Shown here piece by piece: positions 1 to 64,000 of a stretch of DNA of 64,000 nt. The position numbers and the translations under genes were made by a program. The notes beneath the pieces are model-generated. The model made no database searches and was not told the origin of the DNA. It saw only the letters and a program-made list of their open reading frames with translations. Every line of letters begins with the position of its first letter. Position 1 is the stretch's first letter. The stretch comes from Viridothelium virens (lineage: Eukaryota; Ascomycota; Dothideomycetes; Trypetheliales; Trypetheliaceae): contig ML991781.1 of NCBI GenBank assembly GCA_010094025.1, positions 1-64,000 of the forward strand, given 5' to 3'.

Positions 1-305
1 TAAACCAGAATGGGTATTTTTTAGTGCGTGTTATACAATTTCTTAGGATAAAGCACAGCTTAATCCAGATACTGTTAAACTTTGAGAACTTTTAAAGGAT
101 TAGAAGAGATCAAATATTTTAAAAGATTAATTATATAATTTAGAGTAAATTATCTCATACAATAGCATATTAAGGGGAGGAATTTTATTTTATTACGATA
201 ATTGTGTCGGCGCTGACGATATCGGCGATATCGCGGTAATTTATCGTACGATAGGGCTTATCGTACGATACGTATCGCGCCTATCGTTGCCCAGTCTGCC
301 TCCCC
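1..305. mobile_element. probable end of a hAT-like DNA transposon (partial)
   Basis: An AT-rich stretch (1-180) is followed at about 195-290 by closely spaced short palindromes: gatatcg and cgatatcg motifs and two copies of tatcgtacgata. It ends near 294 in a sequence that reads cagactgggcaacgatag on the minus strand. Dense subterminal TATCG-type palindromes with a CAG-starting terminus are what I know from fungal hAT elements. The other end would lie outside the window and no transposase is visible, so the family is an inference. Confidence 0.35.
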
Positions 306-516
306 TAATACTTACGTTTGGAGATTGAAATATCATCCGGATATGTGATTAAGATAGCAGCTTCTACCTTCAGATTCTAAATCGTGGAGTGACACCAAGG
401 TTCAAATTGACTACCAGTTATTTAAGGTAGATATCACGTTAAAAGTCCCAGTTCAAACCGGCTTAACCTCAAACCCAGCCCGAAATACCAGATAGAATGC
501 TGTCCATGCCTTGAAA

Positions 517-2007
517 TCATTCCTGATCAAGCTTCAGCTTGTCCAGTAAATTCAAAATGTCCTGTACCTTTTTCTCTAATGCCTCGTGCTTCTGCTGAAT
601 CTCCGCAACCACCCAGCGTGTCACTTGCAGGAATGCCATTTTAGCGACGTCAATATCCATCGACTCGCTAAACCTCTCCCAAATATGCACTGGCAAGTCT
701 GTCCCCGTCATGTCGCCGGCGCTCTTCTTGAGATCAGTATCCATCTTCCTTCCCGCATCAACTATCTCTTGCAGCTTATTCTTGATTGCCTTGAGGAGAA
801 GTTTGTCGCCGTAGCCCATGATCGATGGCATCGATACAACTGGTGGCGTAATCCGTTTGACGTTGCTGTACACATCCTCTACCAGATCCCTCAGTGAGTT
901 CCAGCGGTTCCTTCCTCCGTCCTTCGACTCAGTGAGCCGGAAATGACCTTCCATGAGAAATCCCCGTAAGAGATGGTACTCTATCAGGATAAATGGTTCG
1001 CGTTCGGTGAGTCCCTGGTTGAGTTGAAGGATGCTTTGTTCAGTTATACAATTAAGCTCAGGCCAGATCCTGATAAGTTCTTGTTTCATTTGCATGGCTT
1101 CATCAAGAGTGAATTTTTGCTCGCACTCAACAAAAGTATACATCGCCTCATTCTCAGGTGGCGGACGATATGCAAAGTCTTCTTGGGCAAGCGCCAATGT
1201 CTCCTTAAGCTCTTGCAGCATCCAGGGCTCTTTCGACGCAGCAAAACCAGTAGTCAGTGCAAGTACCTCATTGATGAAGGACTGCTGGGGCTCCACGACG
1301 GGAATCGCTAGGTCACGAGCACGTTTGTATCGCTCTTGTTTCGGGGTAATCGCAGTGGCTGTGGTAGATATTGAACGTGTAACGACTTCCATAATCTTCT
1401 TGTTCCAGTTCGCCGAGCGATTATTCTTCTGAGTCGTCTCATTGCGAAACCTTGGCAAATAGAAGACTTGGGGTGCTGAAGTGCCGAATGGTGTACAGAG
1501 ACCACGGGTGGGGTTTAGTAATACCCAGAGCTTGAATGCTTTCCGAGGGCCACCCGCCGCATTGGTAGCAGAAGTCGATTCCTCTTTGGTAACGACAACA
1601 TGTGGATCCGGCGTCGGCGTGAGAATGTCTTCGTCTGCAGGTCTATCGACGCCAACTGGTTTCTGCTTTCCCGTGTATTGCTTCGATACATCTAGGTGGC
1701 TGGGCACGTCTCGTGGGATGAAACCAACCACTATATACGTAAATGTGATTTCCGGATTATCAGAATCGATCTCATCGTTTTCTGCCTTCGTCTTCTCCAG
1801 AGAGTCTCGAGGCTTGCCAGGTCTTTGATCCCTATCAAGTTCGACTTTGTACGGCATTGTACTCACTCCGCGGGCTTTCAATCGGATTATCTCACTCAGA
1901 TGGTCCCTGAACATGCCGCCTGGGATTTGAGATGCCCAGCCATTAAGATTGAAGGCCAAATCCGAGATTTGCTCTTGTTTGTTGGTTTCCTTCCTTGGTC
2001 GATCCAT
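517..2007 (-). CDS. orphan protein with C-terminal coiled coil
   Basis: An uninterrupted frame of 496 codons from the ATG at 2007 (MDRPRKETNKQEQ). The frame stays open upstream into the repeat at 2228-2408, but that extension is element-derived and I do not use it. I recognise no domain. The N-terminal third is charged and Pro/Asp-rich, the middle (about residues 190-400) looks helical, and the last 40 residues (EIQQKHEALEKKVQDILNLL) form a heptad-like coiled coil. No signal peptide or membrane segment is seen. A long single exon with ordinary codon use argues for a real gene. The coiled coil suggests self-association, but function is unknown. Confidence 0.6.
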   Translation of the reverse strand: MDRPRKETNKQEQISDLAFNLNGWASQIPGGMFRDHLSEIIRLKARGVSTMPYKVELDRDQRPGKPRDSLEKTKAENDEIDSDNPEITFTYIVVGFIPRDVPSHLDVSKQYTGKQKPVGVDRPADEDILTPTPDPHVVVTKEESTSATNAAGGPRKAFKLWVLLNPTRGLCTPFGTSAPQVFYLPRFRNETTQKNNRSANWNKKIMEVVTRSISTTATAITPKQERYKRARDLAIPVVEPQQSFINEVLALTTGFAASKEPWMLQELKETLALAQEDFAYRPPPENEAMYTFVECEQKFTLDEAMQMKQELIRIWPELNCITEQSILQLNQGLTEREPFILIEYHLLRGFLMEGHFRLTESKDGGRNRWNSLRDLVEDVYSNVKRITPPVVSMPSIMGYGDKLLLKAIKNKLQEIVDAGRKMDTDLKKSAGDMTGTDLPVHIWERFSESMDIDVAKMAFLQVTRWVVAEIQQKHEALEKKVQDILNLLDKLKLDQE

Positions 2008-2227
2008 GGCGATGGCCGCAACTGTTGAATTTATGCAAGGAAATGGCAGCGATAGATGTGGACGGAGAGCGAGAAGGATGTAGAGTGAGGAGGATGGGGA
2101 ATGAGGAGGATGGAGAGTAAGAAAAATTTCGCAACCGAAGGAGCCTAGTGAGCCATAGCTCATAGGAGTCTGAAAGTAGGTAAGTGAAGTGAAGAATGGA
2201 CATGTGATGACCCTTACCTGATGCGTA

Positions 2228-2408
2228 CCTTGCGGCGGCTGGGGGGTTCCCCAACAGGTAAACAATACAATGTCATTTCGAATTCACTGTTAAGACCTTG
2301 TTGATCCATGTCAACATCGCCTTAACATGGGCCAACATGGTCATAACAGTGAATTCGAAATAACATTGTATTGATTACCTGTTGGGGAACCCCCCAGCCG
2401 CCGTAAGG
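2228..2408. mobile_element. family A foldback MITE, copy A1
   Basis: 181 bp flanked by TA on both sides (2226-2227 and 2409-2410). The left arm starts ccttgcggcggctgggggg and the right arm is its complement, ending ccccccagccgccgtaagg. Both inner arms carry the same GAATTC-containing variant, so the arms covary. The whole unit can fold back with only a few loop bases. It lies about 220 bp upstream of the start of the 517-2007 gene, within its likely promoter or leader. Confidence 0.85.
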
Positions 2409-2410
2409 TA

Positions 2411-2976
2411 AGTTCTCACATTCTACCTCAGACTCCCAACTACCTGTCCTGCATCTTAATGACTTTACTGGTAATAAGATTTGGAAACCCAGTGCGTGCT
2501 TTATTTCAAATTTGTAAGATCAAGAGCACCACTCGAGAGTTCATTGACAAGTCCTTGGATCAGAAAAACAACAATTTAACTCCTATTTCTCCAAGAATGT
2601 TAGACTTCATTCTCGTTTTAAGATAAGATGTATCAGGACACGAGCCATTCAGTTTTAGTTTGTGGAATCAAATTTAACAAAGATGATTTTTTTTCCGAAC
2701 ATAAATTTAAAGGCTGCCTGACCACCAAGAATGAGATTTACTGGGATTATTCAATACTTTAAGGAGTTTTAACCGAATCGTCAAATCGGAGTTTTCTGCT
2801 GGTGTGTACAATAAAGTGGATAAAATCGAGCTATGTACAGTGAAGTCGTGAAAAAGCGAACGGCATACCCCCTATCACTATCAACTCTCACTATCTACAA
2901 CTTTTTGCTTGCACATCCGAAACTCCTTCCACCTCAGCGGCCCGACCTCTCCGACCTCTCAAAAGTCGTTGAAGCA
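2411..2976. other. intergenic, no gene seen
   Basis: AT-rich spacer between family A copy A1 and the 3' end of the xylanase gene, with many stops in all frames. The part nearest 2976 is probably xylanase 3' untranslated sequence. Nothing else recognised. Confidence 0.5.
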
Positions 2977-3923
2977 CTACTGGCATTGGCTGTAGTAGGA
3001 GTTGAGAGCCTTGCAAGTGTAGGGAGCAGCGCAAGCAGTGGCGCCTGTCCAGCCAATGCCACCACACTGTCCGTATTCCGCCGCGGTTCCAGTGCTAGTG
3101 CCAGAGCCGGTACCAGTGCCAGAGCCGGTGCCTGTGCCTGTACCGGTGCCTGATCCAGAGCCAGTGCCAGAGGTGCTGCTCGTGCCCTTGCTGACGGTGA
3201 TCTGTCCCTTGCCGCTTCCGCTCCAGCTCTCGACTGCCACGACCTGATAGTTCAGGGCGCCGAGCTTCATGCCGGCGGCAGACCAGGCATTGAAGTGGTT
3301 CTGGACGGTGACGGTACCGCTGGTGCGGGGAGTCTGGCGGATGGAGATAAACTGGTTGAAGGTCGTGGTGCCTTGGATGGATGGCTGATTGACCTGCTGG
3401 TGCTCCCAGATTTCATAGGTGGCGCCATCGCTTGTGAAAGTGCCCTTTTGTGTGCCCGATTTCGGGTACCCAATTGGGTCTTCCATGATGTAGTACTCCA
3501 CAAGCGGGTTTGTGGACCAGCCATAGACAGAAAGGAGGCCAACGCCCGAGGCTGAGAAGGAGCCACCGTAGGTGATCGGGCTGTAAATATTGGGTCAAAC
3601 AAAGATATATGAAAAATAGAGGGTTGAGCTTCTTACTTTGCGTCTCCGGGTTGCCAGCCTAGCCCAACCACGAAGTCCTGGTTGGTGTTGTAGGATACCG
3701 AGTATGACCCAGCACCCTGGTTTGGTGTATACTGGACATTAGCACCGCTGGCAACGTAGTCTTGGTTGAAGTTGATGGCCTCAGCGCGGCGCATGAGGTT
3801 AGATGAGGAAAAATTGCCACCCTGCAGAGTGAAGTTCGGCACAGGCACAGGCTCTGGCGCTGGGAGAGCGAAGCCTCCAGCGACGAGCGCAGAGAGAGTG
3901 ACGAGGCGAGAAGAGATACCCAT
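2977..3923 (-). CDS. secreted GH11 endo-1,4-beta-xylanase with CBM1
   Basis: Two exons, 3923-3637 and 3580-2977, joined across a 56-nt intron (GTAAGA...TTTACAG) to give 296 residues. Residues 1-19 are a signal peptide. The GH11 jelly-roll follows (about 50-225) with [19 protein letters not shown], the nucleophile Glu124 in NPLVEYY, VNQPSI, and the acid/base Glu213 in [11 protein letters not shown] Gly/Ser/Thr linker leads to a C-terminal CBM1 (265-296: [11 protein letters not shown]...NSYYSQCQ) with the aromatic and Cys pattern of fungal cellulose-binding modules. It should cut the xylan backbone outside the cell while bound to cellulose. All key residues are present. The promoter carries inducer-type sites at 4020-4314. 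Confidence 0.95.
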
Positions 3924-4019
3924 ATTTGAGATGAGATTGGAATCTGATGATATGATATGAGAGTGGAAAGTAATGGATCAACGTTAGCAAAATGTAAGGA
4001 GACTGGCCACAGCTTGCGT

Positions 4020-4026
4020 TTTTATA
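4020..4026 (-). promoter_or_regulatory. TATA box of the xylanase gene
   Basis: TATAAAA on the minus strand, about 100 bp upstream of the xylanase ATG at 3923, a normal distance for a strongly regulated fungal gene. Confidence 0.5.
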
Positions 4027-4180
4027 TCTGCGCTGAACGAATCTCCAGATCAGTGCAGGCGGGCAGATGGAAGTGGACAAAGAGTCAACCCATGTTGATC
4101 AACACGGCTCTACCTGATATAGTCAATCAGGTTGTTTAGTTCCGACTGCCGATTTCCTTTGGGATGAGTCGTAAATGAAT

Positions 4181-4186
4181 CCCCAG
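4181..4186 (-). promoter_or_regulatory. possible CreA/CRE1 site
   Basis: CTGGGG on the minus strand fits the carbon-repressor consensus SYGGRG. It lies about 260 bp upstream of the xylanase start. A 6-bp match alone is weak evidence. Confidence 0.3.
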
Positions 4187-4240
4187 GAGTTCGACGCATT
4201 AGCGGAACAGGTAAATTGCCCATTCGAGCGTACATTGATA

Positions 4241-4247
4241 TTTAGCC
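4241..4247 (-). promoter_or_regulatory. GGCTAAA box, XlnR/XYR1-type
   Basis: GGCTAAA on the minus strand, about 320 bp upstream of the xylanase ATG. This is the motif bound by the xylanolytic activator XlnR/XYR1 in Aspergillus and Trichoderma. A second copy in opposite orientation lies at 4308-4314. Confidence 0.55.
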
Positions 4248-4307
4248 AGACCCTGAACATAATCAGTCTTTCCAATCAAGTTTCGACAACCAGTCACTTT
4301 ATCGTCA

Positions 4308-4314
4308 GGCTAAA
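4308..4314 (+). promoter_or_regulatory. second GGCTAAA box, inverted
   Basis: GGCTAAA on the plus strand, 60 bp beyond the first box and inverted to it. Paired inverted sites are typical of xylanase promoters, so this gene is probably xylan- or xylose-induced. Confidence 0.5.
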
Positions 4315-7143
4315 TGAGCAGTACGGATAAACAGACGATCCCTGCAGCTTAGACCCTATTAAGATTTCATACACCCTCGTCTTGCAGAGAACGGGTCCCA
4401 CCAAACGCCGCAAAACAGGGACAAGATGTGAGGTTCAGGCGTCAGCTTCATATCCGGTCATATGTGTCAGAGTCATGCGACAAGAGTTCGAGATCAGCCC
4501 TTTCGGGGGGATATTTTCGGGGTCGAGTAAGAAGTTTGCCAGAAGGGAGATGATGAATCCTAATCCTAAGCTTTGCCGGTGGGCTGAAGACACCGGAGGC
4601 GATGTAGATGCGGATCTTAATACTTGCAGAATGCTACGATGTATGCAACCTTTGTTTTAAAATCTCAAACAGGGTAGGATGATAGCTGTCGAAGCCGTGT
4701 ACACTGCTACTAGTCTACGAACGTGGCTGTAAAGCCAATCGAAGTGATCCGGAACAATTTTGATCCGAATATAAACAGTGTCACGAGTGCCAAGAGTCGG
4801 AGGAGACTCCGAAACCCGATAACGCTAGTGACATGAAGCTTGCAACTGCTACTCCGTACCTAGTCGCAGTTGCGATTGAGAAGGTAAGCGTATGAGGAAA
4901 GTACACTTGCACTCACAAGCTGACCTAACATACAGTTCATCCTCACAAATCGTCAACACTGATACTGCGTTGGAAAGAGCTCCCGTAGCTTCAAGAGTAA
5001 ACATAACAAGAAACGTAAAGAACAGAACCGGCGCCCACGTGCTTCACGAGAACTAAAGTGTGTCACGCGTACGATATCCTTGCTAAGACCCTGCAGTTCG
5101 GCTAATCGTAGGGCCAACTCCTGGGCGAGGGTTAGAGAGCCAGCTATTCAGGCAGCAAGAAAACTCTATTGCCCTCATTTAGCCGTACAAATTAGCCGTT
5201 CAGATACCAAGCCCGTCGCGAGAATGTGTCTCTGGGATACCGTAGGCGTAGAGTCGAGAGTTCTGAATTGAGTCCCTGCTGAAGATGTGGAGCAGTGGGC
5301 GAGACTGTCACACCGCTGGTGGACAGAGCAGGGCAGGAGGTTTCCTTCGGATACCATGGGGACTCCCATCAGAGCCATCAAAGCTGGATGAAAACACTGG
5401 GGCCAGCGAAGATTGCTCCTGCCATTGATCAAGCACAACAAGGTAGACTGGACTATTTTCGGACTGTTCCATTCTTAATAAACACAGGCACGAGATAAAA
5501 ATTACAGAAACCGCGTGAGTCTAGGTGAGCATATTATGCTGATTTTAATGAAATGTCTCGTATATCTTGCTGGAGTCAGTTAACGAAATTCTTCAAACAA
5601 TAGATCACTCAATGGCAAATGGACTCTCACAAAACATGTCACGCCAGCTAATATCTCGATTTAAGATAGTGTCTCGTATGAGTTCGACAGATCGCAGGGA
5701 CTCATCTCGAACTTTTCAAACTCAGAGTAGACTCGGCAACTCGACATCACACAGCTTGCGGCATACGTAGCCGGCTGAAAGACAGCACGCCTAGAAGATG
5801 AAGCCTACTCTCTGTCTTGAATATGGAGTACAAGCGTTCATCCAAGATATGATGTGAAGGCTCCATGATCTTTCAAAGAGCTCTGAAAAGTTGATCAAAA
5901 GCTCAACTCATCAGTCATTCTTGCAGGGAATGATATCCACGGTAACGAAGAGATTGAACATCTATGTCACCAAAGCTGTGAAATCTTCTTGACTCCTTGC
6001 TCCACTTCTGGAACTGCTTATCATGATCTACATCGTGCAACGTCAGCTAATAATTGTACAGACTCTGGGAGTATCCTTGGTCGGCTCGCTCTGTACAGTT
6101 CTAGGGTGGTTCCTCAGTCGACGTTCCACATAAGTCACAAAGATATGTCGATCACTGTCCATTACGCCAAAGGATAGACTCCGAGAAGACTGCAGATATG
6201 CAATCTTGAAATACGACGACCCCGAAAGTGATGAGCCACCATGGGTCCATGAACGATTGAGAGAATCCTCCTATTGTATTGGTAGTCGGCTGGCTTCTTT
6301 CTCGGCCTTATGGACGACATAAGATAAAATTCCATTCACATGACTCAAAGTCACAAAAAATTGCTCGGCGTTTTCGTCGGAGTACCCTCGAATGTGGACA
6401 CTGAACGATGCGAACATTTTGTTGCAGAGAACCGACATGCACAGTTAGCATACGTGCTTGGTCACACGAGTTGACCATAAAATGGTCGAACTCTTCGACT
6501 CGCTGCAGTCACTAGAATGGAATATGCTCCATGCAGGACAATCTCCCTACTCATCCGACATCAGCTCAGGCATCCCTGAGCGGGCGCTGGGCAGAATGAT
6601 GGCTTCAAAAAGGAATTCCTGCCAACAAGTAACGGCGATACTCCTGTAAAAGTTCCTACGTTCGTCTTGTGAGCGCAGTATCACTCAGAAGATCTTCCTT
6701 AGATCGTATTGATTCTGCAATCCTGCAACTGATCCTCATCTTCACCACTCTCCTAGATATAGCCTCTCTCTTGTTCGTCACCCTAAGATCATGGTTGCAC
6801 TATTGTATGTAGTCATTCTCATGAGAACTTGTGCGTGAGAAACTCTCTAGCAGGAACTTCCGTACTGTATCAGAGCATCCGCGCTGGCAAACACTGTAGT
6901 CCTGTGTAAGCGCGGCGTGGCGATCTAGATAGGGGCCTTGGAAATTCAAAGCCATAGTTTTTGTTCAAAATTCAAGATCCTCTCATCACGCAGCGATTAT
7001 CTACTCGCTCGAGGGCGTGCTCGCTACCGCACGTCGTAGTCGGCGGATACAACTCAAGTCTGTAGTGTCCAGAGTAATGGAGTCGGTTGACAAAGCTTGT
7101 TGTCTCGTACTGTTGCCTCCTACCCCAACAGCTGCTAGAGTAC
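4315..7143. other. 2.8-kb stretch with no recognisable gene
   Basis: Only short frames interrupted in every phase. I looked on both strands for splice-joined domains and found none. Codon-like GC composition in places (5080-5500, 6450-6660) could mean decayed coding sequence, but no family can be named. Confidence 0.45.
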
Positions 7144-7941
7144 CTAATCAGGCCAGCCAAATACATGTACATTCGCTATATCACTGGTGTTTGGTACTAC
7201 GACATCCAGACCAAAGTCAACCGTACCAATCGGCCACTTTCGAAAGCTTAGATTGCTACAGTTTGAACAAGAAATTGTCTGGCCCAGTCGGCGGTGTTCC
7301 GCATCTCTTGCGATGAGAGTCATCATATAAGCTTTAAAGAGGACGTCATTGTCATCCTCCCGAGTTAAGACAACGCCGATACTGGCGTTTTTGCCCTTCC
7401 TCTTTTGTGGGACTATAGTAACCCGCCGATTCGCATTGCCTATGACCGTCCGTGCTAAAGACACAAAGGAAGTTCCAGCGACACACCATGCCGTCGAATA
7501 CACCCCAGTAAACCACGTAATTCCTTGATCATAAATTCTATCGATGCATATCTCATGAGGACGACAGGCACCCTGATACCAAAAGAGTCCCACTCCGTGT
7601 GGGGGCCCTCTCCATACAGGATAGTCACAGGAGATTGTGTAAGTGCCTGCGAATGTCTTGGTTAGACATTCAGATCCCTTGAACTGCGTAAACGAGGCGG
7701 GAGCACTGGGAGCTTGCAGTGGGCATTGATTGACTGGGTAGGATGCTTCTCTTTTGGTAAGAAAGTCAAGCATCGCAGCATCCCGCCTTCGGTCATCAGA
7801 AACTGCCTGATGATCCAATACGATAGAAAGGCTGTCGTTGTTGCCATGCACGACTTGACTAGAGTGATTCGCAGAAAGGACATCAAAGGGAACGGCCATG
7901 ATGAGGTAGGGCAATATGGAAAAGATGGTAAAGAATTTCAT
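7144..7941 (-). CDS. secreted Cys-containing protein, unknown function
   Basis: A single exon of 265 residues. The N-terminus (MKFFTIFSILPYLIMAVPFDVLSA) is a good signal peptide, followed by a propeptide-like region ending in a KR at about 69. The mature part has Cys in NQCPLQAP, SECLT, ISCDYP, GACRPHEICIDRI and TAWCVAG, spacing that suggests disulphides. A second Cys pair (SCSNCSN) lies near the C-terminus. No membrane segment or catalytic motif is recognised. Possible roles are an effector-like or cell-wall protein. I do not recognise the family. Confidence 0.65.
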   Translation of the reverse strand: MKFFTIFSILPYLIMAVPFDVLSANHSSQVVHGNNDSLSIVLDHQAVSDDRRRDAAMLDFLTKREASYPVNQCPLQAPSAPASFTQFKGSECLTKTFAGTYTISCDYPVWRGPPHGVGLFWYQGACRPHEICIDRIYDQGITWFTGVYSTAWCVAGTSFVSLARTVIGNANRRVTIVPQKRKGKNASIGVVLTREDDNDVLFKAYMMTLIARDAEHRRLGQTISCSNCSNLSFRKWPIGTVDFGLDVVVPNTSDIANVHVFGWPD

Positions 7942-8820
7942 GATTTTGTTACTTATTTCTTGACAGTATGCAACTGGTCAAACACGATGCAGGGATGCGA
8001 GCGGCAAATATATGAGATTCGGACATTCAGCACATGTGGCGTTAAAGGCATTCTCGCAGTGCCGCTCTGAGAGACTTCCAAAGATGTAATTCTCATGTGA
8101 CGAGTTGGGGTCTTATGGTTTCGGTATGGCCGATACCGCAGTGGCGAACTCACACGGGATTGGTGACACTGTTAGGGCAGCCACCGACCAAGGCCGACAG
8201 ACCACCGAGTCCCACCATGAGCGGATGAAAAGAAAACGTGTCTTGCCCGAGCTCCACTTGGTTCGGATACTGCCAACAGTTCAGCGACTTGGCCTGTTCC
8301 TGACGCATCCAGCCTAAAAGGCTTTGCCAGCAATAAGAACCTTCAATTGCGACGTGAAGAGAACCGGTACATCTTGCCCTTGTCTGACCCTCAGTAACTG
8401 GGTCAGGAGACCGGTTGTGCCCACTACCTCTCCAATGCGACCTGCAACCCGCAACTCATGGGGGTATTCTGAGCGATCCACTCAGTAGCGCCGATCCTCT
8501 GGTCCAGCATGCTCATGATTTAGGATAGAGCTAATGAGGCGCAAGCTAGGTATGGCCGGATATTGGAGAGATTGCACTTTTGTGTTCCGAAGAAGCTATC
8601 TGCTTAGGCAAGCAAGACGCAGGTTTGATGGAAATGGACGGAGGGTTCTGTGGTACCTTCATGCTCGATTGACTGCAAAGTTGCTAGGTGTTGGGAAGCG
8701 AAAGCGCCGTGCACAGAAAGTTGGGAGGGAGAGCTTCAAGCTCTCTTCTTCATCTGATGGACCGGAGGAGATGCGGAGTACCAGGCGATCTTCACTCGGG
8801 TATTAAGTAGATAGACCTGT
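7942..8820. other. intergenic, no gene seen
   Basis: Divergent or terminal spacer between the secreted protein gene and the 3' end of the next gene. Short frames on the plus strand at 8105-8317 and 8534-8806 have no recognisable content. Confidence 0.45.
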
Positions 8821-9793
8821 TCAACCATCCGCAAATTTCGCGGCCAGCTTTCGTCGCCGGCCTGACGCTCCTCCCCGTTCTTGTACCGTGACTGGCTCTA
8901 TGGGTCCGCTTCCTGGTTCAATTTCGCGTAGCGGCAATGCGAGACTGGGTGCGCTCTTTATGCCTTTGCCTTGTTTCTCAATTGCATTTGCAGCGGCCTT
9001 GCGTATCTCACTTGGATCGATGTCATCCCACATGATGTCCGGAGACGGCGGTTTGGTAGGACTTTGATCCAAAGACTCTTCTGATATGGAAACGCTCTTT
9101 TCCAGCTCCGCACTCTGCCTTTGGAAAAGGGCCTCATCGTACTCTTCTGTTCTGATGTGTCAGCGAATGCTTGTGTTGGCAACTATTGTCGAGGAACTCA
9201 CCGACGAAGGTCGATAGTCGCAAAGGCTCGTAGGTGATGAAGGAGCCCACTTTGTGTCTTCGCCGCCTTTGACCTGGTGGTCTCAAAGGCGCTCTGTCTT
9301 GCTCTATTATATCCTCGACCCCTTCCGCTGACTGTGGTACAGGTAATTCGCCTGCGCCTGGTTTCATCGTCTCCATTGCCGAGAGGGCACTCATCATACT
9401 CTGATGACAGGTCGATAGTAACGCATGCTTAACGAGGAATTCTCCCTTGACCGAAAGTACCCACTCGAATCGATGCTGCAGCTTGACTGATTTGCCAATT
9501 TCATTGTCCAGTCTTGCATCTTCGAGCAAAAGTCCAATCTGGAAGAGAACTTCGTCGATGTCCGTAATGGTCCCATCAACCCAGTCTCTCTTGGGAGGAG
9601 ATACTTCCAACATCGCCGCCGTCTCCCGCCGCACTCGCAGAGCTTCGGCGCGGTCTTTGCGCACGCGATTGATAAGGGCACCAAAGACGTGAAGTTCCTC
9701 GCTCGCTTCCTTGAGCTCGAGACAGAATTTCGCAAGCTTGAAAGCATTGTTGATTCCAGTGAAGAGGACAGTCGGATCAAAAGGCAACGCCAT
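8821..9793 (-). CDS. stand-alone STAND/HeLo-like N-terminal domain protein
   Basis: Exons 9793-9202 and 9146-8821 join across a 55-nt intron (GTGAGT, branch GCTGAC, ending CAG) to give 305 residues. The first 150 residues form an all-helical region (LFTGINNAFKLAKFCLELK...) resembling the N-terminal signalling domains placed before NACHT or NB-ARC ATPases in fungal NLR-like proteins. Here no ATPase or repeat domain follows. The rest is a basic RRRRHK patch and a disordered Pro/Ser/Glu tail. By analogy it could be a membrane-targeting or cell-death adaptor, but this rests on overall pattern only. A plain fungal orphan is equally possible. Confidence 0.6.
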
Positions 9794-10331
9794 TCTCGTC
9801 TAAAGGTCAGAAGGGAAAATTCCTCCCACCGAATCTTTGAGATTGAAGATTTAAGCCTCCAAGCGTCTTCCAATATGCCGCGGCACTATCTTGCATCCTG
9901 GGACGCCACAAAAGTCCCAAAAGAGCATCTCCGCAGGGAAGCATCAGCCCTCGCTTCGCCCACCTGGATACATGAGTTTCAGACCCTGGTGCCCCCACTT
10001 AGCATGTGGGAGTGTACCTAGTAGCGTTGCATTGAGACGGGAACTGTCATCAGCGACCACGTCTTATTGGCTATCTATTCATGCACTACTGCTTAATAGG
10101 CCGTGCTCCGATGCAATCTCACAGCTTGATATTGCTGTGCCTTAAAGGCAACTATTTGCCTTGCGCTTGGACACCAACCACCGCTGAATTGACGCTGCAC
10201 TGCCGTAGCATCCCGAAAATTGCAACAAGAAGCTGATAATAGTAGAGCGCATGCATTCCCTTGGTTCGAGGACATTAAGCATCCATTTCACAAATGAAAC
10301 TTGCACGCGTCTACCATGCTAATAACATCTC
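9794..10331. other. intergenic, no gene seen
   Basis: Spacer between two genes on the minus strand: promoter of the 8821-9793 gene and 3' region of the membrane-protein gene. No recognisable element. Confidence 0.45.
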
Positions 10332-11732
10332 CTATCTACGATTGGCCAGTTCCTTCTGTACCAAGCGCCTTGGTCTAGGAAAAATTGTCCCATGCTCATC
10401 TGTAACCTGCAACAGAGCTGGGAAGGCTACGATCTGATCGCCGCTCTCTTCTTTGGAGAGAGTCCAGTCGAAGTCCCACGAACTTGGTTGAGAAAATAGC
10501 ATATAGCTATACCTGACAGCGCGTTGAATTAGGCTCCGTAGGTTGTCGGTGCGCTCTTCGTGGCTATAGCGATTGGAAGCGAAAGGGTGGAGCACATCGT
10601 CAAGCGCCGTTGCAAGCTCATTTGCGCGCTGTATGCGCGGATCGTTCGGGGATAGCTGCGCCTGGCCGTAATTATCATGCATCAGCAACGCAGAAATGGC
10701 TCTCCAGCGACCCAGACATGCAGCTCGCGCTGTAATCAATCAGTATTGCTCTGAACATGTTGGTTGCCTTATCTCACCTTTTGTATCATGGGCAAGTCCA
10801 CTCATTGATTTCATACATGTCGCAACACCGGGAGGAAGCAGATCATCATCAATTCGCTGAATGATAGCCCAAGCGATGAGGTACCGTGTTGCTCCGACAC
10901 GGGAACTCGCACGCGCCAGTAGGTCGGCAACAGTTCCAGCATCCATTGAAGACCCAAATCCGAGCAGCCGATGGATGGCCGATTTGTCTGCTCTAGCGGA
11001 GAAGTCTCCCTCAGATGCATAATACGTCTGCGCATGGTTCTTGATCGTAGTACCGAGTCTGGAAAATTCGCGACTGATTGTATTGTCATCGAGTGGCTGA
11101 GGTAGATGGCGATCAACGGTGCTGGAGGGCATAGACTGGAGAGCCATCGCTGGGCCGACTTTGCCGTATCCTTTGCTAAGAGTGCTGTCTTCGTCTGCAA
11201 CGTTCCGGCTTGCGCGAGCTGGTGGGGATCGACTGTATGGTCGTCTCCTTCTTAATAGGAGCCATACGCCCAGAGCTGCGAGCAAGGCTCCAATGGCAGC
11301 ACAGCCAATTCCGATCCCGGCAGCAGCGCCTTTACTGACACCTGCATTGTGATTTGTCGCGGAGGGACTGCTCAGATTCGTGGAGCTGGTTGATGATGAC
11401 GTCGTTCCAGATGTTGAGATTGGCCCGGATGTTGCTAGAGGTGAGGAAGTACTTCCAGGTGCGATTGTCGTCGGACCAGGAGTAGACGTGGTGCTCACAC
11501 TCGTTGTAGATGGGGGAGTTGGCGTAGAGGGTCCTGGCACCGCTCCGGGAGTGAGATAGATTAATGTATTTCCTGCACCTATTGAATAAGATATGGTAGA
11601 AGCAGGCGTGACCTGAGAAAAGGTTGCGGTAACAATCGTTGCTCCGGTTGTCCAGGAAGCCGTCTCAGTGAATATTGTAGGAGGTCGATTCGTCGGAGTT
11701 GTTATGGTAAGAAAGACGGACTTGGTCGCCAT
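10332..11732 (-). CDS. Ser/Thr-rich single-pass membrane protein with cytoplasmic domain
   Basis: Exons 11732-10778 and 10729-10332 join across a 48-nt intron (GTGAGA...TTACAG) to give 450 residues from the ATG of MATKSVFLTI. Residues 1-125 are a Thr/Ser/Pro-rich, probably O-glycosylated ectodomain. One membrane helix (AAAGIGIGCAAIGALLAALG) is followed by LLLRRRRP, the stop-transfer pattern of fungal Mid2/SKG6-like sensors. The 270-residue cytoplasmic part contains two helical blocks (FSRLGTTIKNHAQTYY and NRYSHEERTDNLRSLIQRAV), a pattern I associate with fungal proteins of unknown function. No classical signal peptide precedes the ectodomain, so an upstream exon may be missing, possibly near 11780-11930. 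Confidence 0.7.
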
Positions 11733-12359
11733 GATCGGTGGACCGATAAGGAACAATCAGTCTCTCGAACTGAACAACGAGTCGAAGTGCAGACGAGCGC
11801 TCAGATGCTTTAGAGTTGTGAGCAGCCAACCTTTCCGCGTCGGCAAGGGGATGGTCTAAAAGCAAGTATAACATATTCATGAAGCCAGAAGCGCTTAGCG
11901 CAAGGCTGCAACGAGCTAGATCAATTGGTGCCATTATTATGCGGTGGTGCCACCCCCCTCATTTGCTGATCACGGGGAAGAGCTGAAGGAGCTGAAGGAG
12001 CTGAAAAGGCGATGGCATAATTAAGTCCTGGAAGGTCTTCCTCAAAGTAGTTTAGTATTGTATTGGATGGCGGGAATTTGTTCGGAGTTTGAGGCTCAAC
12101 GAATTATTTTCGGCCCCCAATGCCCCCCCAGTTTCAGGGCGGTGCCGCCAATTTGCAGACAGTCCAGACGACTAAGATAGCGCACACCGAGCGCATTGGA
12201 TATCCCAGCCGCTCGGTGCCACTTGAGATAGGCGTAAATAAGTTGTGGAGCATGGGCTTGCTTTCCGTTTACATTCTAGAATCTTAGAGCAGCTCGAATC
12301 AATTCCCGTGCGCCTCGTAATTCTGCTTCCTTCGTTTGCCAAATCGCTCGATAAGGAAA
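11733..12359. other. divergent promoter region
   Basis: About 630 bp between the membrane-protein gene (minus) and the Hsp70-like gene (plus). It contains three tandem GGAGCTGAA-type units near 11979-12006. An extra 5' exon of the membrane protein might lie in 11780-11934. Confidence 0.35.
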
Positions 12360-14552
12360 ATGAGGAGTCCCTCCAAGCCAGACCTTGTGATTGGAGTTGA
12401 TTTAGGACAGACGTGTACAGGTACGCACTCATAGAACGACGGGTCGATTATCGGAATGATGAGCAAAAAGACTGACTCTCTTCACATGTAGGCGTTTCAT
12501 ACGCTAATCTATCCTCCGGTGCTGATACGGTGCGATGGATTCAAAAGTGGCCTGGTCGAGCGCAAGCTTGCGAGAATAAAGTCCCAACGGTCCTCGTATA
12601 CCCACATGGTTCCTCCAAAGCCTCATCCTGGGGATTTCTTGCCGAATCCAAGAATGAACAGAAAGCGGAGTACGGTACAACAAGGGAATGGTTCAAAACG
12701 CTCATCGATCCAGACTTCCTCGAGCAAGAGCGGCTGCGAAACCCTCAGGACACCCCCAGCTCATATTCAGAAGTACAGACCTGGTGCCGGGACTATCTGG
12801 GCTTCCTCTATGAGCATGTCAAATCAAAGCTAGCTCCTGAGCTGGGCAATGTCCCTTGGGAGGATGCAGAGATTGAGTTCGTTTTCAGTGTTCCAACAAC
12901 ATGGAAGCCACATCCAAGTGTGGAGAACTTCCGAGCTCTAATCGGTCAAGCTGGCTTCGGCGGCCCACTTAATGCCAGGCATTCCGTCACTATTGGACTG
13001 ACTGAAGCTGAAGCTGCTGCCGTGCATACATCGACCGAGAGTGCTGGTATGTTCAGTGAGCGCGACCTGTTGCTCATCTGTGATGCTGGAGGTGGTACTA
13101 CCGATCTCTCAACTCTTCGCGTGACAGACACAGCGATCCGTGTTCTTTCCCTGGAGCAGGTCGACGTTGTTGAAGGTGCAAATGTCGGCTCCGCGGCCAT
13201 TGATGACGATTTCATGAATTTTGCAGAGGCCCGGCTTCGCGAAGCAAATCAGTCGCAGCCTTTGGACCTGGATATTGAAGAGACAGTATACGAAATGATG
13301 AAGGGAAAAGAATTCCAGAACATTAAATGTGAACACGGTGCTCCCGACGAGACACCTATGTTCTCATTAGTGATACCGGGCCTCTCCCACAGCTACTCGA
13401 ATCCTCCAGCTAACATTGAAAGAGGGGAATTGCACATGGCAAAAGAGGATCTCCGGGGTTTCTTCGACAGGCAGCTTCATAAGCTATTCCGGTCAATCGA
13501 CACGCAACTCCAAAATCTCAACCGCAGACTTCCCGATGAGACTGTAAGCCATCTCGTTCTGTCAGGTGGTCTCGGTCAGTCTCTCTACGTGCAGGAAAAG
13601 CTTAAGGCTCGTTATGCAAATGGCTCGGAGCTTCATCCAAATGCGCAGTTCATGCAAGTTCGAATAGCTCCAGATCCTCAATTGGCTGTCTGCAAAGGCT
13701 TGGTGGCCGATCGGCTGCGCAAGCTTACAGTTGGACGTTCTGTACTTGGCTGGCGGTGTTGTCGGGCTTCATACGGAATTGTTTGCAAAGAACTGTATGA
13801 CAAACACAAGCCGAGCCACGTTGGCAGAGAGATCAGGAAAGATTCGAGAGATGGGAAGACCTATGTCCTGAGATCGGTGGAATGGTTCGTAAAAAAGGTA
13901 TGCTCTCGCTGTACCCTGGCCACGATCATCACCACCAGCTAACACTGCCAAGGGTGAACCAGTCTCCATAGATCGCCCTATTGAACACGACTTCATGAGG
14001 AAGGTCGATCTTGAGGATAGCATCAGGGTATTCCCGACTGAGGTCGTCGTCTCATATGACGAGAAGGATGTGCTTCCAAACTTTTCAGGGCCAGGCAAGT
14101 GTCAATGACGCATGGAACACACGGTCACGCTCTGCGAACTAACAGGCGATAGGCGTGCAAAAGCTATGCGATATAGAGTCCGATCTTTCCAGTGCCAGCG
14201 AGAAAGAGTTCAAGGAGAAGAATCGACGGATCTGGCAATTCGGCCAGCGCTACTTTCAAGTCAAGTACCAGATCAAGGTGATTATCGGGCCTGCCGATCT
14301 TCGCTTCGAGCTATGTGAGTATTTTCATTAGTAGTTTAATCGCACCGCTCATTCGATCCAGGGTTCAATGGTCAAAAGTTGAGTAAAGATAAGCCAATCA
14401 AGGTCGAGTGGGCATCACCAACGGCTTCATCCATCCCTGCCCTCAAAAGTCCCCCTCCGCTCCTTCACGAAGATGGCATCTTGAGGACGAAGAAATCCGC
14501 TTGGAAATTGGGCAGAATGACGAGTGGCGGTTCGAATTCGAGTAGTCCTTGA
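12360..14552 (+). CDS. Hsp70-like actin-fold ATPase (non-canonical)
   Basis: Five exons, 12360-12420, 12492-13897, 13953-14094, 14153-14314 and 14362-14552, about 653 residues. The actin/Hsp70 fold is shown by phosphate-1 IGVDLGQTCTGVSYA, phosphate-2 LLICDAGGGTTDLSTL and the adenosine motif HLVLSGGLGQSLYV. The C-terminal 200 residues lack a typical Hsp70 peptide-binding domain or EEVD tail, as in the fungal Hsp70-like family that is expanded in many ascomycetes and has unknown clients. The third intron (14095-14152) has a GC-AG boundary (GCAAGT with branch CTAAC). The C-terminus is uncertain: the spliced frame ends ...SNSSSP at 14552, while a neighbouring frame gives the more family-like NDEWRFEFE, so a small indel is possible. 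Confidence 0.85.
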
Positions 14553-15157
14553 TAGCGTTCTGCTGGGTGCCGATAGATTTCTAAACAAGACATGCTCCAA
14601 GTACCTTGCACTTACACGGCTTGTAAACGGGTCCGATTTGTCATCGAGTAGTTCTCCTGACTTTAAAGGTACGCTCCAGTCAGCCGTGCTGATCTATCTC
14701 GTGCAAGGTCAATTGCGTAAGAAGCTTCATCAAGACTTGTGCATCGTCAACGACCCACCGATCTGGTACAGAGTTAGAGGAGCGGCCCCACGAACATATC
14801 ACAGCATCGCCTGATATCTGTCTTTCCCTACAAAGGACAAAACGAGTACAAAATCTGCTTGACACGACAGTCACCTCACGCTAATCTCGGTTCATGGTGA
14901 AGTACTTTGCGCTTTGATAGGAATATGCCCACGAAGATTTCTGGTCAGGTTTGGAGGGCTCATTGGTACATGGAAGGCCAGAGCTATGCCGAAAGTAGGG
15001 CCAAATAATCTCTGGGAAGCAAACGTAAATGCGAAGAAGCACCAAAAGAGCCTCGTTCATGGGGTCCTCGCCCCAACTGATGCGATCTGACAAGGATGGC
15101 ACCGTAATGGTAAGATTTGAGACGGTTGTTACGAACGCCAGCATGCCGTAAACTAGA
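14553..15157. other. intergenic, no gene seen
   Basis: Spacer downstream of the Hsp70-like gene. A frame on the minus strand at 14881-15186 begins inside family A copy A2 and has no recognisable domain. Confidence 0.4.
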
Positions 15158-15159
15158 TA

Positions 15160-15340
15160 CCTTACGGCGGCAGGGGGGTTCCTCAACTGGTAATTAATAC
15201 AATGTTACCTCGATTTAACTGTTATGGCCATGGTGGTCCATGTTAAGGCGGTGTTAACATGGGCCAACAAGGTCATAACAGCACACTCAAAATAACATTG
15301 TGTTAATTACCTGTTGAGGAACCCCCCAGACGCCGTAAGG
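15160..15340. mobile_element. family A foldback MITE, copy A2
   Basis: 181 bp with TA at 15158-15159 and 15341-15342. It starts ccttacggcggcagggggg and ends ccccccagacgccgtaagg. The inner arms (ttaactgttatggccatg and its counterpart) fold back. It sits in intergenic DNA. Confidence 0.85.
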
Positions 15341-15342
15341 TA

Positions 15343-16537
15343 TGTATCGGAACCAGATTGGCCACTCAATGGCAAGGTCTCGCAAATTTTCGATCCATCA
15401 TCCAGTGCTTGACTCAATGGATCTATCCAAAGTGAAGAAGACAAGAAGTTGTGTTACAAGAACGCAAGAGGTTTAACGGCATCGCCTAGGCTTACGAAAT
15501 CACAGAACCCTAAGCATCTCCGAGGCCTTGGAACCGGGTAGCACGCTCCGGAACTGATGGACCGGAATATCGAACTCTCCATGCTGTCCATTGGGCCTGA
15601 ATCGGGACCAGCATATGAGACGTAGGACTTCTTGCGGTGGACAGAGTGATAGACCGCCAGCGCTACGGACGAGACGCCCCATCTGTCGCCATGTCAGACT
15701 GATATCGTTCGAGAAGCGTGAGCATGTTGGGCGCGATCCGAATAATGGTTGGCTTAATGCGTCATTGTGGACAGGAAGGTGGGAAATTGCTACAGATGTG
15801 GGGATCGCACGGACCCTGTTCCCCCGGCGAGACCAAACATAGAAGCACCGAAGCGGTGGAAGGTCCGATCCTTCCCTTTTGCCCACGTGCCCCCTTAAGG
15901 AAGCACTGGAAGGTACATCTCTTCTTTCAGCTCTGCCTCCTAGGCGGGTGGGTACTAATCGGTACCTAATGCCCAGAGTGTATCCAATTTGCAGTGTGCT
16001 CCTTCTTCTCTTTGAACATCATAGTGAACACACAGAGTTGTGAGGCAATGGACAGGTATCATTGAGGCTATTCCAATTGCGTAGGTAGTTGGATGTCACT
16101 TTGATGCCGCAGTGCCCACTTCTACGTAATTGCAACTGCTTACTCGTACAAAGTCTCAAGATCTTTCAAAGGATGAAGTCTCCTTAAGCATAGTTACATG
16201 CGGTTACAATGCATCTATTTAATTGGTTCGGATATGCATGCACAGTCGCGTGTGGATGGACCTAGGGATTCTGCGACGCTCATCCTCCGTTAAGCGTTCC
16301 TGCAGGAGCCTTCCGACCACGCCAGTAGTACCTCAGCAAGTGTTCGGTCGTCATCCTTATACAAAGGCTACCTCAAAGCTTCGTACTTCGCTCATTAGGT
16401 CTTGAGAAATTTGACATTTCTTACCTCGTTCTTTCCGTTGGGTTTGTCTTCCTTCGTCGCTTTCTTTCTTTTTCCTTCTCTGCTGGCAAGAGAATTCTTT
16501 GCTTCTTTCGCTTCTAATCTGTATCTGAATCTTGATC
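15343..16537. other. intergenic / aquaglyceroporin upstream region
   Basis: A 1.2-kb spacer. A frame of 128 codons on the minus strand (15500-15886) has no recognised domain and overlaps frames on the other strand. The pyrimidine-rich part at 16410-16530 is probably the aquaglyceroporin leader. Confidence 0.4.
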
Positions 16538-17668
16538 ATGCCACAATCTTTGGAGAGCAGTGACTCCGACCTACTGAAGGAGCAGGTCAGGATCGAGGAG
16601 CTATCTAACATTGAAAGCCGAGATTATGAGTGCGGAAAAGACCTTGTATGGAGCCAAATCCGACGTTCTTCGCAAATGTTTCTTTCCGAATTCCTCGGCA
16701 CCTTTATTTTGATCCTCTTTGGATTGGGTTCAATTGCTCAGGTGGTGCTCAGCAACGATCAGAAGGGCATATTCATCTCCACGAATTACGGAATGGCGTC
16801 AGTACGGCCCATATTGATCACTGGGATATACTGAGAAGCATTTTAGTATAGGTCTAATGATAGGGGCATATGTTGCTGCCAAATCGGGTGGTCATCTAAA
16901 TCCGGCTGTCACACTTGCAATGTGCGTTTATCGGAAGCATCCCTGGCGTATGCTGCCGGCCTACGTTGCAGGTCAGTTTGCCGGTGCATTCTGCGGAGCA
17001 GCGGTGGTGTACGGGAACTACATGGTAGGACAACTCCTCTTCATTCCTATCAAGAATGGCGTGCACGTGTTAATCTATGATGCGCATATAGTCGGCAATT
17101 GATGTTTTTGAAGGCACAGCTAGTGCTCGTACTGTTCCTGGCTTCTCGCCCAGGGCTACGGCGGGTGTCTTTGCAACTTATCCTGCCACATTCATGACCA
17201 AGACCGGAGAATTCTTCTCTGAATTCCTTGCCACTGCAATCCTCTACATCGGCATCGTATCGCTCGCCGATAAGAAGCATGGAGCTGGTAATTTGATGCC
17301 GTTAGGCTTATTGTTTCTTGTCTTCGGTCTTGGTCTTGCTTTCGGTTCGGAAACAGGTTACGCGATGAATCCAGCTCGCGATCTCGCTCCGCGATTACTG
17401 ACCTCTCTTGTTGGCTACGGCTCCCATGTCTGGACGGCTGCGGGCCATTACTTCTGGGTGCGCCTCTTCCTCTCTTCTTCCATCCCAAATTCAATTGGCT
17501 CTAACCTACCCGCAGATTCCCGTGGTTGCCCCGTTTCTTGGCGCGCTTTTCGGTGGCTTCTTGTACGATACATTTATCTTCACAGGAGAATCTCCGATCA
17601 ATACCCCTTGGATGGGACTTCGAAAAATGGTCTTTCTCGAAAAGGCTAACGAACGGAGCATGGTATAA
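16538..17668 (+). CDS. aquaglyceroporin (MIP family channel)
   Basis: Exons 16538-16797, 16847-17024, 17092-17457 and 17516-17668 give 318 residues. The MIP fold is clear: a charged cytosolic N-terminus of about 45 residues, FLSEFLGTFILILFGLG as helix 1, the first NPA box in GGHLNPAVTLAM (105-107), and the second in YAMNPARDLAPR (239-243). Asp after the second NPA and the small selectivity-filter residues point to glycerol as well as water transport. All introns are GT-AG (49, 67 and 58 nt), and the first uses GTCAGT. It should sit in the plasma membrane and move glycerol or other small polyols, for example during osmotic change. It lacks the long regulatory extensions of yeast Fps1. Confidence 0.92.
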
Positions 17669-19658
17669 GATATACTATAGCAACATTCACCGTTCAACCC
17701 TTTCGCTCTACTCAATTGCTACGTGTCTATGCAAGCAAGCGACCGAGTAAATCTGAAGTACGCTGCAAAAAGACCTTCTCTAGAACGAAGTCACGTGAGT
17801 ACACCCCCCTGCAATTCTACCTACCTTACGATCGTCCAATGCCCTTGCCTTTCCAAGAGGAGTACCACCCAAGCAACTATACCTACCTGTTAATAATTGC
17901 TTTTGAGCGGAACTTGCCGGAAGTCCATGCAGTGTCACGCTGTCCAGTCCCCTCGATCTGATACCTACCACCAGACTGGGTTTGGGCTGTGCCACTGTGC
18001 TGCCTATAGGAGATCTGCTTAATATAAAACGCCACAATATTGCTACCGCCCAAAGAGTTATGAGAAAATACCTTCAGCACATGATCACGTCATGCTTTTG
18101 ACGTTTACAGTACTCCTGGGACTATCCTCTCCCCTTTGCATACGTCTTTCCGGGAAATTTTGGCGCTGCTCAGCTCTTTAAATCATAGTACTGTGCGCAC
18201 GGCTGGGTTGGAAGCAGAGCCAGGGTGCGTCATGCCAGCGTGTGTCCAAGATTGGAAGGATTCACAGAAAAGTTGAAGAAGTCATTGCTAATGACAGAAT
18301 TCGACGTGGCTAATATGTTGTATGAGACTTACGCCAGCTGATTCGAAGTACCATGATATGTACTCCGGCAATATGGGCGATTCTTGTATAGGTGGTGATG
18401 AGATGTGATGTGCCCTCTCCTCTTGGATTTTAAGATCGATGCACTCTGGAGCCTTTCGCTTCCGTAAAGTAGTAGGATGTAGTCTCTTACTGAATGGAGA
18501 GGAACTCTTCGAGATTGCAGATACTTTGAGTGGCCCAATACCTCCCCATATTCGTCGTTAGTTTCAATCTTTCTATGGATAATTTTGAAAGAAGAAATCT
18601 GCCGCAGAACACCTACAAAGTCTCATTCACAAGGGTTCTCATGACTTTGGATGCCCACCTCGGCAATAGTTGACTGTCGTCTGCAGGGCAGCCCGCTAAT
18701 GCACGTCGTAGACATCAGGCACACTTTTGCAGAGAGATGCTGCATAAATTCAAAGTTTATCCCAATCTGATCCTGCCAGGGTTCGAGTCAGTCTGTAGTA
18801 TGCTAGCTTTGACTTGGTGATGCACCCAGTTGTCGGAAGCCTCCTTCGAACTGGCCGGATTTTAGAGGCGCTTTTCACGTCTCTCTTCAGTATGTCAGCC
18901 TGCAGAATCAAAATATCACGAGAACATTAGAGACATTGAATATTCAAGCCGCCAGTCCAAAGTCTAATTGGATGGCATTGCAGAGGACTTGTAGCTCCTG
19001 TATGCTGATGGTGATAACTGAAGAAAATGTAGCGCGAGCATTAAAATCAATAATGCAGCGATTCCAAATGTCCAAAACCCAGTACTGTCGCTTTTACAAA
19101 AGAGAGGGGTATCTTTATGTCATTTTCAAAAATCAGCAGCCGTCACAAAATGCTCAGTACCCAAATCAATGGTATCATGGCCTGCTGCAGCGGCAAAATC
19201 CACTGGTGTTGCTCCTGAAGAATTCATGCACATACGCTTGTAACCCATCCATTTCTCCGATGCGCCGTGTCAAGATATGCGAATGGATAGAGTAACTCGA
19301 CAACCTTCAGCGAATTCAAAATCATTCCAGAGCCGGGTCGTAGACCTTGCATCAAAGCAGCGTTAGGCCGGGCAGCGTTCGCACCAAGGTTTCAGTGCTT
19401 GTGTCAATACTTCGATTGCTTCCTTTCCTCAATCCTGTTTTTGGTATCTCCGTATGTTCGCATGTAGAACCGACTGACATGACCTGCATGTCTTGGCAGC
19501 TCCCGTTCTTGCCCCAGAAGTTTGGTACCATTTCAAATCGCTCCCGAATGTGTCATGCTAAACAGAACCGCGAAGCCACCAACGCCGTGTCTGAAGATTC
19601 CACGAGTACGAAAGTGACGAGCTCGAACAACAATGCTAGTGTCTATCTCAAATGTAGC
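17669..19658. other. intergenic with possible ankyrin relic
   Basis: A 2-kb stretch without an intact gene. On the minus strand at about 19140-19250 one frame reads SGATPVDFAAAAGHDTID, close to an ankyrin repeat core, but it is not continued by further repeats in frame. The rest shows nothing recognisable. Confidence 0.4.
19140..19250 (-). pseudogene. possible ankyrin-repeat remnant
   Basis: The minus strand encodes GATPVDFAAAAGHDTID, matching the TPLxxAAxxGH core of ankyrin repeats. The frame closes soon after and neighbouring repeats are not in phase. It is probably a decayed fragment of a host ankyrin gene. One motif is thin evidence. Confidence 0.3.
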
Positions 19659-21333
19659 TCACGAAGAACCACCGTACACAGACGCCTCAGCCTGCCCACT
19701 GGCTTCTGGATCAGTAGCAGCAATGACCTCAGCCTCCAGTTCCTCAGCCTTTTCACGGCACGCAGCGGGAGAGAAGCCAGCCCCGAGTTTGGCGGCGATT
19801 ATGCGCCAGCGATCGTTGTCGTATTCATGCATTGCTTGTCGAAGCTTCTGGACCTGTGTTACGAGGCGGCCGTATTAGTACCGAAAAGCTGAGGTCAAGC
19901 GAAGTTTGATTAAATGTTTGTTTAGGAAGAGGTCGAAGGATCTAGTGGAGTGTGGGGAAGTCATGCGAGGGAGCGTGGAAATGATCGACGCGGAAGGAAG
20001 CTCGCATGCATGAATGCCAACGGGAAGGATTCAACATAGGAGTCAAGGGAACAAAAAGCTGCACGCTTACCATCTCATCCGTCCAAACGGTTGTCTTGGC
20101 CTTCAACTTCGTGCAATACCGAACCTGCAAGGTGCCGCTGCTCCTACCCGGAAAGAAATCGGCAATTTGCTTCCATGTGAGATTTTTCTTCTCCTTGAGA
20201 TCCACAAGCAATTGATCATCCTCAGGAGTGAACTTCAACTTTGGTCCCCGCGGTCTTGGAGCTGGTGGAGGCATTCCCTCTTGGCCTACGACCGACGGTG
20301 GGCCATGAGAATGCTGGAGAAGCGTGGGTGAGGTGGGTGATATTGGGGAAGGATCACCGTACTGACGCTGCATCTTGGTAGGCGGAGGCTGGTTTGGGAG
20401 TCGATGGTGGTGATGTTGCTGCGCTGCTGCTGCTGCCGCCGCCGCTGCTGCTGCCGCCGCCGCTGCTTGTGCCTGGGCCTGCGCTGCTGTTTGGGATTGG
20501 CTTTGTGGTTGAAGCGCCTGTTGTGGGTGTTGTGCCGGTTGGTGTTGGCTTTGACCTGTAGATAATCCGTGGGGTTGCTGGTAATGCAGAGACAGCGCTT
20601 GATGCTGGACAGGGTGCTGAAGCCCTTGATGGGTCAGCTCCACGGGTATGTCGAGGCTATGCAATGGGCGATGCTGATGGGTGGGGGTGAATCGTAAGGT
20701 TGTCGCAGATGATGATTCCTCGGCCGATGGCGGCGCATCCAAGACAGATGTCTGCAGACCCTGAAGCTCGAGATGCCCAAGATCCTCCGGGCGACTACGT
20801 TTCCGGCTCGGAGTCTGTCTTGTAAACTGTGTCGAGTAGAGTTGCGCTTGCGGAGAAGGCTGCTGGCTCTGCGGACCACCACCATAGTGTTGACTCTGAG
20901 ACGGTCGCAATGGTCCAAAATGCGTTCGATGCTGCAGCTGCGGGAAATATTGTGGCTGGTAAGTTTCGGCATGCGATGTAGAGGCGGCTGCTGGTTGAGA
21001 TGGCGCAAGCTGAGTACCCGACGGGTGGATACTCGGATGGTGCGGGAGTGGCTGTTGAAGGTAAGGATTCGCTTGCGCTGATAGTGCTTGAGCGAAGATG
21101 CCATGCTGGAAATCGACGCTGGAGGAGACGGGACTGGATTGTTGATGCTGCACATGTCGCTGCGCTGCTGCTGCTGCTGATTCCTCTTCCTCTTCCCCTC
21201 CACCGTCCTCTGGCGCGGCGTAATCGAGAGAGAAATCTCGATAGGATCTCGCCACCGTTGCGACCTCTGCATGGAGCCCGCCAGAGCCGATTGCTCGGGC
21301 AGCTCTTCCCTTGCGCGAGGACCAGCAACCCAC
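19659..21333 (-). CDS. Gln-rich protein with two SANT/Myb-like repeats
   Basis: The C-terminal exon 19853-19659 joins the large exon ending at 20071 across a 217-nt intron (GTAAGC, branch TACTAAT, CAG). The long N-terminal part is rich in Gln, His and Pro with an Ala run (20420-20475) coded by GCN repeats. Near the C-terminus is a SANT repeat (KFTPEDDQLLVDLKEKK...WKQIADFFPGRSSGTLQVRY), and across the intron a second (EYDNDRWRIIAAKLGAGFSPAACREKAEEL). This suggests a nuclear DNA- or chromatin-binding regulator. The 5' end is unresolved: no in-frame ATG precedes the low-complexity region, so an upstream exon is missing or the start is the internal ATG at 20373. Confidence 0.75.
20418..20480. repeat. 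GCN triplet run coding poly-alanine
   Basis: Tandem gctgctgccgcc units read as a run of about 16 alanines after Gln/Ala pairs in the SANT protein on the minus strand. Such a run is likely to vary in length between strains. Confidence 0.7.
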
Positions 21334-24113
21334 GAGAAAGTAACCGGGAATGCCGTTTTAGGCTTGATGGCAAGTAATAGCTGACATATGGTTCAAGAGA
21401 AAGTCTGGTACCGAATGCGTTTCTGCTATGTTGATGGCTGAATCAGGTAGATGTGACGCGCCGCGAGCCTAGTACGAAGCGGTGTAGAGCTGGTCCGGCT
21501 GTTAAGGATTAGGCTTTCTAATATAGGCATGTAGACAATTATTTTGCAGGTGGGCAGTCGAGGGGTTGGCAGCACGTTATTATAACAACCCGTCATGCAA
21601 GACGAGGAAGTGTTTTGAAAGGGCATCCTCGTCCAGGGAGGGTAGGCGATCTCAAGATGCTGGTCGTATCGCCACATAGGCTGGATATTTTCAGGCGCAG
21701 TGAGCAGAGACGGGCCACGAGACAGAGCTCGTTCCTAGGGTTGCCGGATTAGCTGTCCAGAGCAAGCCTCATCGACGAATTCTGCGGGTAGCATCATGCG
21801 GTGGGATACGGCTAGGGTGTCTGCTCTAACGTCTACTCCAGAATTTCTATTCCAGCGACACGAAAGGAATAGGCGCAATAGGGAATGCGGCTGGCCTTGT
21901 TGTTTGAGTGGTCAGGCGCATGGACGGTCAGAGGCGCGGAACGCTCCTGGGATTTGCGCTGGTTCCACTAGAAGCTCCTACAACGCCGTTGTAGCCCTGC
22001 TTCGAGAAACAGCTTGGAAAGACTTGAAACCTCCGGCCAGCTCGGTTCTTTTCCGGCAGATTGGCATTTGGCTGGAACGGGCAACGGCTGAACAATCCAC
22101 GCTGCCTGGAAAGCATTGTGAAGGGGGCCCTTCCCCGTCATCGTGCCGATTCCTGGTGTTTGAGATGGACGTGTGGCCGGCCAGGATGGTACCTGGAATT
22201 CTCTGGACGTTTTGGAAAGTTTCACAGAGGGAAGCAATGCCCGTGGTGCCACTTGCACGACTGCGCTGAAGAGAGGAGAGGTTAGTAGAAGATGCTCCAT
22301 TGAGGCCCAAGTGTCGTCCCATCAGCCAGGTTACCAGCAGCGACTCTTCCGAGATCTCTATCTGTGAATGTAAGCGGCCGTCCGCCTGGTTGCGAACCCT
22401 TTTTGGGGGGCTTGACGCAGCTTGCATCAGAAATGCGCTCGTGCGCTTTGCTGTTTCAGACCCTCTGCTATACAGACCCTGGTCTATATCCGCTAGAGTT
22501 TCTTGAACCCTCTCATCCGCTGCCTAATTCGGCTTAGACGGCCGGTCCGCCCCCAGTCCCTAAGCTACGCCACCCCGTTTCATTCTGTCCATGGGCTTCA
22601 TGACTGATGCCTGTCGCAGAGAGATGGAAAAGGGTACAATACTCATGCAATGACACTGTACTGAGGCTGGAGGCCACGTACGCGCGATCTGAGTCACTGA
22701 TTGGATCGCAGATGAAATGAGACTACGAAAGCTGAGCTGGGTGATGCTCTTCGAGGCCGTCAGTCTGGTGGTGCTCCTTGCGCCGTGCACGGCAGAGCTT
22801 TGGCACAAATGCAACATAAATCTGGAGAGGTGGACAGTGAAGACATGAGGTTAGGATAAGGTGCCCGTTTCGCAACCGCCCAACCTACCGACTTGGTAGA
22901 TCCCCATGGCAAGTACCTAAGCTTAGGTTAGGTAGGTAGGTAGGTAGGCAGGTAGGTAGGTAGGTAGGTAAGGTACTAGGCAGGCACCGCCACGTGTGGT
23001 CTATAACAAGCTCTAGCATTGCTTTGACGAGACTGCATTACCGGAGCGACTTCTTGCATAGCCACCCCCATTCGCATACCTCAGGGGCCCATGTGAGGGA
23101 CGATCCGTGGAAACAATGAGCATTGAGTCATGTTAGGGCTTCGCGCTGCTCCGTGTCGTCTACTGTCACAAAACTTGTTCGCACGCCGACCAATCCTACC
23201 ATTTTATATAAATATTCCTCTGGGTCGGAAAAGCTGATGCGCTTCGTGCACTGGACTCAATTCGACACTCATGCTCATGCGCACAGACTTGACGAAACAA
23301 GCAATCTATCTCCGCCTAATGCTTGGCCTTGGCAATGTTCGGAAGATGTACGGGGTACGAGAAGCTTGTCGGCGTCGTAATTGATGGGAAGCAGAACGAG
23401 GTTACAGGCGAAGGCGATCTTCACGGGCACGGAAAGGCCCACGCTACCCAGCTAGGTAGGGAGTAGGTGGCCTTCCCACTTGCGACAATAATCGCCAAAG
23501 GGCGAGGGGACGGGCGGCTCCACGCCCGGCTGCCGAGGGCGGGCCGCAACGGTGGGAAGGGCACAAAGCAAGATTTCATGCAGACACGGCACGAAGCACA
23601 GAGAAACGTTGGATGGTCGTATGTGCGACTCGAGGACATCAAATCCGTACTTGTCGCGCAAGGCGGTGTTGTGGACGAGCAGAGCATGTGGCGACGTACA
23701 GAACGATCATTTTCATGGGAAGAACGTCGAAATCTAAGGTCTCGGTGTGACAATATTTTGTTCGCGCAAATATGTGTTATTAGAAGAATGTCTCTTTCGC
23801 GGATGATGCAAACACCCGTCAGGCGGGTCGCTCAATGAGAAATCTTCGGGCCGAAAAGAAACAGTTTCCACGCTCAGATGACCTAAGGCGTATTCCTGCG
23901 CAGAGCAGTCTGAGAAGCCACCGACTAGGTTGCGGGCAACCCTCCAAGATGCAGCAAAGTAACTCATATCCCGTCATTAGTTGTATGCCCGAGCCATGTC
24001 CTCGCATCGCTATGCTCCAGTCGTGAAAAGAAGTGGTATCATGGTAATAACAGAAAAGAAAAAGAAAGGGGCCAAGGGTGTTCCGGGAGCTCGCAGTTTC
24101 TCATCCCCGACGA
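21334..24113. other. 2.8-kb intergenic stretch
   Basis: Regulatory or spacer DNA between two SANT-type genes that lie in the same orientation. Several mid-size frames overlap on both strands (21796-22430) with no recognisable content. It holds the tetranucleotide repeat at 22925-22975. A missing 5' exon of the gene at 19659-21333 could lie near 21370-21700. Confidence 0.4.
22925..22975. repeat. (TAGG)n microsatellite
   Basis: About eleven copies of ggta/tagg with one gca interruption near 22949. Degenerate copies occur just before and after, and shorter runs of the same motif lie at 23450-23462 and 49556-49571. Confidence 0.85.
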
Positions 24114-25080
24114 TCACATCTTGCCTCCAAAATGCTCTTTTGCATACTGCTCGCATGCCTGGGGAATGGTCAGCAATGGCGACTGGTGGGGATAAGGGAG
24201 ATTATTTGAAGGTACCTTTGCTGGCTTGCCGACTTTCGCTCCGATGACCTTCCATTTACTTGCTTCGTACTCCTTGATCGCTGCCAGTAACGCCTGGCTC
24301 TGCTTTTTCAGTCAGCCAAGCCAAATCCTCATCGCCATCTACATAGTAGAGACCAACGAATGAACCAACCTCATCTTCAGCAAATTCGGCGTAATGCATG
24401 TCCTGGGTAACGTAAATCAGTATATGGAGGAAATCAGGGTTGAGATTGGGGTCGAAGTTCACCTTGTACCAGTGTTTCTTAACACTGCCTTCCGTCCGTG
24501 AAGGGAAATGCTTTAACAAAGAGCTCAGCGATGATCGGCTTTGTAAGTAGTGGTGCGCAATCGCAAGTGAAGCAACGCGTATCCCACGAAAACCTACCTT
24601 GGCTATCTCACTCCAGCTCGTCCCCTGATCTCGCATCGTTTTGAGCCTCTGTTCCTCTGCCGGCGTCCAGGGAGTGTTGGTCCGGCCCTTCTTGGGCGGT
24701 GGTGGTGCTGTTTGCGGCTGGCCTAAATCGGCTCCAGGAGGACCGAGGGGATCGTGCTCTCCAAAGGGAGCGGTTGATGATGCTGCTGCCACATCTCCCG
24801 GCTGTAGAGGATCATCTGCGCGTCGCTTTCGCGGGTTAGGCTGCTGCTGGTTCGGCGGCGGAGGCGGCGGAGGGTTCAGTGGACCTGGGCCCGTTGGAGG
24901 AGGTTGATATGAAGCAAATGGATCCGATGGATGGCCGAGGGCGGAATACGGGCCGGTGGGTTGAGTCGAGGACAGAGTCAGCTGGGTCGGCGAAGCAGAG
25001 GTGCCCGCGGAGTACGCTTGCGGCTGCTGACCCGTAGGCTTGAGGTTGCGCTTCGCATTAGGAGAATTGCTGGAATACAT
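24114..25080 (-). CDS. small two-repeat SANT/Myb-like protein
   Basis: Five exons, 25080-24598, 24510-24463, 24402-24370, 24299-24216 and 24158-24114, all in phase 0, give 230 residues. The Pro/Gln-rich N-terminus holds a KRR-type basic patch (NPRKRRADD). Repeat 1 is WTPAEEQRLKTMRDQGTSWSEIAKHFPSRTEGSVKKHWY. Repeat 2 is SQALLAAIKEYEASKWKVIGAKVGKPAKACEQYAKEHF. The arrangement matches the 19659-21333 protein (acidic start, FPxRT/S, then a WKxI..K.G....AC repeat), so the two may be paralogues. It is probably a nuclear DNA- or chromatin-binding factor. Introns 57-87 nt; the third uses GTTGGT. Confidence 0.8.
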
Positions 25081-28000
25081 TTGGGCTACGTCAGCGGGGC
25101 CAGGGGGGGTGGGGAAAGGTTTCGGAGGGCTCGACGGGAGCTGCGCTCAAGTACTAGGTATCAGAGACAAATCACAGAAAAAAGAGGACTTACGACATGG
25201 TCACGGCTCACGAAGGTAAAAAGCTGGCAAGAGCCGTATCACCGCCGACGGACGTGGTTCGAGGCCCCCGCACTTGGACGCTGGTCTTTAACACTGTCGC
25301 CGGGCGACGCAAGCTTGAGGCGCCTCACTTGCGCTCATACCTATCCCTCGAGGGCGCAGAGGGCAGAAGGCCGATGGTCAGAGGCAGTCGTCGGCGTGGA
25401 AGGCGATCATGATGATGGGTCGAGAGGGAGATCGTCGTCACTTGCATGCGAAGAGTAGGTAGAGGCTGGGTAGAGGCTGGCATGGGCTACAAAAGCAGGC
25501 ATGGAGCGACGGCCAGGCTACGAGCGAAGTGCAGACGCCCGCAAAGGGACCCGTCAGGAGCCATCATGACCCGCGCCGACGACTGCATTGGAGACGCCCC
25601 ATCTGGCAAGGTCGCCGACGAGGAAGCTTTCTTTCGCGCCAGAAGCAGCCCGGCCGAGCAGGACGGTGCAGGTAGAGGATACGGAGGGGCAGGCGAGGCG
25701 GCGTATGTGGCGGCAGGTAGAGGGGAAAAGGGCCTTTGGATCGATCGTGCTGGGCCTGGTGCACCGCCCGAGAATGGCGTGAATGGGAGGATACGGGCCC
25801 TCTCTGGCAGCCTTTTGCAGCCTTCTGGCACCACTGCACCGCTGGATAGGGCCTCGGAGGGGGGAGAATAGGGTGGTGCGACTAGCCGCGATGCGGGGTA
25901 ATTGATTGCTGCCAGCGAGCTTATTAAATCTGCACCCATAACGATCCATTCAGACCCATTCAGAGACCTCTCCACGCTATCATCCTACCTAACCCTCTGC
26001 CACGGCCTTGTCTCCCCCCCCATCCTGCGCCAATTCTGCATCCATTCTGCATCCACTTGGCCCATTTTGCCTCCATCCAAGCGATCCAACCGGGCGGCGC
26101 TACTGCAGACCCGCCCCGGCCCAGCACACTCGTGCCGCCGAGCCCGCAGATTCGATGCAGAACTTCGAGCCCACCAAACTTCATCCATCCCCATTAGAGC
26201 CCGGACCCGTCACGAGCGCCTGCCAATCACCGCGTCACCTGCCGACGGCACGAGAAAAAGGCTGCGGGAGTGCAAGATTGCGTACATGCCGCCGTGCATC
26301 GGCACTCGACGAGGGCCAACCAGATGGCGCCATCCTCGCGGAGCCAGAGCGGTGCAGAGGGTCTGCCCGCGCCCACGCCAAAGCTTGGTACCTGTCCGAG
26401 CACTCTAGCCTCTGCCTTTTCCATCCTGGGGTGCTGGTTGTTGACGATTTATCAGAGCCCCCGAGGTCATTGTCGATGTAACCCCGGCGTGCCCGGCCCC
26501 GACGGCTGCAGACGAGGTGCCAAGGCAATACACCAATACCTCCGTCCAGATGTACGGGAAGTAGTCATGACATACACAACTCCTCTATCGACACGGCCGT
26601 TGCAGCAGTGGCTTTCCGACAGCGAACGATCCAGAGCGAGGGCCGAGGGCAGAGGGCAGTAGCGCACACCTCGATACGCAAAATTGGTAAGACACATAGA
26701 TAGACACATGGAGACATGAACAGCATCGTGAGGAAGAATCGATACACGAACGTGAACGATGGAACGGATCAACCGGTAGAACAGAACGGTTTGCATCGCT
26801 TCCGCCCTGAGGTAGGTATTCTAAACACGGTCGTAGACGTTTCCACCAACCCCAACCGAGCCTAGAGTGGGACTGTCAGCCAATCAGGGCTCACCACACG
26901 CGCTTGCTCGAACCATCTCCTATTCTCCTCCAAACTCCCCTAAACCCCCCTCCAGACTGCTACTTGTCGAGGACGCGACCGGGCGAGTCACGAAGCGCGC
27001 TCAAGATACGTAAGATATACTTCCGCCATTGAGCGCTCCGCCTCGTGTTTGTGTCGGTGTCACGTTGTTTCGTTTCCGCCAAGCTTTTATGCGAACCGAT
27101 CCCCCTTGAGACAGTTCGAGACGCGCCACTGTGTTTGAGAGCCAGAGGACGTCTCGACTCTCCAGCGGCCCCCATCTACACTGCAAATCTGGTACCCTGG
27201 ACTCAATGGGCGGCATGTCGCCATTTCCACCGATGAAAATGCGCTTTGCCCATGTTTTCTCTGCCAGCGACCGGCGACTTCAAACAACCAATGCCTCTAG
27301 GGCAAAGACAGGCCTGATCTTCCTCGCCTATATTGTTGGACGCCGGATTAGCCTCTCGAGCATCCCGAGACTGCCTCCCTAAGTGAGTAAGAGTTTTGCT
27401 ATGCATAAGCGAATCCGCAAACTCTCATGAAATGTGCGCGCGTTCGATTTTCTCTCAGCTTCGTATAATGTTCAAAGTCCCGCGAGATTTATTCGTCTAC
27501 GCTCGAAAAGTTTCGTGCGTGTGCCTCTGACAAGGCCTGACCTGGTCCTCCGTACCATCGGGTTCACCTCACACGTTCTGAAACTAGGTCTTGCTTAACG
27601 CTCTCAGCCCTGGAACCAGTCGAGTTTAAGACTTGGTTCAAAGATTCGCCCACTGAGAGGCTCACTTTCTATCTTGACTCGCCTGAATAGGCTACTGGTC
27701 AACGCCTCCCAGTATCACCTTTCTCGATCGACAGCGATGCGGTCTCGCTTGTTCCTGCCTGAACACCTAGAACGTCGTGAAGTAGTGTGTGTAGGTGAGG
27801 TTTTGAACCTGTAACAGTCCATCACCCCTCCATCTCGCCTTCTCTGGCGTTCATCCCCGCGACTGTCGTCGTCAGCGTTTGGCACGGATCATAGCCTATA
27901 TTTATTAAGCTCGTCTGTCCGTCATGTTCACACTCTCTCTGCTCTCGAGTCTTGCAGCCAACTCCAGCCTCAACATCCCCATCAGCAGCCGGCGGTTTTA

Positions 28001-28220
28001 CTTTCTTTTACAGCCACCGGTTTGGCTGCTTTTCATTCTTTTAATCAGGATTGCTGGTCGATAGCTTTTTGACTATATACTTTAACTACTCTTCGCTTCT
28101 TTGCCAAGGGTCCAGACACTCATTATCGGCATCACTTTTCTTACCGCCGGTGCAAACACTACTCTAACGGATTGCTCCATCAAAACACAAGACTAGACAG
28201 TCATATCATCACGTTCGATC
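25081..28220. other. 3.1-kb GC-rich stretch, probably promoter and long leaders
   Basis: It lies between divergently transcribed SANT-type genes. GC-rich DNA at 25200-26450 keeps frames open on both strands by chance composition, including 25487-25975 on the minus strand and 25902-26481 on the plus strand. None has a recognisable domain. From about 27420 to 28220 it becomes pyrimidine-rich with short upstream ATGs, like a long 5' leader of the gene starting at 28221. Confidence 0.45.
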
Positions 28221-29355
28221 ATGGATCAGAACATGACTCCATCCATTGTGTCCCCCATCAGTGAGGACAGTCATGGGAGCCCTCAGTTCCCCAACAAGCC
28301 ACGCAAATTGGCGTACGTTAGTGGTAATAGATCTTGGTCCGAGGAGGAGGTATGTCACATTGATCAACAATAATTCAACCTCGGGCTCACATATGGTCCA
28401 GGAGAATTACCTACTCCAAACTCGCATGCAAAAGATGCCCTACAAGCATATTGCTGCCCATCTCAACAAGACCGAACTAGCCTGCCGTCTGCACTACCAT
28501 CAACTCTCCCATGGAAGCCATCGACGCAAACGCACTCATTCAGTCTCTTCCGCCACGTCTTCGGTCTCTGCTGGTTCATCGACCCAGACTCCGGACCTCC
28601 GCCATTACCGAAGTGGCTCAGAATTCGAAGAAAGCCCTGCGAGCGAATTTCAAGGCTCGCCGCCATCCTACTTCCACCCTCGTTCCAGGTCATCAACCAT
28701 GAGTAGCACGGGTAGCCGTCCTCACAAAGTTTTGTTGCCTAAGCCAGCCCCCTTGACTCCTCGGACCACCCCCGATCCCATTCCTGGGGGCCTCCGCATC
28801 CATACTGGGGGACATGCCATGCAGCCCAATGCCGTTGACACTGACCGTCTCCGCTACATCTACGAATCTCACCGTGCCGCTTTTTGGGCCTCTGTCGCTG
28901 CCGAATACGGGAATGATGTCTCTCCTGCCATGCTTGAAGAAGTCTGGCGTAGTGGCACCTTCAATGGCATCGGCGTGAAGCCTCCAACCCCAAGTTCCAG
29001 CCCGGACCACCGCCAATCTGGTTCCATTTTGCTGAAGCCTTCCCCCTTCATTCCAGAGCCGTCCAATTCTGCTATTGAGAGGCCAATGACTGCAGGTCTC
29101 ACTCCCATCACCCCTGCGATCAGTGCTATCTCGGCGCCGGACAGATCAAGCTACACTTTGCCTACTCCCATTCCGAGCGCAACGAGCAACCCAAGAGCTT
29201 CTCCCTGGGCGAACGCCGGTGGATTCCGCGCACCTGCGATCTCCAATCTCTTGACTGAAGATAGGAGCCCGAGGCGAGAGACTTTCCTGGAGAGGCGACA
29301 TACTGATAGTGATACCACTCCTCTCAGTACCGCCTCCAGGGAATCGTTCAGATGA
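28221..29355 (+). CDS. Myb/SANT-like regulatory protein
   Basis: Exons 28221-28349 and 28402-29355 (52-nt intron, GTATGT...GTCCAG, phase 0) give 360 residues. The intron splits the single Myb-like helix-turn-helix: RSWSEEEENYLLQTRMQKMPYKHIAAHLNKTELACRLHYHQLS, with the usual first Trp and the later HYHQ in place of a Trp. The rest is Ser/Pro-rich and probably disordered, with a short conserved-looking block at about 200-245 (VDTDRLRYIYESHRAAFWASVAAEYG). It is likely a nuclear DNA-binding protein of a fungal-only family. A long leader (27420-28220) suggests translational control. Confidence 0.85.
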
Positions 29356-30664
29356 TTCATTACTACAACGGGGGCTTGCGATGAACTTTCTCTACTGAAG
29401 CCTAGGGTTTTCTTGGACGGTGTACTTGGCGAGCATGCATTCATTCATTCGTTCGTTCAGCATCCGAAGCGTTGACGGCATCATCTGAGAGAAAAGTTGA
29501 TGGATATGTTGCGGAATTGTTTTAATAGAGCCAGGGCAGGCTTGACTACTTTCGTTAATGTGCTATGATACCACTTGGGTGGTTGCTTTTTTTTCCTGGG
29601 GTTCATCGTACTTCTTTTCAGTATCTAACGAGCAATGTCATGATATCTAACCTTAAACAAATGCTTGGTATTCTCTACATGATAGTTTGTTCGCGACAGT
29701 TGGTACCGAGTGACATCGTACCGACCCGCCCCATCTGCAACGACTGGGGTCTGAAGCGTCCGGATTTCCTCTCTCCCGCGATCGCTAGTTTCGCCTGCAA
29801 TGGCCCTCTAATCTAACGGAAACAGAACCTCAGAATCCTTGCAACAAACTGTCTACCGGCGGGAATGAACAGGACCTCAGTTCTGAACATGTTCTGCGCC
29901 GGAGACCCTGGTCCTGGGTTACGCTTACATTCTGTTACTAGACAGCCTTCCCTTCTTAGATGCTCTTAGATAAGGGAGATGTCACTGCAGGGTCTGACAG
30001 CCACGGCAGCTAAAACATGGGAACTTCGAAACTTTGAAGGAGATGATCTTGCTTGTACTTCTGTCTCACGCGTCACTAGTGACGGAAAGCTGCTATCCGC
30101 GGGAATATCGATAGAGATGCGCGGCATGCATTGGAGCTTACGTACTTGCCTTATCGTCATCGATGGAGAACAGAGCTGTCACGGAAACGCCGTTCCATCC
30201 TTCACTCATGGACAAGGAGGTTCTTGGCAACGATAATATCTCGTTGCTCCTGCCAAGAACGAGTCAATCGCTGTAGGCTCCATCGATGGGTACAAAACGA
30301 TATCTGTCTCCAACATATTCTCTGGAATTCTTCTATCCGTCAATGTGGTTGCTTTTCCCGCATCCGGAGACGGGACGGCAATACGCGTCTGGGAATACCA
30401 ATCACCCAGCTATCCATCTTCCTTGTCTGACCGCGCTCGTGATGAATCGGGAAGCTCACTCAAGCATGAAGTCTACAGTTGGAGAGCTGGAGCAGGTAAT
30501 GGAGCTAAAAAGTCTATGATTACCGAAGAGATTAAGCTTTCCAGCGACTCTATATTGGGAAGAGATGGTAAACGAAGGGAAGTTTTTCAGGTGATAGCGT
30601 TAGACAACCTGGTGACAAGGTGCAACTGTCATATTCGAATTCTCTTTGGACATGAAAATAGATA
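29356..30664. other. intergenic with decayed gene
   Basis: 3' region of the SANT gene followed by a probable relic of a WD40-like gene (29970-30590) and family B copy B1. No intact gene. Confidence 0.45.
29970..30590 (+). pseudogene. remnant of a WD40-like beta-propeller gene
   Basis: Separate plus-strand frames read LTATAAKTWELRNFEGDDLAC and SVSRVTSDGKLLSAG near 29980-30100, ESIAVGSIDGYKTISVSNI near 30255-30315, and VVAFPASGDGTAIRVWEY near 30345-30400. These are WD40-type strands (SxDGxxI.VW). They are not in one frame and no good introns connect them, so this looks like a decayed host gene, perhaps of the NACHT-WD40 type. Confidence 0.45.
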
Positions 30665-30749
30665 CAGTCGAGCGAAAAAAGTGTCCGCTCGCTGGCGTGG
30701 AATAATTGCTGGGGGTTGCCTGGACACTTGTGTCCTAATAGAGGTACTG
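30665..30749 (-). mobile_element. family B mini-MITE, copy B1
   Basis: 85 bp with TA on both sides (30663-30664 and 30750-30751) and CAGT/ACTG ends. It contains the core gtgtccgctcgctggcgtgg, then aattgctgggggttgcc and tggacact, in reverse orientation to the other copies. It touches the stop codon of the phosphatase-like gene. Confidence 0.85.
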
Positions 30750-30751
30750 TA

Positions 30752-32200
30752 TCAGGGCGTCACTGCACTCTCGAAAGGCAAAGTCGTATCGGTCAAGAAA
30801 GTCGTCACATCCGTGCCATTCCCAAAGCCACAGACTGTGTTAAACTCCCCAGCTTGCATCTGCTTTTCCTTTACAATCTGCACATATTTTTCCAACTCAC
30901 AGCTTCTTCCAGGCCCGTCGGCGCACCCAATAACAGGGTAAACGATATCGTTCAGAAGCACCCTCACATACTGCTGCTGTGCCCCCTGCGACCCATGCGA
31001 AGATACAGTAGCATTTACACGACAGTTTAGCCGCTCAAAGCCGATCGTACCTCTCATCGTCACATACCGACTTGCTACATATCTCTGACCATCCGGAATC
31101 CTGTTCGGTGGAAGCGAAAACTCTCCATCGAATACCCCAATCTCACTGACCAGTTGATTAATCTGCCCATCATTTGTGAATGTAGCAATGAGTGGGCTCG
31201 GCCTGAACACTGTTCCATCCTTTTGCACATACTCCTTCTCTGGTCCATCCTGAAACCTCTGCATCACCGCCGCAAGAAATGGCAGCATGAATGTGCCATT
31301 CTTTCCCGCACCCGGCCCAGATCCGTAGTAATACCGCAGATCCTGCGCATATTCGTACTGCTTCAACTCGTCTGTTGTGAAGACATCGCACCAAGGGCTC
31401 GTAGTCCCGGTAATCTGGGATTCAAACCCACAGAGATAGGGGAACAGACTCACATCACTAGCATCAAACACCAGATTTCCACTAAGCATCCCATTGATCC
31501 GCGCAACGATTGGCGGAAGATACACATCTGCCCACTGTGTCGCATTCGCGCCACCGCTATCGTCGACATAGTTTGGGCAGAGATCTGACGGCGCGAGCGA
31601 GTTTGCAAGCGAGCGCGGGTCAGATGAGTTAAGACTATATACCTTCCCGAGCGTTGTGGCATTGGGACCTAGGAAGCCCCTTGCGAAGAGCCGAGCGCTG
31701 TCTACGACGCGAGGCGCGGCGGGATAGAGGTTCGACCACAGCACGAAGGGACTATTGTCGGTGTAGAGTTGGGGGTATCCCCAGCGGTAGGCGACACCCA
31801 TGTCGTAGAGCTCTTTCCATCCGCCGGGACTTAGCTTCGAGAGTTGCTGATCAGGGTCGCTGAGGACGGGTCGCCAGGTTGGGAGGAATGAAAGGGGCCC
31901 TGAAGAGGTGAAGTTGGCGGAATGGATTTTGAGGGACAGGTTCTGCCATTGCTGAAAGGCGGAAGGATCAGGGTAGCGAGAACCGTGTCGGGAGGTGAAG
32001 GCAGCCATGTCGATGGTACACCCTGGAGGGGTTTCGTAAGGAATGCCATTGACGTCGGGGCCCGGGAACCAAGGACTGTTCCCACCAAGGTGTGAGGGAA
32101 ATTTGGCGGGAATAGTACCAGGTTCGCCACCTACAGTATCCTGAGCTAAGGCGAAGCCTAGAAAACTGATGACAAGTACTGTAAAGAAGAAGGTCTTCAT
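30752..32200 (-). CDS. secreted histidine acid phosphatase / phytase-like protein
   Basis: One exon, 482 residues. Signal peptide 1-19 (ending FALA). The branch-2 histidine phosphatase signature SRHGSRYP is at 70-77 with the nucleophile His72. The usual catalytic HD pair, expected near 343-344, reads FTNDGQI here: the Asp is kept and the His is Asn. Conserved Cys and many N-glycosylation sites (NLS, NFT, NAT, NSS, NGT) fit an extracellular enzyme. Family members release phosphate from phytate or other esters. The changed pair means reduced or altered proton donation, or a subfamily that uses a different residue. Family B copy B1 lies directly after the stop. Confidence 0.88.
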   Translation of the reverse strand: MKTFFFTVLVISFLGFALAQDTVGGEPGTIPAKFPSHLGGNSPWFPGPDVNGIPYETPPGCTIDMAAFTSRHGSRYPDPSAFQQWQNLSLKIHSANFTSSGPLSFLPTWRPVLSDPDQQLSKLSPGGWKELYDMGVAYRWGYPQLYTDNSPFVLWSNLYPAAPRVVDSARLFARGFLGPNATTLGKVYSLNSSDPRSLANSLAPSDLCPNYVDDSGGANATQWADVYLPPIVARINGMLSGNLVFDASDVSLFPYLCGFESQITGTTSPWCDVFTTDELKQYEYAQDLRYYYGSGPGAGKNGTFMLPFLAAVMQRFQDGPEKEYVQKDGTVFRPSPLIATFTNDGQINQLVSEIGVFDGEFSLPPNRIPDGQRYVASRYVTMRGTIGFERLNCRVNATVSSHGSQGAQQQYVRVLLNDIVYPVIGCADGPGRSCELEKYVQIVKEKQMQAGEFNTVCGFGNGTDVTTFLTDTTLPFESAVTP

Positions 32201-32544
32201 CTTGATGCTTTCTCACTGTGAAAGGCGTTCTTGAAACTAAAACTCCAAGGCTTGGGACGCTGAGAGGAACTATAAACTTATCTGCAGGCACATCCCCTTT
32301 TGAAGATTCTGCTTCGGACCTACGACAGAGCCATCCATGATTGGTCGTGCTCTAGATCTGACTATGATCCTAGTCTTCTGGATCTCGCCTGGTTCATGAT
32401 CGCAGCCGGGATGAATACGGAGTAGCCAGGAACGTGCAAGACATGAGGGTTGCGGTTCGCAATCGAGAGTGAGGATCAACACGGGGATCAATCTCGGCTT
32501 AAATCTCATAACTACAATTTTGATTTCATTAACCGACCGCCCGA

Positions 32545-32731
32545 CTTTACCGCGGCTGGGGGCTTCCTCGCCTCGTAATCTATACAATGTTATCTCAGTT
32601 TAACTGTTATGACCATGCTGGCCCATGTTGAGGCGGCGTTGACATGGGCCAACAAGATGATAACAGTAAAGTTGAGGTACCTCTAACATTGTATTGATTA
32701 CCAGTTGAGGAACCCCCCAACCGCGGCAAGG
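32545..32731. mobile_element. family A foldback MITE, copy A3
   Basis: About 187 bp. The right end ...ccgcggcaag is followed by TA. The left end starts ctttaccgcggctggggg, and its flank is GA instead of TA, so this end is mutated. The arms still pair over most of their length. It appears to be the most diverged copy. Confidence 0.8.
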
Positions 32732-33223
32732 TACGATTTATTTAGGAACTGTCATGCATCACCTCCGCTTGTATCTATGTACCTTAAATACGATAGTCGT
32801 AATTCGATTTTCTACGTCGCGTGCGGCGTCACGGTGGAGCCACTACCTGATGGAACAGGATTTCCCTTCAAAGTTGGACATCTCAGATCTTGCAAACCTT
32901 TGCTAAAGCGAGCGCGAAATCATTGAAAGGATTTGGCATTTGTGAGGCGCCTCACAATCAGGAGCTCGAGAGGCGCTGAACATCGAACTCACGTGAAAAT
33001 TCGAGGCTGAGTTGCGTTGCCAGAAAATCAATTGGAGCGTGTTTTTGATTCTTGCCCATTCGGAACGCTTATCAAAAACTCGGACGAATTGACTTTTCCC
33101 AGGCGAATTTACAATCCATTGTCGTCAGTACTTCGGAAAAATGGTAAAGGAACCTGGTGAGAGTCGAGGGACGAGTTGGGAGGGGGATAGCCGACGTATA
33201 CATGTAGAAATTGACCGTGAATA

Positions 33224-33302
33224 CAGTAGTGGGACAAAAGTGTCTAGGCAACCCCCAGCAATTTTTCCGCGCCAGCGAGCGGACACTTTTTTCGGATGAC
33301 TG
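33224..33302 (+). mobile_element. family B mini-MITE, copy B2
   Basis: 79 bp with CAGT/ACTG ends and TA flanks at 33222-33223 and 33303-33304. Core: gggacaaaagtgtc, gcaacccccagcaatttttccgc, gccagcgagcggacact. Intergenic, 3' of the eL34 gene. Confidence 0.85.
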
Positions 33303-33510
33303 TAGACGTGGCTATCAGCAATGAATACCAGAAATGCCACGAGACCAGAACCGTGCAGCAAGATCGAGCGTTAGAAACCAAGACATGTCATTCCTGGTGA
33401 TTTGTAGCAAGTTGCTAGATACAAGCTACATGAAATTGCCCAGGCCTCCGTACACCGAAAAAAAGTATCGTCAGGAACTGAATGTCCGCCTCCATGGCCC
33501 AATCCATAGT

Positions 33511-34080
33511 CTATCGCTTCTTGCCTTGGTTTTCTTTGATCACCTTCTTCACAATCTTCTGTTCCTCGATCAGGAACGCGCGCACAACTCTGTCTTTCAC
33601 GCAGTTGGCGCAGCGCGAGCCGCCGTAAGCACGCTGGACAGTCTTTTGGGGACGTGAGATGGTTGCATATTCGCGAGGACGGAGGGCGGGAATCTATATA
33701 GACTAGTTGTCAATATCGCGGTAGTTGATAGATCGCCAAGTAGCGAGATGCTGGGCAAAAACATACGCCTGAGAGCTTGCTCCCGCAGTCACCGCATTTT
33801 GGGGTTGTGCCTTTCTTCTTGATGTGCAGATATCGCAGCTCGCCACCAGGAGTCTTGATGACGCGAACTTTGTTTGATTTGGTATTGTACCTGTATTTTT
33901 GCATTAGATTATTAGCTTTTACCCACGACCGCTCTCAAAGTTGCAAAGTATACTGCGCGGCGCGTTTTGCAATGATAGACTTACGGATGCCTCCGGCGCT
34001 ACGTCTTGCAGTCAGCATATGTCAAGAGGCTAGAGATAGGGAAGCAGGTATCTTACGTATGTAAGTCTGTTAGAAGGCAT
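33511..34080 (-). CDS. RPL34: 60S ribosomal protein eL34
   Basis: Exons 34080-34057, 33998-33985, 33890-33767 and 33693-33511. They encode [40 protein letters not shown].. [10 protein letters not shown], then [48 protein letters not shown]. The CxxC pairs and the AYGGSxCxxCVxDR block identify eL34 of the large ribosomal subunit. The first two exons are only 24 and 14 nt, typical of intron-rich ribosomal protein genes. It is transcribed away from PRP8. Confidence 0.95.
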
Positions 34081-34452
34081 CTTGACGGCTGTTCAATGTC
34101 GTTGTTGATGTTCGTCGAAGGGTCGTGATGCCAAAATTCTAGATTGGATGTGCGTCGCCAAAACTTCGGCTCTATGCTAAATTAGGAATAGCGCGAATAT
34201 TTACATCTTCATCACGACTCACCACGGCGGACAAAGCTTCAGCATCTCCACTGCACCTCATTCGAGCCTCTGAGGAGTCCACACCCATCGATTCCTCTAG
34301 GCGCATGCTCAAATTCAGTGGGACTCGCTCCAAGATTGGGTTGTCTTGAAGTTGAAGGACACCTAAGTTCTTTACCCAACGCGAAGGCCCCTCGCGGTGC
34401 CCTTCAGCGTGTTTTTCTATTCCCCGATACTCCCTCTACACGCGCCATCATC
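34081..34452. promoter_or_regulatory. bidirectional promoter, eL34 / PRP8
   Basis: 372 bp between the divergent starts of two housekeeping genes. The PRP8 frame stays open upstream of its ATG, but the ATG at 34453 begins the conserved Pro-rich start. No further motif assigned. Confidence 0.6.
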
Positions 34453-37400
34453 ATGGCTCCCCTTCCTCCTCCGCCTCCCCCAGGCTGGGCCCCCCCTCCT
34501 CCTCCTGGCGCACCTCCTGGAATGTCTGGCGCTCCCCCTCCCCCAGGCTACCGTCCTCCAACTGATCCTCAAATCGCCAAATTCGCTGCTAAAAAGAAAG
34601 AATGGCTGCGCTCGCAACGGCAACGCTTCGGCGAGAAGCGAAAGGGCGGATTTGTAGAGACGCAGAAGGCAGACATGCCGCCGGAGCATCTTCGCAAGAT
34701 TGTCAAAGATATTGGGGATGTGAGCCAGAAAAAATTCAGTAGCGATAAGAGAAGCTATCTCGGCGCACTGAAATTCATGCCACATGCGGTACTAAAGCTT
34801 CTGGAAAACATGCCGATGCCGTGGGAAAGTGCGCGAGAGGTCAAGGTACTGTATCATGTGAATGGGTGCCTGACGCTCGTGAATGAGGTACCCAGGGTTA
34901 TCGAGCCCGTCTTCCATGCGCAGTGGGCTACGATGTGGGTATGCATGCGGAGAGAAAAGAGCGACAGGAGGCATTTCAAGAGGATGCGATTCCCACCATT
35001 TGATGATGAAGAACCTCCGCTGTCTTGGTCGGAGAATATCGAGGATGTGGAACCCTTGGAACCAATTCAGATGGAACTGGATGAGAATGAAGACGGTCCA
35101 GTCGTTGAATGGTTCTATGAGCATCGACCGCTGCTGGATTCTTCTCACGTCAATGGCCCTAGCTACAAGCTATGGAATCTGACGTTGCCACAGATGGCCA
35201 CGCTATATCGGCTAAGTCATCAGCTTCTAAGCGATCTGGTGGACAGAAATTATTTTCATATGTTTGACCTTCCAAGCTTCATGACTGCCAAGTCATTAAA
35301 CGTTGCGATACCCGGCGGACCGCGCTTCGAGCCTCTCTACAAAGATGTCGATCCGAACGATGAAGACTTCGGCGAATTCAACGCTATCGACCGCATAATC
35401 TTCCGCGCACCTATCCGAACCGAATACCGCGTCTCTTTCCCTTTCTTGTATAATTCAATGCCCAGGAGTGTCAAGGTTTCGTGGTACTCCTATCCACAAA
35501 TCGTCTACGTTCGCGTGGAAGACCCTAGCCTTCCGGCTTTCTATTTCGACCCTGTAATTAATCCCATTTCTTCCCGCTCTGTCGCTCCGAAGAATATCAC
35601 GATTAGCCATGAAGACGAGGTCTTTGGCCATGGAAACATGGAAGACGATGAGTTTGAACTTCCAGGCCAGGTTCAGCCATTCCTTGCAGGCGAGGAGCTT
35701 TACACCGAGGATACTGCGTCTGCGATTGCGCTTTGGTGGGCTCCTTATCCGTTCGACAGGCGTTCTGGTCGCATGATACGTGCGCAAGATGTGCCTCTGG
35801 TCAAGCAGTGGTATCTCGAGCATGTTCCACAAGGCCAGCCGGTGAAGGTGCGAGTGTCGTACCAGAAGCTGCTCAAGTCATATGTCCTAAATGAACTGCA
35901 CTCAAAGCCGCCCAAGGACTTGAACAAACAAAATCTCATGCGCTCCTTGAGAGGCACGAAATTCTTCCAGCAGACGACTATTGATTGGGTCGAAGCTGGT
36001 TTACAAGTTTGTCGGCAAGGGTTCAATATGTTGAACCTTCTCATTCATCGCAAGAACCTAACGTACCTCCATCTGGACTACAATTTCAACCTAAAGCCCA
36101 TCAAGACTTTGACAACGAAGGAACGGAAGAAGTCACGTTTCGGAAATGCATTCCATTTGATGCGGGAAATCCTGCGATTGACCAAGCTTATCGTGGATGC
36201 TCAAGTTCAGTATCGTCTGGGCAACATTGATGCGTTCCAACTTGCAGACGGCATTCACTATGCCTTCAATCACGTCGGCCAGCTTACTGGTATGTACCGC
36301 TACAAGTACAAACTCATGCATCAAATCCGGTCCTGCAAGGATTTGAAGCATCTCATCTACTATCGCTTCAACTCCGGCCCTGTCGGTAAGGGTCCTGGCT
36401 GTGGCTTCTGGGCACCTGCTTGGCGTGTGTGGCTCTTCTTCATGCGTGGTATCATCCCGCTTCTGGAACGATGGCTGGGCAACCTGTTATCTCGTCAATT
36501 CGAAGGTCGTCATTCCAAGGGTGTTGCGAAGACAGTCACGAAGCAACGTGTTGAGTCCCACTTTGATCTCGAGCTCCGGGCTTCAGTCATGGCAGACTTG
36601 ATGGACATGATGCCTGAAGGTGTCAAGCAGAATAAAGTAAACACCGTCTTACAGCACCTTTCCGAGGCATGGCGATGCTGGAAGTCAAACATTCCTTGGA
36701 AGGTACCTGGGTTGCCTGCACCAATTGAAAACATTATCTTGCGCTATGTCAAGAGCAAAGCTGATTGGTGGATCTCTGTCGCACATTACAACCGCGAACG
36801 GATTCGGAGAGGTGCAACGGTGGACAAGACGGTCGCAAAGAAGAATCTTGGCCGTTTGACGCGACTGTGGCTGAAGGCCGAGCAAGAACGTCAACACAAT
36901 TACATGAAGGATGGCCCATATGTCTCTTCCGAAGAAGCTGTCGCCATTTATACCACGACTGTCCACTGGCTTGAATCACGACAATTTCAGCCTATCCCCT
37001 TCCCCAGCGTCTCCTACAAGCATGATACTAAGATCCTGATCCTTGCTCTTGAGCGTCTTCGCGAAGCATACTCCGTCAAGGGTCGATTGAATCAAAGTCA
37101 ACGTGAGGAATTGGCACTCATTGAACAAGCATATGACTCTCCGGGCACCACGCTCGCACGAATCAAGCGTTTCCTACTTACGCAGCGTGCTTTCAAGGAA
37201 GTCGGCATTGACATGAATGACAACTATAGCAGTATCAATCCGGTCTACGATATTGAGCCAATAGAGAAAATTACGGATGCCTACCTTGACCAATACCTAT
37301 GGTACCAAGCTGATCAGCGCCACCTCTTTCCTGCTTGGATCAAGCCTTCCGATTCCGAAGTACCTCCTCTTCTCACATACAAGTGGGCACAGGGCATCAA

Positions 37401-38424
37401 CAACCTTGGCAAAGTTTGGGAGACAGCTGACGGAGAATGCAATGTCATGATTGAGACGCAACTATCCAAGGTGTATGAGAAGATTGATCTGACACTTCTT
37501 CAACGTCTTCTCCGTCTCATTATGGATCACAATTTGGCAGACTACATTACAGCAAAGAACAATGTTCAACTCAATTACAAGGACATGAATCATACCAACG
37601 GCTACGGGATGATCCGCGGTCTGCAATTCTCCGGCTTTGTCTTCCAATATTATGGCTTGGTCATCGATCTACTGCTGCTCGGCTTGCAACGTGCTTCCGA
37701 GATTGCCGGTCCTCCGAAGAGTCCAAATGATTTCCTGCAGTTCCGAGACCGTGAGACGGAGAGCAAGCATCCTATTCGCCTCTACACAAGATACATCGAT
37801 CGCATCTGGGTGTTCTTCCGGTTCACTGCTGATGAGTCGAGAGACCTTATTCAGCGTTTCCTCACCGAACAGCCCGATCCAAATTTCGAGAATGTCATTG
37901 GATACCGCAACAAGAAGTGCTGGCCGCGCGATTCTAGGATGCGCTTGATGAGACACGATGTCAATCTTGGTCGGGCAGTCTTCTGGGATCTAAAAAACCG
38001 GTTGCCACGGTCTGTAACAACCATCGAATGGGATGATACTTTTGCCAGCGTTTATAGCCGTGACAATCCCAACCTCCTGTTCTCTATGTCTGGTTTCGAA
38101 GTTCGCATTCTGCCAAAGATTCGCAATCAAAACGACGAATTTCCCGTCAAGGATAGTGTATGGTCACTCGTGGACAGCACGACCAAGGAGCGTACTGCGC
38201 ACGCCTTCTTACAAGTGACGGAGGAAGACATCCAAAAATTCAACAATCGGATCCGACAGATCCTCATGTCTTCTGGGTCCACGACATTCACCAAGATTGC
38301 TAACAAATGGAACACAAGTCTGATCGCGTTGTTCACATATTATCGTGAGGCTGCCGTTTCAACCGTCAACTTATTGGATACCATTGTGAAGTGCGAGACG
38401 AAGATACAGACTCGTGTCAAGATT

Positions 38425-38456
<32 letters not shown>

Positions 38457-41400
38457 GCCAGCCGTCTTCTATACACCAAAAGAGCTTGGTGGTCTTGGTA
38501 TGATCTCAGGCTCCCACATTCTCATTCCAACAAGCGACAAGCGTTGGTCCAAACAGACCGATACCGGTGTCACGCATTACCGTGCAGGCATGTCTCATGA
38601 CGAGGAGACCCTCATACCAAATATTTTCCGCTACATCATTCCCTGGGAGGCCGAGTTCATCGACTCTCAACGTGTGTGGACAGAATATTCTCAGAAGCGG
38701 CTAGAAGCTAACCAGCAGAATCGACGCCTTACCCTTGAGGATCTTGAGGATAGTTGGGATCGTGGTCTTCCGCGTATCAATACGTTGTTTCAAAAAGATC
38801 GCAGCACGCTCAGCTTCGACAAAGGATTCCGTGCTCGCACTGAGTTCAAGACATATCAGCATATGAAGAGCAATCCTTTCTGGTGGACCAGTCAGCGTCA
38901 TGATGGCAAGCTCTGGAACCTCAACGCTTACCGTACCGATGTCATTCAAGCTCTTGGTGGTGTAGAAACCATCCTCGAGCACACCTTATTCAAGGCGACA
39001 GCTTTTCCGTCCTGGGAGGGTCTCTTTTGGGAAAAAGCCAGCGGTTTTGAAGGTATGGAAACCATATTTGGACAAATATGTCCGGGCACTCCCCAGCAAA
39101 TTTCACACGCCAGCGAGCGGACACTTTTTGCATGACTGTATTGTCTGATATCAGAGTCCGGGCAACCCCCAGCAATTTTTTCCCGCGTCATCCCCAGCAA
39201 TTTTTCCGCTTCAGCGAGCAGACACTTTTTTTCGCTTAACTGTATTGTCTAATGAAGCTAACATTCGTTCAGAGTCTATGAAATTCAAGAAGCTCACCAA
39301 TGCCCAACGATCTGGTCTCAATCAGATCCCGAACCGACGTTTCACGCTCTGGTGGTCCCCAACGATCAATCGCGCCAATGTCTACGTTGGTTTCCAGGTT
39401 CAGCTTGATTTGACAGGCATCTTTTTGCACGGCAAGATCCCAACTCTGAAGATTTCACTCATTCAGATCTTCCGAGCTCACTTGTGGCAAAAGATTCACG
39501 AGTCCGTTGTCATGGATCTGTGTCAAGTGTTTGATCAGGAGTTGGAGGCCTTGGGCATTGAGACGGTGCAGAAGGAGACCATCCATCCTAGGAAGTCGTA
39601 CAAGATGAATAGCTCTTGCGCTGACATCTTGCTCTTCGCTAGTCACAAATGGAGTGTGTCAACACCCTCTTTACTCTACGACACCAAGGACAACATGGGT
39701 GCGAACACGACGAACAAATTCTGGATTGATGTGCAGCTCCGGTATGGTGACTACGACTCGCATGATATTGAAAGATATACTCGCGCCAAGTTCATGGACT
39801 ACACACAAGACAGCATGAGCATTTATCCTTCTGCTACCGGTCTTATGATTGGCATTGATCTTGCTTATAATCTCTATTCTGCCTACGGAATGTATTTTCC
39901 TGGTCTGAAGCAGTTGGTTCAGCAAGCAATGGCAAAGATCATGAAGGCAAATCCTGCGCTGTATGTTTTGCGTGAGCGTATTCGAAAGGGTCTTCAGCTG
40001 TACGCTTCGGAGAGCAACCAGGAATTCTTGAACTCGCAGAATTATTCTGAGCTTTTCAGCAATCAGATCCAGCTTTTCATCGACGATACCAACGTTTATC
40101 GCGTGACCATTCACAAGACATTTGAAGGCAACTTGACGACGAAGCCAATCAATGGCGCAATCTTCATTTTCAACCCACGCACAGGTCAATTGTTCCTTAA
40201 GATTATCCACACAAGCGTCTGGGCGGGACAAAAGCGTCTTGGTCAACTAGCAAAATGGAAGACTGCAGAAGAGGTCGCTGCACTGATCCGATCCCTACCC
40301 GTAGAAGAACAGCCCAAGCAACTCATCGTTACTCGAAAGGGTCTATTGGATCCTCTTGAAGTTCATCTCCTTGACTTCCCGAACATTTCAATCCGTGCCT
40401 CCGAGCTGCAGCTACCCTTCCAAGCTGCCATGAAAGTCGAGAAGCTTGGTGATCTGATCCTGCGTGCGACTGAGCCACAGATGGTCCTTCTCAACCTTTA
40501 CGACGAATGGACGAAGACAATCTCGTCCTACACCTGCTTCTCCCGCCTCATCCTCATCCTACGCGCCCTGCATGTCAATCAAGACAAGACGAAACTCATT
40601 CTCCGACCGGACAAGACTGTCATTACGCAGGAGCATCATATCTGGCCTACTTTGTCGGACGAAGACTGGATCAAAGTCGAATTGCAGCTCCGCGATCTCA
40701 TTCTCAATGACTATGGCAAGCGAAATAATGTCACCACAAGTTCTCTTACTCAGTCTGAAGTTCGCGATATTATCCTTGGTATGGAAATATCAGCTCCGTC
40801 GATGCAGCGTCAACAGGCTGCAGAGATCGAAAAACAGCAACAAGAGCAACAGCAACTCACTGCAGTCACGACAAAGACGCAGAACGTCCATGGCGAAGAT
40901 ATCATCGTGACCACGACGTCACAGTTCGAGCAGCAAACGTTTGCATCCAAGACGGAATGGCGCTCGCGCGCCCTCGCCACTTCAAACCTCCGTACCCGAG
41001 CCAATAATATCTATATCTCCTCTGACGACCTTAACGAGAGCGACGATAGCTTCACATACATTATGCCCAAGAATATCCTCCGTCGCTTCATCACCATCGC
41101 GGACCTTCGCGTCCAGGTAGCCGGTTACCTCTACGGCTCCAGTCCCAAGGACGCAAAACAGATCAAAGAAGTCAAATGCATTGTCATGGTTCCCCAACTC
41201 GGCTCAACAACCTCCGTCTCCCTACCGCATCAGCTCCCTCTCAGCACCAACAACAACGAGTTCCTCCGCGACCTCGAGCCTCTCGGCTGGATCCACACAC
41301 TTGCTGGCTCCGAGCCCCACGCCCTCGGCGCCCCCGACGTGACGCAACACGCCAAACTGATGAACCGCCACTCCTCCTGGGACCGGCAAACCGTCACCAT

Positions 41401-41788
41401 GACCGTCTCCTTCACCCCCGGCTCCGTCAGCCTTTCCGCCTTCGCCCTCACGCCGCACGGCTACAAGTGGGGCGCCGAGAACCGCGACACCTCCTCCACC
41501 GACCCGCCCGGCTTCAATCCCGGCGCCTACTCCGAGAAGGCGCAGCTGCTGCTCAGCGATCGGATCCGCGGCTTCTTCCTCACGCCTGTCGAGGACGGCC
41601 GGTGGAACTACGCGTGGTTGGGTGCGGCGTTTGGGAATTTTGCGAGGGAGGGCGGTGGTGGGGATAAAGTGGAGGTGGCGCTGGATACGCCGAAGAGATA
41701 TTATGATGAGGGGCATCGGCCAGTGCACTTTAGGAATTTTGCGGAGTTGGAGGATGTCTGGGTGGATCGGAGTGACAACTTTGAGTGA
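34453..41788 (+). CDS. PRP8: pre-mRNA-splicing factor PRP8
   Basis: Two exons, 34453-39052 and 39273-41788, give 2371 residues. The protein is the central U5 snRNP scaffold that holds the spliceosome's catalytic RNA core. The Pro-rich start (about 1-40) is followed by [29 protein letters not shown] and [12 protein letters not shown], then the large reverse-transcriptase-like, linker and endonuclease-like regions, RNase H-like region and C-terminal JAB1/MPN domain (about 2130-2340). The length and all blocks are as expected. The single 220-nt intron (39053-39272; GTATGG, branch GCTAAC, CAG) falls inside the second Glu codon of GFEESMKFKK and is filled by family B repeats. The protein is uninterrupted once spliced. 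No intein is present. Confidence 0.97.
39055..39138 (+). mobile_element. family B mini-MITE B3a inside the PRP8 intron
   Basis: Begins at the 5' splice site with a decayed left end (ggacaaatatgtccgggc), then ccccagcaaatttcacacgccagcgagcggacact and an intact right end catgactg followed by TA (39139-39140). It makes up the first 40% of the 220-nt PRP8 intron. Confidence 0.75.
39154..39242 (+). mobile_element. family B mini-MITE B3b inside the PRP8 intron
   Basis: A second, left-truncated unit beginning gtccgggcaacccccagc, with an internal repeat of ccccagcaattttt, and ending cttaactg plus TA. Both B3a and B3b are followed by the same TATTGTCT, so B3b probably arose by duplication of B3a with its flank and not by a new insertion. 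30 bp of ordinary intron with the branch site follow. Confidence 0.7.
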
Positions 41789-42724
41789 GTGGGAGGGAAG
41801 TGGAACGAGGCTTGTGAATTGAAAGAGACGAGACAGTGGCGGGGAGGAGAACATGGAAAAGGGACGGGGAATCATTGTTATAAGATGGCGAATGGCGAAG
41901 ATGAATTCTTGCCACAACATCCATGCAAGTTGAGGCATAGACCACTGAATATGTACATTTAAGTAGCTCTACGAAATTGCAGAGAACTAATAATTTGTGC
42001 TCTGAACTATTGTTGATGATACCGCTTTTAGATCCTAACTCATGGAGCGAGACCAAAATTCAAGCTGGAATAAGATGATTGTGTGGATCACTGCTTGTCC
42101 TTGCTACAATCTGTATAGTATCGGCACATGCAAGTTAACCCATCTTTCTGTTATGTGATTCATCGATGCTATCGATTCTGGCAGGTGGAGCACAGCTCGG
42201 TTTGGAGGTAGTCGCTAGGGTGGATTCAGATGCAGGCTCATCCCTGGATTCTAGGTGTATACAGCTTCTAGCAGCCACCTAGATTCTAGAGAATCCGTCC
42301 TCTTCTCTGATTTCATGTCACTACAATTGCATAATAAATACGTTCTTTAATAAGTGACAAGAAAAAAAAAATAGCTTCTTATCTACATTGAATAAATCCA
42401 CAACTTTTAGGAACACTTGTGTACACTGATATTCATACGTTGCATTCTCAGAAGAGATAACTGGTGCAGTCGCTCTTACTCATTGAGGGGCCACATGAAT
42501 TCCCGATCAATCTTGCAGAAGTACACTGGTTATGAAATTCTGGATTTTAGAATAAATTGACTGGGGGTCTCCTAGACTGGATTTTATAATAATAGAAATC
42601 GTCGACCAGTCTTCCAAGAATACACTCGTCATGAAATTCCGCTTTGGCCAAATCGGGCGTGCCGCTTTTTGTGTCACTCGCGTCATGGGTTAAGGTTATC
42701 ACTGGTACTTGTGAGCCCAGGTCG
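41789..42724. other. intergenic, no gene seen
   Basis: 3' regions of PRP8 (plus) and the ankyrin gene (minus) face each other here. AT-rich with a poly-A run at 42361-42371. No further feature. Confidence 0.5.
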
Positions 42725-45653
42725 TTAACCTTCCGCATTCGCGGAAGATGATTCGAGTCCGAATTCTCCTCTAATATCTTCTTCTCCTTCGCAGGGGGAG
42801 GCATAAAGGTCCAGAATATCCTGCTCGTCGAATATATCTTCACTGTCTTCTATTGGAAATTCCTCATCAGCTTCGCAAGAAGCATCATCTTCATCATCGA
42901 TGCTGTAAACTTCTTGCTCGATCACGGACCCACGTTGCTGCCGTCGCTCCAGAGAGAACATCCTTGGGTCTTCTGGACAGTTAGGAGGCCAGCTTGGAGG
43001 ATCGTACCAATATGGACAAAGATGCTCCATCCCACACCAGAGCTTCTCAAAGTCTTGGCGACTATAGTTCTGATGTTTCTGATCGTACCAAGGTTTTCTT
43101 GGGGCACAGTACGCTTTCCGAAGTTCGGCGATGTCATACCCGTACTCCGTTAAGATAGAGTCCCACAGATCTCCCTTGAACCCACCCACCTGCCCTTCGT
43201 GTTCGTGATATTTCTCGTCAAATCCCGCTCTCATAACTGTGATGCCCCTTTCGTCCCGTGTAGATAAGTTTGCACCGTTCGAGAGCAAGAACTTCAGAAT
43301 CTCTTTACAGCAATTCTGCTGGCAAGGCTTGGCCGCTGACAATAGATCGTGCATCAATGTAGCCGCAGGTAGCTCCATATTCTCATGGTCAACTTGGAAA
43401 ACACCATTGATATCCATTCCTCTCTCAGAGAGAGTTTTTAGAAGTTCGATCCAGTGTGCCAGATTACATGGAGGAGACTCGATACCGGGTGCTATATGTC
43501 GCATAAAGCTATCTTCACCTACAAGACCTGTCTTGATATCGATAAATCCTGGATCGAGGTCAAGCAGGCATTGCAAGCCTTGCTGTACGCTGTCAGTCCA
43601 AGCAAACATGGCCGTGATTATAAAAGGGAGACTAATTACCGGATCTGGGTAGGCCCATATGTTTCCAATGGCGCGCCGCCTCGATTGGGGACCCACCCCG
43701 AATTTATGAGGAATCGTTGGGTCTGCACCTGCTTCAAGCAACAATTTTCGGCACTCCGTCCTTGTTGCGGCTCCGGAGTCTTGGTCAACCATGCTAGCAC
43801 GATACCATGTAAGTTTCACTCCTCTGCACATCGCTGGAATAAACGTACTCGTATTCTAGTTTCTTACACATCACATTCTCGTCGATGTCTACCCCAGCTT
43901 CGATAAGAAACTTAGTCATTGCCGGTTGTTCCAGAGCATACTGCTTTTTTTTAGTATAGGTCGAAGCATACCTTACCGTGGTTGGGGGGCTCCTCAACTG
44001 GTAATTAATACAATGTTATTTCGACTTTACTGTTATGACCTTGCTGGTCAATGTTAACACCGCCTTAACATGGGCCAACATGGTCATAACAGTTGAACTG
44101 AGGTAACATTGTATTAATTACCAGTTGAGGAACCCCCCAGCCGCGGTAAGGTAGTCATGATAGCTCTTACATTGAGAAGTGGGACGCCGTGCGTGTCATG
44201 GTCCCACACTGTGGCCTCGCCCTTCTGAAGCATAGTAAGGAAGCCTTTCATGTTTCCTCGTCGCACATACTCGAACACTTCGGCGCCACGCTCATGTACG
44301 ATGCCTACACAGAGCCGAGGACTGAAGGAGAAAAATCCGTCGCGTTTTGCACGCTGATGAAAGCTAATGTTCAGAGTTGCGTTGTTTAGTCGGGGGTGAT
44401 CCAACATCACGGTCAACATTGCTATAAATTCTTTCTCCCGTGAGGCACTTTCTGCATCTTCCCGAAAGAGTTGTCTACGTCTTGTTGTTAGCGTGAAAGT
44501 TCCGTATACTGTCATAAGCTTCTTCATCTGCTGTTCCTGAACGATCCTGGTTTGCTTCGGTATCGCTGTCGCACTGCCTAGCGAGCACATAAGTAGGATA
44601 TCGCCGTAGTCGTAAATGAGAGGTTTGCGTACTGGCTTTGTTGACTTGAATGGAATCTGCACAGGTAAGCAATCCCTTCGTGTACTTTAGATCGCATGTG
44701 TTGAATGGCGGAGTCTCCTTCCGTGATAGCTCTGGTGTATGTGAACCCTTAGAGTCTTCTACTTCGTACAACATCTGTTCCGATATAGACTCGAGCAATG
44801 CCTCCAGGTCGTCAATTATTTCCTGTGTATCTCCGTTGAAGCTTATATCCTCTTCTTGCGTAGAAAGCTTGCAGAGCCGATCAATGCTGCTTAAGACTTT
44901 CTCATATTCAGTCAGTGGCTCGGCAGCTCTCACGTCTTTGGAAACATCACAACGTCTTTGCTTGTTCGTACAAGCATTGGCTTGGATACTGGGGGACCCT
45001 TGAGAGAGCCGTTCTCGAAATGATCTCAGAAGCTCAAAGATATGTTCAAGTTGGTTCCGAGACATTCCTTCCATCCGCTCGACCTTCGCATTTAACAGAT
45101 CGAGTTCTTTTCGAAGCTCTGCATGTCTCTGTGTGGAATCTTCTCTCAGCTCTTCAACCTGGTCATGAACGGTATCCAACTTCGAGCTATGGTGCTGTAT
45201 CTGCGTCGAGTTTCGCTGAACGTAGCTCGTCAGTAGTAAGCCTATGTTCACCTCAATTACATCGACATGCAGGTTGACCTCTGTCCAGATTTTTTCCAAC
45301 TCTTTCTCTTTCAAAATTGTCTTGACCTGCTTCCATGCTCTACCTACTAGGCTATCATTGCGGACGATCTGAATTCTTTGAATGGTGTTCTCATATCGCT
45401 TGCAATCTTCTTGACAAAGCCTGATAATAGTGGAAAGGGCTTCTAGATCAGCTCTTTCACGGGCGAATCGTACTGCCGGACTCTTGGAGACTTTTCGCAA
45501 CACTAGGTGAAGCTTGCGTATCGCGGTAACCAGACTTTGGACCAGTCTCGGCTGATGCTTGACGGTTGAAAGGGTTTGATAGACGAATTTAGTAGACTTT
45601 AGCGCAGCTTCCGCAAATGCGACCACACTTGTCACGATACTGACGACATCCAT
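42725..45653 (-). CDS. ankyrin-repeat protein with fungal STAND-type N-terminus
   Basis: Exons 45653-44763, 44656-44171, 43940-43849 and 43793-42725 keep phase and give about 845 residues. The first intron (GTAGAA...GTGCAG) is the least certain. Residues 1-130 (MDVVSIVTSVVAFAEAALKSTKFVYQ...) resemble the helical N-terminal domain common in fungal NACHT/ankyrin proteins, followed by a coiled coil (about 150-215). Ankyrin repeats follow: GVPLLNYALEQPAMTKFLIEAGVD, ECRKLLLEAGADPT and ILKFLLSNGANLSTRDERGI. The tail is very acidic. The second intron (43941-44170) contains family A copy A4. No ATPase domain is present. The role is unknown; a signalling or incompatibility-type scaffold is possible. 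Confidence 0.8.
43971..44151. mobile_element. family A foldback MITE A4 inside an ankyrin-gene intron
   Basis: 181 bp with TA on both sides (43969-43970 and 44152-44153). It makes up most of the 230-nt intron 43941-44170. Without it, about 47 nt with GTAAGA, branch TACTAA and CAG remain, a normal intron. The splice signals lie outside the element. Closely related to copy A5. Confidence 0.88.
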
Positions 45654-46337
45654 GGCCGGTGATCATGTAGGAACATGAGGCCGAGACATATCGTGGAGTT
45701 GGAAGCAGATGCATAAATCAATGTCAAACTGTCTGCAATGGCTGTGAGGTACTTAACTATCGCGTTCCACTCAGGCCTTTTCCGTGCCCTTTCTTTCAAG
45801 CCTCAACACCTACATCTGGGTTTCTTTGGCTGATTCGCCTAGATCCCTACCCGTTCTAAGCGATCAAGCCGACGTAGGCGAAGCTTATTCGACCGCTTGC
45901 TTGCCAAGCATCAGTAGACATCTTCTGCTTCATTGTCATGACCTAACGCATATTTCAGCTGGGCAGTCATTAATGACAAGGCGTCCGGCTGCGGCCTTGG
46001 GCGCCAACATTTGCAGTCTGGATTTTGAAGATGGAAGATGTACTGGCTGTGGGGGCCGCCAACTAGATCAAGCTAACCCAGACCAGGGTTAGACGCCAAG
46101 AGCCCATCATACTACATGCCGGCACTAATATAATCTGGTATTGCACCAGCCGTGAGATGCGCCTCATTTCTCTGGAGTTCAGTGGTGCTAGCTGCCTGAA
46201 GCAGATCAAGATCCTAGCTCGCCCTGGGAGAGAAATGCGAAACAATCGCTGCTTTAAGATATGGCACAAACCTGGAGCTTCGCAGATCTTGGGCGTCCTG
46301 CAGCACAACCCATCCAAGGTAAGGTAAAGATCTTAGT
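45654..46337. other. intergenic, no gene seen
   Basis: Upstream region of the ankyrin gene. Short frames only. Confidence 0.45.
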
Positions 46338-46421
46338 TCAGTACTCCGTACCAGGACAAAAGTGTTCGGGCAACCCCCAGCAATTTTGCGGTATCAACGG
46401 GCGGACACTTTTCGCATAACT
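46338..46421 (+). mobile_element. family B mini-MITE, copy B4
   Basis: 84 bp, cagtactccgtacc at the left and cataactg at the right. The core is ggacaaaagtgttcgggcaacccccagc and gggcggacact. TA follows the right end; the left flank is TT. It lies between the ankyrin gene promoter and the 3' end of the histone deacetylase gene. Confidence 0.8.
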
Positions 46422-46703
46422 GTACAATATGAAGCAAGAGATTATGGAGTGTTTTTCTACTGTTATCTTATAACCTGTATCACCCGATAGAATCCTGCTA
46501 AGTTATAAGACAAGCGGTAGTCAGCGTGAATCTTGGTGTTGCTCCGTGAGTTAGGATCTGAAAGGGGTATCATCAACAAGACGGAGTAGTATTCTCAAAT
46601 CCACCAATCCGAACGCCGTCTTTGTTCCCATTCCAGCCATGTGACCCATATCAATCGCCTTTATTCATACTTCCCGACTTGTGTCCATCTAAGACACGTC
46701 TTC

Positions 46704-49318
46704 TCACCCCACCGTCTCTCCCCTCCCGCTTCCTCCCTCAGTCCCACCCGCAATGCCCTCCCCGCTCTCTCCCGGAACTTCCGCCCTCGCGCCCTCACTC
46801 AGCATCGCTTTCTCCGCTTCCCTCTCCCCAGCCTCATTCTCTGCCTCCCTCTCTCTCTGACCCTCCTCCGCCTGCGCTGCCCTCGCCTCCACATACTGCT
46901 GCTCATTGTTCTCCTGCTCCTGTTCTGCCTTTGCCGCGGCGACCGCAGCCGAATTCACAGTCGCAGACTCCAGGGTGCCAGTCATAGCTTTGGGTTCCGC
47001 CGTGGCGCCAATGATGGGGTCGCCCGTGGACGTCGCAGCCGTGGGATCGATGGCAGCCTCCGACATCGAGGAGACAGCAGCATCGGCGGAGACTTCTGCT
47101 GTGGCGGTATCGATGGTGGGGTGGGGCAGGTCGGGCTCGTCGGCGTCGGCCATATCGACGTCTTCGGTCTTGGGTTCGTCTTGAGCAGGGACGGGTATGA
47201 CCGGTGCGGGTGGCGAAGCAGGAGGGGTGGGCCGAGGGTCGACGAGTGCGGTTTCTTCGGCTGTCTCTTCTGCCAGCCCGTCGTCCATTGTGATGTCGGC
47301 GTCTCCGTCGCCCTCTAAGTCTTCGTTCCCGGGCGCGGAGGTGTTGGCCGCGGATGGAGGTGGCACAGGACTCCCACGCTGCGACTGTACGGATGGGGAT
47401 GGTGCTTTGCGCGCGTCGGTCGGGACAGAGAGGGTATTAGAGGTGGTATCGAGGGATGCTGCTGCAGGTGTAGGACTCGCAGCAGCAACAAGAGCTGAGA
47501 GACCTGTTCCATTCATATCGGCATCGCCATTCTGGCTACCATTGACAGGGCGTTGTGGGGTACCTAGACCGCTCGCCATTCCACTGTCCAAAATGTCGTC
47601 AGGGACAGCATTAGGGTTTTGGTAGTCCATAATTCCTCGTCGGCGTTCCTCGCGGGGTCGTCGAACACCGGCGTAGCGTTCGGCGGCATTCACGTCGTCT
47701 TCGGTATCCGAGAGTTCGCGATCATCATGTATCAAATTGTCCCAAACTCGTTCAGTGATGCGGACGTCTGGGTTTTGATCCGCGTCGAGATCGTCGAGCT
47801 CAGCATCTACCTCACCAACGTCGTCGCCGCCAGTCAAATCATGACGAGGAACGTCAGTCATCTGGACAGATGGGGCAAAAGCTGTACGTTTGAGGTTCTC
47901 GAACACTTGATTCTTGATCTTATCAAGATACTCGGTTGAGTTGGCGTTGTCCATGTTTGAGGGCTTGACATCGAGTTCGTAATCGGGTGCGAAGTACTGT
48001 GACTTCTTGTCAGCTTGTGACTGAAAGTAAGGACAAGCTCTGGGTTAAATACCTCGTAATAATCGTTATAGGGCAGTTGAGGGCTCATTTCCCGGCCCAC
48101 CAATTGGCCTGTCTCATATGCCCATGTGCGCGAGACGTTGCGCATAGTATACCCCCCACCTCCAAGTACCAGCGTAGGAAGATTGAATCCCTTGACATAC
48201 TTGACGCAGTTCGCATGACCCCTCATACTTAGATTGAAGCAGCCCAAACGATCACCAGACAGGCTGTCACCGCCGCACTGAAGAACAACAGCTTCTGGAC
48301 GATACCATTCCATGACTGCCTTGACCACTGGTTCGAAAATATTTTTGTAGCTGCTATCATTAATGCCGTCGCGGAGCGGGAAGTTGATGGCGTAATTTTT
48401 TCCGTTGCCGACGCCAATGTCGCGAAGTTCACCCGTACCTGGGAAGTATTCGCCGTATTTGTGAAAGGAGACCGTCATAACCCGGTCGGTGGTATAGAAG
48501 GCCTCTTCAACACCATCACCGTGATGGACATCGATGTCGACGTAAAGCACACGTTGCCTGTAGCGAAGTAATTCGATAATACCGAGGACGATGTCTGTGC
48601 AGTCGGGAGATGTCAATTTCCAAGACTCGGATGCTCAGGTGGAAGAGTGCGTATGATTTGAAACCTACCATTGACGTAACAGAATCCACTAGCTTCGCTC
48701 TTTTTCGCATGATGAAGGCCACCAGCATAATTGACAGCAACATCGCACTTTTCGCGATTCAATCTTGCCGCACCTTCCATACTACCGCCGGCAGAGATAC
48801 CGCAGAACTCGAACAGACCATCAAAGACAGGACAGTCATCTCCGACATTGTATTTGGTCTGTTCTTTGACAAATTGATCTATGTTATCAGGAGAGACTTT
48901 CTGCAGGAAGTCGACGTATTCGTCCGTATGGAACTGGGTCATCTCGTATCTTGAAGCTGGTTTCGCGCGCTGTAAAGACGGGTTAGACTGGTCTTGACTG
49001 AAAGGAGTAGACTTCTGAGGCTGCGCTCGAGATCTAGACATCTGCAACCACCAAACTTCGAAGCTCGATACTAAAGCTCGAGATGAAGTCTGGACCCTAG
49101 GGAAAATTGAATGCAGGACTTACATATATTTCCATGTCTTTGTAGAGTCCATAGTTCATGACCAAGCTGTGTGCCATTCGCACGCGATGGGGTTTCATGG
49201 GATGTCCCGCGACGTAGGCATAGTTGCCCACATCAGAGTCGTAAAAGTACGCGATTTTCTTGCGATTTCGAGCGCCGTTAACGACGGGTTCGTCGAGAGG
49301 GGGGCCAATACTGGCCAT
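46704..49318 (-). CDS. RPD3: class I histone deacetylase, RPD3 type
   Basis: Exons 49318-49124, 48969-48669, 48594-48053 and 47996-46704 give 776 residues. The catalytic domain (about 18-390) has [55 protein letters not shown] (zinc ligands) and [13 protein letters not shown]. It deacetylates histone tails in Sin3-type corepressor complexes. The C-terminal 350 residues are acidic, Ala/Pro/Glu-rich and disordered, much longer than in yeast Rpd3 but usual for filamentous fungi. Introns 154, 74 and 56 nt. It starts 445 bp from RPN11 on the opposite strand. Confidence 0.95.
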
Positions 49319-49763
49319 GGTGAACGAAGGCTATGGTTAGAGAGGCGTGGGTGAGGAGCCGCAGACTAGATAGGGTGAAGTAATAAGTGGCAGAGTTAAT
49401 ACGGAGAGAGAGAAAGAGAGAGAGAGCAGCTTGGAGGGTTACTTCATTGCTGGCAGGGATTCATTGAGTGGAGTGGCTGGCTTCGAGCTGTGTGATTGGC
49501 AGAAATGCGGAGTGAGGTGGTTGGTAGCGGAGCACTCGGAGGTCCGCCGACGGTGTTAGGTAGGTACGTACCTACCCCCTTACCCTTGTCTGCATGTCGC
49601 GCCTCCAAGAGCTTCCTCGCCTAAAACTTGCCATCGCATATCACACGGCTTCCAGACATCCGCCCCGGCAATCACTCAGACTTCCATAACGTTGCGAACC
49701 CTATTGTACTTTAGACGGCTGCCTACTACATCTGTGTGTTCCGAATAGAGGTCGTGGTCCAAC
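49319..49763. promoter_or_regulatory. bidirectional promoter, RPD3 / RPN11
   Basis: 445 bp between divergent starts of a histone deacetylase and a proteasome lid subunit. It includes a (GA)n tract at 49403-49426 and a short TAGG/TACC-type run at 49556-49577. Shared regulation is plausible but not shown. Confidence 0.6.
49403..49426. repeat. GA-rich microsatellite
   Basis: gagagagagaaagagagagagag, near the histone deacetylase start. Such GA tracts are common in fungal promoters and 5' leaders. Confidence 0.7.
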
Positions 49764-51061
49764 ATGGACCGATTAAATCGCATGTTACAGGCCGCCCAAG
49801 GCATGGGCCAAGGCATGAGTGGCATGGGAGGTCCCCAAGGCGTATGTTATCCTCCAAGGTGGCCTTACTTCACCTCTTCGTCTCTTGTTTTCACTGCCGC
49901 TTCCGTTCCACTGTCATCGTCATGTCTCTCAGTCGACTTCTGGGTGCGCTTAGGCTCTCTGAGAACGCTGACAATCTCGCCTCATTGCAGGATACGCCGC
50001 TGATCGACAACTCCGAAACCGTCTACATATCGTCGTTAGCTCTTTTAAAGATGTTACGGCATGGACGAGCAGGCGTACCGATGGAAGTCATGGGGCTGAT
50101 GCTGGGAGAATTCGTCGACGATTACACAGTCCGAGTGGTGGATGTCTTCGCCATGCCTCAAAGTGGAACTGGTGTTTCTGTCGAAGCTGTTGACCCCGTG
50201 TTCCAGACAAAGATGATGGACATGCTTCGGCAGACGAATAGGTAATGTGTCCAAGCTACCATCAATCTTATACCTTTGTCTGTCCCCACTACTAACACCT
50301 CACGTGCTCTAAAGACCGGAGACTGTCGTAGGCTGGTACCATTCACATCCTGGCTTTGGCTGTTGGCTATCGAGCGTTGATATCAACACACAACAATCCT
50401 TCGAGCAGCTCACTCCTCGCGCTGTCGCTGTCGTCATCGACCCAATCCAGTCCGTAAAAGGCAAAGTTGTCATCGATGCCTTCCGTCTCATCAACCCTCA
50501 AACCCTCATGCTCGGCCAAGAACCACGACAAACGACCTCTAATCTTGGACACCTCAATAAGCCATCCATACAAGCGCTCATCCATGGCTTGAACCGACAT
50601 TACTATAGCATTGGGATCAATTATCGCAAAACAGGGCTGGAGGAGAACATGTTGATGAACTTGCACAAGCACGTGTGGACTGAGGCGCTACAGATGCCGG
50701 ACTTTGAGGGTGAGGGGGAGAGAAATAAAGAGAGGCTGAAGAAGTTGGTGGGCTTGGCAGAGGGCTACGAGAAGAGGGTGAAGGAGGAGACGGAGTTGAC
50801 CAAGGAGCAGCTCAAGACGAGATATGTAGGGAAGGTGGATCCGAAGAAGCGTAAGTCTATTTGGAACTCCATTGTCCGGGCGAGCACATGCTAACAGGAT
50901 TGTTTTTGGTAGACCTGGAAGACGTAGGGCAAGATCTAATAGAAGACAACATCGTCTCTGTCTCACGACAAATGATCGACAAGGAAGCATCGGTGCCTAA
51001 GGCGGAAGAGAAACAAAATGGGCATGTTAACGGCAGTATGGAGGTGGACGAAGAGCTCTAA
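49764..51061 (+). CDS. RPN11: 26S proteasome lid deubiquitinase RPN11
   Basis: Exons 49764-49841, 49991-50241, 50315-50850 and 50913-51061 give 337 residues. It begins [17 protein letters not shown], and the MPN+ domain follows with [13 protein letters not shown] and the JAMM motif [16 protein letters not shown], complete with both His, Ser and Asp. This zinc peptidase removes ubiquitin chains from substrates entering the proteasome. The C-terminus ([26 protein letters not shown]) matches the family. Introns 149, 73 and 62 nt. Confidence 0.97.
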
Positions 51062-51400
51062 TGTGTAACATAGTTTCTAGCATATACGCCGTTCGGTCTA
51101 CTTGACGACTTCGCAGGCTCCTCCAAAGCGAAGAATTTCCCAGCAATCTTGCATGCCCACCGAGAACTATGAAAGATGAAGCTTAGAAAGGCACGATCTA
51201 TCACGTGCAGTATTGAAGCATCACAGAAGATTAAAAACCATTACAATTACATTACTCTTCCTACAAGTCTTGGCCAACGCGGAATTGCTTCAAGCGCAAA
51301 CCGCTCCAACCAAACCATCCCAAACTCCCACGCTATGCATCGATACCGCCCCCTCCCCCTTCCCCGTTTTCCCCTTCCTTCAGCAACCCCCCCACCTTCT
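51062..51400. other. short intergenic, convergent 3' ends
   Basis: 3' untranslated regions of RPN11 (plus) and the small secreted protein (minus). Nothing else seen. Confidence 0.5.
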
Positions 51401-51796
51401 CTAATCGCTCTCCGTCACATAACACAAGACACTGCTCACACTCGCCAAATTCGTGCTCAGCAGCGCCTCCTGCGCCAACGTGAACGGCGCGCTGCCCGTC
51501 TCCACCCCCGCCGTGTCCCTGTACGCCCGACACTCGATATCCTTGAGCACCAAGCCGCTGTCGGTCTCGTTGTCGATGCGCAGCGCCGACGCCGAGATGG
51601 GCGCGCCGGGGAAGGTCGTCAGCATGGCGATGGGCACGAGGACCGGGCCGGACCACTCGGCGGGTGACATGCCGGGGGCGGAGTTGTAGTCGACTGCGAG
51701 TTGGTAGGTTTGTCGGGGTGTGAGGGAGGCGAGGGGAGAGGCGGAGGCGAGGGTTAGGAGGGTGGTGAGGAGGGTGGTTGCGGTGAGGGAGAACAT
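51401..51796 (-). CDS. small secreted protein, unknown function
   Basis: A single exon of 131 residues. The signal peptide (MFSLTATTLLTTLLTLASA) is followed by a compact mature domain of about 110 residues (TPRQTYQLAVDYNSAPGMSPAEWSGPVLVPIAM...), rich in beta-prone residues, with two Cys (IECRA and LCYV). GC-rich codon use is stronger than in the neighbours. It could be a cell-surface or effector-type protein. I do not recognise the family. Confidence 0.65.
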   Translation of the reverse strand: MFSLTATTLLTTLLTLASASPLASLTPRQTYQLAVDYNSAPGMSPAEWSGPVLVPIAMLTTFPGAPISASALRIDNETDSGLVLKDIECRAYRDTAGVETGSAPFTLAQEALLSTNLASVSSVLCYVTESD

Positions 51797-53549
51797 TTTG
51801 GAACTGTGGTGGTTTGGTTGATTGGTCGAGTAAGGTTGGTTTTAAGTAGTGGACTGGTGGTAATCAAGCTATTCGGAGATAGATGACGAAGGAATGGCTG
51901 GTTGTTATTGTTGATATGACTGATTGATGGTAAGGAACTACTGGATTACCTGGGGCATGAAGTGATTTTATCTTGTTCTCCTCTCACAGTGATAAGAAAA
52001 GAAAATAGAAGAGGGTAACCCGTAATGCGAGCTCCGTTCGGCATCGCCCCCATAGCTAGCGAAAAAAAAACGAGGACCCGGTGTGGCGAAGGGCTAAGTT
52101 GCTATCCTCATGTTGAAAATAGTGACTATTAAGCAACCCGTGTCATCTCGAGTCGACGAGGAATTACCTACAGAGCAAGCCAATGAAGAGCAAAGAGCGC
52201 AGAAGCAGAAGATGTCTGAGTTCGTGTCTGTCATCCGCTAGTCTGGGGCTGAGGCGGAGATACAACGGTACTACCTATGGCACGGCGGGATCTCCGTATT
52301 GCGGATTTAGAAATTGCCTACCTTACAGTGCCTGGGGGTTCCTCAACTGGTAATTAATACAATGATATTTTGACTTTACTGTTATGACCTTGTTGGTCAA
52401 TGTTAACACCGCCTTAACATGGGCCAACATGGTTATGACAGTTGAACTGAGGTAACATTGTATTAATTACCAGTTGAGGAACCCCCCAGCCGCCGTAAGG
52501 TACCTACCAATACCTAACCTACCTACCCATCAACCGGTCCCGCAGTGGACCTCGAGCCTGTTGAGTCTTGACTCGGACTAATGCTATTGATGTGCCGACG
52601 AACGGGGTCACTCTACCATCGAGAAGTGCTCACTCACATGGGCCAAGTCGAAGGATGTGGTCTTGGGGCCCAGGCGACAATAACTTGCAAAAGATCGTAA
52701 CCTGATCCTAGGACGACGAATTGCGCCAATGCTGGCATATCATACTCGACTTATCATGAGTTACATAGAACTAGGAATCCAACCACAAGATGTCAAGCTC
52801 ATGATTTTAACAGTATCGGTCACTCCTCAAGTTTGGTGAGTTTCTAGAGATAACGGAATTGGCTGTCGGAGTCTTGAATCCCGCTCCTATGTGAGGCTAG
52901 ATTAAGGTAACACTTAGGTACCTAAGAAAGGGGTGTCAGCTGATCAGAGTGGGTTATGCCTCCTCTGGTAGATTCGACTCCGCAGTCCTCGGAACTATTG
53001 AGATCCAAGCAAGGAGAGCCTGCAGTATGTTGCGGGGCGGATAGAGAATTTGCAAGTCTCTTCAATGCGCTATCATTCTCAGGAAAGGTCTGCGTGGCCT
53101 TTACGCGACTGCCGATGAACGCGCTCTGAACTCGAGATAAAGTCATGCGAAAAAACAGCGTCTCACTATATCAGCAGCCTCGAAAATTATGTTAGGTATG
53201 ACGAAGGATGACTAGAGACACTGATCTCTTGTACGACTATCTTGCTCTGGAACTGAAAGATTGTTGCCTGTGTTCGTATACGTTCCATTTTGAGAATTCT
53301 CCGAGATTACCTTTTTCTCTCTTCAGGCCAATTAATTTTCAATTTTCAACAAATTCTATTCCACAGTAAAATCGATATGTAATATCGAGTCAGCTTCTTG
53401 TCAGATCAAAAAATCATTTAAAAAAATAGAATGTGCGTCTCCCGGAAGTGTGACTATTCTCTCTGACAACTTCATCACTGCGAAACCCCAATTGCTTGGA
53501 CTTTTGAATATACCCTACTCTCCTCTTCAAACTCGTTTTGCAATACAAG
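51797..53549. other. 1.7-kb intergenic with MITE A5
   Basis: No gene recognised. Holds family A copy A5 at 52321-52500. A 74-codon frame on the minus strand (52922-53146) has no recognisable content. Confidence 0.45.
52321..52500. mobile_element. family A foldback MITE, copy A5
   Basis: 180 bp, TA at 52319-52320 and 52501-52502. It starts ccttacagtgcctggggg and ends ccccccagccgccgtaagg. Its inner arms (actttactgttatgacc / gttgaactgaggtaac) are nearly identical to copy A4, so both came from the same recent source. Confidence 0.88.
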
Positions 53550-53954
53550 ATGAAAATCACTCCATTTTTCATACTAGCCACAACCCTACTGGCCGCTCCT
53601 ATAGCCAACGCTCAGAGTTTAAAGAAATTAAAACCACCTATCGCCATTTACCCTAAAACGAGCCACACCGGCTGCCAAAGTCATCGTGGCCACGATACTT
53701 TCCACCTTTTTGGTACCGCCGATTGGAACATGACACTCTTGGGAGGAGATGGTGAAGGGCTCCGGTACCGACTTAGTCGCTGCAACAAGCTCAAAGACTG
53801 GGGGTTCGAATACATTGACCCAAGCTTTTACCCCTTCGTGTGGCACGCGTGGGGCAAGACGCGCCACAATCCGGATAAGTGTTTGACCCAGCCCACAGTG
53901 TGGCAGGAGGCAGGGGGGCCGGGATATTTCGAGTGCGAAAAACTTTCATTTTAG
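53550..53954 (+). CDS. small secreted Cys protein, effector-like
   Basis: 134 residues from the ATG at 53550. Signal peptide MKITPFFILATTLLAAPIANA, then a mature part of 112 residues with four Cys (HTGCQSH, SRCNK, DKCLT, FECEK), enough for two disulphides, and many aromatic residues (DWGFEYIDPSFYPFVWHAWG). The upstream region is AT-rich and gene-poor. The size, secretion signal and Cys content fit a secreted effector or antimicrobial-type protein, but no family is recognised. Confidence 0.65.
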   Translation: MKITPFFILATTLLAAPIANAQSLKKLKPPIAIYPKTSHTGCQSHRGHDTFHLFGTADWNMTLLGGDGEGLRYRLSRCNKLKDWGFEYIDPSFYPFVWHAWGKTRHNPDKCLTQPTVWQEAGGPGYFECEKLSF

Positions 53955-55401
53955 AAAGTATTCGCAATTTTCCAGTGGAGAAGTCTATCCTACGTATTTC
54001 AGAGAGACTTCCTCACGTTCCGAGTCTCTATCAACTTCAGGACTTTACTTCAGGACTTTACTTGCAGTACCTTGTGTAGGTAGTCAGAGGCGCCAAAAGG
54101 GCGATGTTGTATCTGTAGACAAGCTCTTCGCAGTGATAGCTGTTCGCCATACAGTTTTGCACCAGCTCGTGTCCCTTAAATGACCTTCGGACGATGGTCT
54201 CAGTGATCCAAATGCTGCGGCTGGGACAATGAAGATGCGCCAGTTGTAAGTCTGTCAACGATTGTTAGTCCAAGCTTAGATCAGACTACGTCGTTGGTAG
54301 TCATTCTAGCAAGACTATTCCGATTAATTGTCCGCGTGGGTAGTCAAAAACTATGCTAGACCGAAGTAATGGGAGTCAACACTGATGAGCCCTGAGCAGC
54401 CCTGAGCAAGACATTGTTTTGTGCCCGAATCAAACACTCGAGCTAATCTTTTGGGGTCCCCATTTCGGCAAGATTTATCGTTCTTCCCGAGTGCTAGATC
54501 TTGCGGGCTCGACTATCGTTACACAGGGACTTTGTAGGGTTTGAGGTAGAGGGCGGAGCCGTGAGATGTCTACCGTATTCGTAATGGCAAAAGCGGGTGA
54601 GATTGAAGGCATTGCTAGTGATACTTTGGAGGGGTGGCAGAATTTGCTGGTACAGTGACTGATTATGGGGAGCATCTTGACACGTCTGACGCGTTAGTTA
54701 GTGGGGGAAAACCACTTAGTTATCGATAGCGAAACGTCGAAGCTGATTGCTGAGCCCCTGGTTTCGGGTGGCTCCGTAGCGCAACGGGACCATGCACGTG
54801 GGTCGCGTGGGCGTGGGCACCAGCCTAGCTACAAGGAGCCAGCCCTCGTTCAGAAAATCTACCAGAGATAACGTTTATGTAGGTGCCCAGGTGCAAGCTA
54901 CTCACGTGCGGATTCAGAGATCTGAAGTGACCACTTCGTGTGTGTATAGTTCTAGATCTATATACGCAGACTCGATTTACCGAGTGCTTTTGGTAATCTG
55001 CGCCCCGACAGCCTCACCTCCTGAATGCAGACGCCAGGTACAACGCCGCATCCCAAGCGAGTAACCAAAAAACTGAAGCAAAAGTATCGTGAATGAACCA
55101 CCGGGTATCTTATGTATATGACGCCGACCCTGGGTAGGGGAGATGCAGTAAAAGAGTGTAAAGTCAAGATCTGATCAGAGCATACCGGATGCTCGGCTAA
55201 GGAAAAGAGGAGGAAATATAAGACCCTCCGGAAGTGTGCAATCATTTACAAAGAACATCAACTCGATCCACATTTTAAAGACCGTCATGTCGTGACAAAC
55301 ATCACCTGTGAAGTGCTTTGTCAGTCAAAATAAATTCAATACCTAAAGCTACCCAAGACTCCGAACGGAAGCGACTAAAGAGAACACTTACATTGTTGCA
55401 A
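53955..55401. other. intergenic, no gene seen
   Basis: Convergent spacer between the small secreted protein and the HSW-type secreted protein. Only short frames. Confidence 0.45.
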
Positions 55402-56961
55402 TCATTCGTCAAGCCAAGGAGGATACGACTCCACTGAGCCATCGAACTGCTGACTTGTCTTATCATCTGCCCTTCTTTCGATCCTCAAGACGCCGCGCTT
55501 GTGCCTACGGTCGAAGGTGGAACCATGAGAGCCCGGAGCATGCGCTCGCGCATGCCCATACTCTAGATCCATGGCATTGGCATTGCTTGGCACAGTCTGA
55601 GTCGGCTGGGCAGAGTCTGTTTTGAGCTCTGGCCCAATCAGGTCAGCATACATATACGTGTAAGGCCTTGAGTCTGAGGGATACTTACCATCGCGCTTGG
55701 CCTTGGCCGACTCGGTCACAGTAAGCATAGTGGTCTGTGTGATAGTTGAAGTCTGGCTAAGCGAGGGAGATGGGGTGACAGTAACAGTGCCAGTGACAAT
55801 GATAGTGGTAATTCCCGAGGCGCTCATACCGGAGACAGAGGGAGCAGTGAAGACCATGGAGGAGGCGCCGACGTAGGGAACCGCTGGCGCAGCAGACGAA
55901 GCGGCAGCGGGCGCCGACGTGGGAGCAGGAGCTGAAGTAGGGGCAGCAGAGGAGCCGGCTGCACTGGCCGCTGCAGGTGATTGAGAAGCCGAGGCACAAG
56001 CCGAGGACTCCAAGACTGCAAGGGGAATGACGGAAACTGGATTCCTCACAGCTACCATGGGAGTGGCAGCAGCCTTTTTATTCTTCTGCAAGCTCCACTC
56101 CAATAAGGTGGGTGTGGCGACAACCGCAGTGCGGGATTGCCACCCTGCCACCGCTTGAGTCTGCGGATCCTGTTGAGCGATTGTGTGAACGGGCTTCGAG
56201 TCTGAGATCGGCTGAGCAATAATGTCAAAGTCGGAGCATGTAGAGTAGAATTGGTCTTTCCCGTTCTCGAAAGACACCGAGGTAGACCACTGCCAGATCC
56301 AGTAGATGGATAGAGTAGTGCCCGCTTTGTTGCTTGTCGGAACTTGAAGGTCGGTCTCGCACCATTGCTCCATTTTTTGGTCGGAGTCGGATTGCATGCG
56401 CATCTGCGCAATGCATGATCCTGGATTGACCTGGTGACATCGGCCATCGTCGAAGTTCTGAGAAGTAAGGAGAGTGCCGCGCTTGTCACCGCCACTGCCA
56501 TCCTTGGTCCATTGGAGGACATCAACGAGCTTCTCGTCATCCTTGGGCTGGGTCGTACCATACACGAATACAGTGCCTGTCTTTTCAGGTTTGCCTTGAT
56601 TTACCCATGGTTGGGTAACATGACCATTTTCAAGATACTTCATCGCCACATAGCCACCGGGAATGACTTTGATGCGAGGGAAGTGCTGGGTCTGGTTCTG
56701 CGTCCGCTGATTTGGATGGCAAGCAAAGTCTGTATTGTCGATATAGGCTTTGGGATCCTGTGGAATCTGATAGACGATCTCTTTCTCGTTCGAGTTGGGT
56801 TCGCCGTGCTTGTCAAAGTAGCCTCTTGGGTAGCCGTAGTCGCCAACAAACTTCCCATTCTCGATGACTTGAAACTGCTCGTTCCAAGAGTGAGCGTCAA
56901 TGCCGCAGGCCTGGAGTGCTACAAGAGCAGCAATAGCTATCGTAGAGGATTTCATAAACAT
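55402..56961 (-). CDS. secreted HSW-type protein, LPMO-like candidate
   Basis: Exons 56961-55689 and 55628-55402 give 499 residues. The signal peptide ends ..ACGIDA, so the mature chain starts with His (HSWNEQFQVIENGKFVGDYGYPRGYF). This matches a fungal secreted family I remember as DUF7492. An N-terminal His is the hallmark of copper-dependent lytic polysaccharide monooxygenases. A conserved domain of about 240 residues with several Cys is followed by a Ser/Ala/Pro-rich linker (with TVTVTPSPS), a KR site and a basic C-terminal tail. The 60-nt intron (55629-55688, GTAAGT...CCAG) is a multiple of three without a stop, so retention adds 20 residues. LPMO activity is inference only. Confidence 0.8.
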   Translation of the reverse strand: MFMKSSTIAIAALVALQACGIDAHSWNEQFQVIENGKFVGDYGYPRGYFDKHGEPNSNEKEIVYQIPQDPKAYIDNTDFACHPNQRTQNQTQHFPRIKVIPGGYVAMKYLENGHVTQPWVNQGKPEKTGTVFVYGTTQPKDDEKLVDVLQWTKDGSGGDKRGTLLTSQNFDDGRCHQVNPGSCIAQMRMQSDSDQKMEQWCETDLQVPTSNKAGTTLSIYWIWQWSTSVSFENGKDQFYSTCSDFDIIAQPISDSKPVHTIAQQDPQTQAVAGWQSRTAVVATPTLLEWSLQKNKKAAATPMVAVRNPVSVIPLAVLESSACASASQSPAAASAAGSSAAPTSAPAPTSAPAAASSAAPAVPYVGASSMVFTAPSVSGMSASGITTIIVTGTVTVTPSPSLSQTSTITQTTMLTVTESAKAKRDGKYPSDSRPYTYMYADLIGPELKTDSAQPTQTVPSNANAMDLEYGHARAHAPGSHGSTFDRRHKRGVLRIERRADDKTSQQFDGSVESYPPWLDE

Positions 56962-58308
56962 TTTCGATACTGTTAGTGATGCCAGCGTCTTGGTCCTGCA
57001 AGCCACTGTAATGATCGTGGAAGTGTACTTGTGAAAAAGACACACTTGGTTAACAGTAAGAATTTTGCAGTGTGCTGAGAAGTAGATTAATTGAAGGATG
57101 ATCGAAGCGTTCCAGACGGCGAAGATATTTAGTACGGTGATATCGTGACTCAAAGAATGGCCATAGAAGGTCAGGCGTTCAAGAAACACAATTGATAACA
57201 AAGCGGAGGTCAAAGGGGACAAAGAAAAAATGGCGATGCCCGCACCGCTATTGTCCGGTGTGAATGAGCATGTGCTCTCACAAAGGTGGCGTGTAGGGAA
57301 GAAAGTGACAATGGCAATGTTGCGACCTTATCATTAAGACAAAGACAGAAGCAGAAGCGGGAAGCCTGGAAGTGGGCCTAGCGTAGACACACCTTCTCTC
57401 ATACAAACTTTGAAGTGAAATCATCCTAGCGATAAGCCTTGTTGAGCGAATGCCTCTTCGCAAGACATATCACGGCATGGTTGAACCTAGCAGGCATACG
57501 ATTGCTGCCGCCCTACATGGTTACAGCGACACGGAATGAGGTGCGACATAGAGTCTACAGTTCTCCAGGACCTGAGACAGATGTCGAAGGTGTCGGTAAT
57601 TGAACCTTGTGACTGGCTAAGATTGGGTGTGGTCTACTAGCATTTAGTCCAGCGTCGCTTGTGAAGCCATGGTGTTCTCCAGTAGATGGTCGGTACCCTT
57701 CTCGTTTGAGGTTGAGCCCAGGGTCCAGATTCCCGCGGTGGGGTTGAAACGTTCAAGATCTCAAACACGGCCACGCGGTGTTTCCTAGATATTGGTTCCA
57801 AGCGATTGTCTGGGCAGGAGGGTTCGATGGAAAGGCGGGAAGCGCGTAGGGCAAGGGTTTGAAACAGATTGGAAGAATCTCACTTCGGTGTGGGGAAGGA
57901 AATTGACCCGGAGTGGACCCGATTGGATATCGCACTTTACGTAGGTCCGGGAATGTGCGCGTCCCGCCGACCTACGGTCACCACTCATTTTTGAGGAAGC
58001 CAAGAAAAGGTACATCGATACGCCCAGCCTGGAACGCGCGTTACAAGCTGCTATATTTGAACGACCTTGTCTCGTGCGTTGATAAACTTTTTCATAAACA
58101 GGTTTTCCTCCAAGCCGTTGAGACCCAAGTTTCTATACCTCCTTCTAGGTGGCGCATCTTCATCACTCCGTAAGAAATCATTGCGTGAGTCACGGTCACG
58201 TGATATAAAAGTTGGCAATTGGGTCAGTCGATAAGTCCTACCAAGTATGAAACGTCGAGAGACACATAATTCGTGATTCTTTGGGTGCTCATAAGCAAAA
58301 TCGTTTCG
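56962..58308. other. 1.3-kb divergent intergenic region
   Basis: Shared upstream region of the HSW-type protein (minus) and the peptidase (plus). Short frames only. Confidence 0.45.
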
Positions 58309-59277
58309 ATGCGAGTGACGAGAAGCAAAGCCAAGGAACTGGCCCTGAATAACAGGAGAGAAGAAGAGCCGTCTTTCGAAATTGCAAACGATCATGTTCT
58401 GGGAACCCTCCTTCCACGTCTTCCAATAAAGACACTTCCTAATACACTGACTTCAAAAGAAACGGCTCTTAATTTCCGAGATCAGAAGCTTCTCCAGTCC
58501 AAACAGCATCGTCTGAAGCTCGGAGATTTCTCCCATCCCGCTCAATATCAACCGGAATCGCGTCTATTGATCGCTGCTGAAGCAACTCTTGTCTTTGCGC
58601 AAGAAGCAGCAGGTACGGCCGTGTGTATCTCGCCTGAGGGGTTGCTACTTACATGTTCACATTGTGTCGTCGAAAATCGTGAGCAGCTTGATGAAGAGAG
58701 TCGAGATGGAGAAAAAGTAAGCAGATGGCTTTTGTTCGCTTCAGGCACTGTAGTGCAGACAGAGCTACTGCCCGGAGCATGGGATGACAAGAGAGATTTA
58801 GCACTCCTGAAAATCGTGAAGTCCCAACAACTCCCATCCTGTGGCTCTCGTGCTGGTGGCGTCGAGCAACAACGGAAGGGAAAGGGCTCTACGTGGGTCT
58901 TTCCATATGCCACCATTGCCACTGATCCGCCGAAGCTGAACGATCCTCTAATATGTGTCGGACATCCAGGTAGCGAAGACCTAGAGGCGTCTTCACCTGG
59001 GCTTGCTACGGAATATGATGTTCTGCATATTAGCGAGGGTAGATTCCGCGGTTATGCAAAGGCCCAGGACCTGCAAGATAACTCGGAAATAGGGAGCCTC
59101 AGCCACACGTGCTGGACATACTGGGGTCACAGTGGGTCCCCACTGTTTCAGCAAAGGACCGGAAAGCTTTCAGGCCTACACTCATCTTGGGACGACAAGT
59201 CGGGCATGCGTAGAGGCATCCCTCTCGAAGCTATTCAGCACTTTTTGCAGTCGCACACTGCTTTGGTGGTGGATTGA
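58309..59277 (+). CDS. trypsin-fold serine peptidase, intracellular
   Basis: 322 residues from the ATG of MRVTRSKAKE. The chymotrypsin-like triad is visible: His118 in LLTCSHCVV, Asp163 in DKRDLALLKI and Ser275 in WGHSGSPLF. ICVGHPGSEDLE precedes the Ser block. There is no signal peptide. The basic start and single-domain layout suggest a cytosolic or nuclear peptidase related to the trypsin-like/HtrA-type fold without PDZ domains. An earlier in-frame ATG at 58273 would add a hydrophobic MILWVLISKIV segment; the shorter form is preferred but not proven. The substrate is unknown. Confidence 0.82.
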   Translation: MRVTRSKAKELALNNRREEEPSFEIANDHVLGTLLPRLPIKTLPNTLTSKETALNFRDQKLLQSKQHRLKLGDFSHPAQYQPESRLLIAAEATLVFAQEAAGTAVCISPEGLLLTCSHCVVENREQLDEESRDGEKVSRWLLFASGTVVQTELLPGAWDDKRDLALLKIVKSQQLPSCGSRAGGVEQQRKGKGSTWVFPYATIATDPPKLNDPLICVGHPGSEDLEASSPGLATEYDVLHISEGRFRGYAKAQDLQDNSEIGSLSHTCWTYWGHSGSPLFQQRTGKLSGLHSSWDDKSGMRRGIPLEAIQHFLQSHTALVVD

Positions 59278-60195
59278 AATGATAAACCTCCTCAGAAATG
59301 ACGAGACTAGAGCCTTCATGAACAAAGAGTTTTTTCCAGGAAGCCGGTAGACAAGACGGGTATCGATAGCGACGTCATTGGCCTGAGTGTGGAAATGCTC
59401 ACTGAATAGAGTGACAATGTTCATCTATAATGGAATTTCTTTCCCCTTCCATTCCTTAGAGGCATGAGAGCCGTAAAGGCTGTTCTTCCCATTGTGGATA
59501 TACACTCTAGCCACTATTCCCGTATGATTACCGAGGGCAAGTACGTGACTTCCTCAAGTGTGAGGAGTTGTCTTTTCAAGTTCGGGGATGATGGTGGAAG
59601 GGGACGAATCAGAGCAACGAAATTTAGGATCCTGGAACCACTGCCAGTGAATGGCAGAAGTAGAAGCTATGACAAAGCGTTCTCTGCAGTAGGTAAGTAT
59701 AGGAGTTCCCAGCCGAGTGGTTGGACATCCCTAAGTCGGAGCCGGACAGAGGAGCCGCTGTGCTGCCCGTTCCACCAATTTGTAAGACACGGACGCCAGG
59801 GTCCACGAGCTGCTTCCGGTGGCGTTGGAAATTATCAACCATTTTTCCTTGTCCACGCAATCTATGCTTGTCGACTTTTCGCATGCCTTGTGCCGTCCAA
59901 AAAACGCCCTCACTTCCTGTTGGGAAGCACTTCGGCTCCGCATATACCAAATGACCATATGTGGTGGATCATGGTGCCCGTCATACACCAAAGAAAGCAG
60001 CCCCTTATTCTACCGTACGCTGTTGGCAACGATCTTCATGAGCAAGTTCTGGATGCACGTCTCTATTAGTCTCACCGGACCTCAATGACTCCAATCTTTT
60101 GTACAGCAGCTTTTTGAAAGCCTTAACCTCCTAATGCCTGTTCTATTGCGCCTTCGATAGAAACTCTTTCCCCAGTTCCTGTCTTGATCTCCCCA
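59278..60195. other. intergenic, possibly decayed sequence
   Basis: Overlapping frames on both strands (59464-60069 plus, 59624-59991 minus) contain no domain that I can name. On the minus strand VYAEPKCFPTGSEGVFWTAQG looks protein-like but is not extended in frame. Perhaps a gene relic. Confidence 0.35.
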
Positions 60196-61305
60196 ATGCG
60201 GCGGCCGAGACTCATGATGCTTCTTGTACAAATATTTACCTTCGTTGCTTTCCTTAGTTGCTTCCAATTTGCCTGGACCAGCGCCTTTTCCAAGGAACAG
60301 AAGAATTTCAACGACGTTCGCCGCTTGCAAAAAAGACATGCGAACTTTAATGAAGTTCGCACACGGCTCAAGACCGATCGCAGCGGCGCTGAAGGGGACA
60401 ATCCGCAGAAATACTTTCATGAATCTCGGTAACTGATCTTGATCTTGTCGAGCAACTGATACTTTCAAGCTAACTTTCATAGCTTTCATCCCCATTATGA
60501 TGGCCGCTTCGCTGATCATCCCCTCCTCTATGACCACCGCCCACCCCATCTTACTGCCCTAGTCCAGACTTACCTCTCCACTATGTCTTCTATTGGTGCC
60601 GAAACATGGCTCATGCACGGCTCACTGCTTGGCTGGTGGTGGAATCAACGTATCATGCCATGGGACACTGACCTTGATCTCATGATCTCCGAGCGTACCA
60701 TACATTACCTCGCTGCCTATTATAACATGTCCATCCACCACTTCGACATCTACGGCATTCCTCAGCCCCAAGCGAAGACCAATGCCAAAGCCGCAATGGA
60801 TGGCGTCCACCTTGGGCCCGGGAATGAGAAAATAGATTTGACGTTAGCGGTTCCAAGAGACTATTTATTGGAGATAAACCCGCATTATTCGAACGACAGC
60901 TCAGATACATATAACCACATTGACGCTAGGTGGGTTGACATGACCACGGGTCTTTTCATCGATATCACAACCCTCCGTCACAATCTTACAGCGGAAGCAC
61001 TTGGCATGAAGAACCGGATGAAGTGCAAGGATGGCCACAAGTACTGGTATGACGAGATCTATCCATTACGCGACTCTCAATTTGAGGGCACAAGTGTAAA
61101 GGTCCCACATGCGTACAGTAGCCTTCTAGTGGAAGAGTACGGACCCGGCGCGTTGACAGACACAAGCTATGAGAATCACGTCTTTAATCAGGAGAAGATG
61201 ATTTGGGAGCCCTTCAAGGCGGGGAAGAGACCAAAGGTAATGACACTATTGGACGATCGTACCAGTGCATTTTTCTTGAGAATAAAGTTGCTGTTTGATT
61301 GGTAA
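60196..61305 (+). CDS. LicD/MNN4-like phosphosugar transferase, type II membrane protein
   Basis: Exons 60196-60428 and 60483-61305 (54-nt intron GTAACT, branch GCTAAC, ATAG) give 351 residues. Residues 7-27 form a signal anchor (MMLLVQIFTFVAFLSCFQFAW), so the catalytic part faces the Golgi lumen. The LicD core is GAETWLMHGSLLGWWWNQRIMPWDTDLDL, with the metal-binding DTDLD, then RWVDMTTGLFIDIT and KCKDGHKYWYDEIYPL. Family members (yeast Mnn4) promote mannosylphosphate transfer to glycans. The intron interrupts KYFHESR / FHPHYDG. It is convergent with the next gene. Confidence 0.88.
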
Positions 61306-61748
61306 AGGAGAAGAGTGTGGAATTTGTGCATCTTCCAAGCCAGGATTTTGGCGTTCAGGAGATGTCGCTCGTGGAAAATAGAGGGAAAGTACATTCTTGC
61401 ATAGCCGAGGGTTGCCTCCATGTATACATGGAAAGACTGTCATTCCACTCGATTTGTACAGTTGCCATACATAACACGCGTACCTAGATAGCATACATAG
61501 CGTATTTCACGATGCCTGGCCATTCGCCTTCCCTAGTCTTTCTTCGACCTGACCATCAACTGGAGGACTCCTGCTTTTCAGTCTGCCTCCTTGATTCGCC
61601 CTGCTTCACGATTTGGCTTTTTGGCCTTCGACTTGAAGTCTTCTTGGATCCGCTGCTGACATGGTAAATTTCGGAACCAGCTGAAGCAAACTCGCCGAGC
61701 GCTTCGTTGTCCGCTATTTGATGTGGATATTCTTCACCTTCCATCCGT
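61306..61748. other. convergent 3' intergenic region
   Basis: Between the LicD-family gene (plus) and the Tim17-like gene (minus). Short frames on both strands, none convincing. Confidence 0.45.
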
Positions 61749-62483
61749 TCATCCCGAATCCCCGTCATATTCCATCTCACCTCGTCGCCACCGCATGATC
61801 CAATCCACGTATCCCACTCTCCTCCCCCTCATTATCCCCACCGCATCCTGCATCAACCCGTACACAACCCCAAACTTCAACCCCAACCGCGCCGTTCTCG
61901 CCGCCGTCGGCATCGGAAACCGATTCCACAGACTGAACGCCCCCGCCGTACTCAACCCCGCCACCACTGAACTCAAAAAATCCCTCATTCCCCCGCCCTC
62001 CCCTTCCCCCTCCCCCTTCGTCCGTGTCCTGCTCCTCCTCCTCCACCCCAACGCATCTGCCATCCTCCCCCTCCCACAATCCACCCCTTCCTCCGCCACC
62101 ACAAACAGCCCCGTCCACAGCCCAACCCTCCCAGCCATCCGCACCCCTTCCTTCACGCCCCCCCACATGGCGACGTAGTTCTTGCTCTTGTGGTACAAGT
62201 ACCAGCCGACCCGGGTATCTGGAAGGCGGTGGGCGTTCTCGGCGCGGAATTGGAGGCCGGCGAGGGTGGCGCCATGGGTGAGACCGAGGAAGAGGCCGAG
62301 GGTGGAGGAGAGGGAGGTGATGAGAAGTAGGCGGGTCGCTGGGGGGAGGGAGAGGCGGTGGTGAGTGTTATTGGGGGTTGGTCGCGTGGGGAGGTCAGCG
62401 GTCGTGGTGGATGCGAGGGGAGGGAGAGGTTGACCGGGAGGTGGGAGGGTGTTGGAAGATGCGAGGGAAGCTGTGGTCGTCAT
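61749..62483 (-). CDS. small membrane protein, Tim17/22/23-like
   Basis: 244 residues. A Pro/Thr-rich disordered start (1-45) is followed by about three to four hydrophobic segments: RLLLITSLSSTLGLFLGLT, GVKEGVRMAGRVGLWTGLFVVAEEG, FLSSVVAGLSTAGAFSLW and LGLKFGVVYGLMQDAVGI. The Gly-rich helices with a charged linker (RRRSRTRTKGEGEGEGG) recall the Tim17/Tim22/Tim23 mitochondrial inner-membrane fold. A specific role cannot be given. Strong codon bias to C/G at third positions. A conserved fungal protein of this type is the most likely identity. Confidence 0.65.
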   Translation of the reverse strand: MTTTASLASSNTLPPPGQPLPPLASTTTADLPTRPTPNNTHHRLSLPPATRLLLITSLSSTLGLFLGLTHGATLAGLQFRAENAHRLPDTRVGWYLYHKSKNYVAMWGGVKEGVRMAGRVGLWTGLFVVAEEGVDCGRGRMADALGWRRRSRTRTKGEGEGEGGGMRDFLSSVVAGLSTAGAFSLWNRFPMPTAARTARLGLKFGVVYGLMQDAVGIMRGRRVGYVDWIMRWRRGEMEYDGDSG

Positions 62484-63148
62484 AGTGGGCGCGCGGATTT
62501 GGCTGAAGGTAGGTTATAGGTGGAGAGAGAAGAGAGAGGACCATACGGAATAGCTCTTGTTATTGGAAAGGGAATTGTGAATGCATTGTATGGAGGTTAA
62601 AAGGTGGAGGCTTTGAGATTGAAGTTTGTTTGGTGTTATGAGTTTAGAGTGGAGCAATTTCCGAGAGCGGACTTGGTTCCGCAAGCATGAAACTCAATGA
62701 CTTTCAACCATTGGATACGGTGACACAAAATTGACGCAAAACGCATTCGAAGGCGGGTCTAGGCAGCAGCGTATCGATTATCTAGGTAGACGACAACAAC
62801 AACGGTCCAATCACTGGGACCCACATACTAAAATTCTCACGACAATCACAAGCCCTGGTGGACCGCTGCAAACGAACTGAATTTCATACGATTCTCATAA
62901 CCACCTTGCCTTCATAATCATTCCTTGAGATGCCAGGGCGTGTGAAGCTGGTGAAACAGTCCTCTTGAGAGCTCTAAAATTTTCACGAAAATTTATGTTC
63001 CCCCATCCGAAACTCTGGAATTACGACTTTAAGTCCTCTTCTCTCGTTCCCTGTCACTAGCAGTAAAGGACAGGTCCGTCGATTATATTCTTTGACTTTG
63101 CGCTGTAATCTGCTCGGAACCTATTCGACTGTTAATCAGACGTCTACC
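62484..63148. other. intergenic, no gene seen
   Basis: Divergent spacer with promoters of both neighbours. Nothing recognised. Confidence 0.5.
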
Positions 63149-63682
63149 ATGGCACCTATTACACCATCTCCATTAACCTGGACCATTCGTTTCAAGTGCC
63201 ATAAGACCACCGTACTTCTACATTTAGATCCCACACAATCATTTTCGAGCATCAAAGCGGAGCTTCTCCGTGCGCTGCAAGAATCACATCCCGACGGCAT
63301 CAACGGCACCTCTCTACCTTTGGAGTTTGAGGATATACTATTGGCGCGGCCGAACGATCCCATGGATGCAAATGCCGGTTGGACTGGCATCGACAATGAT
63401 GCTGCATTTGTGGATGACGATGAGGACGGAGAACCCAAGAAGGGTAAAGGTAAAGGCAAAGGCAAGGGTAAAACAGGAACGGCGACGGATTGCATGCAGG
63501 GTGCGGGCTTCAAGAATGGGGGGTGCTTGGCGTTTAAGTTCAAAAACGGAGACGCCGATGACTGGTCAGATATCGGTGGTGTGGGAGACGAGAAGTGGGA
63601 TGTTCTCATCCCTAGCTATGAGGACCAATTCGATGTTAGGCAGGAGGGAGACGTTGGAGTGAGACCAGAATACAGAGGGTAG
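63149..63682 (+). CDS. acidic orphan protein with ubiquitin-like start
   Basis: 177 residues from the ATG of MAPITPSPL; an upstream ATG at 63092 in the same frame is less likely. The first 50 residues (TWTIRFKCHKTTVLLHLDPTQSFSSIKAELLRAL) have the beta-beta-alpha pattern of a ubiquitin-like fold. Then comes LPLEFEDILLARPNDP, a GK repeat (PKKGKGKGKGKGK at about 110-122), and a compact C-terminal part (GCLAFKFKNGDADDWSDIGG). There is no signal or membrane segment. I know proteins of this shape from many ascomycetes as hypothetical. Function unknown. Confidence 0.75.
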   Translation: MAPITPSPLTWTIRFKCHKTTVLLHLDPTQSFSSIKAELLRALQESHPDGINGTSLPLEFEDILLARPNDPMDANAGWTGIDNDAAFVDDDEDGEPKKGKGKGKGKGKTGTATDCMQGAGFKNGGCLAFKFKNGDADDWSDIGGVGDEKWDVLIPSYEDQFDVRQEGDVGVRPEYRG

Positions 63683-63889
63683 GCGAACAGATGAGATGCA
63701 TGGTATCTTGAGAGTAGCTCGAAAGACTACTCCCAGAATTTCTTCTTGTACATCTAACGATGGTGATTGATATCTTCGAGATTCTCACAATAGATGTTCC
63801 TCATGACAAACACGAGTTCCGGGAGGTGAGTGATCTTTTGGTAATGATGTAGTTGTAGACATCTTGCTCCATTGAAAAATAGAAGACTG
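63683..63889. other. 3' region of the acidic orphan
   Basis: No gene. Probably the 3' untranslated region of the preceding gene followed by spacer. Confidence 0.45.
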
Positions 63890-63968
63890 CAGTACTAGCA
63901 TAAAAGTGTCCGGGCAACCCTCAGCAATTTTCTCGCGCCAGCGAACTGACACCTTTTTCGCATGACTG
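63890..63968 (+). mobile_element. family B mini-MITE, copy B5
   Basis: 79 bp from cagtactagcataaaagtgtcc to cgcatgactg. The core has ggcaaccctcagcaattttctcgc and gccagcgaactgacacc. Flanks are TG/TG instead of TA, so the target site has mutated. More diverged than B2. Confidence 0.8.
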
Positions 63969-64000
63969 TGCTTCACCACTAGGATCCAGTGTACGAAGCT

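What the first reader, a model, noticed from the sequence alone, without database searches (positions are those of the whole stretch)
39053..39272. PRP8's only intron is packed with mini-MITEs and lies next to the presumed intein hot spot
Seen: a 220-nt GT-AG intron splits the second Glu codon of GFEE/SMKFKK, and about 80% of it is two family B units. Known: many fungi carry a Prp8 intein at one highly conserved site. From memory it lies at or within a codon or two of this place; that must be checked. Inference: a conserved locus of a splicing factor accepts two different self-removing insert types at almost the same spot. This could be coincidence, an ancestral intron, or an insertion-prone site tolerant because the product is removed before the protein acts.
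Basis: partly seen in the sequence, partly recalled or inferred. Interest (0 to 1): 0.75.

Follow-up and report, generated by a model that had tools for sequence, protein, structure and literature searches.

The report
Transposon-filled PRP8 intron beside intein site
A lichen fungus has one intron in its core splicing gene PRP8, mostly filled by a tiny transposon array and 13 bases from where other fungi carry a self-removing protein insert; introns turn up at this spot in other fungi too, so the transposon looks like a passenger and not the maker of the intron.

Summary
The window is from Viridothelium virens or a near-identical Trypetheliales lichen fungus: the joined PRP8 is 100% identical over 2371 residues to that species' deposited protein. 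PRP8 has one coding intron, 39053-39272, phase 1, splitting the second Glu of GFEESMKF. About 74-84% of it is a TA-flanked MITE: two tandem units plus a remnant of a further linker.

The Prp8-a intein site is [10 protein letters not shown], 13 nt upstream of the intron. [quoted passage not shown]

Unspliced environmental PRP8 ORFs imply nine intron positions, in all three phases, between -3 and +18 nt of the intein point. Two or three of these ORFs, from other lineages, imply this exact position and phase without a convincing MITE match. So the MITE most likely entered an existing intron.

Inteins and site introns do not exclude each other (3 of 20 intein-bearing, 16 of 66 intein-free ORFs; p = 0.54). 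A second intron cluster lies about 90 nt further on, so intein-driven intron gain is unproven. This is a new member of a known kind; the intron hot spot at the intein site is the part worth pursuing.

The parts
34453..39052 (+). PRP8 exon 1 (codons 1-1533 and the first base of codon 1534)
39039..39040 (+). empty Prp8-a intein insertion point, between GCC (Ala1529) and AGC (Ser1530)
   Evidence: extein flanks FWEKA / SGFE in a passage of PMC3141402; intein-bearing proteins read HN|SGFE and FWE[KR]A|CLA, recounted; distance computed
39053..39272 (+). phase-1 spliceosomal intron, 220 nt, GTATGG...CAG
39053..39058 (+). 5' splice site GTATGG, outside the MITE
39061..39140 (+). MITE family B unit 1; left terminal repeat degraded (match from 39070), right end ...TGACTGTA
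39141..39153 (+). linker TTGTCTGATATCA, typical of the tandem form of the family
39154..39244 (+). MITE family B unit 2, no left terminal repeat, with an internal partial duplication (CCCCAGCAATTTTT twice)
39245..39253 (+). TTGTCTAAT, remnant of a further linker; the array is cut off here
   Evidence: same nine bases as a linker at C7
39257..39262 (+). GCTAAC, branch-site-like sequence outside the MITE
   Evidence: motif recalled as the fungal branch consensus
39270..39272 (+). 3' splice site CAG
39273..41788 (+). PRP8 exon 2 (rest of codon 1534 to the stop)
30663..30735 (-). family B copy outside PRP8
33222..33304 (+). family B full-length copy, TACAGT...ACTGTA
46354..46424 (+). family B copy
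63890..63969 (+). family B copy

Best explanation
An ordinary U2-type spliceosomal intron sits in a short stretch of PRP8 (codons 1528-1536) where other fungi also have introns. The stretch begins at the Prp8-a intein point. In this lineage a tandem array of a TA-targeting MITE landed inside that intron and was later trimmed. The spliceosome removes intron and MITE together, using a 5' splice site, branch site and 3' splice site that lie outside the MITE. Shown: gene structure, MITE content, distance to the intein point. Inferred from protein read-throughs: intron positions in other fungi, among them the same position and phase. Inferred only: that the intron is older than the MITE, that it is spliced in the cell, and why introns recur there (parallel gain or short shifts; the cause is unknown).
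For: Deposited protein identical to the spliced frame. Splice signals outside the units. Most full-length copies begin TA and end TA, while the exon junction reads AG|AG with no TA, so a direct insertion into the exon at this point is unlikely. By eye the copies' flanks share no splice-site pattern. Same position and phase (GFEG... read-through) in P0278 and P0314, probably P0174 from the 3' side. Nine inferred positions within 21 nt. PMC1508164 Tables 1 and 4 (sections 5 and 18 read) list an intron near the intein site in species of Aspergillus, Neosartorya, Botrytis, Sclerotinia, Phaeosphaeria, Chaetomium, Podospora and Cryptococcus. PMC4457414 (section 11 read) describes parallel intron gains within short windows in Dothideomycetes.
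Against: No DNA of a close relative could be read; positions elsewhere are inferred from codons. PMC1508164 also lists many species without the intron and does not give its position; 14 of 20 intein-bearing ORFs here end instead about 30 codons further on (LWW|SPT), so its intron may be that one in some species. Without the array only about 27-36 nt of intron remain, too short for a normal fungal intron (my knowledge), so original intron sequence must have been lost. At L017, L030, L035 and L038 same-strand ORFs lie on both sides of a copy, so intronic copies elsewhere are not excluded. P0278's inferred 5' splice site (GTCAR...) is unusual.
Confidence: 0.72

Rival explanations
1. The MITE array made the intron: it inserted in the exon and was spliced out at once, an introner-like gain that by parallel gain hit a place used by introns in other fungi.
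For: Most of the intron is MITE and only 27-36 nt are not. Introner-like gains inside windows that hold ordinary introns elsewhere are known in Dothideomycetes (PMC4457414).
Against: Splice signals lie outside the element. The element uses TA and the junction is AG|AG. The tandem arrays at C1 and C7 lie between ORFs by ORF map, and no copy in the 32 mapped loci was shown to be an intron, though four loci are unresolved.
Confidence: 0.15
2. The intein's homing endonuclease drove intron gain: breaks at empty intein sites were repaired with inserted DNA, and only spliceable inserts survived. Such introns would also split the recognition site without changing the protein.
For: Nine inferred intron positions lie within -3 to +18 nt of the insertion point. 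The protein there is almost invariant among the hits printed. PMC2814812 (abstract and passages) argues that conserved sites make immunity to the endonuclease hard to evolve.
Against: Introns and inteins co-occur: P0293, P0294 and P0320 carry both, and several intein-bearing species in PMC1508164 Table 1 have a nearby intron. No association: 3 of 20 against 16 of 66, Fisher p = 0.54. A second intron cluster about 90 nt away is as strong and is not an intein point of this study.
Confidence: 0.06
3. One ancestral intron at this place slid by 1-21 nt in different lineages, so the nine positions are one intron.
For: Tight clustering; +13, +14 and +15 differ by 1 nt.
Against: All three phases and spans up to 21 nt; positions differ within Pleosporales-like ORFs (P0248 +17; P0262, P0267, P0272 +4). 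PMC4457414 prefers parallel gain over sliding for its three cases.
Confidence: 0.15

Closest known systems
Introns near the Prp8-a intein site in Pezizomycotina and Tremellales (Butler et al. 2006, PMC1508164)
   Same: Spliceosomal intron just downstream of the same intein point, in species with and without the intein.
   Different: Introns listed in Table 1 are 51-65 bp, and 177 bp in A. nidulans; no transposon content is mentioned in the sections read; the exact position is not given in the tables.
Introner-like elements of Dothideomycetes (PMC4457414)
   Same: Dothideomycete intron rich in repeat sequence; intron positions within about 15 nt of positions used by other fungi.
   Different: Introners are themselves introns in many near-identical copies; here the repeat lies inside the intron and the splice sites are outside it.
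Tc1/mariner-type MITEs of fungi (superfamily recalled from the TA ends and CAGT termini)
   Same: About 82 bp, TA at both ends in most full-length copies, terminal repeat TACAGTACTA.../...TGACTGTA.
   Different: No autonomous partner was sought; a tandem form with a 13-nt linker exists at about five places.
Prp8-a inteins
   Same: Insert in the same stretch of PRP8, removed before the product acts.
   Different: Removed at protein level and mobile by homing; this gene has none at this point.

Membership tests
U2-type spliceosomal intron | GT...AG ends and removal restores a conserved reading frame | tested here: met
U2-type spliceosomal intron | branch-site-like sequence near the 3' end | tested here: met
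   GCTAAC at 39257-39262 before CAG at 39270-39272; consensus recalled
U2-type spliceosomal intron | removal seen in RNA | not testable with these tools
   no RNA reads; the deposited protein model agrees
Introner / introner-like element | the repeat itself carries the splice sites | tested here: not met
   splice signals outside the units
Introner / introner-like element | many genic copies that act as introns | tested here: inconclusive
   32 loci mapped by ORFs of at least 100 aa; none shown to be an intron, but L017, L030, L035 and L038 have same-strand ORFs on both sides
Tc1/mariner-type MITE | short, inverted ends, TA at both ends | tested here: met
   most full-length copies; some end otherwise
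Tc1/mariner-type MITE | autonomous transposase source with the same ends | not tested
   no transposase search was run
Prp8-a intein | in-frame intein coding sequence at [10 protein letters not shown] | tested here: not met
   window reads GCC AGC without insert

The most novel reading that the evidence does not exclude
The Prp8-a intein point is a spliceosomal-intron gain hot spot because intein homing endonucleases cut it: break repair supplied insert DNA, and introns that split the recognition sequence were kept because they make the allele immune to homing without changing an almost invariant protein.
Probability: 0.06. Interest if true: 0.85.

Novelty: new member of a known kind. Interest (0 to 1): 0.38.

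Why it matters
If the clustering holds in genomic DNA, PRP8 offers one small, nearly invariant stretch where inteins, spliceosomal introns at many positions and a MITE can be compared. That would be a direct test of whether selfish protein inserts shape intron positions. PMC2814812 found no preference of spliceosomal introns for conserved sites in the proteins it examined, and the word Prp8 does not occur in its main text.

Tried and rejected
Viral contigs gave no relative of this PRP8 stretch. Genome contigs gave one contig, L041, filed under a bacterial MAG, not followed further. RNA folding of the intron is no better than shuffles (z = +0.21). Rfam gave nothing at gathering scores. The promoter/terminator scan was not informative for a fungus.

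Mutual exclusion of intein and intron was considered and dropped. The Fisher value printed (p = 0.10) was run with 1 intein-bearing interrupted ORF; the tails show 3 (P0293, P0294, P0320), and one search gives p = 0.54.

Absence of an intron was not used as strong evidence: some read-through ORFs come from contigs of transcript size (for example P0031, P0033 and P0115) and may be spliced cDNA. The tree (87 rows, 528 columns, quick method, 38 of 76 inner branches open, fewest changes 17) is too weak to count gains and losses; it shows only that +4, +13 and +14 each occur in more than one part of the tree.

ORF starts at Met1536 (39 of 119) only say that the frame is broken upstream, since no Met lies between codons 1471 and 1536.

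Full report
What is there. PRP8 runs from 34453 to 41788 with one coding intron, 39053-39272, 220 nt, GTATGG...CAG, phase 1 in codon 1534. The joined 2371-aa protein equals P0011, 'putative pre-mRNA splicing factor [Viridothelium virens]', at 100% over 2371 residues. Among the 120 listed hits the next are a Trypethelium eluteriae MAG protein (P0007, 99.96% over 2348) and then P0014 (92.0%). The window is therefore from V. virens or very near kin (Dothideomycetes, Trypetheliales). G000 holds 30.72 Mb in 175 contigs.

The MITE. Single copies are about 82 bp, begin TACAGTACTAGGACAAAAGTGTCCGGG and end CGGACACTTTTTTCGCATGACTGTA in their commonest form; most full-length copies have TA at both ends. 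The core pattern has 62 matches genome-wide and none in the reversed control. Five of these lie in the 64-kb window, two of them in the PRP8 intron, against 0.13 expected from the genome density, with a slightly different pattern, found six. A tandem form, in which units are joined by a linker like TTGTCTGATATCA instead of a left terminal repeat, occurs at C1:624517-624837 (four units), C7:414174-414407 (three units), in one unit at C7 near 416.9-417.0 kb, perhaps at C95:79528, and in the PRP8 intron. In PRP8 there are two units, and the sequence after the second repeats the first nine bases of a C7 linker, so the array was probably longer and has been cut. The C1 array lies between ORFs and the C7 array has an ORF of at least 100 aa only on one side.

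The intein point. PMC3141402 (passages) gives the Penicillium chrysogenum extein flanks as FWEKA and SGFE. In the hits, 16 of 119 proteins (P0123-P0241) read HN|SGFE, and 19 of 82 (P0242-P0323) read FWE[KR]A|CLA. In this window that point is between bases 39039 and 39040, 13 nt before the intron. PMC6805012 (passages and section 6) places Prp8-a in the 1585 loop and counts seven intein sites a-g. In yeast numbering the +1 serine would be 1579 and the split Glu 1583, inferred from the equal-length match, whose yeast alignment was not printed. [quoted passage not shown] It does not state the exact position in what I read.

Introns of other fungi read from unspliced ORFs. I used environmental ORFs that appear to run into an intron. 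Relative to the intein point (0), frames break at: -3 (P0318), +3 (P0311), +4 (P0262, P0267, P0272, P0321; from the 3' side P0136, P0137, P0196), +10 (P0310), +13 (P0278, P0314; from the 3' side P0174), +14 (P0244, P0305, P0320; less surely P0261, P0299), +15 (P0303; from the 3' side P0162), +17 (P0248) and +18 (P0250, P0293, P0294). The window is +13. Each position is my reading of which codons allow a GT at the break; no DNA was seen. In the 86 unannotated ORFs of the listing (best 120 of 733 hits), 55 end before codon 2340: 19 at codons 1528-1536, 20 at codons 1559-1568, 16 elsewhere (my count from the histogram; some of the 16 may be contig ends). ORFs that end before about codon 1528 score lower and drop out of the list, so nothing can be said about introns upstream.

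Is the intron elsewhere free of the MITE? The read-through tails of P0278, P0314 and P0174, searched against the window's intron and one MITE copy (about 300 nt), gave best E-values of 0.13, 0.025 and 0.016; the window's own read-through gave 2e-18. I take this as no convincing match.

Relation to the intein. An intron at the site is inferred in 3 of 20 intein-bearing and 16 of 66 intein-free ORFs, Fisher p = 0.54: no sign of exclusion. 'No intron' may include spliced transcripts. Fourteen of the 20 intein-bearing ORFs end in the second cluster.

Independence. Nearest named kin differ: P0262, P0267 and P0272 (+4) and P0248 (+17) are Pleosporales-like, P0250 Lecanoromycetes-like, P0305 and P0299 on the Sordariomycetes side. 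On the tree, +13 falls in three places: the window, P0314 on the Sordariomycetes side, and P0278 elsewhere. Support is weak and I make no count of gains.

Mechanism. The intron should behave as any spliceosomal intron: the signals are outside the MITE, and the MITE is removed with it. A direct MITE insertion in the exon is unlikely, because the element uses TA and the junction is AG|AG. Against this, only 27-36 nt of the intron are not MITE, so original intron sequence must have been lost. Parallel gains within short windows are described for Dothideomycetes (PMC4457414, passages and section 11). PMC2814812 (abstract and passages) and PMC1635734 (passages) report that spliceosomal introns do not prefer conserved sites in the proteins they studied. 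[quoted passage not shown] My searches for a discussion were.

Verdict. The MITE is most likely a passenger in an intron at a place where fungal PRP8 introns recur. The intron hot spot is the lasting interest; a causal link to the intein is unproven.

Noticed in passing
PRP8 codons 1559-1568 (window 39347-39376): A second cluster of inferred intron positions in other fungi (LWW|SPT), including 14 of 20 intein-bearing ORFs.
   Followed up: partly
window 30663-63969; G000 C11 at 74.8 kb; C24 352-371 kb: Family B copies look locally clustered: five core matches in this window against 0.13 expected.
   Followed up: no
L032:1449-1529: A family B copy lies within the stop-to-stop frame that further on encodes RRM and ARID domains; it may be in the leader or an exon.
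   Followed up: partly
G000 C1:624517-624837: Four-unit tandem MITE array; linkers hold the palindrome CTGATATCAG.
   Followed up: no
L017, L030, L035, L038: Same-strand ORFs lie on both sides of a family B copy; whether these copies are intronic is open.
   Followed up: no
L041: A contig filed under a Rickettsiaceae MAG encodes a eukaryotic PRP8 (80% identity), probably contamination.
   Followed up: no
proteins P0157 and P0279: PRP8 proteins filed under Persea americana and Lupinus albus look fungal, possibly contaminants in plant assemblies.
   Followed up: no
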